DNA of 43,476 nucleotides, taken from a virus. Positions within the stretch are counted from its first letter, which is position 1; each line of letters opens with the position of its first letter. A model generated the notes under the pieces. That model was given only the letters and a program-made list of their open reading frames with translations. It ran no database searches and had not been told where the DNA came from. Shown one piece after another: positions 1 through 43,476 of this stretch. A program made the position numbers and the translations under genes. Where the stretch lies: positions 1 to 43,476 of IMG/VR virus record IMGVR_UViG_3300046836_000263, one strand, 5' to 3'.

Positions 1-239
1 GCCAGCCGTCTATCTATACGGGCGAGTATCTGGCGAGTTTTCTGCATTTCCGATTGAATGCCCTTGATAGCCCATGCAACATCGCATTGCAGCATCTGGG
101 AGCTGCGGATGGAATCCAGCACATTGCGGACAGACTCCAGCATTTCGAGTTGAAGAAATTCTTGCTTACCCTCGTAAACCCAGCTTGGCCTTGCTTCCGA
201 ATCTCTGCCATTTTTCCGCTGTGTTACTTCTCCTGCCAT
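1..239 (-). CDS. Small coiled-coil-like protein, partial at the window edge
   Basis: Open frame from ATG at 239 that runs off the left edge without a stop (79 codons visible). The start overlaps the stop of the upstream gene as TGATG and follows a GGAGGAAAG ribosome site. The visible protein is hydrophilic and from about residue 28 reads as a heptad-like helix rich in L, Q, E, I and R (ends near I-L-A-R-I-D-R-R-L). No family recognised. If the window ends are joined, the frame continues about 20 codons and stops just inside the ERF gene. Confidence 0.6.
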   Translation of the reverse strand, partial: MAGEVTQRKNGRDSEARPSWVYEGKQEFLQLEMLESVRNVLDSIRSSQMLQCDVAWAIKGIQSEMQKTRQILARIDRRL

Positions 240-475
240 CACTTTCCTCCAGAGGCTTTCGCCATCCACTCACTTACTGCCTTGATTACGCATTCTTGGC
301 CACATAGGTGATTTACTGTTTTGCCGTTTGCGACTTCTTTCGATCCTGTCGGCCATGGGTAAATTTTTAGCGATTTATGCGTACCTACCTCGGTTATTGT
401 TCCGACCCACCAGCAATTGACATCGCCTTTTTGCTTGCCGCACACATCGCACGTAACTTGGGTTGCTATCGCCAT
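239..475 (-). CDS. Small Cys-pair protein (78 aa)
   Basis: ATG at 475 overlaps the stop of the upstream membrane-protein gene (TGATG), which fixes the start over an in-frame ATG at 499. A CDVCG pair sits near residue 9 and an LCGQEC pair near residue 58, followed by a short helix, as in small zinc-binding or treble-clef-like phage proteins. Metal binding is inferred from Cys spacing only. It belongs to the minus-strand run of tiny overlapping genes. Confidence 0.6.
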   Translation of the reverse strand: MAIATQVTCDVCGKQKGDVNCWWVGTITEVGTHKSLKIYPWPTGSKEVANGKTVNHLCGQECVIKAVSEWMAKASGGK

Positions 476-690
476 CAAAACTGCCCCATGCCATACCAAA
501 CAAACCAGACCACAAAAGCCGCCACGGCCAGCAAAGCAATTACGCCCGCCACGCTGAAACGGCTCTGCTTGGGCACTGCTGGCAAATGAGCCGGATCTGG
601 TAGAACTTTGTAGAGCATCCCTTTTTCGTGCAGGCTGATTCCGGCAATGCGATTCAGTTGCTTGAACTCGCGGTAAAAGGTCGGAGTCAT
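475..690 (-). CDS. Small single-pass membrane protein (71 aa)
   Basis: ATG at 690 overlaps the stop of the preceding zinc-ribbon gene (GCATGA). The first 45 residues are hydrophilic; residues about 46-66 form one transmembrane segment rich in V, A, L, F and W, followed by a very short tail. This is a tail-anchored topology with the N-terminus probably cytoplasmic. No family recognised; it lies far from the lysis cassette, so holin activity is not implied. Confidence 0.6.
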   Translation of the reverse strand: MTPTFYREFKQLNRIAGISLHEKGMLYKVLPDPAHLPAVPKQSRFSVAGVIALLAVAAFVVWFVWYGMGQF

Positions 691-812
691 GCTGCCCTCA
701 CAAAAAACGTGATGAACTTAAAGGCCCATTCCTTCAAACAATTTCCGCACTTGCACACGTTGCCAAGGCGGGGAAAGTAAACCCGATTACTTCCACAGTG
801 AGGGCAGGTCAT
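687..812 (-). CDS. Tiny zinc-ribbon protein (41 aa)
   Basis: Start ATG at 812 overlaps the stop of the upstream gene (ATGA) and the stop overlaps the downstream ATG. The product begins with CPHCG at residues 3-7 and has CKCGNC around residues 20-25, a compact two-knuckle zinc ribbon. The remainder is a basic and aromatic tail (W-A-F-K-F-I-T-F-F). Coding is supported by the perfect overlap at both ends and the Cys pattern. Confidence 0.6.
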   Translation of the reverse strand: MTCPHCGSNRVYFPRLGNVCKCGNCLKEWAFKFITFFVRAA

Positions 813-1120
813 GCCGTTGCCCCTTTTGTTTGCAGCTGCCGCCTGCGTGAAATGATCCGATCTGACACAATCAGGGCATATGCTCGAAGCTGGCGATTCG
901 TGCTAACCGATTTCAAATCGCGACTGAATTGGACTGTGCTGGCAATCTGAGCGCGTATCGAAACCGTCTGGCCGCTGCCCTTGCGCGGTTTGGCCGATTC
1001 ATGTTCCAAAACTTTCCCCTCGTTCTTCTGGTGGGCAATGTAATCGGGCATCTCAGGCCTTTGCCTCCGCCGAAAACGCTTAACGAAATCATTGTTCTTT
1101 CTGGTTTGTTCTGCACTCAT
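809..1120 (-). CDS. Basic hypothetical protein (103 aa)
   Basis: The start chosen is ATG at 1120, which overlaps the previous stop (TTATGA) and has GAGAGG just upstream; a further in-frame ATG at 1138 lies inside the upstream gene. The protein is strongly basic, with an R/K-rich segment near residues 14-22 and an RRRQLQ run near the C-terminus. That composition would suit nucleic-acid binding, but no domain is recognised. Confidence 0.55.
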   Translation of the reverse strand: MSAEQTRKNNDFVKRFRRRQRPEMPDYIAHQKNEGKVLEHESAKPRKGSGQTVSIRAQIASTVQFSRDLKSVSTNRQLRAYALIVSDRIISRRRQLQTKGATA

Positions 1121-1815
1121 AATGTCCTCTCGTCCCATCCTTGTGCCATCGCTGCATCTAATTCATCCCCGTTTTCAGAATCAGAAGATGAGCGCACGAT
1201 GCCTGCATTGATTTCGGCATTCATGACTGCCCGTTCAAAACCGTTCAGCATCTCGCCGCTGTACAGCTTGGCTTGCCATGTGGATTTATCGGGAGGAGCG
1301 TGCCTGACATCCCCTGATGATGTTTTCAGGTCAGCTTGCGCCGAAAGCACCTCTCCCCCCTTATCGCCAACCGTGATGGACTCTGTGAACGGCGTAGTGC
1401 CGCGTCCCTGGCCAGCAACGTCTAAAACTTGTGGGGCGGCGGGACTGACCGCTACGCCCCTATAGGTATTCGAGTTTTGACTAGTTAAGTGGGTATCACT
1501 GTTGGGATTGATGGACGGCTTTCGGGTGCAACCATCGCCAGTCTTAAGCCTGACTTCTCCCGTTCCGTCCGCATATGTCACCGCCTTTGTTGTATGTTCT
1601 TGTTGCGGGGCAACGTCTGAAATGCCAGTCGTACTCAACTCTTGGCAGGTAGCGCAGCGCAATGTCGGCGTTACCGCTCTTGATGTGTGAATGAAATTGC
1701 AATCGCCCTGAGCGCCACAAAGAGCTCGCCACATCTTCCCGTTTTCCGCTGCTGACTGAGACGTTTCAATGTGGAACCTCAGCCCGTTTTCCGATACCCA
1801 AGAGAGAGAGGTCAT
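1117..1815 (-). CDS. Hypothetical protein (232 aa) with an N-terminal Cys knuckle
   Basis: Start ATG at 1815 overlaps the upstream stop. The first 60 residues contain C33, C39 and a later CATC pair near residue 54, preceded by a typical ALCG...D segment, which looks like a small metal-binding head. The rest is low-complexity, rich in T, S, G and D, and looks disordered, with a short helical end near E-R-A-V-M-N-A. No family recognised. It sits in the early-type run downstream of the HNH gene. Confidence 0.6.
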   Translation of the reverse strand: MTSLSWVSENGLRFHIETSQSAAENGKMWRALCGAQGDCNFIHTSRAVTPTLRCATCQELSTTGISDVAPQQEHTTKAVTYADGTGEVRLKTGDGCTRKPSINPNSDTHLTSQNSNTYRGVAVSPAAPQVLDVAGQGRGTTPFTESITVGDKGGEVLSAQADLKTSSGDVRHAPPDKSTWQAKLYSGEMLNGFERAVMNAEINAGIVRSSSDSENGDELDAAMAQGWDERTL

Positions 1816-2186
1816 GCGCTCACTCCAAGTTCTTCAGCGTGCTCTTCGATGTAATCAGCAATCTCAGAAAAGCTTTTGCCCATATCGTTCAACTCCGTCA
1901 GGGCCGGGCCACTATCCGGCTTCCCGCAGGCATCATGCAATCCGAGCCACTTTGTTACGCGCTCCGGAAGCCACGATCCTTTGCCATCAAATAGGTCGCC
2001 TTCTACCTTCAATTGAAGCCCATTTTTTATAGCGACCTCACAAGCGACCCCAAGACAGCAATAGCCAAAGACATTTCGCAACACTTTTACTGTTTGCCTA
2101 TATTTCCCGCTTCTCAGCGCATCAACCCATTTCTGCGCATTGGGATTTAATTTGGGCGTTGGCCCTGATGTGTTGGGTGGGGTCAT
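1812..2186 (-). CDS. Conserved phage protein of the CCLGVAC type (124 aa)
   Basis: ATG at 2186 overlaps the previous stop (ATGA) and has GGAGAG seven bases upstream, so it is preferred to the in-frame ATG at 2243. The protein has the hallmark order of a widespread phage early-protein family: W-V-D-A-L-R-S-G-K-Y, then YCCLGVACE (about residues 43-51), then LP..V..WLGL, then L..LND.GKSF.EIAD.IEE at the C-terminus. Function of the family is not established to my knowledge; the family assignment is from memory of these motifs. Confidence 0.8.
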   Translation of the reverse strand: MTPPNTSGPTPKLNPNAQKWVDALRSGKYRQTVKVLRNVFGYCCLGVACEVAIKNGLQLKVEGDLFDGKGSWLPERVTKWLGLHDACGKPDSGPALTELNDMGKSFSEIADYIEEHAEELGVSA

Positions 2187-2545
2187 GCCGTCGCTCTCCA
2201 AATCTGGCAATCTCTGCCTGAAAGTGTTTTCCCTGTGCCACAAGATTCAACAAAGCCCATGCTCACCAGCTCAGAACGCCTTGAACGCAGGCCAGAGGGT
2301 GAGCATTTAGGCCAGCCAAACTTTTCCACGCAGAAGAAATACCGTTCCGCTATCTGCTCATCTGAGCGTGGGCAGTTGGTCAAAATGTGAATAATCTTTT
2401 CGCGTACCGGGCCAATGTTTACGACCGTGGCCGCTGCTTTGTGGCTGGTGATTGGGTCTGAGTTACGGGCGTGTGCCTGCTCAAATAGCGGCAGGGAAGC
2501 GCTCTCACGCTGAGTGTTGCGGATTTCTGGATTGTTCTCAGACAT
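2183..2545 (-). CDS. Winged-helix-like phage protein (120 aa)
   Basis: The segment A-R-N-S-D-P-I-T-S-H-K-A-A-A (about residues 26-39) matches a common phage protein type with the 'DPxTSHxAA' signature. It is followed by a winged-helix-like stretch: VREKIIHIL, then a helix with SDEQIAERY, then GLRSRRSELVSMGFVE, with a wing ending in T-L-S-G-R-D-C-Q-I-W. It is probably a small DNA-binding protein, but no target is visible. Its stop overlaps the next start. Confidence 0.75.
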   Translation of the reverse strand: MSENNPEIRNTQRESASLPLFEQAHARNSDPITSHKAAATVVNIGPVREKIIHILTNCPRSDEQIAERYFFCVEKFGWPKCSPSGLRSRRSELVSMGFVESCGTGKTLSGRDCQIWRATA

Positions 2546-2564
2546 AAAGCGCTCCCCGCTTAAT

Positions 2565-2915
2565 TTAGGCAGTCTTCACCGCTGCAATAGCGAGTACCGT
2601 CTGCATTGGTTTACGTGTGGCCAGCAATTGGGCGCACGGATGGCATCTGTGCCGCTTGGCGCGTATTGCTGGGCTTTCGGTATAGGCGTTTACGAGGTCA
2701 AGCAGGCCATTGAAAAGGTATTGCTCAGACGAATGTCCGCATTCCATCGTGTCGATCAGCGAGTAAATTTTGTATTTGAGGTTGCGCGAATCGGGGCAGA
2801 GAATATCCAGCTCACGCAAAACGATTCTGCGAAGGGGGGCAGCCATAAAAGCCACCCACTTAAGAACAGAGTTGCCGAATCGCAACACGATAGAGCAGAA
2901 GTTTATGAATCTCAT
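2565..2915 (-). CDS. Hypothetical protein with an ECGH...CxxC zinc knuckle (116 aa)
   Basis: ATG at 2915 overlaps the HNH stop and has AAGGAG eight bases upstream, which fixes the start. The mid part contains M-E-C-G-H near residue 59 and K-R-H-R-C-H-P-C near residue 92, a split knuckle that recurs in small phage proteins (ECGH, spacer, RRRCPxC). The N-terminal 25 residues are hydrophobic and may be a helix or membrane-associated. No function assigned. Confidence 0.6.
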   Translation of the reverse strand: MRFINFCSIVLRFGNSVLKWVAFMAAPLRRIVLRELDILCPDSRNLKYKIYSLIDTMECGHSSEQYLFNGLLDLVNAYTESPAIRAKRHRCHPCAQLLATRKPMQTVLAIAAVKTA

Positions 2916-3352
2916 ATTAGAGACTCCTTATTCTGCTCACTAAACCAGCGCTTTGATCCCGGTACACGTTTACGCTTGCGCCGCAAGCGGCAATTGTCCT
3001 GATGCGTCATCGGGCCAACGTGCGCCGGATTGACGCATAGCTTTACCTCACAGGAGTGGTCTAGGTCGAGGCGCAGACCGGGAAGCAGCGGCCCATTTAC
3101 AAATTCATAGGCAAACCGATGTGCCGAAGTTAATGTTTTCGGGGTGCCATCGACGCTGTAAATGCCGTAACTGTATTCAGGGAATCCGGGAGGAAAATGT
3201 GTCGCCCCAGTCCAAATCCAGCAGCCCTTGTCGTGGTCTATCTGGACTTTTCGCTGAAAGCGCAGCGGGAAGGCACGAAGTTGACATAATATCGTTTTAT
3301 CGCGCTTATCGGACGCTGCGTTTGTCTTCCGTTCTCTGTTCAAAGTGGGCAT
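2912..3352 (-). CDS. HNH endonuclease (homing type, HNH_3-like)
   Basis: A 146-aa protein with the ordered motifs of free-standing phage HNH nucleases: CWIWTGA (residues 44-50), AHRFAYE (77-83), DLDHSC (96-101) with the metal-binding D-H, then CVNPAHV (106-112) and M-T-H-Q-D-N (115-120). H99, N108 and H111 are the expected catalytic or metal residues and are all present. It likely nicks or cuts double-stranded DNA and may be mobile. The ATG abuts an AAGG, so the start is uncertain. It follows the RHH gene by six bases. Confidence 0.9.
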   Translation of the reverse strand: MPTLNRERKTNAASDKRDKTILCQLRAFPLRFQRKVQIDHDKGCWIWTGATHFPPGFPEYSYGIYSVDGTPKTLTSAHRFAYEFVNGPLLPGLRLDLDHSCEVKLCVNPAHVGPMTHQDNCRLRRKRKRVPGSKRWFSEQNKESLI

Positions 3353-3357
3353 CCTTC

Positions 3358-3732
3358 TTAGACGGCTACCTTTACGCCTTCTGCCAGCCTCTTCAGCCCC
3401 ATTCGCAAGACATCGGTCGCCTTGTTGATGCCGAGCTTGCCTTGGACTGCCAATATGAGTCGCTTTTCCTCATCTGAGAGGATAAAAGCCACTTTTGCGG
3501 GAATACGTTTTGTAGATGATTTTGGCACGAACCCAGCGTACCCCTTTCTGCTATTTTCTGTCAATACAATTATTTCAGGTTTATTAAGCCTGTTTTCAGC
3601 TACTTGGGATTTTTCCTCGGAATTGCACAGCTGCTCACTTCGGAACGCTCCAAAACTGACTGAGCCGCACGGTTTGCGATCTGACTGCGTTGCCAATAGA
3701 GGATAAAAGCTGCGTACTGATGAATTTTGCAT
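3358..3732 (-). CDS. Ribbon-helix-helix (CopG/Arc-like) DNA-binding protein, candidate repressor
   Basis: A 124-aa protein. Residues about 78-117 read as a ribbon-helix-helix fold: a short basic/hydrophobic strand (P-A-K-V-A-F-I), helix 1 starting L-S-D-E-E-K-R-L, a G-I-N-K turn, and helix 2 A-T-D-V-L-R-M-G-L-K-R-L. The N-terminal 75 residues have no recognised domain. It is transcribed divergently from the plus-strand operon at 3906, and the 173-bp gap carries two copies of an inverted repeat, which suggests an autoregulated repressor of both directions. GGAG lies ten bases before the start. Role is inference from fold and position. Confidence 0.6.
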   Translation of the reverse strand: MQNSSVRSFYPLLATQSDRKPCGSVSFGAFRSEQLCNSEEKSQVAENRLNKPEIIVLTENSRKGYAGFVPKSSTKRIPAKVAFILSDEEKRLILAVQGKLGINKATDVLRMGLKRLAEGVKVAV

Positions 3733-3819
3733 AAAAACGGTGCTCCAATAAGGGAATGAATTTGGGCAGCGGGTATGAAGTTTTATTAAGACTGCCCAGC
3801 GGAGAGGATGCTAACAGGT

Positions 3820-3838
3820 TTTGGCGTAGTGCGCCATA
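3820..3838. promoter_or_regulatory. Operator copy 1 (imperfect 15-bp inverted repeat)
   Basis: The 15-mer TGGCGTAGTGCGCCA at 3822-3836 is an inverted repeat with one mismatch. It is embedded in a 19-nt sequence that is repeated with a single change at 3865-3883. Centre-to-centre spacing of the two copies is 45 bp. This copy abuts a candidate leftward -10. Confidence 0.7.
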
Positions 3839-3843
3839 ATATA
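3838..3843 (-). promoter_or_regulatory. Possible -10 of the leftward promoter for the RHH gene
   Basis: On the minus strand this reads TATATT and lies directly beside the left operator copy, so a start site would fall within that operator. No convincing -35 is present at 17 bp. It is proposed because the divergent gene needs a promoter in this gap. Confidence 0.35.
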
Positions 3844-3856
3844 TTTTGTTTCGCCC

Positions 3857-3885
3857 TTGACAGATTTGGCGTAGTACGCCATACT
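3857..3885 (+). promoter_or_regulatory. Sigma70-type promoter of the rightward operon
   Basis: Perfect -35 TTGACA at 3857-3862, a 17-bp spacer, and -10 CATACT at 3880-3885 (four of six matches). An AGGAGG ribosome site at 3895-3900 and ATG at 3906 follow directly. It is the strongest promoter I can see in the window and it drives the block of small genes up to about 7.9 kb. Confidence 0.8.
3865..3883. promoter_or_regulatory. Operator copy 2 (perfect inverted repeat inside the promoter)
   Basis: TGGCGTA-G-TACGCCA at 3867-3881 is a perfect 7-bp inverted repeat around one base. It fills the spacer between TTGACA and CATACT of the rightward promoter and overlaps the first two bases of the -10, so a bound protein would block RNA polymerase. 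The likely ligand is the divergent RHH protein or the XRE protein encoded at 7614. Confidence 0.75.
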
Positions 3886-3905
3886 GGTTGCCATAGGAGG
3901 AACAA

Positions 3906-4115
3906 ATGCAGATTGAGAAAGTCCACCAACTGATAGCAGACAAGAATGAGCGGCTTGAGCGCGATGCCTTACGTGAAGCCGAGTCAATCATTGATGCCAT
4001 CGCGCAGCAGCAAGGCATTATCACCGCAGCCAACAAGAAGATTGACGGCTTGCGCAAAGACCTCACGGCTTTACAGGTAACGCAGCTTGACGCGAAGACC
4101 CTGATCGGAGAATAG
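3906..4115 (+). CDS. Small coiled-coil protein, first gene of the rightward operon (69 aa)
   Basis: ATG follows AGGAGG with five-base spacing, the strongest ribosome site seen here. The protein is almost entirely helical and charged: helices with E-R-L-E-R-D-A-L-R-E-A-E-S, then I-I-T-A-A-N-K-K-I-D-G-L-R-K-D-L. It is probably a short coiled coil or dimer. As the promoter-proximal gene under the double operator it is a candidate early effector, but no family is recognised. Confidence 0.75.
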   Translation: MQIEKVHQLIADKNERLERDALREAESIIDAIAQQQGIITAANKKIDGLRKDLTALQVTQLDAKTLIGE

Positions 4116-4119
4116 GCCA

Positions 4120-4374
4120 ATGGCAATCACGATAAAAGGAATCAAGATCGAATCGGTAATCCTTGGGCGTGATGAGAATGGGGCTTACAAGGTCAGCAGT
4201 TCTGAATATTCTCTCATCAGTTCAAAGGATACCGTGTTGGCCAAACAAACCGTGGGCGGCTATGGGGGGATGGTTCTGGAGCCGTCCCCTGCCACCAAAA
4301 AGGCGCTAGAAACCTTCATTAGCGGTTACATCGGGGATGTGACTGCATTGCTTGGACTGGCAGAAGAGGCATAA
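4120..4374 (+). CDS. Hypothetical protein (84 aa)
   Basis: Starts five bases after the previous stop, with GGAGAA shortly upstream. The product opens with alternating hydrophobic beta-type residues (A-I-T-I-K-G-I-K-I-E-S-V-I-L-G) and ends in an amphipathic helix (A-T-K-K-A-L-E-T-F-I-S-G-Y-I). Only 84 aa and no family recognised. It is co-directional and closely spaced with its neighbours, so it is translated from the same operon. Confidence 0.65.
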   Translation: MAITIKGIKIESVILGRDENGAYKVSSSEYSLISSKDTVLAKQTVGGYGGMVLEPSPATKKALETFISGYIGDVTALLGLAEEA

Positions 4375-4635
4375 ATGGCCGTTGTCCCTGTCGTACAATC
4401 TGACGGCATGAGCGCAGTAGTGAGAAATCGCCCTGTTTTGGTGTGCGACGTGTGCGGCTTCGATTGGATTAATCGGGCCGACAAATTGCCAGATCGTTGC
4501 GCCAGTCAAAAATGCCGTTCAATTTTCTGGAATCGCGGGAAAAAGGCCGTTGCGGAATGGAAGGCCCGCAAAAACAACCCCGGTCGGCCCAAGGGGAAAG
4601 ACTCTAAGCAGCGCAAGCCAAAAAGGAGGAGATGA
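4375..4635 (+). CDS. Zinc-ribbon protein with basic tail (86 aa)
   Basis: Contains VCDVCGFDW (about residues 23-31) and D-R-C-A-S-Q-K-C (about 40-47), followed by SIFWNRGKK and a K/R-rich tail. The same order (CxxC, about 14-residue spacer, C...C, then a W-D/N-R motif and a basic tail) is found in the gene at 32712-32924, so the two look like distant paralogues on opposite strands. The first ATG abuts the previous stop; a second ATG at 4408 follows a TACAAT hexamer by eight bases and may be an alternative start. Confidence 0.7.
   Translation: MAVVPVVQSDGMSAVVRNRPVLVCDVCGFDWINRADKLPDRCASQKCRSIFWNRGKKAVAEWKARKNNPGRPKGKDSKQRKPKRRR
4394..4399 (+). promoter_or_regulatory. TACAAT hexamer 8 nt before an internal ATG (possible leaderless promoter)
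   Basis: TACAAT ends eight bases before ATG 4408, which is in frame with the zinc-ribbon gene. The spacing would give a transcript beginning at or next to the ATG. No good -35 is seen. It is listed because the same arrangement recurs at 6793, 18092, 19379 and 31581. Confidence 0.3.
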
Positions 4636-4835
4636 TGACAATTCGACACTTTCCAACTAATGAATGGGTGCAGCAGTCACACGCAGCGCGTTCGGCCCTC
4701 GGAGAAATGCTCAAGCTAGTCGAGGATGGCGTACTGGTGAGAACCACAAAAGACGATGGCAGTATGGGGGAGTTTGTTGGGCAATCCGTCAGACTCACGA
4801 GAGTGCTCAAGCAGGCACAAGAGGCACTAGCTTAG
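4632..4835 (+). CDS. Hypothetical protein (67 aa)
   Basis: ATGATG start overlaps the upstream stop and follows AGGAGGAG, so either of the two adjacent ATGs could be used. The protein is mixed alpha/beta with a central A-A-R-S-A-L-G-E-M-L-K-L-V-E-D-G helix and R-L-T-R-V-L-K-Q-A-Q-E-A-L at the end. No recognised domain. It belongs to the rightward operon. Confidence 0.65.
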   Translation: MMTIRHFPTNEWVQQSHAARSALGEMLKLVEDGVLVRTTKDDGSMGEFVGQSVRLTRVLKQAQEALA

Positions 4836-4875
4836 CCGGGGAGCGCAAGCCAAAAAGGAAAGCGAAGAAATAAGA

Positions 4876-5043
4876 ATGGCAGACGAATTCATTTATTGCC
4901 CACAGTGCGAGTCTACAAAAATCGTAAGCGCCGATTTCGATGACGACGAGGAGGACATGGAAACGCTGGAATGCGAGGACTGCGGCTGGCAGGGAACCTC
5001 TGGCGAACTTGTCTGCAAAGATGAAGAAGAAACCGAGAAGTAG
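4876..5043 (+). CDS. Acidic zinc-ribbon protein (55 aa)
   Basis: Two knuckles, YCPQCES (residues 7-13) and ECEDCGW (32-38), separated by a run of D and E residues, give a classic small zinc ribbon in a very acidic protein ending EEETEK. Strong acidity together with small size is also seen in DNA-mimic proteins, but that is only a suggestion. The ribosome site is weak (AAGAAATAAGA). Confidence 0.65.
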   Translation: MADEFIYCPQCESTKIVSADFDDDEEDMETLECEDCGWQGTSGELVCKDEEETEK

Positions 5044-5082
5044 CCCATTTTTGGCGCACCAAGAGGAAAGGACGGAAGAGAG

Positions 5083-5295
5083 ATGGCGACATGCAATCAC
5101 AAGCAATGTGCTATTTGTTTTCGGCGGCAATGCCAAGACTGGTCACGAACGCTTGTGAAATTTGGCAGTGTTATAGCTTGCGACCTCTGCGTGAGCAAGG
5201 CCGTTCAGTGGGCATATAAAACCGCTTGCATGTGGGGCGGATCGGAAATCGAACAACCCTGTGGACGTGAGGCCGGGGAGAGGCTAGGAGGGTAA
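5083..5295 (+). CDS. Cys-rich small protein (70 aa)
   Basis: Begins M-A-T-C-N-H-K-Q-C-A-I-C-F and has a second pair A-C-D-L-C near residue 34, so four or more Cys and one His could form a zinc site. GGAAGAGAG precedes the start. The spacing C-x4-C-x2-C ... C-x2-C resembles treble-clef or RING-like knuckles, but there are too few ligands to name a class. Confidence 0.6.
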   Translation: MATCNHKQCAICFRRQCQDWSRTLVKFGSVIACDLCVSKAVQWAYKTACMWGGSEIEQPCGREAGERLGG

Positions 5296-5300
5296 GGACA

Positions 5301-5579
5301 ATGGCCGGAACGCGCACAAAACGAGTTGCTTTGATGGTGGATGGCGAGTTGGAAATCCACGCTGAGGACATTACCGGCAATTATGCAACCCTGTGCGGAG
5401 TGGACGGCGACGATCCCAAATTGGAGCAATATCCAGCCGAACTGCCAAAAGGAAAGCGGATAACGTGCAAGCAGTGCTACCGGATATTCAAGGCTTGCAA
5501 GGATTTGAGAGCGGCTGATTTTGCTGATGCCGCGAAAGGTAACATTTTGAGGCGCGGGGCGGCATCCCGCAAGCCCTGA
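5301..5579 (+). CDS. Hypothetical protein with TxxCG and ITCKQC motifs (92 aa)
   Basis: The arrangement 'TLCG.....P..GKRITCKQC' (about residues 30-62) occurs in a family of small phage proteins that I recognise by pattern but cannot name. Two separated Cys positions could bind one metal. A helical C-terminus (L-R-A-A-D-F-A-D-A) follows. It starts six bases after the previous stop with AGGAGGG upstream. Confidence 0.65.
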   Translation: MAGTRTKRVALMVDGELEIHAEDITGNYATLCGVDGDDPKLEQYPAELPKGKRITCKQCYRIFKACKDLRAADFADAAKGNILRRGAASRKP

Positions 5580-5590
5580 AGGGGGAAGCG

Positions 5591-5905
5591 ATGGCTAAAA
5601 CTTATGGTGAGCAGTTCAAAGAAGCGTTGGCTTGCAACTCGAAAGAGCAGGCCGATAAGTGGTTTGCCGATGAAATACTCCGCTACGAGCGAGAGTTCGG
5701 CAAATCGGCAGCAGAGGCCACGAATATTATTCACGCCAATTTAGGCTACATGGCTGGCTATTACGACGATGCGACGGCCAAGAAAATTGCTGAATTGTTC
5801 GGCGCAAACCATCCTATTTTTGGCGGCTCGGATTACCACAATACGACCTCCCCAGAAAAGGCAGTTGCCCTAGGACAGCATCACGCAATCGAAACCAACA
5901 ACTGA
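5591..5905 (+). CDS. Conserved phage hypothetical protein (104 aa)
   Basis: The pattern NLGYMAGYYDDATAKKI (about residues 50-66) followed by F-G-A-N-H-P-I-F-G is typical of a widespread phage protein of about 80-110 aa, usually in early regions. AAGGGGGAAGCG precedes the ATG. The rest is helical and mildly charged. Function unknown; the recognition is from the motif only. Confidence 0.75.
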   Translation: MAKTYGEQFKEALACNSKEQADKWFADEILRYEREFGKSAAEATNIIHANLGYMAGYYDDATAKKIAELFGANHPIFGGSDYHNTTSPEKAVALGQHHAIETNN

Positions 5906-5937
5906 TCGCGGCCCGATCCGGGAGAGAGGACGCAGAA

Positions 5938-6153
5938 ATGACCAAAGAAACGAAGGAACTTGTTTTGAAGGAATTGAATAGGTTGCGTGGCGATGACTAT
6001 GAGCGCGCCAAAGCAGCCTTCCGCAATCGCACACCGAAGCAGATGCAGGAGATTTACGGGGCATCCGGTAAAACCTGCCAAGCCCTGCTCAATGAATGCC
6101 GCGAGTACGCAGAAAAGGTTGAGCGGGCAATTGCTGAAATAGAAAAAATGTAA
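5938..6153 (+). CDS. Charged helical protein (71 aa)
   Basis: Starts after GGAGAGAGGA. The product is hydrophilic and probably all helix (K-E-L-V-L-K-E-L-N-R-L-R, later E-C-R-E-Y-A-E-K-V-E-R-A-I-A-E-I-E). The middle segment T-P-K-Q-M-Q-E-I-Y-G-A-S-G-K-T has a helix-turn-helix-like look but is too short to claim. No family recognised. Confidence 0.65.
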   Translation: MTKETKELVLKELNRLRGDDYERAKAAFRNRTPKQMQEIYGASGKTCQALLNECREYAEKVERAIAEIEKM

Positions 6154-6189
6154 CCGTTTTCCGGGGGCGAGGGGGAACAGGGGGAGATT

Positions 6190-6444
6190 ATGGCCACGGA
6201 GCCAGAGAAATTATGTTTGTGGTGCAAGCATTTCTATTTAGATGTTGGCAGTCCGGGTTATTCCGAGTACACGCCGGGGTCTGACTTTGAAATGGATTGC
6301 CGCAAGAATCATTGGGAGTATCGCGGGGTATCTGGGACGGAAGATGAGTACCGCGCGTGTCTTATATCCGCACTGGTATGCCCTGATTACGCTTTCAATG
6401 AAACGCTTGTGAGCATTCAACCTGCTTACAAGAAAACGATCTGA
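6190..6444 (+). CDS. Cys-rich hypothetical protein (84 aa)
   Basis: Opens with L-C-L-W-C-K-H-F-Y (residues 9-17), has D-C-R-K-N-H near residue 37, and later C-L-I-S-A-L-V-C-P-D-Y. This 'CxxCxHF......DC.........C.......C..Y' pattern is a recurring phage small-protein type likely to bind a metal. GGGGGAGATT precedes the start. Function unknown. Confidence 0.65.
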   Translation: MATEPEKLCLWCKHFYLDVGSPGYSEYTPGSDFEMDCRKNHWEYRGVSGTEDEYRACLISALVCPDYAFNETLVSIQPAYKKTI

Positions 6445-6456
6445 GGGGGCTGAGTG

Positions 6457-6780
6457 ATGGCAGAGACGAAACACGAAGTGAAGCCAAGCAAACTAGCGAT
6501 GGTAGCGGCTAAAAGAGTGCTGGACGTGATGCTGCCGGAACCGTTTCGCACTGAAACCGAAGCCATACCGGGAACGCTTGAGGATATGGCGAAAGAAATT
6601 GATGCTGCCTACGGCAACTCTCATGCGCTTCTAGTCGATGCGCTGGAGGCGGTTGATGCGAAGGGTTGCAACTGCCGATCAACGCATGAACCTGATTGGC
6701 ATTCGGATAAATGCGTGATTCCAAAGGTTCGGGCTGCGCTCCAAGCTGCCAAACAGGGGGAGAAAATAGGTGAAAAATAA
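6457..6780 (+). CDS. Hypothetical protein (107 aa)
   Basis: GAGGGGG lies eight to fourteen bases before GTG-ATG; the ATG at 6457 is taken as the start. The protein is helical (A-M-V-A-A-K-R-V-L-D-V-M, L-V-D-A-L-E-A-V-D-A) with a G-C-N-C-R ... H-S-D-K-C cluster near residues 70-86. It is the last hydrophilic gene before the membrane-associated genes at the operon end. Confidence 0.6.
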   Translation: MAETKHEVKPSKLAMVAAKRVLDVMLPEPFRTETEAIPGTLEDMAKEIDAAYGNSHALLVDALEAVDAKGCNCRSTHEPDWHSDKCVIPKVRAALQAAKQGEKIGEK

Positions 6781-6792
6781 GCACAATCTTAG

Positions 6793-6798
6793 TACGAT
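6793..6798 (+). promoter_or_regulatory. TACGAT hexamer 5 nt before the ATG of the next small gene
   Basis: TACGAT ends five bases before ATG 6804. There is no separate Shine-Dalgarno beyond GGGG touching the start, so a near-leaderless transcript is possible. The -35 region is weak. Confidence 0.3.
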
Positions 6799-6803
6799 GG
6801 GGC

Positions 6804-6956
6804 ATGACCAAACCCAAATTTATTCTCGCAATCATCTTTGCTCTCGCACTCGCAACCGTGGGAGTCTGCAATTCCACCAAAACCCGCCAACTGAAACAGC
6901 AATCATCTCTTTTGGACGGCCCCAGGTGTTTGCCGGGTATGCTCTGCCCGAGGTGA
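6804..6956 (+). CDS. Small signal-peptide or membrane protein (50 aa)
   Basis: M-T-K-P-K followed by a hydrophobic run (F-I-L-A-I-I-F-A-L-A-L-A-T-V-G-V-C, residues 6-22) and a 28-residue tail with two further Cys near the end. It resembles a signal peptide or single-span protein; the residues before C22 are a poor lipobox. It lies just before the multi-span membrane protein and may act with it. A longer overlapping frame beginning at 6770 is less plausible. Confidence 0.5.
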   Translation: MTKPKFILAIIFALALATVGVCNSTKTRQLKQQSSLLDGPRCLPGMLCPR

Positions 6957-6960
6957 CAGC

Positions 6961-7617
6961 ATGACGGCTGCTTACGCTCCGTGGGCAGCCGAGTTTATCA
7001 TGGAAGTCATCGGCTCCGTCCTCTACCTGAAACGCTCTCGCCTGCTCTCTGCCATCTTCTACTTCTGTGCAATGTCAGACTTTGCCCTTGTTTTCATCTT
7101 TGGCCGGCCGTTCTATGCATGGGCCTCTTGGGGACAGGTTGCCATTAAGCAACTGATGCTCATTTGGCTGGCCTGTTCCATCTGCGGAATCTTCGTGCAA
7201 GAGCGTAGAAAGTCCTTTACCCGCATTACCGCAGCTTTCCTCTCGCTTGGTTCTGCTGCCATCATTACCGCTTTGTCAGCATCAGGTGAGACGCTAAAAG
7301 ACAGACTTTTAGACGCTGAGATTGCCGCAAACATGATTCTTTTGGGCATGGTATTTATCGGCTGGATTTCCCGCCGTGCCATGCTCGATCAAACGTGGAA
7401 GTGGATTGTGGCAGGCTTTATGCTGATGGTGGGCAGCGATCTGCTATTCACTGGATTGTGGACGTTCTGGGACGGAGCAAGACACTGGTACCCTATGGGC
7501 GCGATAGCAGCTCAGGCCGTTTGGATTGCAGGGCCATTGAAGTCTGTACGCTTGGATGAGGTTCGCCACAATTTAGGACACAAGTTTCCGCAAGTAGAGA
7601 AAATGAGGGTGATGTGA
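6961..7617 (+). CDS. Multi-span membrane protein (218 aa)
   Basis: About six to seven hydrophobic segments (around residues 13-25, 29-50, 58-78, 88-105, 122-138, 148-168 and 176-192) and a cytoplasmic-looking basic tail. No family recognised. It lies at the end of the regulated rightward operon, overlapping the XRE gene by GTGA. Phage membrane proteins in such positions often alter the host envelope or block superinfection, but nothing in the sequence proves this. Confidence 0.75.
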   Translation: MTAAYAPWAAEFIMEVIGSVLYLKRSRLLSAIFYFCAMSDFALVFIFGRPFYAWASWGQVAIKQLMLIWLACSICGIFVQERRKSFTRITAAFLSLGSAAIITALSASGETLKDRLLDAEIAANMILLGMVFIGWISRRAMLDQTWKWIVAGFMLMVGSDLLFTGLWTFWDGARHWYPMGAIAAQAVWIAGPLKSVRLDEVRHNLGHKFPQVEKMRVM

Positions 7618-7919
7618 GCGCAGCAGAGAAGTTTAAAAGTCGCGGATACCGAGAAGCCTGTGCTGAGGCATATCTACGCCGCTGCCTGATTTCCGGGCAA
7701 ATACGTAAACTGAGAAAAGAGAGAGGTTGGACTCAGGAGCAATTAGCGAATGCCGCTGGAATAAAACAAAGCGTGATTTCCAGAGCCGAAGACCCGAATG
7801 TTGCGCGATGCACATTGACTACTCTGCTGCAAATTGCAAAGGGTCTGGATATGGCGATTGATCTTAAATTTACTCCTTTTGACGTGCTTGCGGAAAGGCT
7901 AGATAGCGGCGAAGTGTGA
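7614..7919 (+). CDS. XRE-family helix-turn-helix regulator (101 aa)
   Basis: GTG start overlaps the preceding stop (GTGA) after GAGGG. Residues about 27-83 form an HTH_3 domain: G-Q-I-R-K-L-R-K-E-R-G-W-T-Q-E-Q-L-A, the recognition-helix region G-I-K-Q-S-V-I-S-R-A-E, then L-T-T-L-L-Q-I-A-K-G-L-D. The short C-terminus matches antitoxin- or repressor-like XRE proteins that follow a membrane or toxin gene. It may regulate its own operon or the 3.8-kb operators. Confidence 0.85.
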   Translation: MSAAEKFKSRGYREACAEAYLRRCLISGQIRKLRKERGWTQEQLANAAGIKQSVISRAEDPNVARCTLTTLLQIAKGLDMAIDLKFTPFDVLAERLDSGEV

Positions 7920-7953
7920 GTGGCTTACAGAGGCCCAGAAGGTGAGCTAAATG

Positions 7954-8196
7954 CTACTGGCCCGCCGAAGGTCTGGCCATTGCCGCGATGCCCTTGCTCA
8001 GAGCGAACGGAAACCCGCCAAAGCTGGCCAGCCCAATCAGTGAAGTAGGATCAGGGATCGCGTGTGTGAGCCTTACCACATGCACAAATCCCCAGATGGC
8101 CGTGAGCACCGTAAGCGTACCCATGACGCGGCCCCAAGAATAACAGCCGTCTGATTCCTGCCATGCAGTTGATAGTCTATTTAGAAAATTGAGCAT
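7954..8196 (-). CDS. Small membrane protein of the lysis cassette, holin-like (80 aa)
   Basis: The start chosen is ATG 8196, preceded by GGAGCGG; a longer frame begins at 8238 inside the upstream gene. Two hydrophobic spans (T-L-T-V-L-T-A-I-W-G-F-V-H-V-V and L-A-S-F-G-G-F-P-F-A) are separated by I-P-D-P-T-S-L, a loop seen in many small phage membrane proteins near endolysins. Holin activity is inference. It is the last gene of the leftward lysis cluster and converges with the XRE gene. Confidence 0.65.
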   Translation of the reverse strand: MLNFLNRLSTAWQESDGCYSWGRVMGTLTVLTAIWGFVHVVRLTHAIPDPTSLIGLASFGGFPFALSKGIAAMARPSAGQ

Positions 8197-8762
8197 GTTG
8201 CCGCTCCTGCCGCGCCGCCGATGGCCGCGCCTTTCCACTTTGCTAGAGAACCTATAGCCGCTCCCCCGCCGGCACAGCCCACCACTTTCAGCACCTTGAT
8301 AAACCTGTGAACCTTACTGCCGCCTTTGGCAGCGCTCTCCCAATTCTGGGCATTCAACTTGTACTGCTCTTTCTCTTTTCCGCAGGCCTGTAGATCGTTG
8401 TCGCACTTCAGGTGTGAGATTTCCATGTCCTGAATTGCTTTCAAATTGGCTTGGGCATCGCCGGTTACTACCAGTTGCGGAACGGGAGAATCCGGCAAAG
8501 TCTCAACCTTCAACTCCGAACCAACTGCCAAGGGTGCAGGCAGAAACTTAGTCACCGTTTGAATCGTTGCAGGCTTGTTCCGGACAGCTTCGAGTTCCGC
8601 ATCCTTCTGCTGGCGTACCTGCTCGATCTGCTTGATTGCGTCCTGAGAGGCTTTGGAGCGTTCTTCTGCTCTGGCGTTCGCAATCTCTTGTTTGGCTATC
8701 CAAACGCCACAGGCAAGCAGAGCTATCGCCAGCAGCGGATACAATATGTGGTGCTTGGTCAT
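8181..8762 (-). CDS. Spanin-like protein: N-terminal anchor, periplasmic coiled coil, glycine zipper (193 aa)
   Basis: Residues about 5-22 are a signal-anchor (L-Y-P-L-L-A-I-A-L-L-A-C-G-V-W-I-A). Residues 25-60 are a charged coiled coil (A-R-A-E-E-R-S-K-A-S-Q-D-A-I-K-Q-I). A central part has C121 and C128, and the C-terminus has a Gly/Ala zipper (G-G-G-A-A-I-G-S and G-A-A-I-G-G-A-A-G-A). The first half matches inner-membrane spanin (Rz-type) architecture; the glycine-zipper tail is unusual for Rz. It overlaps the downstream holin-like gene by 16 bp. Confidence 0.6.
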   Translation of the reverse strand: MTKHHILYPLLAIALLACGVWIAKQEIANARAEERSKASQDAIKQIEQVRQQKDAELEAVRNKPATIQTVTKFLPAPLAVGSELKVETLPDSPVPQLVVTGDAQANLKAIQDMEISHLKCDNDLQACGKEKEQYKLNAQNWESAAKGGSKVHRFIKVLKVVGCAGGGAAIGSLAKWKGAAIGGAAGAATCSIF

Positions 8763-8977
8763 TTTCCCTTCTTCCAGAACTCAGCATTGCGGAGCAGCCC
8801 GACTGCATTCCGCACAATGGCTTGTTCCTCTAGCGTGAACTTGCTCTCAAGCAATGCCAAAATGTCTTTTTCCAGATCGGCAAAGTTGTACTTCTTGCGA
8901 TATTCCACAATCGAGCCAATCTGAAAGCCAACAAAGGCTGTCAGTGGCAGTATCCAAAGCAAATGTAAAAGATTCAT
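8759..8977 (-). CDS. Small membrane-anchored lysis-cassette protein (72 aa)
   Basis: An N-terminal hydrophobic span (L-L-H-L-L-W-I-L-P-L-T-A-F-V-G-F) is followed by a charged helix. ATG 8977 follows AAGGAGAAAC, and its stop overlaps the start of the spanin-like gene. It lies directly after the endolysin. A one-span topology with a hydrophilic tail would suit a holin, antiholin or accessory protein; which one is not decidable. Confidence 0.65.
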   Translation of the reverse strand: MNLLHLLWILPLTAFVGFQIGSIVEYRKKYNFADLEKDILALLESKFTLEEQAIVRNAVGLLRNAEFWKKGK

Positions 8978-8988
8978 TGTGTTTCTCC

Positions 8989-9498
8989 TTATTGAAAACT
9001 CTTTTCCACTTCTGCCCAGACAGCATCCATGCCACCATCTTTCATGATCTGGCGTACTTCGTCTGTCGGCGCACCTTCAGGGAACCTGCCTGTGATCTGA
9101 AAATGGGGGGCATCCACGATCCGTACCCAATTCGCTCCTGATACCATGCCCAGAGAAACGCCTAAGGCTTCCATGCGCTTCCATGCTGGATGCTCCGGGT
9201 TCCAGTCGATTGAACCGTCTTTATTGAGAACATCGCAATCCACTGCCAGCCCCAGGTTATGGTACGAATGGCCACCTTGGGCGTTCGTCACTACCCCGGT
9301 ATGGTGGATCGGGTCAATGTAAGATCCGTCCGCGTTTCTGCCTTTTTGCCAAAGGGCCTGCTGTTCTGAAATGGTTCGGAGTCCTTGGGCCACGATAATG
9401 TAAACGCCTTCAACGGCTAACTGAGTTGAGAGCTTGTAAATCGCATCTGAGAGACGCGGGTAAACCAGTTTCAGTCTTTCTTGAGAGTGTGCGTTCAT
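8989..9498 (-). CDS. Endolysin, M15-family D-Ala/L-Ala-D-Glu-type peptidase (169 aa)
   Basis: A complete M15 zinc peptidase: QGLRTISEQQALWQKGR (residues 39-53), the zinc motif S-Y-H-N-L-G-L-A-V-D (78-87) with H80 and D87, and the catalytic/ligand end D-A-P-H-F (129-133). It cleaves peptide links in peptidoglycan stems. There is no signal peptide, so it needs a holin for release. It lies in a cluster with membrane and spanin-like genes. ATG 9498 overlaps the previous stop. Confidence 0.95.
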   Translation of the reverse strand: MNAHSQERLKLVYPRLSDAIYKLSTQLAVEGVYIIVAQGLRTISEQQALWQKGRNADGSYIDPIHHTGVVTNAQGGHSYHNLGLAVDCDVLNKDGSIDWNPEHPAWKRMEALGVSLGMVSGANWVRIVDAPHFQITGRFPEGAPTDEVRQIMKDGGMDAVWAEVEKSFQ

Positions 9499-9671
9499 TT
9501 GTTCCTGTCTTTCTTGACGTTGTTATTTCTCAGGATCGCGTCTGTGTTATTTGGCCCTGCATTGGGTAGGTTGCAGATGAATTTTTCATACTCGCCGCGA
9601 TTCATCGGCTGAATGCCCAACCCATGACAGCGGAGCATGTAGGCTTGATAAGCGTCATCTGCTGCGCTCAT
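9495..9671 (-). CDS. Hypothetical small protein before the endolysin (58 aa)
   Basis: ATG 9671 overlaps the stop of the lipoprotein frame (AAATGA), and its own stop overlaps the endolysin ATG, so translational coupling on both sides supports coding. The product is hydrophilic with Y-Q-A-Y-M-L-R-C-H-G-L-G-I and ends N-N-N-V-K-K-D-R-N-K. No family recognised. Confidence 0.55.
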   Translation of the reverse strand: MSAADDAYQAYMLRCHGLGIQPMNRGEYEKFICNLPNAGPNNTDAILRNNNVKKDRNK

Positions 9672-9874
9672 TTGGCCCTCACGATCTGAGGATCAAAACG
9701 GGCCTTACATATCAGCGAATCATCCTGTAACCGTTTGCAGGAGCGATTGAAGACGTAAACGCGGTAGGTGATGGATTGGTCAATGCGAACGGGCGGGTTA
9801 TGGGCGCAACTTGCCAGCAGAATTACAAATCCGAGCCAGCAGATGCGCCATAGGCTTTTTTTGAGATTAGTCCT
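9668..9874 (-). CDS. Lipoprotein-like reading frame (o-spanin candidate) without a normal start codon
   Basis: Open for 68 codons from a TAA at 9875-9877 to a TGA overlapping the next ATG. It encodes a hydrophobic run W-L-G-F-V-I-L-L-A-S-C with an excellent lipobox (L-A-S-C), then a 45-residue periplasmic-like part with three more Cys. No ATG, GTG or TTG occurs upstream of the signal segment in this frame. The preceding membrane-protein gene crosses A7 at 9862-9856 in a phase where a -1 slip would enter exactly this frame. Size and position fit an Rz1-like outer-membrane spanin. Start by frameshift, rare codon or an indel in the sequence cannot be told apart. Confidence 0.5.
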   Translation of the reverse strand, partial: RTNLKKSLWRICWLGFVILLASCAHNPPVRIDQSITYRVYVFNRSCKRLQDDSLICKARFDPQIVRAK

Positions 9875-10002
9875 TTACGCTCGGCAAAGTCCGTCCACAT
9901 CAAGCCGTGCTGATAGGTGATGATTGAGACTTTGCGGTATATGCCGAAGACAATGAGCAGCGTTCCGGCTGAGAATATGTCGGAAAAGTGGAATGGTGGC
10001 AT
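9823..10002 (-). CDS. Small membrane protein upstream of the endolysin (59 aa)
   Basis: Chosen start ATG 10002 has AAGGA about ten bases upstream; a longer frame starts at 10044. One hydrophobic span (F-S-A-G-T-L-L-I-V-F-G-I-Y) is followed by H-G-L-M-W-T-D-F-A-E-R-K-G-L. This 'HxxMWxDFAxRKG' ending is common in small phage proteins of lysis regions. A holin or anti-holin role is inference. The 3' end overlaps the lipoprotein frame across the A7 run. Confidence 0.6.
   Translation of the reverse strand: MPPFHFSDIFSAGTLLIVFGIYRKVSIITYQHGLMWTDFAERKGLISKKAYGASAGSDL
9856..9862 (-). other. A7 slippery run (candidate -1 frameshift site)
   Basis: On the minus strand, seven A residues lie in the phase TC-A|AAA|AAA|GCC of the 59-aa membrane-protein gene. 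A -1 slip continues as AGC-CTA-TGG into the start-less lipoprotein frame. The zero-frame stop is about 33 bases further on. Homopolymer error is the main alternative. Confidence 0.4.
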
Positions 10003-10178
10003 GGCGCGGTTCTTCCTTTCAGAATCCCCCGCCATGTCATACAATTCCGCCCAGCGCTGGCGAGGTGTACTCTCCGCTGGCGTTAGGTCTGGGCGGTTGC
10101 TGTCGGCTTCCGCTCAGGCCGTGTCACTTATGATCTATCTATAAGCGCAGCCACAAATATGAATTGAGATGAAATTTA

Positions 10179-10373
10179 TCACGCCTTCATTGCTTCTTCT
10201 ACAGCTTTTTTAATCTTATCTTTTAATCCGCCATTCAATAAAACCACGATCTGCTCATGCTTTATATCCTGCCGTCTTCTCAGTTTTAGGTAGGCAAAGA
10301 ACGCCACCAGGGACGGAGGCCCACCGTGGGCCAGCGCCATCACTAATTGCTGCCAGAAAGTCATGTGTTCCAT
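10179..10373 (-). CDS. Small membrane protein, first gene of the lysis cluster (64 aa)
   Basis: Short N-terminus, a span about residues 10-28 (M-A-L-A-H-G-G-P-P-S-L-V-A-F-F-A-Y-L), a basic R-R-R-Q turn, then an amphipathic helical tail rich in K. Holin-like topology. The start is ATG 10373 or a second ATG three codons later; no clear ribosome site is present, but CAGTAT lies seven bases upstream. It diverges from the tiny plus-strand membrane gene at 10431. The 134 bases between its stop and the next gene hold nothing I can name. Confidence 0.6.
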   Translation of the reverse strand: MEHMTFWQQLVMALAHGGPPSLVAFFAYLKLRRRQDIKHEQIVVLLNGGLKDKIKKAVEEAMKA

Positions 10374-10430
10374 ACTGAGCGAAGATGGGGCGATTGCTCT
10401 TTATGAAGGATGAGAGGAAAATATCAGGCC

Positions 10431-10559
10431 ATGGAACACTGGAAAATTATTGCGCTCTCAATAATGGGGATTGTTTGGCTCTGCTCTGTCTGCTTTGTGG
10501 CTTGGCTTTATCCTAAAGATTACAATGTCCTGCCGTTCCGCAAGAAGCGTCAGGGATGA
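10431..10559 (+). CDS. Tiny plus-strand membrane protein (42 aa)
   Basis: M-E-H-W-K followed by one transmembrane span (I-I-A-L-S-I-M-G-I-V-W-L-C-S-V-C-F-V-A-W-L-Y) and a basic end F-R-K-K-R-Q-G. Its last ten bases overlap the 3' end of the convergent tailspike gene. GAGAGG lies too far upstream to be a good ribosome site. Evidence for coding is the clean positive-inside topology and the small divergent gap to the 10373 gene. Confidence 0.45.
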   Translation: MEHWKIIALSIMGIVWLCSVCFVAWLYPKDYNVLPFRKKRQG

Positions 10560-12967
10560 ATCCAGCACCCACTCCCCCGATAAATTGTCACCAAGTCGCC
10601 CACCGTGGGGGCAAGTAATTGAACACTAAAAACTGTCCCTGAAGCTGAAGCGCCCTCAACCGAAGCATGAATGTGGAATGGCATCTTTGTTGCTGTGCCG
10701 CCCAGCGTCCAGTTTGGAGCAATCTGAAAGGTAGTCGTAGTTGAGGCTTGGTCGGTCACTGCTCCATAAACTGAAGCTGTTGCTGCCGTGGCCATTGAAT
10801 AATTCGCGGTGACGTTCGTCGCTCCGTTAGTCGCCGTAAGCAGGTTCCACTGGTTTGAGGTTGCCGCCGTCGCCTGTCCGACTACTCCATCACAGTCAAG
10901 TTGCAGAGAATTAGCGACTAAAGGCAGATTGAATGTCCATGGAACGCCGCCGCCAGAACCGATTATTGTCGCTGCGGTGCAGCTTGCTACCGTTCCACTA
11001 GTTCCGCATGTCCAATCTGCTGTCAGTATTGCGCGGGTTCCCATGGGGGTAAAAACTGAATTGTTATTGTTGCATTCGAGGCCATGAAGTGTTTGGTCGC
11101 CATAGCAAACGTCCTGTCCTCCCGCCGCTGCCGTGGGGCTAAATTCTATGACATGATTGGCGAACTCAAATATATTCGACCAAGCCTTGTTTGAAGCTCC
11201 CAGTGGTTCTGCTCCATTGGTAGTTGGCTGAATTCCGGCTCCAGCGGTGAGGTTCAGAGTACCATTGGAATCAACATTTAAGACAACACAGGTCGCACTG
11301 GCATCAGAAAATGTGTAGTTGTTTTGGGCCTGCGGAAGAATAAAGCAGGTATGCTGAGTTGCTCCTATAGTCACATCCTGCGTGACGTGGCTGGAGATAT
11401 TATTACCATCCAAAAGCAGTTGAACATTGACGAAGTTGGCCCCACCGGGCATGTTCGTACACACGCCTCTTGCCCCTACGCCTGTTCCCAGCAGTGTGCT
11501 TCCTACGATCTTATGGCCGTATCCGTCATTTAAATTAGCATCGCATATTGTATTGGTTTCAAAATCAGCATTCGTAACGTGAATCTGCGTACCTGTGGCT
11601 CCGGCAACTACATTGATTCCGTTTAAGGAATCCGCCATTGTTGAATCCGTAAAATCGACAGTGCGCGAATTAGCTCCAGATATATTCCACCCATCGGCGG
11701 TGCCGGGGTTGATCGAAGCATTATTCCCACCGCAAAGATCGGCGGTCGAACCGACGAAATGGATCTGGCTTGGGATGCCGGAATTAGGCCCGTTCTTGAC
11801 AACATAACAATGGCTGCCAGCTTGATCCGTGTGGACATTATAAAAACTGATCATGAAGGCGTTATCTTGAATGACCCAACCTGAGCCCTTTGGCTGATTG
11901 CACTGAATATTCTCGAATTTCAGTGCGCGCATCTGTTGTGCTGTAGTTCCTCCATTGATGTCTACACAGTCACCAGCCGTTGCTCCACCTACGATTTTAT
12001 TGCCAATCATAGCGAAGTCTTTAAACGTGATACCTTCAACGGCATTGGCTGAGCCGAGAGACAGAACAAAGAAACTGCCGCCTGTCGATGTATTCGTGAG
12101 CGATGTGCCAGCCACTATATTGGCGTTTGTTCCCGGATCGTTCGGCCCACCCATTCCCTGCCCTTCAATCACTATCGGCTTTTGAATCGTGACAGGCCAG
12201 CCAGCGGCAGAGCAGTTGCCTTGCTGCAAAATTATCTTACCGCCGCCGGTAGGCAGAGCCGCATACGCTTCGGCAATTCCGCAGGTAGTTGAGCTGGCAA
12301 CGTAATTACAGGCATACTGAATTCCAGCAATGTTCTTCGGACACGTTGCCGTAAACGTTCCCCCTACCGAGACGTTCCCTGGTACCGAGAACGTCGCTGC
12401 CCCGCTTGAGCCTGAATGCGTGAGTGTGAATGTGGAAGTCGGGTTGCTTCCCGTGCCGAGCACATCCTGCCAGAGCCATTGGTCAACTGCCGAAGCTGCC
12501 CCAGTCCAGTAATTGCCTTGCACTTTCATATTGTTTGAGCTTTGATTGGCCCCTGAAGTCGCTGCCGTGCTCTTCTGTAACGTCAGATCGCCGGTATCAA
12601 TCAGCCCTGCAAAGGTCGAAAGGGGAGTGCTCCAAGTAATCGAATCCTGCGTCCAAATAGTTGCTCCGCCGCTGGCCACTGATCCCCGCAGCCTGAATTT
12701 ATAGCTTGCCGAAGTCAGATAGACCGTTGCCCGCCCGCCCGAATCTAAGAGGATTGGGTTACTATTTGCGGAAGTTCCGGTGCTCTCTGAATATGTCACC
12801 AGCGGCGTTGTGCTGCCAGCCGCGAACGTGTCGAGCTGGCATCCCGCGCATGGATTACCTGAGTTGTCCAGCAGTTGAATGTTGCTGTTGAGATACGGCG
12901 CAACCGTGGTTTGGGCCTGAGACATCCCGGCCAGCAGAATGAGCAAAAAGAATAGTTTGGTTTTCAT
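10550..12967 (-). CDS. Tailspike or receptor-binding protein with an N-terminal signal peptide (805 aa)
   Basis: Start taken at ATG 12967 (an in-frame ATG lies at 12985). Residues 1-19 look like a Sec signal peptide: M-K-T-K, a hydrophobic L-F-F-L-L-I-L-L-A-G core, then S-Q-A-Q. The next ~90 residues match the head-binding domain of podoviral tailspikes (D-N-S-G-N-P-C-A-G-C, then G-S-T-T-P-L-V-T-Y-S, then N-P-I-L-L-D-S-G-G-R-A). The middle is a pectate-lyase-like right-handed beta-helix with repeated short strands and N/T/S turns; the C-terminal ~150 residues are beta-rich. A signal peptide is unexpected on a virion protein. Position after the ejection genes matches P22 tailspike order. Confidence 0.85.
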   Translation of the reverse strand: MKTKLFFLLILLAGMSQAQTTVAPYLNSNIQLLDNSGNPCAGCQLDTFAAGSTTPLVTYSESTGTSANSNPILLDSGGRATVYLTSASYKFRLRGSVASGGATIWTQDSITWSTPLSTFAGLIDTGDLTLQKSTAATSGANQSSNNMKVQGNYWTGAASAVDQWLWQDVLGTGSNPTSTFTLTHSGSSGAATFSVPGNVSVGGTFTATCPKNIAGIQYACNYVASSTTCGIAEAYAALPTGGGKIILQQGNCSAAGWPVTIQKPIVIEGQGMGGPNDPGTNANIVAGTSLTNTSTGGSFFVLSLGSANAVEGITFKDFAMIGNKIVGGATAGDCVDINGGTTAQQMRALKFENIQCNQPKGSGWVIQDNAFMISFYNVHTDQAGSHCYVVKNGPNSGIPSQIHFVGSTADLCGGNNASINPGTADGWNISGANSRTVDFTDSTMADSLNGINVVAGATGTQIHVTNADFETNTICDANLNDGYGHKIVGSTLLGTGVGARGVCTNMPGGANFVNVQLLLDGNNISSHVTQDVTIGATQHTCFILPQAQNNYTFSDASATCVVLNVDSNGTLNLTAGAGIQPTTNGAEPLGASNKAWSNIFEFANHVIEFSPTAAAGGQDVCYGDQTLHGLECNNNNSVFTPMGTRAILTADWTCGTSGTVASCTAATIIGSGGGVPWTFNLPLVANSLQLDCDGVVGQATAATSNQWNLLTATNGATNVTANYSMATAATASVYGAVTDQASTTTTFQIAPNWTLGGTATKMPFHIHASVEGASASGTVFSVQLLAPTVGDLVTIYRGSGCWIHP

Positions 12968-13043
12968 TTTGTTTGGGAGTAGCATCTAAGGCGTTATGCT
13001 TGAATTCGCATTTATTCTGTTTTGTGGCTTTTACTTCTGCCAC

Positions 13044-13059
13044 CCCCTTGTGAAAGGGG
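13044..13059 (-). other. Stable short hairpin between the ejection gene and the tailspike gene
   Basis: Six perfect G/C-rich pairs (CCCCTT with AAGGGG) around a four-base loop, in the 113-bp gap upstream of the tailspike start. No U-run follows on either strand, so it is not a textbook terminator; it may tune expression or protect RNA ends. Confidence 0.4.
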
Positions 13060-13080
13060 CAGTCAATCTGATTTATTTCC

Positions 13081-14484
13081 TCACCGTTGATTACCCTGAT
13101 CGCCATTCACGGATTGGGCCAGTGAATTAACAAATTGCTGCACTTTGAAGTTAGCCATAGCGGGCGGGATTGTTCCTCTGCCCGCTTTGCTTATTGCAAT
13201 CGCCAGCTTTGATTGCAGCATGGGATCATCTAAAACCGTTTTCAGCGCATAGACGCCGAGACCAACCGCTGCCCCTGCCTCATGCCCGAATATGGCGCTG
13301 GTTCCACCCCCGGCCAATGCACCAGCAAATGGCCCGCCTAGTCGCGCGGGGATCGTCTGTCGATTTGCTGCCCGATTAACGGCCTTTTCAAGTGAGCCTT
13401 TCAGATCAAAAAACTGGCTCTCTTGCGCATTCAGGTTTTTGATTTCAGGGAAGTGCTGCTCCAATTCTTCTTTTAGCCCTCGCGCAAGGTTTTTCTCTGC
13501 TTCCACTCGCGCTGTGCTGGCCTCGCCATAAGCGCGGTCGCCAATCTGCTTATAGGTTCCCTGCTTAATGGCCTGAGCATCCTCCGCTCTGATAACTCCC
13601 GGCTTGGTATTGAGGAAATCATTGCCAACATCTGCAATCGTGTTGAGGTCTGCGGTTGGAGAGGCTTGCTTTGCAAATTGAGCTGCTGGCTTATTTAGAC
13701 GGGATGCAACGCTGAATTTATTGATTGGCGCATTCGGGTTGCTGGCAATCTGGGCTTTGACCTTGTTGTTTAGATCCTCCACCAGTCCATTGAGCTTTGA
13801 AACCCCCTCTTCACTGATAGGGATTGCCGCATTAAGGCCAGTACGTACCGCTGCAAGGTTTTCTGCTGGGGCATTTGTGGTGGAAGGCTTCAAGGCGCTC
13901 TGATACATCGCTTCAGCAACCTTTGGAGCTGCCCCGCGTATAAGGCTAGCTGCACCCTTTAGCGTTCCCTCTGCCACTTTTGGCCCTGCTACCGCTGTCG
14001 CTAAATCCGTAATCGCTCCGCTCTTGTCTTGTGGCTGTCCTGTTTCTCCAAGGTACCTGGATACAATATCGGCGCTCATTGGCCCCAATATCGGAACGGC
14101 TGAGGCCATATCGTGCATGTTGGCCATATGCTGATTTCCGTTGTATGCGTTGTTTGCCTGATCTGGCGATTGCGTTGAGGCTTGCGCTCTCAATTCTTGT
14201 GCCTTGACATGCTGCGCATACATCGGATCGGTCACAAGGCGTTTAAGCACCAAAGCACCCCGCCCCATTACCTTATCCGTGTACTGCTCATCTGGATTCT
14301 GCGGTTCTTTTGTGGCAGCGTCATACAGTGCGCCGGGAAGATGGATCAATCCACCACCAGCACGCTTAAGTGATGCCAATACGCCAGTATCCGGAGCAGC
14401 CGCCTTTTTAGGCTCTTCCACTGGAGTCCAAGCGGAAGCTGCCGAAGGCGTTTCATCTACAGGTGTCCAAGCTGAGGTTCCCAT
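13081..14484 (-). CDS. Ejection (pilot) protein candidate, P22 gp16 position (467 aa)
   Basis: ATG 14484 overlaps the previous stop (TAATG). The N-terminus repeats S-A-W-T-P-V-D/E twice, and the body is Ala-rich and helical with a Gly/Ala hydrophobic patch about residues 385-420 (G-G-P-F-A-G-A-L-A-G-G-G) that could enter a membrane. Composition and position (third in a trio before the tailspike) match the P22 gp7-gp20-gp16 ejection proteins. There is no catalytic motif. Confidence 0.65.
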   Translation of the reverse strand: MGTSAWTPVDETPSAASAWTPVEEPKKAAAPDTGVLASLKRAGGGLIHLPGALYDAATKEPQNPDEQYTDKVMGRGALVLKRLVTDPMYAQHVKAQELRAQASTQSPDQANNAYNGNQHMANMHDMASAVPILGPMSADIVSRYLGETGQPQDKSGAITDLATAVAGPKVAEGTLKGAASLIRGAAPKVAEAMYQSALKPSTTNAPAENLAAVRTGLNAAIPISEEGVSKLNGLVEDLNNKVKAQIASNPNAPINKFSVASRLNKPAAQFAKQASPTADLNTIADVGNDFLNTKPGVIRAEDAQAIKQGTYKQIGDRAYGEASTARVEAEKNLARGLKEELEQHFPEIKNLNAQESQFFDLKGSLEKAVNRAANRQTIPARLGGPFAGALAGGGTSAIFGHEAGAAVGLGVYALKTVLDDPMLQSKLAIAISKAGRGTIPPAMANFKVQQFVNSLAQSVNGDQGNQR

Positions 14485-15968
14485 TATTGCTCCAGTTTCC
14501 ATCCCGCAGGCAGGGCCGTTCCCGCTACTGCTTGATGTAGCTTGCCCTGTGGATCACGCGCCTGAATCATTCCCTTTGCGGGCTGATTGCCGAAGTTTGG
14601 TTGTGCCTGTGTGCCTTTTTCGTATTGATCTTGACGCTGCTGTTTCTTGCTGGCCATGAGAGCCTTGTAAGCTGTAACTGCCCCCGCCATCTGCTGCGGG
14701 CTGGCATTGTCCGGCATCGTGCCGCCCTGCTTATTCAGTTCCGTGTCTGTAATGTGGCCGCTGGTTAGGGCCTTTGTTACTTCCGCCGTATAAGCATTTC
14801 GGATGATCTGGAAATTTGTTGCCTTGTCAGAGCCGAACTGCACTCCAAGTTGATTGCCAATGGAGTTTAAGGCGCGCACATTGCCATTGTTCATCGCATC
14901 CGCTGCGGATTTCAGCAAGTCAGCGTGGGCAATCGCCGTATTGTAGGCATTCAACTCATCTGAAACCTTGCCCGAAGTGAAGGATTTCTTTACGCCTTGC
15001 TCAATAGCAAAATCGCCGGAGTTGAACTGTGGATTGATCGACTTTACTTCTTTGGCGAACGCTTCTTTTACTGCCATGGGTGTACGCGGGGAAATCACAT
15101 CGCCCCATTTCATCTGGCCCGCAGCAACCGCTTGAGCCATGGCTGACGGCTGCCCACCTTCGCCCTTTGGCACCTGATTATTCAGGTTGAAATTCATCTG
15201 CGGAACAAGAGTCGCTTTGTATTTCATGAAATCTGAAACACTCTTGCCCTTGTTTTTGTTCATCCAATCCGCTGCTTCCTGAGCATCTAACGGAACGCCC
15301 GGAGCAAGACCTTGCTTCTGGTAAAAGGCCATTTCTGCTTTGATTTTGCCTGTATTGGCCTGTACCTCTCCCGTTCGCGCGGTCGCTTCCCCGGCCTGAG
15401 CTTGATTCTTTGCCCCTTCTGCCTGTTTCGCGGCTTCTTCCACCAGCTTGCTATGAGTCTTTAGGCCAATGCCGATATTCTTGAACTGATCGTCGCCCGG
15501 ATACTGCGGAGGCATCTGGGAAACATCCACGCCCATTTTCTGCAAGCCTTGAAGCTGCTGCTGATAGACAATCGGTTTTTGGTCTGCTGGGGCTTTGTCC
15601 ACTACATCATGAGCGCCCTGCATAGCATCTGATTGCTGAAGGGCGATTGATCCTTGCTGCTGTACCAAAGCAGCGGCTTTTTGCTTGAGATCCAAAGCAT
15701 GTTGCTGGGCTGCCTGAAATGCCGTAGGAGAGACTTTCCCGGCAATATCCTGAAGCGTTTTATCGACATCGCCCTTGTTCCGTCCGTAAGCTTCGCGGAT
15801 GGTCGTATCATCCTGCATAGCTCTTTGTTTCTGTTGAATCTCTAAATCGTTCTTCTGATTCTCCTGCCCAGCCGCTCTGAGCTGTGCTACTTGACGCATC
15901 AGGTCAAGAGCATTCGGCCCCGGTTCTGGGATCTTGAGATTATTAGCTGCTAAGGGAATAGAAGCCAC
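14484..15968 (-). CDS. Ejection protein candidate, P22 gp20 position (494 aa)
   Basis: Long, Gln/Ala-rich, almost fully helical protein with low-complexity coiled-coil stretches (Q-K-Q-R-A-M-Q, K-Q-A-E-G-A-K-N-Q-A-Q-A-G-E) and a C-terminal G-K-L-H-Q-A-V-A-G-T-A-L-P-A-G-W segment that recurs at the ends of phage internal proteins. Its length (P22 gp20 is about 470 aa) and location between the gp7-like and gp16-like genes support the role. It starts one base after the neighbouring stop. Confidence 0.65.
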   Translation of the reverse strand: MASIPLAANNLKIPEPGPNALDLMRQVAQLRAAGQENQKNDLEIQQKQRAMQDDTTIREAYGRNKGDVDKTLQDIAGKVSPTAFQAAQQHALDLKQKAAALVQQQGSIALQQSDAMQGAHDVVDKAPADQKPIVYQQQLQGLQKMGVDVSQMPPQYPGDDQFKNIGIGLKTHSKLVEEAAKQAEGAKNQAQAGEATARTGEVQANTGKIKAEMAFYQKQGLAPGVPLDAQEAADWMNKNKGKSVSDFMKYKATLVPQMNFNLNNQVPKGEGGQPSAMAQAVAAGQMKWGDVISPRTPMAVKEAFAKEVKSINPQFNSGDFAIEQGVKKSFTSGKVSDELNAYNTAIAHADLLKSAADAMNNGNVRALNSIGNQLGVQFGSDKATNFQIIRNAYTAEVTKALTSGHITDTELNKQGGTMPDNASPQQMAGAVTAYKALMASKKQQRQDQYEKGTQAQPNFGNQPAKGMIQARDPQGKLHQAVAGTALPAGWKLEQ

Positions 15969-17378
15969 TTATCCACCTCCAAACATAGCCAGCAGAGCAG
16001 ACAGTGAATTTGTCCCATTACTCACTGCTCCATTGATCGCATTGGCTGAGTTGATGTACCCGGAAGCCGTTGCCGCGCCTGCGTTATTGATGTTGTTTCC
16101 GATTTGCTGGCCTGAAGTGAGCAGAGTATTAGAAACATTGTTTGCCGTTCCCAAGCCTGCATTGCTCAAGTTGTTTGCTGATACCTGCCCTTGCCCTGAG
16201 AGGGCTGACAGGCGGTTAAACAGGTTCGTCTGATCGTTTGTGAATGTGTTGTAATTTGTGTTGTAGTTTTGCAGAGCGCGATTATAGACGTTCCCGTACT
16301 CGCCTGAAGCAGCGTTCTGGTTGTAGTCAGAGAGAGCTTTAGCCGTTCCACCGGTAAGCAGCCCACCTCTGGCAGCAGCAGAGTTCTGTAGAGCGTTTTG
16401 CCCTTGCTGAAGTCGGAACTGATAACCGGGGTCGTTTTGTTCTGTTACCCCTGTCGGGCTGTTGAACGTCTGATTCCAGCCCTGTGCGAGTGAACCGAAA
16501 GAGCCATTGTTCGGGCCGCCGCCGAAATTAATCCCTCCAGTGGGGGCTTGATCGCCCAAAAATCCGCCAGTTTGTCCAAAATCAGCACCGTTTCCGGTTT
16601 GCGGTACTTGCCCCGGTGCTCCGCTGGCGTTCTGCACGTTGCCAGTGGTTTGCAGATTGCCCATCCCGTTCGGAAATGGTGAAGGATCGCCAAGATTTCC
16701 AGAACTGCCAATTGTTCCAAGCCCCGGCTGCGGAGGTTCTGGCTGGGGTTGCCCATTAGCTCCTAACAGGCCTGCCGCTCCACTAGTTGTTCCGCCTGAC
16801 ATGATTGGCGGTCGCATCTGAATCTGATAGGGGTTAGTTCCCGGTGAGGTAATAGGTGGGTTCATGTTGAACTGATTCCCTCCGCCGCCAGTCTGCAGAA
16901 CCTGTCCCGGTAATCCGTTGGGATTACCGTTAGGCGTTCCACCTGAAGGCCCGAATGGATTCTGCCCAGGTTGAAGCATGGCTGCATTAGCCTGTATGGG
17001 CATCGGGCCGCCATTCCCTCCTCCTCGTAACGCCCGGAGTGAATTCAAAGCATTCGGGTCAAACTGGCTGCCATCTAATGCGCCCCCTGAAGGCGTTTGC
17101 GGGGCATTGGGATTAATCACGCCTGCGGGAAGTCCCTGAGCTGGATTCAGGCCCATGAGGTACCCCAAACGGCTATTTGCTGAAACTCCAGTGTTGTAAT
17201 AAGGTGCAAGCAGATTCAGGGAATTCCCATACTGCTGCTTGGAGAAATTCAGCGCATCTGTAGCGTCCTGATGCTGAAGATTGGCAGCATTGTTCGCTGC
17301 ATTAGCTTGAGTATCAGCCGCATGGTTGGCCGCATTGCTCCCGAAAATCCCTTGAAAGATTGACCCTACTATGCCCAT
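15969..17378 (-). CDS. DNA transfer (ejection) protein, P22 gp7 position (469 aa)
   Basis: N-terminal glycine-rich hydrophobic segment G-I-V-G-S-I-F-Q-G-I-F-G-S, then A/N-rich helices, a ~180-residue low-complexity G/P/N/Q linker (about residues 75-290), and a conserved-looking C-terminal part with N-D-P-G-Y-Q-F-R-L-Q-Q-G, R-G-G-L-L-T-G-G-T and repeated N-N tracts ending in A-M-F-G-G-G. This layout is typical of proteins annotated as phage DNA transfer proteins in podoviruses. It overlaps the GNAT-like gene by ten bases. Confidence 0.7.
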   Translation of the reverse strand: MGIVGSIFQGIFGSNAANHAADTQANAANNAANLQHQDATDALNFSKQQYGNSLNLLAPYYNTGVSANSRLGYLMGLNPAQGLPAGVINPNAPQTPSGGALDGSQFDPNALNSLRALRGGGNGGPMPIQANAAMLQPGQNPFGPSGGTPNGNPNGLPGQVLQTGGGGNQFNMNPPITSPGTNPYQIQMRPPIMSGGTTSGAAGLLGANGQPQPEPPQPGLGTIGSSGNLGDPSPFPNGMGNLQTTGNVQNASGAPGQVPQTGNGADFGQTGGFLGDQAPTGGINFGGGPNNGSFGSLAQGWNQTFNSPTGVTEQNDPGYQFRLQQGQNALQNSAAARGGLLTGGTAKALSDYNQNAASGEYGNVYNRALQNYNTNYNTFTNDQTNLFNRLSALSGQGQVSANNLSNAGLGTANNVSNTLLTSGQQIGNNINNAGAATASGYINSANAINGAVSNGTNSLSALLAMFGGG

Positions 17379-17842
17379 TGGAGTTCCTTTGGCTTGCTGA
17401 TTCCGTAAAGAACCTGATCGTGCAGCTTGCCGCCCTTCATTAAGCTGGCCTCATTCACGCCGAATTCCACCATCCCGCAGTCCAGCGCATACCTCTTTAC
17501 GATCTGGTTTTCCTTAGGCACTTCTGCGATGAGCCTCATGCAGGGCGTGTGCTTCCAAAGCCACTCAATAAAACCGGACGTAATTTCGCGTGATTTGTCG
17601 CCAAAGGCCTTCGGAAGTAAGCAGGGATGCGCTTTCCAGCAGATTGTGTTTTCAGGAATCAAAGCGAACAGGCCGAAAATCTCATCGTTTTCTTTTGCCA
17701 GCACGTAGGAAACCTGTACATGCTTGATTGGTTCCCACCTTGAAGGTTCTGGGCTGAAATCGTCTGAGACATGGGCATATACTTTGGGGTCAGTCACAAT
17801 GGCCTTAATTAAGGCCCAATCTTTTGACAACTCAAATGTCAT
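17369..17842 (-). CDS. GNAT-fold protein, P22 gp14-like (157 aa)
   Basis: Start M-T-F-E-L-S at ATG 17842; a second in-frame ATG lies at 17866. The protein has N-terminal strands, a core V-L-A-K-E-N-D-E-I-F-G-L-F-A-L-I-P, then R-L-I-A-E-V-P-K-E-N-Q-I-V-K-R-Y-A-L-D-C-G-M-V-E-F-G, which follows the acetyltransferase strand-helix-strand order. In P22-like phages a protein of this fold (DUF2824, gp14) lies just before the ejection genes and is needed for virion assembly; the location here is the same. Enzyme activity is unproven. Confidence 0.7.
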   Translation of the reverse strand: MTFELSKDWALIKAIVTDPKVYAHVSDDFSPEPSRWEPIKHVQVSYVLAKENDEIFGLFALIPENTICWKAHPCLLPKAFGDKSREITSGFIEWLWKHTPCMRLIAEVPKENQIVKRYALDCGMVEFGVNEASLMKGGKLHDQVLYGISKPKELQWA

Positions 17843-18089
17843 GCTTGATAGGATCAGCGGCCACATCGCCCAAAAGCCCTTCAGCCGCTTTTATGGCGTG
17901 CTCATGCTGCTCTGCTACAAACTGTCGTTGTGGATCGAGTGAGGCTTTGCGTGTCTCAGGATCAGAGGCAACCTGTACGGCCATAGTGTGCCAGTGATCG
18001 GTTGAAGCATCTCCGCAGCAGCGGATTTTGGCCGCTACCTGCCCATTGGAAAGTTTCTTTACTTCTACTATTTCGGTTGAGTGTGGCAT
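17832..18089 (-). CDS. Conserved phage hypothetical protein with C-C-G-D and D-H-W-H (85 aa)
   Basis: The product has K-I-R-C-C-G-D-A-S-T-D-H-W-H (about residues 21-34) then P-E-T-R-K-A-S-L-D-P-Q-R-Q-F-V-A-E-Q-H-E. The first half could be a metal site (C, C, D, H, H) and the second is a helix. I recognise this pattern from phage virion-module neighbours but cannot assign a role. Its 3' end overlaps the GNAT-like gene. Confidence 0.65.
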   Translation of the reverse strand: MPHSTEIVEVKKLSNGQVAAKIRCCGDASTDHWHTMAVQVASDPETRKASLDPQRQFVAEQHEHAIKAAEGLLGDVAADPIKHDI

Positions 18090-18091
18090 GG

Positions 18092-18097
18092 TAAGAT
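18092..18097 (+). promoter_or_regulatory. TAAGAT -10-like hexamer for a leaderless plus-strand gene
   Basis: TAAGAT ends seven bases before ATG 18105, the distance expected when transcription begins at the A of ATG. The -35 region is weak. Confidence 0.35.
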
Positions 18098-18104
18098 TTG
18101 TGAG

Positions 18105-18326
18105 ATGTGGTGGCTAAAACATCCTGAATTGATACTGTGCAATCGCTGCCGAAAGGCTCAGGCCGAAGCGTGCGTTAAAGGGCGTTTTGATAATTGGCTT
18201 GGCAGTGCAGAAGATGGGGATTTTCTCTGCCTTGAATGCGCCAACAAAATCAACATCCCCCTAGAACGCCTGATTGTGAAGAGAAGTGCGATAGATGCGC
18301 CTTCGCCATCAGCCTATATCCAGTAA
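18105..18326 (+). CDS. Plus-strand zinc-ribbon protein inserted in the virion module (73 aa)
   Basis: M-W-W-L-K-H-P-E then L-C-N-R-C (about residues 11-15), C23, and L-C-L-E-C-A-N-K (about 44-51), giving a two-knuckle zinc ribbon with a 30-residue helical tail. It lies head-on between minus-strand structural genes and ends exactly where the 231-aa gene ends. A GTG 24 bases upstream is in frame, but the ATG after TAAGAT is preferred. Typical of a moron. Confidence 0.6.
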   Translation: MWWLKHPELILCNRCRKAQAEACVKGRFDNWLGSAEDGDFLCLECANKINIPLERLIVKRSAIDAPSPSAYIQ

Positions 18327-19022
18327 TCATCCCTGAATAAACCCTCTGCCCCCCGGCTTGCCGCCCGTTCCGCCCGATGATCCGCCGCCTGTCTTTGCGC
18401 TTCCCAGCACAGTAGTAATCTGTCCCACAATCGAACGCCCTTCGGCTGCGGTCTGCACTGAGGCTGAAGCCGTTGACTGGTAAGCCACTGCACCGCCCGC
18501 GAAAGTAGGATCATCGAAGTAAACGAACGCGCTTCCAAATGAGCCGGGATCGACCGAGCCGCTGTTATAACTCACGGTTCCCGGCGGAAATTGGCTCAGA
18601 TAAGCAGATACCGGGATGGAAGTGCTCACGCCATCATTCGACATCGTTGTGCTTGAGGTTGGCGTATTGGAAACAATTACAGGGGTCGCCCGGAATGAAT
18701 TTGCCAGCCTGTCATTCGCGTCCAATGCAATGGCTGCGCGTTTTCCCCCTGTGAGTGGTGAGCCTGTGCCATCTGCTGCAATGGAATCTGTTGAATCGAG
18801 GAACCCTGAGGCTATGATTTTGCCTAGCGTGATGCTTAGTGGCTCAGTTCTTCCGGTCACATTGGCAACGGCCTTAATCTCGCCCAAATCCGTAAGAACT
18901 TTGTCGCCGCGTGTCGCCAGATCACGCACCAGCCTGCCAAAAGCCGAATCAGGCTTTACGCCTATCTGCGCAAGCTCTTGAAATATTGGCTCTAATGGCC
19001 GTGGTTTGATGGAATTGGACAA
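18327..19022 (-). CDS. Virion-associated structural protein, unassigned (231 aa)
   Basis: N-terminal helical part (about residues 1-75), a T/S-rich beta middle, then S-Y-N-S-G-S-V-D-P-G-S-F-G-S-A-F-V-Y-F-D-D-P-T-F-A-G-G (about 148-174) and a Gly-rich tail. The 'tYxs..v....fgt.yvY.DDp.f.GGa' stretch is seen in phage tail or fibre proteins. It occupies the position of the P22 needle/gp26 region but shows no long trimeric coiled coil, so homology to gp26 is not claimed. Confidence 0.6.
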   Translation of the reverse strand: MSNSIKPRPLEPIFQELAQIGVKPDSAFGRLVRDLATRGDKVLTDLGEIKAVANVTGRTEPLSITLGKIIASGFLDSTDSIAADGTGSPLTGGKRAAIALDANDRLANSFRATPVIVSNTPTSSTTMSNDGVSTSIPVSAYLSQFPPGTVSYNSGSVDPGSFGSAFVYFDDPTFAGGAVAYQSTASASVQTAAEGRSIVGQITTVLGSAKTGGGSSGGTGGKPGGRGFIQG

Positions 19023-19064
19023 AGACAGTACTTTCTAGCAGCAGTTTTGAAACAGCATCAGCGT

Positions 19065-19376
19065 TTATTCAAAAATCGCATCAATTGCGGCCACTAAAGC
19101 CCTTCTAGACTCGTAAAAATCGCCAATTTGGCGGTAAATGCCGCGCTGTTTACTCCGGGCGGCAAATGCAGAGGAAAGGGACTCTGCATTGTTTCGCTCT
19201 CTGGTAGCCCTCCTGAGGCTATCCGCCCGAATCTTTTGTTCTCTAATCAGATTCCTTTGTTCCTTAACCGTGAAATGCAGATGGTCAGTCTCGTAAAATC
19301 CGAGATGTTCCTTGGCGGCCTGTGGCTTGGTCGGGTAAATATGTGCCCAATTTAAGAATGTTGTATGAAGAATCAT
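19065..19376 (-). CDS. Basic hypothetical protein of a moron pair (103 aa)
   Basis: A soluble, basic, helical protein with R-N-L-I-R-E-Q-K-I-R-A-D-S-L-R-R-A-T-R-E and a C-terminal Y-R-Q-I-G-D-F-Y-E-S-R-R-A-L-V-A-A-I. No family recognised. It is divergent from the gene at 19391, with only 14 bases between the two start codons, and lacks a ribosome site. The pair interrupts the gp10-to-needle interval of the virion module. Confidence 0.5.
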   Translation of the reverse strand: MILHTTFLNWAHIYPTKPQAAKEHLGFYETDHLHFTVKEQRNLIREQKIRADSLRRATRERNNAESLSSAFAARSKQRGIYRQIGDFYESRRALVAAIDAIFE

Positions 19377-19378
19377 GT

Positions 19379-19384
19379 TAGGAT
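19379..19384 (+). promoter_or_regulatory. TAGGAT hexamer 6 nt before ATG 19391
   Basis: TAGGAT could be a -10 for a leaderless transcript, but the AGGA inside it also sits at a usable Shine-Dalgarno distance, so the evidence is ambiguous. Confidence 0.25.
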
Positions 19385-19390
19385 TGGCGA

Positions 19391-19672
19391 ATGAAAAAGC
19401 GTTGGATATCTAATCTCACTCTTGAGGAACGGGGAAAATTGATGGGGCTTTTTGTTATGTCCGCAGAAGAAATGCGTTCATTTCTCGATTCCATTATTTC
19501 CAAGATTCCTGCCTCTGCGGCCATTTTCCTGAAAAATCAGTGGATAGCGGCCTTGGTTGAAAAGGAACACATTAAAAAAGTAAAGGAAGAGACGAAACGG
19601 TCACGTGGATTAATTAGTGCCCTTCGACAAGCTCGCCGTCGCGCAAATAACCAGTCGCGGCTTATTCACTAA
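19391..19672 (+). CDS. Plus-strand hypothetical protein of a moron pair (93 aa)
   Basis: M-K-K-R-W-I-S-N-L-T-L-E-E-R-G-K-L, then a hydrophobic helix region and a strongly basic C-terminus (K-K-V-K-E-E-T-K-R-S-R then R-Q-A-R-R-R-A-N-N). The local sequence looks more AT-rich than the flanking virion genes. Its end overlaps the end of the gp10-like gene by four bases. Function unknown. Confidence 0.55.
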   Translation: MKKRWISNLTLEERGKLMGLFVMSAEEMRSFLDSIISKIPASAAIFLKNQWIAALVEKEHIKKVKEETKRSRGLISALRQARRRANNQSRLIH

Positions 19673-21198
19673 GCCCGTTCCCTCAACTGCTGAGAAATCC
19701 TCTTCTGTGGTGTCATCTCAGGAGTCCCTACCAAATCAGAATCCGTAATACGAACCGGAACGGGGTCTGTGCCTGAAAGCTCAAAGATGATCCCGCTCGA
19801 TCCCCAAAACTTGCCGAATCTCCTGCTAATGACTCGCGTACCGAATTTTCCAATCTGCCCCAGGTTCAACAGTCTTTCCGCGCTCCAAGTGTGAGCACCA
19901 TCTTTTGAGAATCTCAGCATGGCTTGCGGATCACGCGGATTGCCTGCTCCGTCCAACAATGGATTTGACGGCCCCAGCCCTACGTCCATGATGAATTCTA
20001 CGGAATCAACGTAATTCCAAACTCCCGCCTGCCCGACATACGGTGACCTTCTTAGCCAGCGTCTTGGATTGCCAAAGTCATCGCAGAAATTCCACCCGCC
20101 TGCACCATCTGAAACCGGAAAGCTCATCTGATAGATGTTCCCTGATTTCGGATCGCCAACTAAATGCTTGCCATAAGCGAACATGTGAGAGCACGACCTG
20201 TGAGCATCGTAAGCATTGCCATTCCAGAAGCCCCACTCTGCCCACAGCCCAGTGGAAACGTCATACACCCATGTTTTATTGGCGGTCGGAAAGTACCAGA
20301 CTACAAACGTATGTCCGGCCATCTGGCAGGAGTAACCAACCGCATCTGAAATAGTCGAATAGTTCTGCCAAGCAAACTCAATCGCATGAGTCGAGATTCG
20401 CTGAAATGTGTAACCATTTGTTCTGAAAGCTATTCCTGAGCCTCTCACGTCTGCCCAGATACCAAAGACAGCGTTATCTGCTACCGTTTGCCCGAATCCA
20501 GCAGCTACGCCCTGATCTGATGAGCCGCCCGGAATCACATCGAAGGGAAAGACATTTCCTGAGTCGTAGTAGCAGACTGATTTATTGGCCCCGCCTAAAC
20601 ACAAGTTGCGAATGAATGCCGTGATCGACAAAACATTATCGGGAAAAACTGATACGATGGCCGCGCTTGCCGGATCCCAGTTAATTCCGTCCAAAACAGG
20701 TGAAACAAAGAATTTTGCTGAATTGCCGATAAGGGCAATGAAAAATCCGTCAATGTAAGCGAACTGCGTTACCCCTGCCAGTGTCGCAATTGGCCCTGTA
20801 AGTACTCCTGTAGCCAAGTTCAAGCAGTAGCCTTGCCCACCTGAGGCAATCATCAATTGAATGTTGGATGATGCGAGAGAAACGGGTAAGCCGTCATTGC
20901 CCACATTACCCAGAGCGTTACTTGTGCCATCCGCAAAAACTTCGTACAGCGTTGATCCTGATGCCACAAATGACCGCTGCAATGAGTTCGGAAGTTGTAC
21001 CTGCCATGAGCCGTTAGGCCGCATGGGTTGATCGGTAACAGTGGTAAACAGTTTCAGCCCCGGTGCTCCCACCAGCGTTAAATCGTTTTTGCCTGCTCCG
21101 CTCTCATCCTTTTCCACGCAGAGGTTCATGCAGACTTGGGCATCTGCTGAGAAAGTCTGGCCCTGATAAGCCCCGCCGATGAATGCGTAACGTGACAT
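19669..21198 (-). CDS. Packaged-DNA stabilisation protein, P22 gp10-like tail factor (509 aa)
   Basis: M-S-R-Y-A-F-I-G-G-A-Y-Q-G-Q, then N-L-C-V-E-K-D-E near residue 27 and G-A-P-G-L-K-L-F around 44-51 match the start of the P22 gp10 family. The remainder is beta-propeller-like with W-x-P-A-S-A repeats and F-R-T-N-G-Y-T-F-Q-R-I-S. Length (P22 gp10 is about 470 aa) and its place directly after the gp4-like gene agree. It plugs the portal tail below gp4 after packaging. Confidence 0.85.
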   Translation of the reverse strand: MSRYAFIGGAYQGQTFSADAQVCMNLCVEKDESGAGKNDLTLVGAPGLKLFTTVTDQPMRPNGSWQVQLPNSLQRSFVASGSTLYEVFADGTSNALGNVGNDGLPVSLASSNIQLMIASGGQGYCLNLATGVLTGPIATLAGVTQFAYIDGFFIALIGNSAKFFVSPVLDGINWDPASAAIVSVFPDNVLSITAFIRNLCLGGANKSVCYYDSGNVFPFDVIPGGSSDQGVAAGFGQTVADNAVFGIWADVRGSGIAFRTNGYTFQRISTHAIEFAWQNYSTISDAVGYSCQMAGHTFVVWYFPTANKTWVYDVSTGLWAEWGFWNGNAYDAHRSCSHMFAYGKHLVGDPKSGNIYQMSFPVSDGAGGWNFCDDFGNPRRWLRRSPYVGQAGVWNYVDSVEFIMDVGLGPSNPLLDGAGNPRDPQAMLRFSKDGAHTWSAERLLNLGQIGKFGTRVISRRFGKFWGSSGIIFELSGTDPVPVRITDSDLVGTPEMTPQKRISQQLRERA

Positions 21199-21939
21199 TT
21201 AGCTCAGGAATCCTGAAAGAATGTTGGCGATTGAAGCTGACGGCCTTTGATCCATGCTCTGCACTCCGCCATCTGCTCGCATTTCTGGAGCCTCTGAATT
21301 TTGGCTCTTGACTCGCCCTCTCGCCAAAGCCGCTTGCTGTACCAAAACAGGCGAAGGGCTTTTCCCGAATGTTGAAGTAAGCGTTTCGGCCAGCGAGAGC
21401 GTTACCGCATCCTCATATCCCGGCGGCAGAGTGAAAGTATCAGTCAGCGCAAACGAAGAAAACAGGTTCCACAGATTCAGCCTCAACTTATAGGCCACGG
21501 TCGGCACAGGCCAGAGGTAAATCTGCCCCAAAGGCCATCCATAATTGGGGTACAGATAATAGGGAATCTGGGTTGCCAGTGAAGGAACGGGGTTTGCCAT
21601 CCACCAGGCATCATCCACGATCTTGAGAGGCCGATAAATCACAGGGCTTTGATCGGTGAGCACCAGATTAGCAACGTCAATGCGTGGAGGCCGCGAAGTC
21701 GTTACCGTGAAATCTGGGGTCTGCGCAGCAAGGCCAATCGTGTGCGGATTGTGGTTAGGCGTTAACTGAAATTCTGTGAGCGTTGTGCCGAAGATGTAGA
21801 GGCTTTCGGTATTCCAGTTATCATTCAGCCGATTAAGTTTATTCAGGCCGAAAGCGGCATCATCGGCGCTCAGAGCTTCCCCCGGCGCATATAGGCCAGC
21901 CTCAATAAATGCATTCGTGATAACGTCTTGAGAGGTCAT
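21199..21939 (-). CDS. Tail accessory factor, P22 gp4-like (246 aa)
   Basis: Residues 1-45 (A-F-I-E-A-G-L-Y-A-P-G-E-A-L-S-A-D-D then L-N-K-L-N-R-L-N-D-N-W) and the later L-P-P-G-Y-E-D-A-V-T-L-S-L-A-E (about 173-187) match the P22 gp4 family, which attaches to the portal and closes the head. It ends one base before the gp10-like gene begins. P22 gp4 is about 166 aa, so this member is longer. Confidence 0.85.
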   Translation of the reverse strand: MTSQDVITNAFIEAGLYAPGEALSADDAAFGLNKLNRLNDNWNTESLYIFGTTLTEFQLTPNHNPHTIGLAAQTPDFTVTTSRPPRIDVANLVLTDQSPVIYRPLKIVDDAWWMANPVPSLATQIPYYLYPNYGWPLGQIYLWPVPTVAYKLRLNLWNLFSSFALTDTFTLPPGYEDAVTLSLAETLTSTFGKSPSPVLVQQAALARGRVKSQNSEAPEMRADGGVQSMDQRPSASIANILSGFLS

Positions 21940-22079
21940 TTGCCCTTTCGGTCAAACGCTGTTTTCTGCTGTGCAGTCAGAGCCTTATGGAGCAAGGCAA
22001 GCTGTAGGCACATTTCCCGCAGCCATCCCTTTTCCGTCTTCTGGCTTTCGTCAGTTTCTTTGATCTCTTCCGGGGTCAT
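21936..22079 (-). CDS. Tiny helical protein (47 aa)
   Basis: ATG and stop both overlap neighbouring genes (ATGA at each end), which supports translation. M-T-P-E-E-I-K-E-T-D-E-S-Q-K-T then an amphipathic helix W-L-R-E-M-C-L-Q-L-A-L-L-H-K-A-L. No family recognised; it is in the head-completion gene run. Confidence 0.55.
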   Translation of the reverse strand: MTPEEIKETDESQKTEKGWLREMCLQLALLHKALTAQQKTAFDRKGK

Positions 22080-22285
22080 TTGCGCCTCTTTCTGGCGATA
22101 ATCTCATCCTGTCGCCATGTCGTCTCTTGGTAGGCGTGGAACCCGATACCGTCCGCAGTGCCTTTGGGTGGTTCTGGGCTTTCCAGATAAACCTCATCTA
22201 CGGGCTGCGCAGACTCGCGCTGGATCGCCTCTGCTGCCGTTGGAGCGTTCACATATTTGCGCACAATGAAACGCTTGTCGCTCAT
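22076..22285 (-). CDS. Hypothetical protein (69 aa)
   Basis: Start ATG 22285 overlaps the previous stop and has GGAG upstream; an in-frame ATG at 22351 is inside the upstream gene. The product opens R-F-I-V-R-K-Y-V-N-A-P-T-A-A-E-A-I, a small alpha/beta start, and ends basic (A-R-K-R-R-K). No function assigned. Confidence 0.6.
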   Translation of the reverse strand: MSDKRFIVRKYVNAPTAAEAIQRESAQPVDEVYLESPEPPKGTADGIGFHAYQETTWRQDEIIARKRRK

Positions 22286-22737
22286 TCCTGTGCTCCATAG
22301 AAGCCATGAACCTGAAGCGTCTTTGATCCAGCGGTTGACATGATCCAGCAAACATCATTGCCCTTGGTGACGTGAATGGGGGTGGACAGATTCGCCGTGA
22401 TCTGCCCATTGGCGGTAATCATGGCCTGCCAGATAACCGCTGTACCAGTTCCGCAGGTTGTTCCTGTGCCTGATTTGAGCGTAGGGAAAGAATCAGCAGC
22501 GGTGCTCCCGGCAGCTGATGAGCCAAACTCAATATCGGTAATGTAAATGGATCTATCCGTAGCAGGAGACGCGCACGCCCCACCAACAGCCTGCAAGGTT
22601 GTGGCTGTTGAAACCGTGACAACGCAGTTGAAGCCGTCCTTGCGACCGTTTACTGTGGTTTGCGCGCAAAGCAGTGTAACCGTGGCCAGAGCTATCAGGC
22701 CCCAGAATCCTATGCGATACCAATTTAAGAGTTTCAT
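22282..22737 (-). CDS. Secreted-type beta protein in the virion module, with signal peptide (151 aa)
   Basis: ATG 22737 overlaps the previous stop and follows GGAGG. Residues 1-25 form a Sec-type signal peptide (N-W-Y-R-I-G-F-W-G-L-I-A-L-A-T-V-T-L-L-C-A) ending before Q-T-T-V. The mature part has paired Cys (C37, C54, then C90 and C125) and S/T/G-rich beta strands. The mature N-terminus 'AQTTV' is identical to that of the tailspike. It could be a decoration protein or a secreted factor; its location is between the glycosyltransferase and gp4. Confidence 0.6.
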   Translation of the reverse strand: MKLLNWYRIGFWGLIALATVTLLCAQTTVNGRKDGFNCVVTVSTATTLQAVGGACASPATDRSIYITDIEFGSSAAGSTAADSFPTLKSGTGTTCGTGTAVIWQAMITANGQITANLSTPIHVTKGNDVCWIMSTAGSKTLQVHGFYGAQE

Positions 22738-23546
22738 GCTGCTACCTCCTTCGATTTGCGGGCTGGATCGTGAGATCCTCCGGGTTGCTTTAGTAAAAAT
22801 TCGTGATAGTTTCCGGCATAGCACTTGTCGCCTTCCCAATGGTGAATGTTCATGTTAGGAAGAAGCCAGTTTTCCCCTCCACACGCCTCATAGCGTCTGC
22901 AAAAGGCGTAATCTTCGCCCCACCAGATGCCCTCATGCGCGCCGTGATTGAACAGATCCACAGAAAGAGAATATTGCGGCCCATAGCACAGCTCTGGATA
23001 GGCACGCATGAACTTATCGAGTGCCGTGGTAGTGACTTTCAGGAAGCCCGCAGGAAGAGTCCGGGCCTTGATTGCGCCGTCTTTGCGGATAAGCGGCCTG
23101 CCGTCCATGATGGCTGAATGGTCGTCTTTCCCGCACGTACATTTGACCCCTACCATGTGCGTGTAAATTGCCCCCATGTATTGCTCTTCTTCCACTTTGC
23201 AGCGATATGTCCCGCCTACCACATCGCCCTCTGCATCCAGCAGTTTCACCATGTCTTCCACATCCCAGGAAACGTCATGGTCAATGAAAACGATGATGTC
23301 GGCTTTTGCATCCATGGCCTTGCGTGCTATCTCTGCTCGCGCTCCGGAAATGTAGGGGTTGCCGGCGGTGTAAGTGAAGCCGTGCTCGTATCCAGCGGCC
23401 TCAACAAAAGGAACGCAGTTGCGCAGCGAATCAACCGTTTTAGGATGCGGGCCAGTAGAGAATTTGGCAATGGGAATGCCGAAAACTACCTTGGGCTTGC
23501 CCTGTTTCTGCTCTGCGTAAATTGCGGGAATGAATCTCTCTGTCAT
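22734..23546 (-). CDS. GT-A-fold glycosyltransferase (270 aa)
   Basis: Residues about 18-95 give the nucleotide-sugar-binding half (V-V-F-G-I-P-I, then A-R-A-E-I-A-R-K-A-M, then I-I-V-F-I-D-H-D-V-S-W with D89-x-D91 as the DxD metal motif). W-W-G-E-D-Y-A-F-C-R-R (about residues 208-218) matches the acceptor-side 'ED' motif of GT2-like enzymes. A role in glycosylating virion, host surface or DNA is not visible from sequence. It directly follows a SAM methyltransferase. Confidence 0.85.
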   Translation of the reverse strand: MTERFIPAIYAEQKQGKPKVVFGIPIAKFSTGPHPKTVDSLRNCVPFVEAAGYEHGFTYTAGNPYISGARAEIARKAMDAKADIIVFIDHDVSWDVEDMVKLLDAEGDVVGGTYRCKVEEEQYMGAIYTHMVGVKCTCGKDDHSAIMDGRPLIRKDGAIKARTLPAGFLKVTTTALDKFMRAYPELCYGPQYSLSVDLFNHGAHEGIWWGEDYAFCRRYEACGGENWLLPNMNIHHWEGDKCYAGNYHEFLLKQPGGSHDPARKSKEVAA

Positions 23547-24106
23547 TTCTTCAGTCCAACTCCCAAAAGGTTGTAATGGGTGAGGCGTGAGGTTTCACAC
23601 TTGTCGAATCCGGCTTGCTGTAACGCATCTTTCAGCGTCTCTTTCACAAATCCGCAGTGATGCGCCATGTAGGGGAAGGCTTCAATCTGGCTCATGTCGC
23701 CATAGAACAAGTGCAGGCCGCAGATTCTTCCCGCTGTGGGATAATCCAGAACTTCGCCGTTAGGCTTTACATCTTCCAAGTCAGGAACAAGGATTACAGC
23801 CACTCCTCCAGGTTTGAGTACGCGCTTGAATTCATTCAGTGCGCGATTGACCTCATGCGGGTAGAGATGTTCGAGAGCATGGCAGCAGAAAATGATGTCA
23901 TACGGCCCAATCTCGCCCATATCCGTCATGGTGGCCACGATGTCAGGGTTGTTTCTTGGTTCAATATCGAGATAGACAGGTTCAAAGCCATTTTCTGCCC
24001 ATTCCGGCATTCTTTCCGGGCCTGATCCTGCAATGAGAACGGACTTCAGCCCGGAGCCTGTAAAGCCCCGGACTGTATCCGCCATGTTTGGAGTCACTAC
24101 TTGCAC
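23543..24106 (-). CDS. Class I SAM-dependent methyltransferase (187 aa)
   Basis: Motif I V-L-I-A-G-S-G-P-E (residues 23-31), an acidic residue at D47 after a strand, then C-C-H-A-L-E-H-L (74-81) and L-K-P-G-G (97-101). This is a Methyltransf_11-type fold. The absence of target-recognition motifs argues against a DNA methyltransferase; sugar or small-molecule substrates are more likely. Overlaps the glycosyltransferase start, so both may build one modified glycan. Confidence 0.85.
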   Translation of the reverse strand: MQVVTPNMADTVRGFTGSGLKSVLIAGSGPERMPEWAENGFEPVYLDIEPRNNPDIVATMTDMGEIGPYDIIFCCHALEHLYPHEVNRALNEFKRVLKPGGVAVILVPDLEDVKPNGEVLDYPTAGRICGLHLFYGDMSQIEAFPYMAHHCGFVKETLKDALQQAGFDKCETSRLTHYNLLGVGLKK

Positions 24107-24346
24107 TTACGCGCTCCCTTTCCAGAGTCCCAAAGAGGTCAACGTCGCTGCTACTTCAGCGCAGAACGCCGCCAGATTGCTTGTGACGCTGATAAAGGAC
24201 TGAGCTGATACTACCGATGCAGCCTGAGTTGCTAGCGCCCGCTGTGCGATGGGTGTAGCCCCATAAAAGCTGATCGTATCGGTTGCGGACAGGCCAACAA
24301 GAGCCTGAATCGCAGTCCGGTCAAGCGCTCCTTCGTGAATCGTCAC
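24107..24346 (-). CDS. Small structural protein, tandem copy 2 (79 aa)
   Basis: The C-terminal ~60 residues are almost identical to the neighbouring gene at 24350-24592 (D-T-I-S-F-Y-G, A-L-A-T-Q-A-A-S-V-V-S-A, then N-L-A-A-F-C-A-E-V-A-A-T-L). The N-terminal 19 residues differ. Directly downstream of the coat gene in this position, a decoration or capsid-stabilising role is the obvious guess. Confidence 0.7.
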   Translation of the reverse strand: MTIHEGALDRTAIQALVGLSATDTISFYGATPIAQRALATQAASVVSAQSFISVTSNLAAFCAEVAATLTSLGLWKGSA

Positions 24347-24349
24347 TGA

Positions 24350-24592
24350 TTAAGCCGTGCCTTTCCAGAGGCCAAGGCCAGTAAGAGTTGCGGCAACTTC
24401 CGCACAGAAGGCCGCAAGGTTGGAGGTTACGGAAATGAACGAAGTAGCCGATACCACAGAGGCCGCTTGTGTCGCTAAAGCCCTCTGCACTACCGGGGTT
24501 ACTCCGTAAAAGCTGATTGTGTCAGTGGTGCTCTGCCCCAAGCCAGTTCCGCCGGGGTTCGCATCACTCAACTGTCTTGCTGGTGCGGTCAT
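24350..24592 (-). CDS. Small structural protein, tandem copy 1 (80 aa)
   Basis: First of two tandem copies after the coat gene. It shares its last 60 residues with the next gene apart from about ten substitutions, but has its own N-terminus (M-T-A-P-A-R-Q-L-S-D-A). Helical Ala-rich end, no Cys pairs. AGGAG lies in the ribosome-site position. Probably a head-fibre or decoration protein, by position only. Confidence 0.7.
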   Translation of the reverse strand: MTAPARQLSDANPGGTGLGQSTTDTISFYGVTPVVQRALATQAASVVSATSFISVTSNLAAFCAEVAATLTGLGLWKGTA

Positions 24593-24647
24593 AAATTTCT
24601 CCTAAGTTGAAATAAAGTTGGAAGGGGCGGGATTACCGCCCACCCGG

Positions 24648-25850
24648 TTAACCGTCTGCGTGGATGCGGCACGCCATATTTGGATAGCGGGCCAGGAAGC
24701 CATAGAACACGTCAATTCGGCAAGGGAACTTGTCGTTCAGGATGTCGCCTTGACGCCAGATTCTCATGCTGAGCGTATCCATCTGCTGCGTTGCGCCCCA
24801 TGCGCCGTACCGGCTGGGATCTTCCAAATCCGCTGTAGCGAAAATGTAAGCATCCTTGTGGTATGCGAGGGACTGTTGCAGGGTTTCAGAAACACCCGCG
24901 CCGATCTTGACAATGACCTGATCGGCGGCAATGGCAGCAGAGACGTTCTGCTTTGCGCCGGTTGGCGTGATCGGCGGACGGATGGCCAAAGAGGTTGCGT
25001 TAGCGCCTGAATCGGCGGTAACGACGAACTGTTTTAGATAGCCCAAGTCGGCCTTGGTTTCCGGATCGACTGCGTTCAAGGTGGCAATGGTGATGACATC
25101 GCCCTTCAGGAAAGTGGTTGTGCCGGTTTTCAGGGTGATGGTTGAGCCGGTGACGGTTCCGGTTGAATCGACTGAGTAGCCCGTGGTCTTGGCAGCGGTG
25201 CCGGTTGTGTGCGGGGTCATCTTCACATTCGGGAAGATGTTGAATCCCATCGCATCCTTCACCACGCCTTCGGTGTACTGCTGACCCAATTTGCCACCAG
25301 GAGTAAACAGGCCTTTGGTAGCGTCCATGTACTTCGTCGCGTGCGTCGGGGAAAGCATCAGGTTAAGGTCATCGTCTTCCGGGGTGAGCTCTTCCATGAG
25401 CCGCTGGCGTGCTTTGGCGGTGTCCAGGTAAGAGAATGCGTTGCCGTCATCGTCAATCAGGTTGGCAGTTGCCTTGTACGCCTGTTTGATGATGTCGGCT
25501 TCGACGTTTGAAACCAGACGGGCGATTGCCGGCTCAAGGTAACGCTTGGAAAAGTCATCAATCACCAAAGCAAGGTCATTGCTCTGGAAATTCATACCCA
25601 CATTCTTCTGCGTTCCCAGGGTCAGGACTTGGCTGGCTTCGGTTACGTCCTGAGTCACCATGGTCGAGCCGGTAGAAACCGTGAATTCGTTGCGGTCGCG
25701 GAGAGTGATTGAGTAACCAACCTTCGCGCCGGTCTGAGCATATTGGCTGTCATACTGCCGGTTAATGCTCCGGATGAATTTCGCTTTACTGTGAAACAGC
25801 CGGCCAGCTTCTCGCAGAATCTTGGTCGGCGTTAAAAGGGAGTTCGACAT
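24648..25850 (-). CDS. Major capsid protein, P22 gp5-like coat (400 aa)
   Basis: Length (P22 coat is 430 aa) and layout match the P22 coat family: N-terminal K-F-I-R-S-I-N-R-Q-Y-D, then G-Y-S-I-T-L-R-D-R-N-E-F, then F-S-K-R-Y-L-E-P-A-I-A-R-L, the A-D-I-I-K-Q-A region, the F-P-N-V-K-M-T-P-H-T-T-G-T segment and the C-terminal R-I-D-V-F-Y-G. The inserted Ig-like part (about 225-320) with T/V/G-rich strands corresponds to the P22 telokin/I-domain position. It follows the scaffold by three bases. Confidence 0.9.
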   Translation of the reverse strand: MSNSLLTPTKILREAGRLFHSKAKFIRSINRQYDSQYAQTGAKVGYSITLRDRNEFTVSTGSTMVTQDVTEASQVLTLGTQKNVGMNFQSNDLALVIDDFSKRYLEPAIARLVSNVEADIIKQAYKATANLIDDDGNAFSYLDTAKARQRLMEELTPEDDDLNLMLSPTHATKYMDATKGLFTPGGKLGQQYTEGVVKDAMGFNIFPNVKMTPHTTGTAAKTTGYSVDSTGTVTGSTITLKTGTTTFLKGDVITIATLNAVDPETKADLGYLKQFVVTADSGANATSLAIRPPITPTGAKQNVSAAIAADQVIVKIGAGVSETLQQSLAYHKDAYIFATADLEDPSRYGAWGATQQMDTLSMRIWRQGDILNDKFPCRIDVFYGFLARYPNMACRIHADG

Positions 25851-25853
25851 CGC

Positions 25854-26714
25854 TTATTTCCTCGCGAGCTGCGCATTCCGCTTTCTTTCCCATGTCTTCC
25901 AATCGTCTTTGTCATCAGGTTCCTGATTGACAGACGTTGTACGGCGGACAGGGCTGGGCGGTCTGGGTGCTCTGGTAGTGGCAGACGGCGGCTCATCGGC
26001 CTCTTTTTCGTCTGCGGGCTTGGTGCCAGCGATGCGAGATTCTATTTTGCCGATTTCACGGATGGCCACAACAGGATTCAGTTTGGCAATGCGTTCTGCT
26101 TCGTCTGGGTTTTTGCCCAGCTCGTAAGCGATTAACGCGCCATACTCTGAGGTAACGATTGCATCCCGCATAGCGTTGGACATGGGAGTATCTTCACTGA
26201 ATGCAACTTCCTCAAAGTCGGAATGGGTTTTCTTGGCCTCAACGCACTGTGACGCAAAGCCATTGACTACCTTTTCCTGTTCTGAGCGTTGCTGCGTTTC
26301 GTTGCGGTATTGTTTGACCGCATCTTTCGCTTTGAAGTCAGAGATGTCTTCAACCCACTTGTCTCTGGCCTCTTCATACTTTTCCCATGCATCCGCGCCG
26401 GTGAAATCGGCTGCTTTTGGCTTTACGGGCGGTTTGGCTTCCTGTGATTGCGTGGCCTGCTGCTGGGCTTGAGCGTTTCCGCCACCCTTACGCAGAAGTT
26501 CAAACAGGGTTTCATTCTCCTGTTTGAGTTTGGCAATCTTCCGCTGCCATCCGCCGAGCCGCTTGTGCTCGATCTCGTCATCAGTAGTTTCTTGAGTCGC
26601 CTGTTCATCAACCTCGCCAGCCTGTGCAGCAGCAGCGGCAGCTAATTCTTCGGCGTTATCTTTGGTTTCCGGCCCATCCTGTTCCAGGACTTCAGCCGCT
26701 TGTTCGTTTGCCAT
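25854..26714 (-). CDS. Scaffolding protein, P22 gp8-like (286 aa)
   Basis: Acidic, highly helical protein directly before the coat gene. It starts with an acidic Ala/Glu-rich region, then a basic heptad helix (about residues 50-75), A-K-D-A-V-K-Q-Y-R, and ends in a basic coat-binding-like segment with K-T-W-E-R-K-R-N-A-Q-L-A-R-K. Size is close to P22 gp8 (303 aa). Alternative roles are unlikely given gene order. Confidence 0.85.
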   Translation of the reverse strand: MANEQAAEVLEQDGPETKDNAEELAAAAAAQAGEVDEQATQETTDDEIEHKRLGGWQRKIAKLKQENETLFELLRKGGGNAQAQQQATQSQEAKPPVKPKAADFTGADAWEKYEEARDKWVEDISDFKAKDAVKQYRNETQQRSEQEKVVNGFASQCVEAKKTHSDFEEVAFSEDTPMSNAMRDAIVTSEYGALIAYELGKNPDEAERIAKLNPVVAIREIGKIESRIAGTKPADEKEADEPPSATTRAPRPPSPVRRTTSVNQEPDDKDDWKTWERKRNAQLARK

Positions 26715-26732
26715 GTAGTGCTCTCCTGTGGC

Positions 26733-27002
26733 CTATCCGTTTGCCGGACTAGCCGAAACTTGTGTGAGCGGGTTAGGCTCAAGCGATTCCCATTCAGGCA
26801 CAGCGATAACGCCATGCTTATCTCCGCTTGCAAGGGTGATAGGTTTCAAAAATCCTTTTAGGCTTTCATCGCTAAGCTCTCTGATGGCCACTCGATAGCC
26901 AATCACTCGCACATTTATCGTGCGGTCTTGATTGATGTCGTAGCAGCGCGCCTCAAATGGCTCACATGGAATGATGGTGGTCTGCCCTTTTTCGCAACTC
27001 AT
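26733..27002 (-). CDS. Hypothetical protein between portal and scaffold (89 aa)
   Basis: ATG 27002 overlaps the portal stop (ATGA). It has two Cys near the N-terminus (M-S-C-E then P-C-E-P) and a beta-rich body (V-R-V-I-G-Y-R-V-A-I-R-E-L). No family recognised. Not seen in the standard P22 order. Confidence 0.6.
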   Translation of the reverse strand: MSCEKGQTTIIPCEPFEARCYDINQDRTINVRVIGYRVAIRELSDESLKGFLKPITLASGDKHGVIAVPEWESLEPNPLTQVSASPANG

Positions 27003-29188
27003 TGCGCTCCTGCCTGTGGCTGACTCTCTGCCTGCTGCGCTGCCAATGCTGATTGGTTAGCGGCGGCTTGGTCGCCTTGCTCTAATGTCTGTTGATGGCC
27101 TTGATCGGCGAGGGCAGCCTGATTCTGGGCTGCTGCTTGCGTCTGCTGCATCTTATTGGCATGTTCCTGGGCTTGTAGGGCTACTTCATGCGCCGATGTG
27201 TGAAGCGTTTGGAGTTCTTTGCTCTCAAGCGTGGCCCGGACTTGCTGGTTTTGCGCTTTGCTGGAAATTTCAGCGACCGTGATTTTGACGTAAGCATCCA
27301 ACTCCGCTTTGGACTGAGCAGTTTGCTCCTGTATTTGGGTAATCTGCACTTTGCCTTGCTGCTCAATAACCTTGGCTTCGCGCTCTTTCTCAAGCTGCTG
27401 GATGTGCTGCTGGCCTAACTGAATAACCTGATGGGCCTGCTGTAGCTGCGTCTGTAATTGCTGCGCTTGAGCGGCTGGATCTTGATTCTTGTCTTCGATC
27501 AGGCCAGGATGCGACATTTGAATAAACCGCTTGAACCTGTCGGCCATGATGTCTGAGCCTGCCATATCGGAATTGGCAAAGAAGATGTCGCCCACCACGT
27601 TGATAAGCTCGGGCTGGGCCTGTAGCACGGAACTCATCATGTCGAAAGTTTCCATGCGCTTGCTGCTGAAGGCCCTGCCCATGGTCACAATAGGAACATC
27701 TGAGGATGAATCCGCAACCTTGTAGTGCTTCTGCTTGCCGTATTCATCTGTGTGCGGCTGATTGATCTTGGCGACCTTAGGCGCTTCATCCTCGCCCAAT
27801 ATCTGCACCATGCGGCTGGAGTCATAGACTTTAGGAATCAGATCGGCAATCATCAGGCCGCCCTTTTTGAATGCACGCTCAAGGTTGTCCATGAAGTGCA
27901 TATTCGTGACGTTGGATTGCTGCTGCCGTCTCTGAATTGCAAGCCCAGAGGATTCATTGCTCTTGTTGCCAAGCGAAGCGTCATAAATCCCCGCTGTGGC
28001 CTTCATGTCGTCAATCTCTTGGCCAGCGGCAACGCTTAAAGACTGAATTGGAGCTTCTACAACCTGCCTCTGTGGGCGGTCTACTTTTTCGCCATTTACG
28101 TTGCTGCCCTTGTAAACTAGATAAGGCCGCATGGTCGTATTCATCTCTAACCACTCGCGCTCATGGCCCTGTATCTGGCCTTCCTCGATCAAATAGGGCT
28201 GAATAGGCTGGGTTGCCATCGTTTCCGCGATGCGCGTCTTGTAGAAGTTAATGAGCTGCTGGGGATCGCGCTGGAATCTGACAACAGAGAATAGATTGGG
28301 CTTGCCATCGAGAATGATCTGTTTGCCCAAAACAGGAATGATAGGGATGCAGTATCCTGGCCAAACCGTATCAGTGCCTTCAATTACCTCAAAGCCATTG
28401 ATCTTGCAGAACTTGACTGTGCACTTATCGACCTTGCGTGTCTCTTTTTGTTTGGTCTGCGGATTGATGCGCTCAATGGTTTTTTCTTCGTGCTCCAAAT
28501 ACCAATATTCCGCAATCCTTACTGTTTCCGTGCCTATCCAGCCCTGAGAGAGGCTTCCGGCCTGCTCCCATCCAATCGCCTCAATTTCTTTGGTGTCAAA
28601 TTGCCGTTTGTACTCAGCTACTGGCATTTCTTCAACCACAAAGGCGAATTGTGGCTCCATGCCAAAGCACGACGGAATCAGTATTCCGTAAATAGAGAAT
28701 GGGTCGAAGAATGGCCGGACTTTTAAATCCTGATCCCATCCTTCGTCATCGCAGTAGTCAGTGATGAATCCGAAGTAACCGAACGATCCCCCGGCAGAAA
28801 ACTCAACCGCCGTTTCATAGGCTATCTGGGCATCGGAGTCGTACTGGATGTGTCGCGCCATGCCCTCTTTGACATCGGCGGTATCTTTGTCGCCACCATC
28901 ACCAACCACAAACTTGATTTGCGGCTTATTCTGACGTGCTTCATTTGAAACCTGCTGCACGAATGTATGGCAGCGGTTGAAGGTAAGCGCGGGACGGCCC
29001 TTTGTGGTGCGTTCATTCTTGACGGCGGCATCCCATTGATCTCCTACTACAAACTTGAGGTCTAAAGCCGCTTGCTCACGGATAGGCTGCTCATCCGAAG
29101 CGGAATCCTCGAAACGCTTTCGGGCAGTCGCTAGGAACTCTTCCCGGTCTAGCTTTTCGGTTGTCTCTTCTTTTTCTTCGGTGGGCAT
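26999..29188 (-). CDS. Portal protein, P22 gp1-like (729 aa)
   Basis: Matches the P22 portal family (P22 is 725 aa). Features: F-V-V-G-D-Q-W-D (about 47-54), G-R-P-A-L-T-F-N-R-C (64-73), G-S-F-G-Y-F-G-F (134-141), D-P-F-S-I-Y-G (162-168), later the A-T-A-G-I-Y-D-A-S-L-G segment, and a Gln/Ala-rich barrel helix (about 580-729) like the long P22 portal barrel. It forms the DNA channel at the head vertex. It starts one base before the 33-aa gene ends. Confidence 0.92.
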   Translation of the reverse strand: MPTEEKEETTEKLDREEFLATARKRFEDSASDEQPIREQAALDLKFVVGDQWDAAVKNERTTKGRPALTFNRCHTFVQQVSNEARQNKPQIKFVVGDGGDKDTADVKEGMARHIQYDSDAQIAYETAVEFSAGGSFGYFGFITDYCDDEGWDQDLKVRPFFDPFSIYGILIPSCFGMEPQFAFVVEEMPVAEYKRQFDTKEIEAIGWEQAGSLSQGWIGTETVRIAEYWYLEHEEKTIERINPQTKQKETRKVDKCTVKFCKINGFEVIEGTDTVWPGYCIPIIPVLGKQIILDGKPNLFSVVRFQRDPQQLINFYKTRIAETMATQPIQPYLIEEGQIQGHEREWLEMNTTMRPYLVYKGSNVNGEKVDRPQRQVVEAPIQSLSVAAGQEIDDMKATAGIYDASLGNKSNESSGLAIQRRQQQSNVTNMHFMDNLERAFKKGGLMIADLIPKVYDSSRMVQILGEDEAPKVAKINQPHTDEYGKQKHYKVADSSSDVPIVTMGRAFSSKRMETFDMMSSVLQAQPELINVVGDIFFANSDMAGSDIMADRFKRFIQMSHPGLIEDKNQDPAAQAQQLQTQLQQAHQVIQLGQQHIQQLEKEREAKVIEQQGKVQITQIQEQTAQSKAELDAYVKITVAEISSKAQNQQVRATLESKELQTLHTSAHEVALQAQEHANKMQQTQAAAQNQAALADQGHQQTLEQGDQAAANQSALAAQQAESQPQAGAQ

Positions 29189-29290
29189 TTAAGGGACGAT
29201 GTGCAGCAGGATTGATCCGCGCTGATTGGCTGCCTTGATAGCGGCCAACAGAAAGCGCTCAAACAGTATGAGCCTGAGGTCTTGGCTCAC
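29189..29290 (-). CDS. Tiny helical protein between terminase and portal (33 aa)
   Basis: GTG at 29290 overlaps the upstream stop (GTGA), and its TAA abuts the portal ATG, so the frame is bracketed by genes. V-S-Q-D-L-R-L-I-L-F-E-R-F-L-L-A-A-I-K-A-A-N-Q is a single amphipathic helix. No family; coding is supported by spacing rather than similarity. Confidence 0.45.
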   Translation of the reverse strand: MSQDLRLILFERFLLAAIKAANQRGSILLHIVP

Positions 29291-29499
29291 AGCTTTGTTC
29301 CGGTACCCCATTCATTCGTGCCGCCCATTTCGGCCTGCCCTTGCAGGAACTTCACAAAGAACACGGTTGCATCGGAAAACGTCTGCTCATGCACCCATAC
29401 GCTGCCATGCTGGTAAATCTGGGTGGAACTGAGTGTCTTGCCATTGGCAGCTTTGTTGATCGTGGTCGATACAGGCAGGGATTTCTTGTCTACGCTCAT
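29287..29499 (-). CDS. Hypothetical protein (70 aa)
   Basis: Start ATG 29499 overlaps the stop of the DUF3008-like gene (TATGAG). The protein has beta-type content (V-S-T-T-I-N-K, S-V-W-V-H-E-Q-T-F-S-D-A-T-V-F-F-V-K-F-L) and a Gly-rich end. An extended in-frame start at 29697 lies inside the terminase gene and is rejected. Confidence 0.55.
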   Translation of the reverse strand: MSVDKKSLPVSTTINKAANGKTLSSTQIYQHGSVWVHEQTFSDATVFFVKFLQGQAEMGGTNEWGTGTKL

Positions 29500-29663
29500 A
29501 CCTTTTTCACCTTCTTGGGCAGTTTGGTCGTTTTGGTCGCCGCAAAGTCTCTGAGCTGCCCCATGGACATCTTCAGAACGCCACGGTTGCGCTTGTAGAC
29601 CTTGTTCGGCGCGTGCTCTGCTATCGCCATAAGCTGCTGCTGAGATTGGCTTAGGGCTGGCAT
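29496..29663 (-). CDS. DUF3008-like small protein (55 aa)
   Basis: ATG overlaps the terminase stop (TAATG). S-Q-S-Q-Q-Q-L-M-A-I-A-E at the start and M-G-Q-L-R-D-F-A-A-T-K-T-T-K-L-P-K-K-V at the end match the pattern of small basic phage proteins 'KAQQRLM...SKAREFAxTKHKGLPxxV' near terminase genes. DNA-binding is a guess from the Lys/Arg content. Confidence 0.7.
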   Translation of the reverse strand: MPALSQSQQQLMAIAEHAPNKVYKRNRGVLKMSMGQLRDFAATKTTKLPKKVKKV

Positions 29664-31198
29664 TAGCGCATCCATCCTTGGGCCATCTGGCCGCCATAAA
29701 TGGTTTCAGGCGGCGGTTCTTTCACTGCCTTAGTGACAGGCCGCGCAAAGGTTAAAGCCAGTGCATCACCATCATCCGGTGAAGTTGATTCCACGCCCAT
29801 TTTGGCTAAGCGTTTCTTCATTATGTCTTTGGGCTCCAACTTCACACGCTGTAAGCGGTCGCTTACCAGAATCGGCTTGGACAAATCAGCCCCTAGTCCC
29901 GGATCGGAATCAATCGCTCCCCCATCCAATAGCCATTGCTTCATCTCGCCCCACATATAATCGCGCCAGTAGGCATAAGTCTGCGGTTTCAGGGGTGAAT
30001 CAGCCCCGAAGTTGACGAGGGTAATGATGTCGCTGAATCCCATCTCAAGCAGTCGCGCATAGACCTGCGAAGCGATGCCAGCGGAATCAAAGAACAGTCG
30101 GTCAATCTTCTCGCCGTTGAAGCGTCTCGATAACACATCGGCAATCCTGCCTGTCATTACTGCCGGGTCGCGGGTAAACTCGCCTTTGATCTTGATTGGC
30201 GGAATGGATTTAGCATCAAACCCCTTGCGGAACCTAATTACGTTGTCATCTGAGCCGCCCCACGCGAAATCTACGGCTCCGATAAGAGGATCTTCAGGCT
30301 TTGAGCGCGGGATGGCTTTCTGGGCATTGGAAATTACTTCTTGGTCAATGTATTGGCCAGATGCCGCTCTGGGCGGAAGGCCACGAACACGCACACGGAA
30401 GAAATCAGAGTCCTCCCCATAGAGTTCTTCCCATTCTTTAATTTCTTCAGTGTTGATGCCTTCAACATTTCTGGAGTCAATGATGTAGTGCTTCCACAAA
30501 TGCCGCTGTGAGCCATGCACGCATTCGTAGAAATCGCCGCTATTGAGTGTTGGATTGCCAAACTTAAGCCAGATGATCTCAGTGTTTGAATCGGTGAGGG
30601 CTCCGCGTCCTACTTCAGCGGAAATCTTGGCTGAAATCTCGCTGGCCTCATCCATGATGAGGATTAGCCGGCGGTCTTTGTTGTGCGCCCCGGCGAAGGC
30701 GGCGGGGTTTTCATCTGACCATGGGACAAAATCACAGCGCCATGTTTTCTCATGGTCATCTTCCAAAACACGGATGCTGGCAACGTTGACCTCAAACCAG
30801 TTGCGGTTAATTGCTCTGCGGAACCATGTTGAAACTTCCGGCTGTGTCTTGGTGTCGAGCTGGCCTTTTGTGTTGGCTGTCACATTGATGCGGCAATCCT
30901 CAAATGTGCTCAGGCCCCACCAGATGATGAAGGCTACTTCGGCGGACTTGCCGATACCGTGACCACTACTGATAGCTGCCTTGAATGGCTTGAAGCGCGT
31001 TTCTGGGTTGCTGAGATGCTGCCCTATGTCCCTGAGCAACTGCTTCTGCCATTTACGCGGTCCCTTTGAATGCTCAAGCTCGCCTTCTCCCCAGGTAAAC
31101 CCATATCCAATAGCTCCAAGTGGATCATGGCGATATTGCACCAAGTCTGAAATCATGCCACGCACTTCTTCGGCCTGTTCCACAGTCGCGCAGTTCAT
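29663..31198 (-). CDS. terL: Terminase large subunit (511 aa)
   Basis: Walker A S-G-H-G-I-G-K-S (residues 78-85) and Walker B L-I-L-I-M-D-E-A-S (178-186) with the D-E pair give the packaging ATPase. The nuclease half has V-D-F-A-W-G-G-S-D (about 313-321), F-F-D-S-A-G and the end motif G-D-A-L-A-L-T-F (about 484-491), the expected metal-binding acidic residues. It cuts concatemers and drives DNA into the portal. Small subunit-like gene upstream overlaps by four bases. Confidence 0.95.
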   Translation of the reverse strand: MNCATVEQAEEVRGMISDLVQYRHDPLGAIGYGFTWGEGELEHSKGPRKWQKQLLRDIGQHLSNPETRFKPFKAAISSGHGIGKSAEVAFIIWWGLSTFEDCRINVTANTKGQLDTKTQPEVSTWFRRAINRNWFEVNVASIRVLEDDHEKTWRCDFVPWSDENPAAFAGAHNKDRRLILIMDEASEISAKISAEVGRGALTDSNTEIIWLKFGNPTLNSGDFYECVHGSQRHLWKHYIIDSRNVEGINTEEIKEWEELYGEDSDFFRVRVRGLPPRAASGQYIDQEVISNAQKAIPRSKPEDPLIGAVDFAWGGSDDNVIRFRKGFDAKSIPPIKIKGEFTRDPAVMTGRIADVLSRRFNGEKIDRLFFDSAGIASQVYARLLEMGFSDIITLVNFGADSPLKPQTYAYWRDYMWGEMKQWLLDGGAIDSDPGLGADLSKPILVSDRLQRVKLEPKDIMKKRLAKMGVESTSPDDGDALALTFARPVTKAVKEPPPETIYGGQMAQGWMR

Positions 31199-31557
31199 TC
31201 AGAATCCGTAATCGCCTTGGCTCTTTCTTTGGCCTTCTGTCGAACTTCTTCCGCAAGGCTAACCGTTAGGCCGCCGCTCACTCTCACAGGCTGAGATACC
31301 TTGCCCTCGGTGCGTTCCCAAGCTGAATCCATATACATTTGTCCTACAACGCCATTCTTCAGCATCTTCTCCCACTGTGAATCCTTCCAGCGTTTTCTCT
31401 GCTCAGGATCAGAGAGCTTCTCTTCGAGCATCTCCTCGGTAGCTTCAGTGAGCCAAGACCTTTTGGGGCGACCGCCAGGATTGCCAGACTGACCGGGAAG
31501 AAACTGGCCTTTCTCGTTCCTGTTTTCCGCCTGATCTGAGGTTTCGATGTTTTTCAC
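31195..31557 (-). CDS. Terminase small-subunit-position protein, DUF5681 (120 aa)
   Basis: GTG start at 31557. Residues 16-33 have G-Q-F-L-P-G-Q-S-G-N-P-G-G-R-P-K, the signature of DUF5681, a family common just before large terminases. The rest is helical and charged. Role as a small terminase is inferred from position and DUF context. It diverges from the 31594 gene with only 36 bases between start codons. Confidence 0.75.
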   Translation of the reverse strand: MKNIETSDQAENRNEKGQFLPGQSGNPGGRPKRSWLTEATEEMLEEKLSDPEQRKRWKDSQWEKMLKNGVVGQMYMDSAWERTEGKVSQPVRVSGGLTVSLAEEVRQKAKERAKAITDSE

Positions 31558-31580
31558 TGCTAACTCTGTATTTACCGCGC

Positions 31581-31586
31581 TATAAT
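31581..31586 (+). promoter_or_regulatory. Perfect TATAAT before a leaderless plus-strand gene
   Basis: TATAAT ends seven bases before ATG 31594, so transcription would begin at the start codon. No Shine-Dalgarno is present. The -35 region is weak. This is the clearest of the recurrent TAnnAT-ATG arrangements. Confidence 0.6.
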
Positions 31587-31593
31587 CAGACTT

Positions 31594-31755
31594 ATGCCTG
31601 ATCCAAAGCGCATTTCTGTGAAGGAAATTGAACTACTTCGCCGGCTAATTCGGGGAATGAGCCGGGATTCTTTGCTCTATAAGTTGTTGAAAGAGGAGTT
31701 ATCAGCATTGGGTTACTGGAAGAATAGGCCACGGGGAAAGCCAATGATTCGTTGA
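31594..31755 (+). CDS. Plus-strand small basic protein, divergent from the terminase (53 aa)
   Basis: M-P-D-P-K-R-I-S-V-K-E-I-E-L-L-R-R-L-I-R-G-M-S followed by L-L-Y-K-L-L-K-E-E-L-S-A-L-G-Y-W-K-N-R-P-R-G-K-P. The ending '..LSALGYWKxxPRGKP' recurs in small phage proteins that I have seen but cannot name. It is strongly basic and helical. The TATAAT seven bases upstream and lack of ribosome site point to leaderless translation. Confidence 0.65.
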   Translation: MPDPKRISVKEIELLRRLIRGMSRDSLLYKLLKEELSALGYWKNRPRGKPMIR

Positions 31756-31758
31756 GGC

Positions 31759-32079
31759 TCAAGCGAATGAACTCTGATCCTTGTGTGGGTACGTGAGTAA
31801 AAGTCCTTGTTTCCAATCTCTTACAGGCAATGTGATAGCATCGCGGCTCTTGATGGGCGAGAACCTGGCCTTAATCTCAGCAAATGACTCATTGGTTCTA
31901 AGCTTGAGCGTGTTGCTTGAGATCTGGCAGACAGGTACATCAGCAAGTATCCGGTCGAATAACTTGCGGCTGATCTTATGGGCTGGGGCTTCGGTTGAAG
32001 CGTCCTGCTGCTTTTTGTAGAGAAAGAATGCCAATATTAGAGTGAGTCGTAAATTGCAGCGAAGATGTCTGGTTTGCAC
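31759..32079 (-). CDS. Hypothetical protein with N-terminal hydrophobic span (up to 106 aa)
   Basis: Open from ATG 32079 (a TTG downstream is also possible), with an early hydrophobic stretch L-R-L-T-L-I-L-A-F-F-L-Y followed by K-K and a soluble part with D-V-P-V-C-Q-I-S and N-E-S-F-A-E-I-K-A-R-F. The reading frame overlaps the upstream gene by 43 bases. Coding is plausible but not certain; it converges on the 31594 gene. Confidence 0.4.
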   Translation of the reverse strand: MQTRHLRCNLRLTLILAFFLYKKQQDASTEAPAHKISRKLFDRILADVPVCQISSNTLKLRTNESFAEIKARFSPIKSRDAITLPVRDWKQGLLLTYPHKDQSSFA

Positions 32080-32306
32080 GGGTAAAACTCGCCTTTTATG
32101 CCTCGAATCAGCATGTCGCTGTTTTCTGCGGTCATAGTTCCTTCAAGAGTCCGAATCTCTATGCTCTTGGGAAGAAACAAGAAAACGCCTTTTTCGTAGG
32201 CTTCCTGCACTGACGTTGGAAGGGCTTTCCAGTCACTCGAAGCGGAGCGCAGAATATCTGAGACTGGCCACGCTTCAATCGTTACTGGCTTTTTGCGGTA
32301 TTCCAT
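32037..32306 (-). CDS. Conserved phage protein, PGDYG-like (89 aa)
   Basis: M-E-Y-R-K-K-P-V-T-I-E-A at the start and R-T-L-E-G-T-M-T-A-E-N-S-D-M-L-I-R-G-I-K-G-E-F-Y-P-C-K-P-D-I-F-style order at the end match a widespread phage protein in which the 'EGxMxAxxGDxIIxGxxGExYPCKPDIF' block is nearly constant. Function unknown. The 166 bases between it and the LuxR-type gene carry no start-bearing gene. Confidence 0.8.
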   Translation of the reverse strand: MEYRKKPVTIEAWPVSDILRSASSDWKALPTSVQEAYEKGVFLFLPKSIEIRTLEGTMTAENSDMLIRGIKGEFYPCKPDIFAAIYDSL

Positions 32307-32472
32307 TTTGGGGCTAAGAATCCCTTGGGCTTACTCGCGCCACTTTTTAACATGCGCTGGCGGCAACCACGCGTTTTTGAATGCGCGAGAGACTTCCGGT
32401 TCCCCCGCGCACCTCGTATAGTTTTTGGGCCTTGGTGGTTCGAGAGTACAGCTATGCTACTTGGGCTTGCAA

Positions 32473-32715
32473 CTAATCTTTAGTGTACCCAAGCAATTGT
32501 ATGCGGATCGTCGCAACCTTTGGGAAGAGTTGCCGCGCATTTGTTACGCCTAATTTCAAATAAATCCTGCGCAGAGAGTTCTTTACCGCCTGCTCTGATA
32601 TGCCAATGGTGGCAGCTATCTCTTTATTCGACAGGCCATCCTCAAGCATGTACTCAAGCACATACTTTTCACGGTCGGTTAAACTTAAGTTTGTTTCCAC
32701 GTGGAACGCGCTCAC
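32473..32715 (-). CDS. Stand-alone LuxR/GerE-type helix-turn-helix regulator (80 aa)
   Basis: Residues about 10-65 form a complete GerE domain: L-S-L-T-D-R-E-K-Y-V-L-E-Y-M, G-L-S-N-K-E-I-A-A-T-I-G-I-S-E-Q-A-V-K-N-S-L, then I-Y-L-K-L-G-V-T-N-A. No receiver or sensor domain is attached. It is a good candidate for the regulator of the late leftward genes just downstream. The start codon region carries a parS-like palindrome. Confidence 0.9.
   Translation of the reverse strand: MSAFHVETNLSLTDREKYVLEYMLEDGLSNKEIAATIGISEQAVKNSLRRIYLKLGVTNARQLFPKVATIRIQLLGYTKD
32693..32708. promoter_or_regulatory. parS-like palindrome at the LuxR-type gene start
   Basis: A perfect 12-bp palindrome TTCCACGTGGAA (32695-32706) lies over codons 4-7 of the LuxR-type gene. 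The surrounding 16 bases match 13 of 16 positions of the bacterial parS-type sequence TGTTCCACGTGGAACA. It could also be an operator of the LuxR-type protein. Confidence 0.35.
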
Positions 32716-32924
32716 GTTTGCTTCTCCTTTTGTGGAGCTGGAATGGGAGGGCGTTTACCTTTTTTGCTTGGTTTTGGGCCTCTCGGCTGCGGCTCACGAT
32801 CCCACAGAACGCTTTTACAGGCTCCGCAACGTTTCGGCCTTTCCATGGTTTCTGCTACCCACACGTTAGGGCAGCGTTGACACTGGCAGACTAAGCGATT
32901 GAAGACTATCTTGGTTGGGGTCAT
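32712..32924 (-). CDS. Zinc-ribbon protein with basic tail, paralogue-like of the 4375 gene (70 aa)
   Basis: Start taken at M-T-P-T-K-I (an ATG at 32945 is also in frame). C-Q-C-Q-R-C (about residues 13-18) and R-C-G-A-C-K (about 33-38), then S-V-L-W-D-R-E and a P/K/R-rich tail. Its order and the W-D-R motif mirror those of the plus-strand protein at 4375-4635. It overlaps both neighbours. Confidence 0.65.
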   Translation of the reverse strand: MTPTKIVFNRLVCQCQRCPNVWVAETMERPKRCGACKSVLWDREPQPRGPKPSKKGKRPPIPAPQKEKQT

Positions 32925-33096
32925 GCTTTTTTGCCGCCTTTCCATGCTCGTGAACGGCTGTAATCACGTCATCACGGCAAACGAATCGCTCTTCTCCGCG
33001 TTCAGTGTCGCGCGTGGCTTTGATGTAGGGAAGCTTCATGATACGTTCCATGATGGCAACTCGCTGTTTAGCCATTTCTAATGGTTTGTTTCTCAT
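32866..33096 (-). CDS. Hypothetical basic protein (76 aa)
   Basis: M-R-N-K-P-L-E-M-A-K-Q-R-V-A-I-M-E-R-I-M-K-L-P forms an amphipathic helix, followed by R-D-T-E-R-G-E-E-R-F-V-C-R-D-D-V-I-T-A. The ATG follows AGGAGAAAA and overlaps the previous stop. No family recognised. Confidence 0.6.
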   Translation of the reverse strand: MRNKPLEMAKQRVAIMERIMKLPYIKATRDTERGEERFVCRDDVITAVHEHGKAAKKHDPNQDSLQSLSLPVSTLP

Positions 33097-33338
33097 TTTT
33101 CTCCTAACAAATACTTATTGATGCTTTCAAGGCAAACATAATTCGATTGCCAAACTCCATCCACTTTTGCCCGTTCGCAGCGCATCTGCATACCCGCCGG
33201 ATGGTAGAGGTTGCAAAAGGTACAAAATTGGGGAAAGCGCGTTTTTATGATGGTCACACGCTTGCATTGCACTTCGCTTTCGTCTCCCGCATATGGATCG
33301 AAAGATATGTATTGCTCATCGTTCTTAGTGTTCGCCAT
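33093..33338 (-). CDS. Hypothetical Cys-knuckle protein (81 aa)
   Basis: ATG 33338 is preferred to a TTG two codons upstream. The pattern V-Q-C-K-R near residue 25, F-C-T-F-C-N-L-Y-H-P-A-G (about 39-50), M-R-C-E-R-A and Y-V-C-L gives five Cys and one His in a spacing seen in small phage zinc proteins. Function not known. Confidence 0.6.
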   Translation of the reverse strand: MANTKNDEQYISFDPYAGDESEVQCKRVTIIKTRFPQFCTFCNLYHPAGMQMRCERAKVDGVWQSNYVCLESINKYLLGEK

Positions 33339-33345
33339 TATCAAT

Positions 33346-33567
33346 TTACCGCCCTTTCAGCACGGCAAAATGTGCGCCACCACTTGAATATTTCTCGATT
33401 TTTCCGCGCAATTCTTCGGCGTAAGAGCGCAGATATTCTTTGGTGATTCCTTTGTCTGGGTAGAAAGGGCCGCTCTCGGATTGGTTAAGCGCATGTTGCA
33501 TGTCGCGCATCAAATCATCTATGGCGAAGGCATCCAATTCCTTCATCGTGTAGTGCATTTTAGGCAT
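33346..33567 (-). CDS. Hypothetical acidic helical protein (73 aa)
   Basis: Chosen ATG 33567 overlaps the end of the upstream gene (ATGCCTAA). The product is helical: M-K-E-L-D-A-F-A-I-D-D-L-M-R-D-M-Q-H-A-L-N-Q-S, then I-T-K-E-Y-L-R-S-Y-A-E-E-L-R-G-K-I-E. An extended TTG start at 33603 is possible. No family recognised. Confidence 0.55.
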   Translation of the reverse strand: MPKMHYTMKELDAFAIDDLMRDMQHALNQSESGPFYPDKGITKEYLRSYAEELRGKIEKYSSGGAHFAVLKGR

Positions 33568-33730
33568 TGAAGACCGCCATGATTTTGCCGCCCTTGGATT
33601 CAAGGCTGATTAGGGTGTAATAGTGGCCAGCGAAAAGATGTGCAGCGCGCTCGGCAGCTTGCGCCGTGGTTCCACTAAAAACCTCACAGCCTACATACTT
33701 GCCATTTACAAAGAAATTTAAGTTATCCAT
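33560..33730 (-). CDS. Hypothetical protein (56 aa)
   Basis: Start ATG 33730 is set by GGAGG five bases upstream; an extended start at 33778 lies over the candidate promoter. F-F-V-N-G-K-Y-V-G-C-E-V-F-S-G, then A-A-E-R-A-A-H-L-F-A-G. Small alpha/beta protein without recognised family. Confidence 0.6.
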   Translation of the reverse strand: MDNLNFFVNGKYVGCEVFSGTTAQAAERAAHLFAGHYYTLISLESKGGKIMAVFNA

Positions 33731-33748
33731 AGCGTCCTCCATGCCAAG

Positions 33749-33778
33749 ATTCTGCACCATTGGCACATTATCTGTCAA
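33749..33778 (-). promoter_or_regulatory. Candidate sigma70 promoter (TTGACA / CAGAAT, 18-bp spacer)
   Basis: On the minus strand a perfect -35 TTGACA and a -10 CAGAAT (four of six) lie in the 77-bp gap between two genes, upstream of a GGAGG-ATG start. Spacing is 18 bp. It could give an extra start point for the 33.7-32.5 kb genes, including the LuxR-type regulator. Confidence 0.4.
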
Positions 33779-33807
33779 GGTAATAATGCACTATTGGGAC
33801 ATTTATT

Positions 33808-34362
33808 TTACGTTGCTTTCTCCTTTGCTGGCGGGGGAGGCTCGGCTGGGCGGTAATCTTGTGGGTTTTCTAATTGGCAAATCACCTGTCCGATTTCTGC
33901 CAGTGTCAAATCTAGCGGATCGCCAGAATCGCACCCTGAGCCGTCTATGTCATCTGGGGCAATCGCATGTTTGCGCGCCAAATCGTAGATTGACTTCTGC
34001 CAGCGGGCCTGCTCTTTGTCCACTACTTTGTCAATCAGGCAACCGTCATGCTCAAAGTAATCGAGCGAACCAGTTTTGCACCCTTCACATTTTTGGGGCT
34101 GGGGAGGCTGGAGAGAACGGCGCACAGCTTCACGTACAATTTCCATCCAATTAACATTGGACTTCGTTGTGGAAAGCACTTCGCATATCTCTCTTGCTAG
34201 CTTCTCTACATCAGCCGCGCCCGCCAACTCTTTGCCGATTTCTCGGGCGTGCTCATGGATTCCTTCCAGTACGGCGTGAATCTCCGCATCGCATATGCCG
34301 TCCTGATTCCAATAGAACTCGCACTTCTCTAAGATTGCAGCGATTCTCTCTTGTCGCGTCAT
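33808..34362 (-). CDS. Hypothetical protein with a Cys pair (184 aa)
   Basis: Helical, acidic protein; K-C-E-G-C-K-T near residue 92 and later C107 and C144 may bind a metal. C-terminal P-A-E-P-P-P-P-A-K-E-K-A-T is a flexible end. GGAGACGGAGAG precedes the start. No recognised domain; it is likely soluble. Located between the tiny zinc-ribbon gene and the 77-bp promoter gap. Confidence 0.6.
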   Translation of the reverse strand: MTRQERIAAILEKCEFYWNQDGICDAEIHAVLEGIHEHAREIGKELAGAADVEKLAREICEVLSTTKSNVNWMEIVREAVRRSLQPPQPQKCEGCKTGSLDYFEHDGCLIDKVVDKEQARWQKSIYDLARKHAIAPDDIDGSGCDSGDPLDLTLAEIGQVICQLENPQDYRPAEPPPPAKEKAT

Positions 34363-34397
34363 CTCTCCGTCTCCTTAGACTGCCCCGCCCCGCCAAA

Positions 34398-34559
34398 TTA
34401 TTCCCATCTTCCGGGGCCTGGAACAGTGGTCTTTTCTACTTTTGAGCGGATGCCAATTTCCCAGCATTTAGGACACCCATTTGTGTACTCCGCATAACCT
34501 GCTCCGCAAGTAACACACTCCCATGGAGACTTAGGTTCCGGCATATCAGATTGCGTCAT
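34398..34559 (-). CDS. Tiny zinc-ribbon protein (53 aa)
   Basis: ATG 34559 overlaps the stop of the preceding gene (ATGA). C15-V-T-C18 and C29-P-K-C32 form a complete four-Cys zinc ribbon (W-E-C-V-T-C-G-A-G-Y then N-G-C-P-K-C-W). A short tail follows. One of a dozen small CxxC proteins on both strands. Confidence 0.65.
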   Translation of the reverse strand: MTQSDMPEPKSPWECVTCGAGYAEYTNGCPKCWEIGIRSKVEKTTVPGPGRWE

Positions 34560-35305
34560 TTCGTTTCCTTTCCGTGCGGTTGCGGCTCCCCGGCTGATGG
34601 GGTGAAGAATTGGGCCTCAAGCATTGCAATCATCTGCTCACGGTCTGAAACTTCGTCCAGATCCCATTGCGAAGCGGTTTTCCAGAGCAACGATACGAAT
34701 TCGCGGCAGCGTGGACTAGGCTTCAGCCCTGCCAGCATTGCGTCCAGCTTGCTCAACAGCCAATCGCGCTGCGCGCGCACATTCATATTGTCCCACTCGT
34801 GAGGTTCAACTATTTCTGCATCACGGATTGATTGCGGCAATTCGCCAAAAGTTCCTGAGTTTGTGGGTGTCGGCCCTTCGGCGGGAGAGGCCGCGCCTGC
34901 AAACGATTCCTTCCCGCAATAACACATGTCAGTTCCGGGGCGGCGTTCATGCACCATTTCGTCACATCTCTGCGAGTTGAATGGGAAAGCATGTCTTTGA
35001 GCCTGATCCGTGGCCCGCGTCCCTTCGCTTGGCAGGGCCGTCTTTGCTTTAGCAGAACAGTTGCAATCTTCTTTTCCTCTTGATGAGAGGGAAATACATG
35101 TGATGTCGTGAGGTTCGCTTGGCAGGGAGGGGCCGGACTCGTCATCAGAATCAGTACATAAATCGACCTGATTAGCGTCGTGAAGGAACCCGCTCACGAG
35201 TTCCATCTTCCCGCTATCGCCGTCAAATGCACGTACTTCAGCCGATGGATTCAACCCGTGAGCGATTAGCTCTTGAAGCTGCTTTATCATTCCTTCGACG
35301 GTCAC
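34556..35305 (-). CDS. Mosaic hypothetical protein (249 aa)
   Basis: GTG 35305 overlaps the Tad2 stop (GTGA) with GGGGAG upstream, so the extended start at 35482 inside the Tad2 gene is rejected. Residues 1-55 look folded (M-I-K-Q-L-Q-E-L-I-A-H-G-L-N-P, E-V-R-A-F-D-G-D-S-G); the middle is low-complexity with L-P-S-E repeats and Cys clusters (E-D-C-N-C-S and M-C-Y-C-G); the end is helical. It appears built of joined short modules. Function unknown. Confidence 0.55.
   Translation of the reverse strand: MTVEGMIKQLQELIAHGLNPSAEVRAFDGDSGKMELVSGFLHDANQVDLCTDSDDESGPSLPSEPHDITCISLSSRGKEDCNCSAKAKTALPSEGTRATDQAQRHAFPFNSQRCDEMVHERRPGTDMCYCGKESFAGAASPAEGPTPTNSGTFGELPQSIRDAEIVEPHEWDNMNVRAQRDWLLSKLDAMLAGLKPSPRCREFVSLLWKTASQWDLDEVSDREQMIAMLEAQFFTPSAGEPQPHGKETK
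35024..35037. repeat. Dispersed 14-bp repeat, copy A
   Basis: TTCGCTTGGCAGGG occurs here and at 35114-35127; related sequences with CTTGGCAGGGAGCC or GGGCAGGGAGCC are at 35606-35619 and 35713-35724. In the coding strand they give L-P-S-E/L-P-S-P/L-P-T-Q peptides in linkers. Confidence 0.55.
35114..35127. repeat. Dispersed 14-bp repeat, copy B
   Basis: Identical to the sequence at 35024-35037. Both fall inside the low-complexity part of the 249-aa mosaic protein. Confidence 0.55.
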
Positions 35306-35559
35306 GCGATTACTCCCCAATCTTCCGCGAGCACATCCGTTTGCGATGCCAGCCACGGAACAAATGCTCCGTCTGCCGTTTTCATTCCGATCCATGGAAG
35401 TAGTCGGTTGCCAACCAGACCATAATCGTAGGGAGCCGAAGAACCTAATCCCCATTGGTCGGCTGTGACCAAACCAAGCCACATATCTTTACCATTCCAG
35501 CCAGAGCGTGATACCTTCTGACCTTGTTTGAGTGCTTCTATTGCCTGTCCGAAGTTCAT
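35302..35559 (-). CDS. tad2: Tad2 (DUF2829) anti-Thoeris protein (85 aa)
   Basis: The full DUF2829 pattern is present: F-G-Q-A-I-E-A-L-K-Q-G-Q-K-V-S-R at residues 3-18, G-W-N-G-K-D-M-W-L at 20-28, I-G-M-K-T-A-D-G at 57-64 and V-P-W-L-A-S-Q-T-D-V-L-A-E-D-W at 67-81. DUF2829 proteins include Tad2, shown to sequester the cyclic ADP-ribose isomer signal of Thoeris defence. The ATG follows AAGGAG, so it is very likely translated on its own, although the same frame is open far upstream with no stop. Next gene starts by GTGA overlap. Confidence 0.85.
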   Translation of the reverse strand: MNFGQAIEALKQGQKVSRSGWNGKDMWLGLVTADQWGLGSSAPYDYGLVGNRLLPWIGMKTADGAFVPWLASQTDVLAEDWGVIA

Positions 35560-37002
35560 GGTTGTTTCTCCTTTTTGAAATTTATTGATTTGCGACGGCG
35601 CGGGGCTTGGCAGGGAGCCGCGCTCACGTTGATTGGTTCCCAAGCTGTTAGTAAAGCAGGCTTCACAGTGACCATTCAAAGGCACACGATGCAGGCACTC
35701 TTCCGGTTGCGTGGGCAGGGAGCCGGGAAGGGCCGCTAGGGTGTCTGCTATTTGAGCGGCTTTTTCTGTGTTCGTGTTGCGATTGTCTGATGCGCACCAT
35801 CTGAGGAAATTGATTGCTTCCTCAATGCATTGCGGCTGGTGATCGCCTGAAACCCATCCTCGAACTCCACCGCGCAACTGTTCATAGTTCCCCGCGCCAA
35901 AACCTTGCACGTCTGGCCCTTGCGTCCCATCCGATTCCAGCGGTAAATGTAAATTTGCATTGTTATCCTTCCGCCCCTCCACGCTCCGGACTGGAGAGCC
36001 GCCCACGCGCAATGCCTGAGCTTTAGCGAATGGAGCCAATATGCACATGCGACCGTATAGCGATAAGCGGTCGTCTTCGTCAGACTTCGGCACATTCCAG
36101 CGGTCAAGCTGGTCAATGCAATATTTGTAGTTGCGCACTATCTCATGCAAATCAACGCCATCTTTAGCGGCCTCATCGAGCACATGCTTGGTAGACGGTT
36201 GAATGGTTACGGTTGTTTCCCCCGGCGCATTCTTCTGCCCCTGAGCGGCCACAGCGGGTTTGTTTGGCTCAGAGTCATCAGCTTTCCAGTTCCTGCAAGA
36301 GTTCTCAAGTGGATGAGCGGTTTGCTGTAATGCCTTCCCGTCCTCTGTTGGTTTTCCAAGCCAGTGCGGAGTGCCGCAGTTGCCCCGTAAGGGATTGACG
36401 CAACGCTTTCTAGTCGTGAGGACAAGGGAATCAATTTCGTGCGATTTGGGTATTGTCCAGCCCCCCAATTCTCTTACCCACGCATCACGGTACATTTGCC
36501 AATGATGCTTCCATGATTCGGCATCCTTTTTTGCTTCGTTTAGTTGACCCTGAAGCTCGGCCAATTTGTCTTCTAGTGGATTGCGCTCCCCGCCTTCCCC
36601 GGAAAGGGGCGCGGCCTCGGGCTCACAATTTATCCCACAATAGCAGCTACAGTCGCCCTGCGGATATTCACAACCTACATGACATACTTCCCAAAGCCCT
36701 TTACCTTCAGGTAGCTTGCCTAGCGGATGCTTCTTGCATTGGGTCGCTCTCGTCTCCCTGGAAACCGGAATGCTCACGCCTTCTGGAATAGATATCTCTA
36801 AGTGGTGCGCGCTTCCGCAGTCGTCCGGCCAGTCGATTTTCAGTTTTGTGGCCGGCTCCCTGGAAACGGAAGGGGCCGCAAGCTGTCGCAGATCAGCAGC
36901 GATGGCTTGCCAATCGAACTTGTCAGCAAACTGATAACCGGCAACCGTTGTACGATGCCGCATTGCAATCTCTGTTAGAATTTCCGTCGTTATGTCGCTC
37001 AT
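35302..37002 (-). CDS. Long mosaic reading frame (566 codons) ending in the Tad2 domain
   Basis: ATG 37002 overlaps the upstream stop. Residues 1-40 look folded (T-T-V-A-G-Y-Q-F-A-D-K-F-D-W-Q-A-I-A-A-D-L); then two V-S-R-E segments, a Cys cluster (Y-P-Q-G-D-C-S-C-Y-C-G), an L-E-D-K-L-A-E-L-Q helix, a C-H...C-E-A-C-like part at about 455-468, and finally the Tad2 domain (482-566). A small gene at 35748-35960 is nested in another frame and itself looks real. The frame may be one mosaic protein, or two or three genes lying in phase without a stop. I treat the part before 35560 as hypothetical. Confidence 0.45.
   Translation of the reverse strand: MSDITTEILTEIAMRHRTTVAGYQFADKFDWQAIAADLRQLAAPSVSREPATKLKIDWPDDCGSAHHLEISIPEGVSIPVSRETRATQCKKHPLGKLPEGKGLWEVCHVGCEYPQGDCSCYCGINCEPEAAPLSGEGGERNPLEDKLAELQGQLNEAKKDAESWKHHWQMYRDAWVRELGGWTIPKSHEIDSLVLTTRKRCVNPLRGNCGTPHWLGKPTEDGKALQQTAHPLENSCRNWKADDSEPNKPAVAAQGQKNAPGETTVTIQPSTKHVLDEAAKDGVDLHEIVRNYKYCIDQLDRWNVPKSDEDDRLSLYGRMCILAPFAKAQALRVGGSPVRSVEGRKDNNANLHLPLESDGTQGPDVQGFGAGNYEQLRGGVRGWVSGDHQPQCIEEAINFLRWCASDNRNTNTEKAAQIADTLAALPGSLPTQPEECLHRVPLNGHCEACFTNSLGTNQRERGSLPSPAPSQINKFQKGETTMNFGQAIEALKQGQKVSRSGWNGKDMWLGLVTADQWGLGSSAPYDYGLVGNRLLPWIGMKTADGAFVPWLASQTDVLAEDWGVIA
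35748..35960 (-). CDS. Nested conserved phage protein (70 aa) in an alternative frame
   Basis: ATG 35960 with GGAAGG upstream. R-M-G-R-K-G-Q-T-C-K-V-L-A-R-G-T-M-N-S-C (residues 10-29), then V-E-F-E-D-G-F-Q-A-I-T-S-R-N-A-L-R-K, matches a small phage protein pattern ('GRKGQxCxVLxRGxxNSxxVEFEDGxxxxTSRNxLR') that I recognise. It lies wholly inside the 566-codon frame, in a different phase, so one of the two must be non-standard. Function unknown. Confidence 0.6.
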   Translation of the reverse strand: MQIYIYRWNRMGRKGQTCKVLARGTMNSCAVEFEDGFQAITSRNALRKQSISSDGAHQTIATRTQKKPLK

Positions 37003-37190
37003 TGGCTCACCTGTGTTTTCTTTCGGCGTTTCCTTCTATTGGCATTGCGTTCTTCTCTCTCACGTCTTCCCTTGCCAGCAAAATAATCCCTTTTGGCCTC
37101 AGCAAATTGTTCCGATGTCATTACCCCAAAACAGGAAATTAGAAGCTGCACACATTCCGTCAGGGTAGCCTTCATTTTTAGTTTCAGCAC
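36999..37190 (-). CDS. Basic helical protein (63 aa)
   Basis: GTG 37190 with GGAAGG upstream, overlapping the end of the 48-aa gene; an in-frame ATG at 37217 is an alternative. L-T-E-C-V-Q-L-L-I-S-C-F then T-S-E-Q-F-A-E-A-K-R-D-Y-F-A, and a very basic end R-R-K-R-R-K-K-T. Looks nucleic-acid-binding by charge only. Confidence 0.5.
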   Translation of the reverse strand: MLKLKMKATLTECVQLLISCFGVMTSEQFAEAKRDYFAGKGRREREERNANRRKRRKKTQVSQ

Positions 37191-37330
37191 TCTCGCCACC
37201 TTCCACAAAATCTGCAAGATTCACGCGGTTTATCATTGAACATGCCAGCAACCCAAGCGTGTGGCTTGTTATAATTCTTTCCCTTCGGACCAGCTGCTTT
37301 GCATAAATCGCCTTCAGGTTGGGCGCTCAT
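37184..37330 (-). CDS. Tiny Cys-containing protein (48 aa)
   Basis: ATG 37330 overlaps the previous stop. The end reads C-R-F-C-G-R-W-R-E-C (residues 39-48), with an earlier D-L-C-K near residue 8, so four Cys are available. It overlaps the next GTG gene. Coding is supported by coupling and the Cys pattern. Confidence 0.5.
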   Translation of the reverse strand: MSAQPEGDLCKAAGPKGKNYNKPHAWVAGMFNDKPRESCRFCGRWREC

Positions 37331-37614
37331 CCCTCAACCTTCCTTCCGCGCTCGTGGATAGCTGCTGCCTTGCAATCAGAATGGCCGGGTAAACTTAAGC
37401 AAGAATGAAGCCACTTTTCTCCGATTAGTCTTGCAGGCGACCAATAAAAATCTGCCGCGCATTCAGAGCAAATGATTTTGGCGATGGCATCTCTTTCCTG
37501 CTTCCGGGACAGAGAGGATTCGGATTCGGCAAAGGCCACAACTTTGTCCTCTGACCAGCCGATTTCGCCCCTGCTCGATAAAAACTTCCGCGCTCTCTGT
37601 CTTACGCCGCTCAT
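37327..37614 (-). CDS. Hypothetical protein with a C-S-E-C knuckle (95 aa)
   Basis: I-I-C-S-E-C-A-A-D-F-Y-W-S-P (about residues 47-60), with C72 and C81 near H-S-C-L-S and D-C-K-A-A, a possible single zinc site. N-terminus has S-G-V-R-Q-R-A-R-K-F-L. ATG overlaps the previous stop. Function unknown. Confidence 0.6.
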   Translation of the reverse strand: MSGVRQRARKFLSSRGEIGWSEDKVVAFAESESSLSRKQERDAIAKIICSECAADFYWSPARLIGEKWLHSCLSLPGHSDCKAAAIHERGRKVEG

Positions 37615-37793
37615 GGCTCAATAAATCCTTTCTCGTTCATTTGGCCGGCATAGTCTTTTGCGGCGAAGATGCCACCTGTATAGGCAATCGGTTTATTTTC
37701 CTCTGTGTCCCACACCACATAGGCGTAGCTCTCTAAACCCTTGATTGGCGGGGTGTTTTCTCGGATTACATATCGCTCTGCTGTCTCAGCCAT
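37611..37793 (-). CDS. Small alpha/beta hypothetical protein (60 aa)
   Basis: E-R-Y-V-I-R-E-N-T then Y-A-Y-V-V-W-D-T-E-E-N-K-P-I-A-Y-T-G-G-I-F-A-A-K-D-Y-A, a beta-hairpin-and-helix layout of about 60 residues often seen in phage accessory genes. Starts after GGGAGAAATGG. No family named. Confidence 0.6.
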   Translation of the reverse strand: MAETAERYVIRENTPPIKGLESYAYVVWDTEENKPIAYTGGIFAAKDYAGQMNEKGFIEP

Positions 37794-37807
37794 TTCTCCC
37801 CCAGCGT

Positions 37808-38530
37808 CTATCTCTTTCCCTCTGCTGCGCCGGCCAACTTATTGAACTCAATCGCCCATACCCAAGGGTTTTTCTCCCAAGCGTATTTGCCGTCTTCGCG
37901 TTTGGAGTTGATCGAATCCCAGAGCCGCATGAAATCAGTTCTTGCCGGTACGCTTCCGGGTCCGAGAATGCGACCGAGTTCCTTGATGTGTGGCGCGGCA
38001 TCGCTGATTTGAAGATTGGCAACATCCTCAGCCGTGTAGACCTCAGCTTTGCAGCCTTCCGCGATTGCATCCTCTTCGCTGATGTCCTGCACCCGCTCAA
38101 CCTGTACGCTCACGATTTCCAGCGTCAAACGTGAGGCCCAGCGCGGCATGTGGATAGAAGGCTTGAATACCTGTCCGCTTGGGCCGTTGTAGCTCGCCCG
38201 ATAAACGCATCCGTGTGGGCCTTTATTCGGCAATGCTTTATCGCAAGCGGCGCACACGCAGCGATTCCACGTTTCCCGCACCCACAGCCGATCTCCCGGC
38301 TTGCCGTAGGGACAATTTCGCAGATGGCCTACGCGCTCAGTTTCCGGGTAATGGAACCATACTGCCCACGGATCAGCAGCAGCCGATGGATCACAAATGG
38401 AATGAACCTGCCATGAGGGTAGAGGCTTAACCACTCGCCGCGTCTGCGTCTTCCTGCCATCCATCACGGCTCTCACCATCGGGCCTGAAAACAGAATCGG
38501 CTTCTCTTGAACTGCTACAGAATTACTCAT
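37808..38530 (-). CDS. ASCH-domain-like phage protein (240 aa)
   Basis: K-P-I-L-F-S-G-P-M-V-R-A-V-M-D-G-R-K-T-Q-T-R-R (about residues 10-32) and G-K-P-G-D-R-L-W-V-R-E-T-W (about 76-88) are the signature of phage ASCH proteins; C-terminal D-F-M-R-L-W-D-S-I-N and N-P-W-V-W-A-I-E-F complete the domain. ASCH folds bind RNA or modified nucleobases; the function in phages is not settled. ATG 38530 follows GGAGCAC. Confidence 0.8.
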   Translation of the reverse strand: MSNSVAVQEKPILFSGPMVRAVMDGRKTQTRRVVKPLPSWQVHSICDPSAAADPWAVWFHYPETERVGHLRNCPYGKPGDRLWVRETWNRCVCAACDKALPNKGPHGCVYRASYNGPSGQVFKPSIHMPRWASRLTLEIVSVQVERVQDISEEDAIAEGCKAEVYTAEDVANLQISDAAPHIKELGRILGPGSVPARTDFMRLWDSINSKREDGKYAWEKNPWVWAIEFNKLAGAAEGKR

Positions 38531-38714
38531 TTTCAAAGTGCTCCTGTGCTTCTCTAGCTATCTGCATCGCCAATTCGTGATTCAGCAAGTAGCGGTACTT
38601 CGTGTGCAAATGGATAACAAAGGCATTCCAGCGACAGGCGCGATCTACCTCTCGGCTGTTCTCTTCCTGCTGCCTCGCTATGCGGTCTAACGCTCTCTGA
38701 CCTGATTCAAGCAT
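38523..38714 (-). CDS. Helical hypothetical protein (63 aa)
   Basis: Amphipathic helices throughout (R-A-L-D-R-I-A-R-Q-Q-E-E-N, then M-Q-I-A-R-E-A-Q-E-H-F). A single Cys and several His (V-I-H-L-H-T-K-Y). Overlaps both neighbours. No family recognised. Confidence 0.55.
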   Translation of the reverse strand: MLESGQRALDRIARQQEENSREVDRACRWNAFVIHLHTKYRYLLNHELAMQIAREAQEHFENE

Positions 38715-39018
38715 GGGCCGCCATTACCTTTTTTGCAGGCACGCCTACCACCTCAAAACGTTTGGGCTGCCGCTCTTCAATCCACATGTACAGATAGCCG
38801 TCAACTTCTTTGGTGCGCAGTTTGTAGGTTCTAAAGCGAAAGTAGACGTGCGCTTTTTTACGAACACGCAGAGAGGAAACATCCTCAAGTTTTATGCGCA
38901 TCGCCCTGCCAACTCCCAGCGATAAAAGTTTCTTCGCGGCTTCATAGATGGCAGCATTCTCTTTAAGGGCTTTCAGCTTCCTTGGAATTTCGCTCGGCTC
39001 TATTACTTCAAACGTCAT
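38707..39018 (-). CDS. Hypothetical protein (103 aa)
   Basis: L-K-A-L-K-E-N-A-A-I-Y-E-A-A-K-K-L-L helix, then beta strands with V-R-K-K-A-H-V-Y-F-R-F-R-T-Y-K-L and Y-L-Y-M-W-I-E. Strongly basic. It overlaps the previous gene by ATGA. No domain identified; early-region context suggests DNA metabolism or an anti-host role. Confidence 0.6.
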   Translation of the reverse strand: MTFEVIEPSEIPRKLKALKENAAIYEAAKKLLSLGVGRAMRIKLEDVSSLRVRKKAHVYFRFRTYKLRTKEVDGYLYMWIEERQPKRFEVVGVPAKKVMAAHA

Positions 39019-39575
39019 GCTTTTCCTTTCAGTAAAGTCTCTGCCTGCTGGCGAAGCGTTTCAGCATTCCGATCCGGGTCAATGTCGGGCCATACCGTTC
39101 GCACGTTTGGCATCCGCTTGACTCCGACTTGCAGTTTGTTGGCGATCTCCGCTAATTCCTTCATGCCTATAAATTCCTCGGGATGCGCCGCTCTGCGCTT
39201 CTCTAGTTCGGCAAACTCTTTCGTTTGGCGATCAGATTCCCGTTTGCGCGCATCTTGTACTGCCTCTTCCCTCAAATTCAGCATTACATCAACCACATCT
39301 GGCAGCTTGGGCATACCACGCCATACCTGAATTGTGCCATCTTCAAGCTCGTACTTTGGCGGGTTACTTATCAGGTGGGTCATTGCCTGATTGAACTCCT
39401 GATACGAGTAATCCTTGAGAGTGTCCCGCCACAGTTCCAACTCCTGCGCTGGCAGCTTTGACCTGTAAACAAGCTGGATCGTTTCCATGTACGACCCCAC
39501 TTCCGCCAAAAACTTCTCGGGTTGTTTTTGAAATGTCAGCGGCCTTTCTGTCGCCTTTTGAAGTTCCTGCCCCAT
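39015..39575 (-). CDS. Replication-region helical protein (186 aa)
   Basis: ATG 39575 follows AGGAG. L-P-A-Q-E-L-E-L-W-R-D-T-L-K-D-Y-S-Y-Q-E-F-N-Q-A and a strongly charged middle helix (R-K-R-E-S-D-R-Q-T-K-E-F-A-E-L-E-K-R) recall phage proteins that pair with the replication-initiator gene (helicase-loader-like), but no ATPase motif is present. Its first 212 bases overlap the end of the upstream replication gene in another frame. Confidence 0.6.
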   Translation of the reverse strand: MGQELQKATERPLTFQKQPEKFLAEVGSYMETIQLVYRSKLPAQELELWRDTLKDYSYQEFNQAMTHLISNPPKYELEDGTIQVWRGMPKLPDVVDVMLNLREEAVQDARKRESDRQTKEFAELEKRRAAHPEEFIGMKELAEIANKLQVGVKRMPNVRTVWPDIDPDRNAETLRQQAETLLKGKA

Positions 39576-40428
39576 TCACTTTCTCCTGATTGAATTCGTT
39601 ACGTGGCCCACTTAGAAAACTGCAAAGCCTTGGCAAAAATTCAAATGGCAACTTTGATCTTGGGAAACCGATACTCGCGTATAGATTTGCTAAACACTGC
39701 GCATACTGGCCATCAACCCAGCCGGGACTTCTATCTCGCACTGCTTTTAGTTGCGCTCCATCTGCCGCCCCCCACGGACATTCGACTCCACCATTCTGCT
39801 CAGACCATGCGTTTTGGATCATGGACTTTATCCGTGAATGCCAAGAATCCATCGGGAGAACCTCCGCAGGTTTTTGCGGAGAACGTCTTTTCACCTTACA
39901 CGTAACACGTTTACCAATACCTTCACCAACACCAACACCGTCTCCAACTTCTCCCAAACCTTCCCGCAATTTTCCCGAACCTTGCGGCAAAATTTCCGCA
40001 GGGATGGAAAGCTCAAAATGGGTCATCGCTACAGAGGTCTTATTGCTGTGACTCCTGTTTTGTTCCAGCCATGTCTTAAATTCCTCTTCTGGTGGGCTTG
40101 GTGAGCGCTTATCCGCCACGGTCTGGTACTTCCCAAACGTTCCTTGCTTGGCATCCCACTGCCCCCATAGCTGTCCTGCGCTCGTATAGAGGAAAATTAG
40201 GCGATTGTGGGCGTATTCCTTGAAGTACCTAAGTATCTCTTCATCCTTTGGCAGCATCTCATCTGTCCAGCGCGGGAAAGCCGATGCCACAATCTGCCTA
40301 TAATCAATCCGTATCCGGCCATAACCGTTTGAGGCCGCTATCATCCGTGGATAGTAGAGCTGTGCCATCTTTGAGCAGGCGTTAATCCTGTCGCCATCCG
40401 AAAGCCCATGCGAATCTATTAACGGCAA
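39364..40428 (-). CDS. Replication-initiation (replisome-organiser-like) protein (up to 354 aa)
   Basis: TTG start at 40428 preceded by GAGGGG, so TTG is well supported. The N-terminal 125 residues have the D-G-D-R-I-N-A-C-S-K-M-A-Q-L-Y-Y-P-R-M, Y-G-R-I-R-I-D-Y and L-R-Y-F-K-E-Y-A-H-N-R-L-I-F-L-Y layout of phage replication proteins with a winged-helix-like start. Residues from about 285 onward look like noise and overlap the next gene by 212 bases; the true end may be near G-P-R-N-E-F-N-Q (see finding). Confidence 0.65.
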   Translation of the reverse strand: MPLIDSHGLSDGDRINACSKMAQLYYPRMIAASNGYGRIRIDYRQIVASAFPRWTDEMLPKDEEILRYFKEYAHNRLIFLYTSAGQLWGQWDAKQGTFGKYQTVADKRSPSPPEEEFKTWLEQNRSHSNKTSVAMTHFELSIPAEILPQGSGKLREGLGEVGDGVGVGEGIGKRVTCKVKRRSPQKPAEVLPMDSWHSRIKSMIQNAWSEQNGGVECPWGAADGAQLKAVRDRSPGWVDGQYAQCLANLYASIGFPRSKLPFEFLPRLCSFLSGPRNEFNQEKVNGAGTSKGDRKAADISKTTREVFGGSGVVHGNDPACLQVKAASAGVGTVAGHSQGLLVSGVQSGNDPPDK

Positions 40429-40599
40429 TTACTTCCCCTCTGGTTCAGTACACCCGGTTGTGGCCCCGCAGTCCAGACAGAGCCATTGTTCTTCGGCGCG
40501 CACCATGATTGCTCCGCAAACGTGAAATGGTATGCCGTCCAGAGAAGCAATATCTTTCGTGCTCATGCCGACAAAACCTACTAATTCATCTTTGGGCAC
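40429..40599 (-). CDS. Small GTG-start protein with a CxxC pair (56 aa)
   Basis: GTG at 40599 with GAGG eight bases upstream; the stop abuts the next gene's TTG. V-P-K-D-E-L-V-G-F-V-G, then P-F-H-V-C-G-A-I-M, then W-L-C-L-D-C-G-A-T-T-G-C. Fits the single gap between two coupled genes. Confidence 0.6.
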   Translation of the reverse strand: MPKDELVGFVGMSTKDIASLDGIPFHVCGAIMVRAEEQWLCLDCGATTGCTEPEGK

Positions 40600-40602
40600 T
40601 CT

Positions 40603-40995
40603 TTATACCTCAAATATTTCTATGCCGTGGATCGCCAGCATTAGCTTTTTCTTCAGCCTGTAGGCAGGGGTTTTGAAGCCCTTCACGTCCTCAACTACGG
40701 TTTCCAAGTTGCTCAACTCCACGTATCGAAAGTCGCCTTTGTAAATGCAAATCAATACTCCATTCACTTCTAGCTTGTATCTCGGTTGAAGCTCCAAGCT
40801 GGCGATCTTCCCGTAGAAAAACATAGTTTTGAGGTAGTCATACCGCAAAGCTTCTTTCTTGCTGGCAAACGTCACGCCATCCACAACCGTTTTCTCTGCT
40901 CCGTACTTGTGCTTCTTCTTGGCAATGTCCACAAGTTTTCCGCAGTCATAGCAGACCTTTTCCCGGCTCAGGCGTGGATGTTTGCACTTGGCCAT
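40603..40995 (-). CDS. DUF1064 nuclease-like protein (130 aa)
   Basis: H-K-Y-G-A-E-K-T, then G-V-T-F-A-S-K-K-E-A-L-R-Y (residues 40-52), I-Y-K-G-D-F-R-Y (84-91) and V-V-E-D-V-K-G (100-106) are the DUF1064 motifs of phage PD-(D/E)xK-type nucleases. E48, D88 and E102...K105 are the probable active residues. An N-terminal C-Y-D-C knuckle is added. Start M-A-K-C-K overlaps the previous stop (TAATG). Confidence 0.85.
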   Translation of the reverse strand: MAKCKHPRLSREKVCYDCGKLVDIAKKKHKYGAEKTVVDGVTFASKKEALRYDYLKTMFFYGKIASLELQPRYKLEVNGVLICIYKGDFRYVELSNLETVVEDVKGFKTPAYRLKKKLMLAIHGIEIFEV

Positions 40996-41333
40996 TACGC
41001 ACGCTCTCGCTTTAACCATTCGCCAAAGGTCATGTCTGAATCAGCGTGTAGAAAATCTCTGTAGCGTTTTTGTGAGCGGGTAAACTTAGGCGGCTTGGGG
41101 CTTTCACGAATCACCGCCTTTTTGCCTTCGTCCGTCACGGAGCAGTTGAAGTATGGCAGCCATTCGGTTGTGCGATGCTGCTGCATGTATCCAAGCGCAA
41201 TCAGTTCACGGCAAGTATTTTCATCGCCGCCACCAGCGCAAAAGTGATTGCGGTACATGGCTCCTTGGCCATATTCATTCAGGCCTAAAGTGTGCTGCAA
41301 AATCTCAAGCTGTCTGCTATTAAGGGACTCCAT
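40995..41333 (-). CDS. Conserved phage hypothetical protein (112 aa)
   Basis: R-Q-L-E-I-L-Q-H-T-L-G-L, M-Y-R-N-H-F-C-A-G-G-G-D-E (about residues 26-38), C-R-E-L-I-A-L-G-Y-M and R-S-Q-K-R-Y-R-D-F-L-H-A-D-S-D-M-T-F-G-E-W-L match a common phage early-gene family. The function is not established to my knowledge. ATG overlaps the preceding stop. Confidence 0.8.
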   Translation of the reverse strand: MESLNSRQLEILQHTLGLNEYGQGAMYRNHFCAGGGDENTCRELIALGYMQQHRTTEWLPYFNCSVTDEGKKAVIRESPKPPKFTRSQKRYRDFLHADSDMTFGEWLKRERA

Positions 41334-41524
41334 TACTTTTTCAGCCTCACCAGTTTTGTTGGAGTAATTGTCATCGTGTGATCCCCATGAGGTTTCTCTG
41401 TAACGGATAGGTGGCTCTTGGCTTCCTTAACCGCTTCCTCCCATGTGTCCACTGCCATGGGTTTGCCGTTGTGGCATTCCATACAGGCCGCAATGAATCC
41501 GTCTGTAATTGTTATTTCTGTCAT
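41333..41524 (-). CDS. Hypothetical protein (63 aa)
   Basis: A-A-C-M-E-C-H-N-G-K-P-M (about residues 13-24) supplies one CxxC with a nearby His; W-E-E-A-V-K-E-A-K follows. Small, overlapping both neighbours by ATGA/TAATG-type junctions. No family identified. Confidence 0.55.
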   Translation of the reverse strand: MTEITITDGFIAACMECHNGKPMAVDTWEEAVKEAKSHLSVTEKPHGDHTMTITPTKLVRLKK

Positions 41525-41934
41525 GCTGTCTCCTTCAGTGACTTCTTTGTGACCGTGATCGGCTTCGGGTTGTGAATCTTTTCATGGCATCCATGGCAGC
41601 TTGCGATGTTGCAATCGGGACTAAAGCAGTCGCATTTGTTAGGCCCGTGCCGCCTGTGGCTCCATTCCGTTGCAACCCATGGGCAGCGGTAACTAGCCTG
41701 TACTAGTTCATTACTTCCTGAAATATTGCGAACCCATGAAAGTACTCGCTCTTCGCACCTTCCCTTGGCCCGTTCAAAGACTTCGGCTCTGCGCTTCTCT
41801 CGCGCTGCTCCGTAAAGCCTCACCCTTTTGTGGCCAGTAATATGCTCTGTGCGCTCGGAGTGGACTACTCTGGGCGTTCTACGCTTGCGCCGAACAGGCT
41901 TCCTACGTGCTCTTGTGCGAGTAGTGCGGATCAT
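41521..41934 (-). CDS. HNH nuclease-like protein (137 aa)
   Basis: Arg-rich N-terminus (residues 1-20 nearly all R/K/T) then E-K-R-R-A-E-V-F-E-R-A-K-G-R-C-E (about 47-62), T-E-W-S-H-R-R-H-G-P-N-K-C (about 89-101) and S-C-H-G-C-H-E-K-I-H (about 113-122). The C...H-H...C-x2-C-H-x3-H arrangement is an HNH pattern. The acidic or amide residue between the halves is D109/N110. Possible role in packaging or DNA processing. Confidence 0.7.
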   Translation of the reverse strand: MIRTTRTRARRKPVRRKRRTPRVVHSERTEHITGHKRVRLYGAAREKRRAEVFERAKGRCEERVLSWVRNISGSNELVQASYRCPWVATEWSHRRHGPNKCDCFSPDCNIASCHGCHEKIHNPKPITVTKKSLKETA

Positions 41935-42686
41935 GGAACGCTTATCCCTTCGTCTCTGAGCATCGCCATCATTTCGTCATCGGTGTACTTGCCTGCCTGC
42001 TTAACGCTCTGGCGTAGCTTTTCTTCCAGCGATTGGCCAGAAACAAATCGGTCTGCATCTGCCAGAAGTTCAACCAGAAATTGCTCTATTTTGGCTTCCA
42101 TGTCGGCAATGTATTTGTCGTCTCTTGGAAGGCGCACAAGAAAGCTGTTAACGCCATCAGCAAGACGCGGATCATGGGCGAAAAAATCCCACCACTCGAC
42201 AGGCTTTCCACGCTCACAGCAGGCCATATTGAGAAACATTTGCGGCTTGTGTTCTTCCGGCACTACGCCTGCAATCTTCCATTCAATGAATGTTTCCGTT
42301 TCAGGCACCTTTATTTCAACCCCGCCAACGTCTCCCACCAATCCATCCGGCGAGGCTCCGCAGCGGTCTATCCGCGGGTGCAGGACAAAGCCGCAGCGTT
42401 CCACTATGTAGCCCGTTTCCATCTCGTAGGCAGTCCGGGCCAATGGTTCATTATCCAAACCAAACTGCATGGCTTCCGTAACGAAGTGGTCAGCAGATCG
42501 TCCGCGTAATATTTCTGCCAGAAGTTCACGGCGGTATCTCTTTCGGGCAGCAAGTTCGCCTTCGCCCCGCTTGCGGGTGGCAATCACATCGGCAACCCGC
42601 GATGCCGTTACATGGCCAGCCCTAGCCTTCAGCCATTCCGGTGAATTTTGGTCATGATCTAAGAAGTTGGGCGGATAGACTTTCAT
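41931..42686 (-). CDS. YqaJ-family viral recombinase (exonuclease, 251 aa)
   Basis: R-A-G-H-V-T-A-S-R (residues 22-30), Q-F-G-L-D-N-E (74-80), G-A-S-P-D-G-L-V-G (110-118) and V-E-I-K-V-P (123-128) are the lambda-exonuclease-like active-site motifs; D114, E124 and K126 are the catalytic residues. It makes 3' single-stranded ends for the annealing protein encoded next to it. Its start overlaps the ERF stop by four bases, so the two are coupled. Confidence 0.92.
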   Translation of the reverse strand: MKVYPPNFLDHDQNSPEWLKARAGHVTASRVADVIATRKRGEGELAARKRYRRELLAEILRGRSADHFVTEAMQFGLDNEPLARTAYEMETGYIVERCGFVLHPRIDRCGASPDGLVGDVGGVEIKVPETETFIEWKIAGVVPEEHKPQMFLNMACCERGKPVEWWDFFAHDPRLADGVNSFLVRLPRDDKYIADMEAKIEQFLVELLADADRFVSGQSLEEKLRQSVKQAGKYTDDEMMAMLRDEGISVP

Positions 42687-43450
42687 TCCAAATCCTTTTT
42701 CTTGGCATCCTTGGCAGCGGTCAGCCTGCGGATTGCCTCATAGTTGTTGGCATCTTTTGCCACCTTAACGGCGGCATAGAAAATCTTGTGCAGTTCGCCT
42801 ATAGTTGAGCAGTTGCCGATCCATTCCAACCGTTCGTTGAGGTCTTCTACTGGCTTGACTGGCTCTGCTCCGTTGCCGTCATCGTCATCTTCCCCAATGG
42901 CAATGTTGAAGATCATCTTGAGCAGGTAGCGCATCCCATAACTGCCAGCAGAGCCTCTGGCATGGGTTTTGGTCATCACATCGCCACCCTTGGCACCCTT
43001 GCCGTCTGCGGGCATGTCGTAGTAGTAAACCCGCGTGTACCGCCCGCGTGAGACGTGGCAGACAACACGCACCATTTCAATCTCAGGCGACACGCTTGGA
43101 TCAGTGCTGAAAGAAAGCGAGAATTTGTGCTTCGTGTAAATCGGACGGAGCACAGCGTCCAGCTTGTCGTAAGTCGCATACCTGCTTTTGGTCTGAGTAT
43201 TCGACATGTTTGGAGCCACGCGGCCTAGCTCCATCTGCACAGCGTTCATGGCCTCGTTAAAGTCCAGCTTGGCCGTCTCTTCCAATTCCTTGAAGTGCAT
43301 CCGCTGAAGGATTTCGAGCTGCTCAACTTGTCCGCGCTCAAGGGCAATCTGCATCAGGGCAAGCGTGGTTACAGGTGCCAGCGCATCCTCTTTCGGTTTC
43401 CAGTTGCCATCAGTTTTAGGTATAAGTTCGGGCTGAATCGTTGCGTTCAT
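42683..43450 (-). CDS. erf: ERF-family single-strand annealing protein (255 aa)
   Basis: Y-A-T-Y-D-K-L-D-A-V-L-R-P-I (residues 91-104) and A-R-G-S-A-G-S-Y-G-M-R-Y-L-L-K-M-I-F-N-I (165-183) are the core ERF motifs. It anneals complementary ends for recombination or genome circularisation. GGAGG lies nine bases before ATG 43450. Acidic E-D-D-D-D segment (about 187-191) and Lys-rich tail follow. Confidence 0.95.
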   Translation of the reverse strand: MNATIQPELIPKTDGNWKPKEDALAPVTTLALMQIALERGQVEQLEILQRMHFKELEETAKLDFNEAMNAVQMELGRVAPNMSNTQTKSRYATYDKLDAVLRPIYTKHKFSLSFSTDPSVSPEIEMVRVVCHVSRGRYTRVYYYDMPADGKGAKGGDVMTKTHARGSAGSYGMRYLLKMIFNIAIGEDDDDGNGAEPVKPVEDLNERLEWIGNCSTIGELHKIFYAAVKVAKDANNYEAIRRLTAAKDAKKKDLE

Positions 43451-43476
43451 GTGTTCTTTCCTCCAAGGTTAGGGAG

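What the first reader, a model, noticed from the sequence alone, without database searches (positions are those of the whole stretch)
35302..35559. Tad2 anti-Thoeris gene at the end of an uninterrupted 566-codon frame
A clear DUF2829/Tad2 protein (85 aa) has its own AAGGAG-ATG, yet the upstream frame stays open in phase without a stop. A fusion of Tad2 to a mosaic Cys-rich protein could exist alongside the free form. Tad2 sponges a cyclic ADP-ribose isomer produced by Thoeris, so the block around it may hold further anti-defence genes.
Basis: partly seen in the sequence, partly recalled or inferred. Interest (0 to 1): 0.75.

Follow-up and report, generated by a model that had tools for sequence, protein, structure and literature searches.

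The report
Tad2 in a swappable phage cassette slot
A phage gene that probably blinds a bacterial alarm system (Tad2) sits in one slot of a 3.5-kb block that an unrelated phage also carries, with the same 17 short DNA anchors in the same order but almost entirely different protein-coding pieces between them, which suggests that the anchors let phages swap protein modules.

Summary
Window 35302-35559 (-) encodes a Tad2-family protein (PF11195, E 3e-27; modelled fold matches SPO1 Tad2). It has its own AAGGAG-ATG and is the last 85 codons of an open 566-codon frame (35302-37002).

The more interesting finding is the architecture. An unrelated phage contig (G001, IMGVR_UViG_3300046529_000300) shares only this 3.5-kb block, as 17 colinear patches read in the same phase in both phages. 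Sixteen are short (20-61 bp), 95-100% identical and mostly GC-rich. DNA between patches shows no similarity. Three cassettes are clean insertions bounded by 10-14-bp direct repeats. Tad2 lies between two such anchors; in G001 that slot holds an unrelated module.

Best explanation: a multi-slot cassette block whose modules are exchanged by annealing at short anchors, probably by phage recombinases (Erf/RecE here, Sak4-like in G001). Free Tad2 is the likely main product. A long fusion is possible, because a conserved in-frame module lies upstream with no stop before Tad2. Part of the 566-codon frame overprints a different small gene, so it is not one ancestral protein.

Thoeris inhibition is inferred from homology. 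No other anti-defence gene was recognised in the window's block. The comparison rests on two phages.

The parts
35302..35559 (-). Tad2-family protein, 85 aa, with its own SD (AAGGAG, 8-nt spacer) and ATG
   Evidence: PF11195 E 3.3e-27; PDB SPO1 Tad2 8sme E 8e-18; Foldseek TM 0.74-0.80 to 8smf/8smg
35302..37002 (-). 566-codon open frame ending in Tad2; moderate SD AGGTGA before ATG 37002
34101..37607 (-). anchor-and-cassette block shared, as 17 colinear patches only, with phage contig G001 (12505-16020)
36620..36881 (-). patch P4: anchor K (28 bp identical), a 196-bp module with all 25 mismatches, and 38 bp identical at the other end; Cys-rich module, residues 41-127
36580..36621 (-). anchor A, 42/42 identical, PEAAPLSGEGGERN; G001 has a 156-bp in-frame insertion just before it
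36263..36518 (-). module (residues ~155-254) homologous to another phage, G002 (79% aa); substitutions 6/7/39 at codon positions 1/2/3; ends 11 bp from anchor B
36218..36252 (-). anchor B, 34/35 identical, VAAQGQK(N/D)APG
35971..36012 (-). anchor C, contiguous here; split in G001 by a 138-bp insert with a 10-bp direct repeat
35815..35961 (-). small gene in another frame with its own SD (GGAAGGA) and ATG, MQIYIYRWNRMGRKGQ..., 62% identical to a stand-alone Rhizobium phage gene (EVC28_030); starts 10 bp after anchor C
35714..35736 (-). anchor D, 23/23 identical (AALPGSL)
35621..35725 (-). 105-bp in-frame cassette (TQPEECLHRVPLNGHCEACF...), flanked by 12-bp direct repeats CGGCTCCCTGCC; absent in G001
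35590..35620 (-). anchor D2, 30/31 identical, GSLPSPAPSQ, 30 bp upstream of the Tad2 ATG; G001 continues in frame into an unrelated module
34556..35293 (-). second mosaic ORF, starting right after Tad2, carrying anchors E, E2, F and G
35114..35137 (-). anchor E, 24/24 identical (SGPSLPSE)
35038..35127 (-). 90-bp in-frame cassette flanked by 14-bp direct repeats CCCTGCCAAGCGAA; absent in G001, where the anchor is contiguous
35015..35037 (-). anchor E2, 23/23 identical (LPSEGTR)
34866..34897 (-). anchor F, 31/32 identical (GAASPAEGPT)
34556..34616 (-). anchor G, 59/61 identical, contains SD plus ATGA gene boundary
34359..34392 (-). anchor H, 34/34 identical, SD plus ATGA gene boundary
34187..34226 (-). 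anchor P16, 39/40 identical (AGAADVEKLARE)
34101..34124 (-). anchor P17, 24/24 identical (RRSLQPP)
37325..37362 (-). anchor P3, 38/38 identical, AIHERGRKVEG* with ATGA boundary
37497..37607 (-). anchors P1 (37588-37607) and P2 (37497-37528)
41931..43450 (-). RecE-like exonuclease (41931-42686) and Erf-type annealing protein (42683-43450): the phage's candidate recombination machinery
   Evidence: PHROGs

Best explanation
Window 34101-37607 is a multi-slot cassette block. Short, mostly GC-rich DNA anchors stay in fixed order and reading phase, while the pieces between them (whole small genes with their own ribosome-binding site, such as Tad2, or in-frame protein modules) are replaced. Exchange most likely occurs by homologous annealing at the anchors, carried out by phage recombinases. 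Shown: the anchors, their order, phase and identity, and the unrelated cassettes between them, in two otherwise unrelated phages. Inferred: that recombination at the anchors did the swapping and that Erf/RecE or Sak4 did it. Free 85-aa Tad2, translated from its own start, is the likely main product; by homology it sequesters a Thoeris-type nucleotide signal (inferred). A longer Tad2-tailed polypeptide is a possible second product.
For: Seventeen colinear patches between window and G001; apart from one isolated 25-bp match outside the block, nothing else in the two genomes matches at E<=0.01 (G001's last 1970 bp were not held). G001 is a different phage with its own PolA-type polymerase, Dda-type helicase and Sak4-like protein. 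Excluding P4, patches carry 9 mismatches in 511 bp and the gaps align no better than shuffles. All 17 patches are read in the same phase in both phages; 14 of 16 interval length differences are multiples of 3, p 1.2e-5, and the two exceptions coincide with a stop/restart. Third-position mismatches: 2 of 167 in anchors versus 13 of 87 in module P4, p 2.5e-5, so anchor identity is not merely protein conservation. All 25 P4 mismatches lie inside its identical 28-bp and 38-bp ends, p 5e-4. Three insertions are bounded by 10-14-bp direct repeats. Cassette edges fall 10, 11 and 30 bp from anchors. Most anchors have longest exact runs of 19-26 bp, close to the 23-27 bp minimal pairing length reported for Red-beta; an Erf/Exo pair was as efficient as Red (PMC3945230). 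The window encodes Erf and a RecE-like exonuclease.
Against: Only two phages carry the anchors: exact scans of IMG/VR with three anchors found no third, and a genome scan gave three isolated hits, about the chance number. No donor or intermediate was seen, and no recombination was observed. Three anchors also carry gene starts, so some DNA conservation may serve translation. The A-slot insertion lacks a clear direct repeat.
Confidence: 0.6

Rival explanations
1. The anchors are functional peptide linkers or DNA signals kept by selection in an old shared block, and the modules between them diverged beyond recognition by fast evolution rather than being swapped.
For: Anchor peptides are mostly Pro/Gly/Ser/Glu-rich, as inter-domain linkers are, and all stay in phase. 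Three carry SD-ATGA gene boundaries.
Against: Gap DNA is at shuffle level and intervals differ by up to 281 bp. Different slots hold different known families (Tad2 here; Dam-type methyltransferase in G001). Synonymous sites in anchors hardly change, which peptide selection does not explain. Clean insertions carry direct repeats.
Confidence: 0.15
2. A single recent transfer of the whole block between two phage lineages, followed by independent illegitimate insertions, deletions and substitutions that happened to leave short islands.
For: Colinear near-identical islands; illegitimate recombination has been proposed for most mosaic boundaries (PMC3029335).
Against: About a dozen intervals are fully replaced with phase kept in all 17 islands; the only large retained module, P4, is 9.5% diverged while the islands are 1.8% diverged, so the islands are not simply what random events spared.
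Confidence: 0.2
3. The 566-codon frame is one dedicated modular protein with Tad2 as its normal C-terminal domain, and the internal SD-ATG is incidental.
For: Open frame has chance about 5e-12; module 155-254 shows purifying selection in this frame; 46 of 80 Tad2 relatives are in-frame fusions with 50-137 extra residues.
Against: Codons ~345-393 overprint a real gene in another frame; none of those 46 fusions has an SD before Tad2 and none is longer than 137 extra residues; G001 lacks Tad2 in the slot.
Confidence: 0.15
4. Assembly chimera between two phages from one community.
For: Other contigs related to the window backbone come from neighbouring metagenome numbers, one from the same one as G001.
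Against: Many shared runs are only 19-26 bp, all in order and in phase, with unrelated unique sequence between them; a chimera would give one or few junctions.
Confidence: 0.03

Closest known systems
Tad2 (SPO1 gp34.65, ModTad2, HgmTad2/AcrIIA7; Pfam PF11195, formerly DUF2829)
   Same: Full-length profile match, sequence match to solved structures, and fold; stand-alone small gene with RBS
   Different: Embedded in phase at the end of a long mosaic open frame between conserved anchors; in none of 80 relatives compared is an SD-started Tad2 preceded by an in-phase extension of 50 or more residues
Short conserved boundary sequences at mosaic gene junctions of temperate phages
   Same: Short near-identical DNA at the edges of exchanged segments; homologous recombination proposed (cited in PMC3029335)
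   Different: Here 17 in 3.5 kb, most inside open reading frames and phase-preserving, between otherwise unrelated phages; [quoted passage not shown]
Domain mosaicism / shuffling of phage protein fragments (Smug et al. 2023, PMC10684548)
   Same: Unrelated proteins sharing fragments; in-frame module exchange
   Different: That work compares protein profiles and stays agnostic on mechanism; here the shared fragments are short linkers at DNA level, with unrelated modules between them
Integron gene cassettes
   Same: Ordered small cassettes separated by short sites
   Different: No hairpin signal in the anchors (mean z 0.12); each anchor is position-specific; insertion is in frame inside ORFs

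Membership tests
Tad2 (PF11195) | Profile score above curated cut-off over the full domain | tested here: met
   95.3 bits versus cut-off 25, profile 1-73/73
Tad2 (PF11195) | Tad2 fold | tested here: met
   AlphaFold2 mean pLDDT 86 (residues 39-43 low); Foldseek best 24 hits are all Tad2/AcrIIA7, TM 0.71-0.80
Tad2 (PF11195) | Conserved core residues of the family | tested here: met
   17 invariant columns in 48 relatives, including G20-W21-N22-G23, P68-W69 and D80-W81, all present here
Tad2 (PF11195) | Binds and sequesters a Thoeris (or CBASS) signal; restores phage growth | not testable with these tools
   Needs binding and plaque assays
Known Tad2 fusions (phrog_1048, phrog_872 type) | Conserved N-terminal extension in frame, no SD at the Tad2 start | tested here: not met
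   Beyond the Tad2 domain, PHROG profiles match only about 5-11 residues of linker upstream; own SD present; relatives differ
Conserved-boundary-sequence mosaicism | Short near-identical DNA flanking unrelated replaced segments | tested here: met
Conserved-boundary-sequence mosaicism | Boundaries used by homologous recombination | not testable with these tools
   Consistent direct repeats and run lengths only
Integron cassette array | attC-like hairpin sites | tested here: not met
   No excess folding in 13 anchors, mean z 0.12
Integron cassette array | Integron integrase nearby | not tested
   No dedicated search made
Diversity-generating retroelement | Reverse transcriptase with template/variable repeat pair | not tested
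   No dedicated search; the repeat search of 31.5-43.5 kb showed no long near-identical pair

The most novel reading that the evidence does not exclude
Phages of at least two unrelated kinds share a dedicated multi-slot exchange platform: about 17 fixed-order, phase-locked DNA anchors, most of them inside genes, that let recombinases plug in anti-defence genes and protein modules without breaking the reading frame.
Probability: 0.25. Interest if true: 0.87.

Novelty: new variant of a known kind. Interest (0 to 1): 0.72.

Why it matters
Whether phage mosaics arise by homologous recombination at short boundary sequences or by illegitimate joining is a long-standing debate (PMC3945230, PMC3029335); boundary sequences could not be found at most junctions. 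This block shows 17 in 3.5 kb, most inside genes, in two unrelated phages, and one slot holds an anti-defence gene. It gives a concrete, testable system for how phages could trade counter-defence genes and protein modules, and the anchors are ready-made probes for finding more cassettes in metagenomes.

Tried and rejected
Hairpin or attC-like anchors: rejected, no folding excess. Tad2 as a usual fusion with the ~75-aa N-terminal phage domain: not met. Relatives of the upstream 481 residues in sequenced phages: none. Anchors in cultured genomes: three isolated matches to one anchor, as expected by chance; residues 41-254 found nothing in genomes. Relatives of the second mosaic ORF: none; of G001's 434-aa ORF: none beyond G001 itself. 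Anchors in contigs related to the window backbone: none, but these contigs are mostly short fragments. Plasmid and phage DNA searches matched essentially only the Tad2 gene, plus the small gene after anchor C in one Rhizobium phage. Structure of the whole 566-aa product without relatives: uninformative, pLDDT 36. Further anti-defence families in the block: none recognised in the window by Pfam, PHROGs or NCBIfam.

Full report
OBSERVATION. The 85-aa gene is at 35302-35559 on the minus strand with AAGGAG eight bases before its ATG. The frame is open upstream to an ATG at 37002, 566 codons in all; at local composition this has a chance of about 5e-12. Codon-usage scores trained on the phage's structural genes are weak but place this frame first of six in most windows.

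THE Tad2 GENE. The protein matches PF11195 at 95 bits against a cut-off of 25 and SPO1 Tad2 (8sme) at E 8e-18. A model from 48 relatives (pLDDT 86, low only around residues 39-43) matches SPO1 Tad2, ModTad2 and HgmTad2/AcrIIA7 structures, and nothing else significantly. Members sequester gcADPR, His-ADPR or cyclic dinucleotides (PMC12043709, PMC13299392). Which one this protein binds, if any, cannot be told here.

IS IT A FUSION? Of 80 IMG/VR relatives, 46 carry an in-frame extension of 50-137 residues without an SD at the Tad2 start; none has an extension over 200 and none combines an extension of 50 or more with its own SD. The window's gene therefore looks like a stand-alone Tad2 that happens to lie in phase with what precedes it. 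A fusion is still possible: residues 155-254 have a 79%-identical relative in phage contig G002, with 6, 7 and 39 substitutions at codon positions 1, 2 and 3, so this frame has been translated in that module's history, and no stop separates it from Tad2. On the other hand, between anchors C and D the frame overprints a small gene in another frame, with its own SD and ATG, 62% identical to a stand-alone gene of Rhizobium phage RHph_I1_23. The 566-codon frame is thus a patchwork, not one ancestral protein.

THE ANCHORS. The upstream 481 residues had no relative in 50,697 phage records, but two IMG/VR contigs matched. One, G001 (61,970 bp, of which 60,000 were compared), is a different phage with its own polymerase, helicase and Sak4-like annealing protein. 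It matches the window as 17 colinear patches between 37607 and 34101, plus one isolated 25-bp match elsewhere. Apart from P4 (262 bp, 90%), the patches are 20-61 bp long with 9 mismatches in 511 bp and 69% G+C, against 49% between them; the DNA between patches aligns no better than shuffles.

PHASE AND INSERTIONS. All 17 patches are read in the same phase in both phages. Interval lengths differ by up to 281 bp, by a multiple of three in 14 of 16 cases (p 1.2e-5); the two exceptions hold a stop and restart, one of them the Tad2 stop. Three cassettes are clean insertions with direct repeats at their ends: 90 bp with a 14-bp repeat and 105 bp with a 12-bp repeat in the window, 138 bp with a 10-bp repeat in G001. 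A fourth (156 bp, in G001, before anchor A) lacks a clear repeat.

WHY RECOMBINATION AT ANCHORS. In anchors 2 of 167 third positions differ; in module P4 13 of 87 do (p 2.5e-5). Peptide-level selection would not protect silent positions, so the anchors are either freshly exchanged or constrained as DNA. All 25 differences of P4 lie in its middle 196 bp, between identical 28-bp and 38-bp ends (p 5e-4), as expected if a diverged version of the module was swapped in between the ends. Known cassette edges lie 10, 11 and 30 bp from an anchor. The longest exact runs of most anchors are 19-26 bp, close to the 23-27 bp minimal pairing length of Red-beta, and an Erf/Exo pair was as efficient as Red in E. 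coli (PMC3945230). The window encodes an Erf-type protein and a RecE-like exonuclease; Sak4 proteins are single-strand annealing proteins too (PMC5928155). That these proteins act at the anchors is inference.

WHAT THE SLOTS HOLD. In the window: Tad2, the small Rhizobium-phage-like gene, Cys-rich modules and a module shared with G002. In G001: a Dam-type DNA methyltransferase between P3 and P4 (phrog_111, E 1e-11; just below the Pfam cut-off) and unrelated modules. Tad2 and the methyltransferase may both bear on host defence, but two cases are too few to call the block a defence island.

LIMITS. The comparison rests on two phages from metagenomes. Exact-pattern scans of IMG/VR with three anchors found no third, and metagenome contigs could not be scanned. 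The model predicts that such contigs exist. Patches were found by sequence similarity, which favours identical stretches; the third-position contrast with P4 and the phase test do not depend strongly on this.

Noticed in passing
34101-37607 versus G001 12505-16020: The two blocks have almost the same total length (3507 and 3516 bp) although single intervals differ by up to 281 bp; P7 to P9 is 276 bp in both. This may be chance (rough estimate 1-2%).
   Followed up: partly
34398-34400: A TAA stop lies two codons before anchor H in the window, yet the anchor is still in the phase that G001 reads through as GAGQSKETER*; possibly a recent nonsense change or an early-ending cassette.
   Followed up: no
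L086:4394-4807: G001 carries a Dam-type DNA methyltransferase in the slot between P3 and P4, where the window has other small ORFs.
   Followed up: partly
35748-36116: A 122-codon frame contains the Rhizobium-phage-like small gene and overlaps the 566-codon frame in another phase; the two frames coexist without stops.
   Followed up: partly
36754-36867: 12-bp direct repeat GTTTCCAGGGAG 102 bp apart inside patch P4 (SVSREP / PVSRET), a possible further in-frame cassette.
   Followed up: no
37808-38536: 242-aa protein of a phage family without known function (phrog_874, E 2e-67).
   Followed up: no
L103, L099, L100: Contigs whose terminase is 46-47% identical to the window's come from neighbouring metagenome numbers; one (L103) is from the same metagenome as G001, so both phage types may co-occur.
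   Followed up: partly
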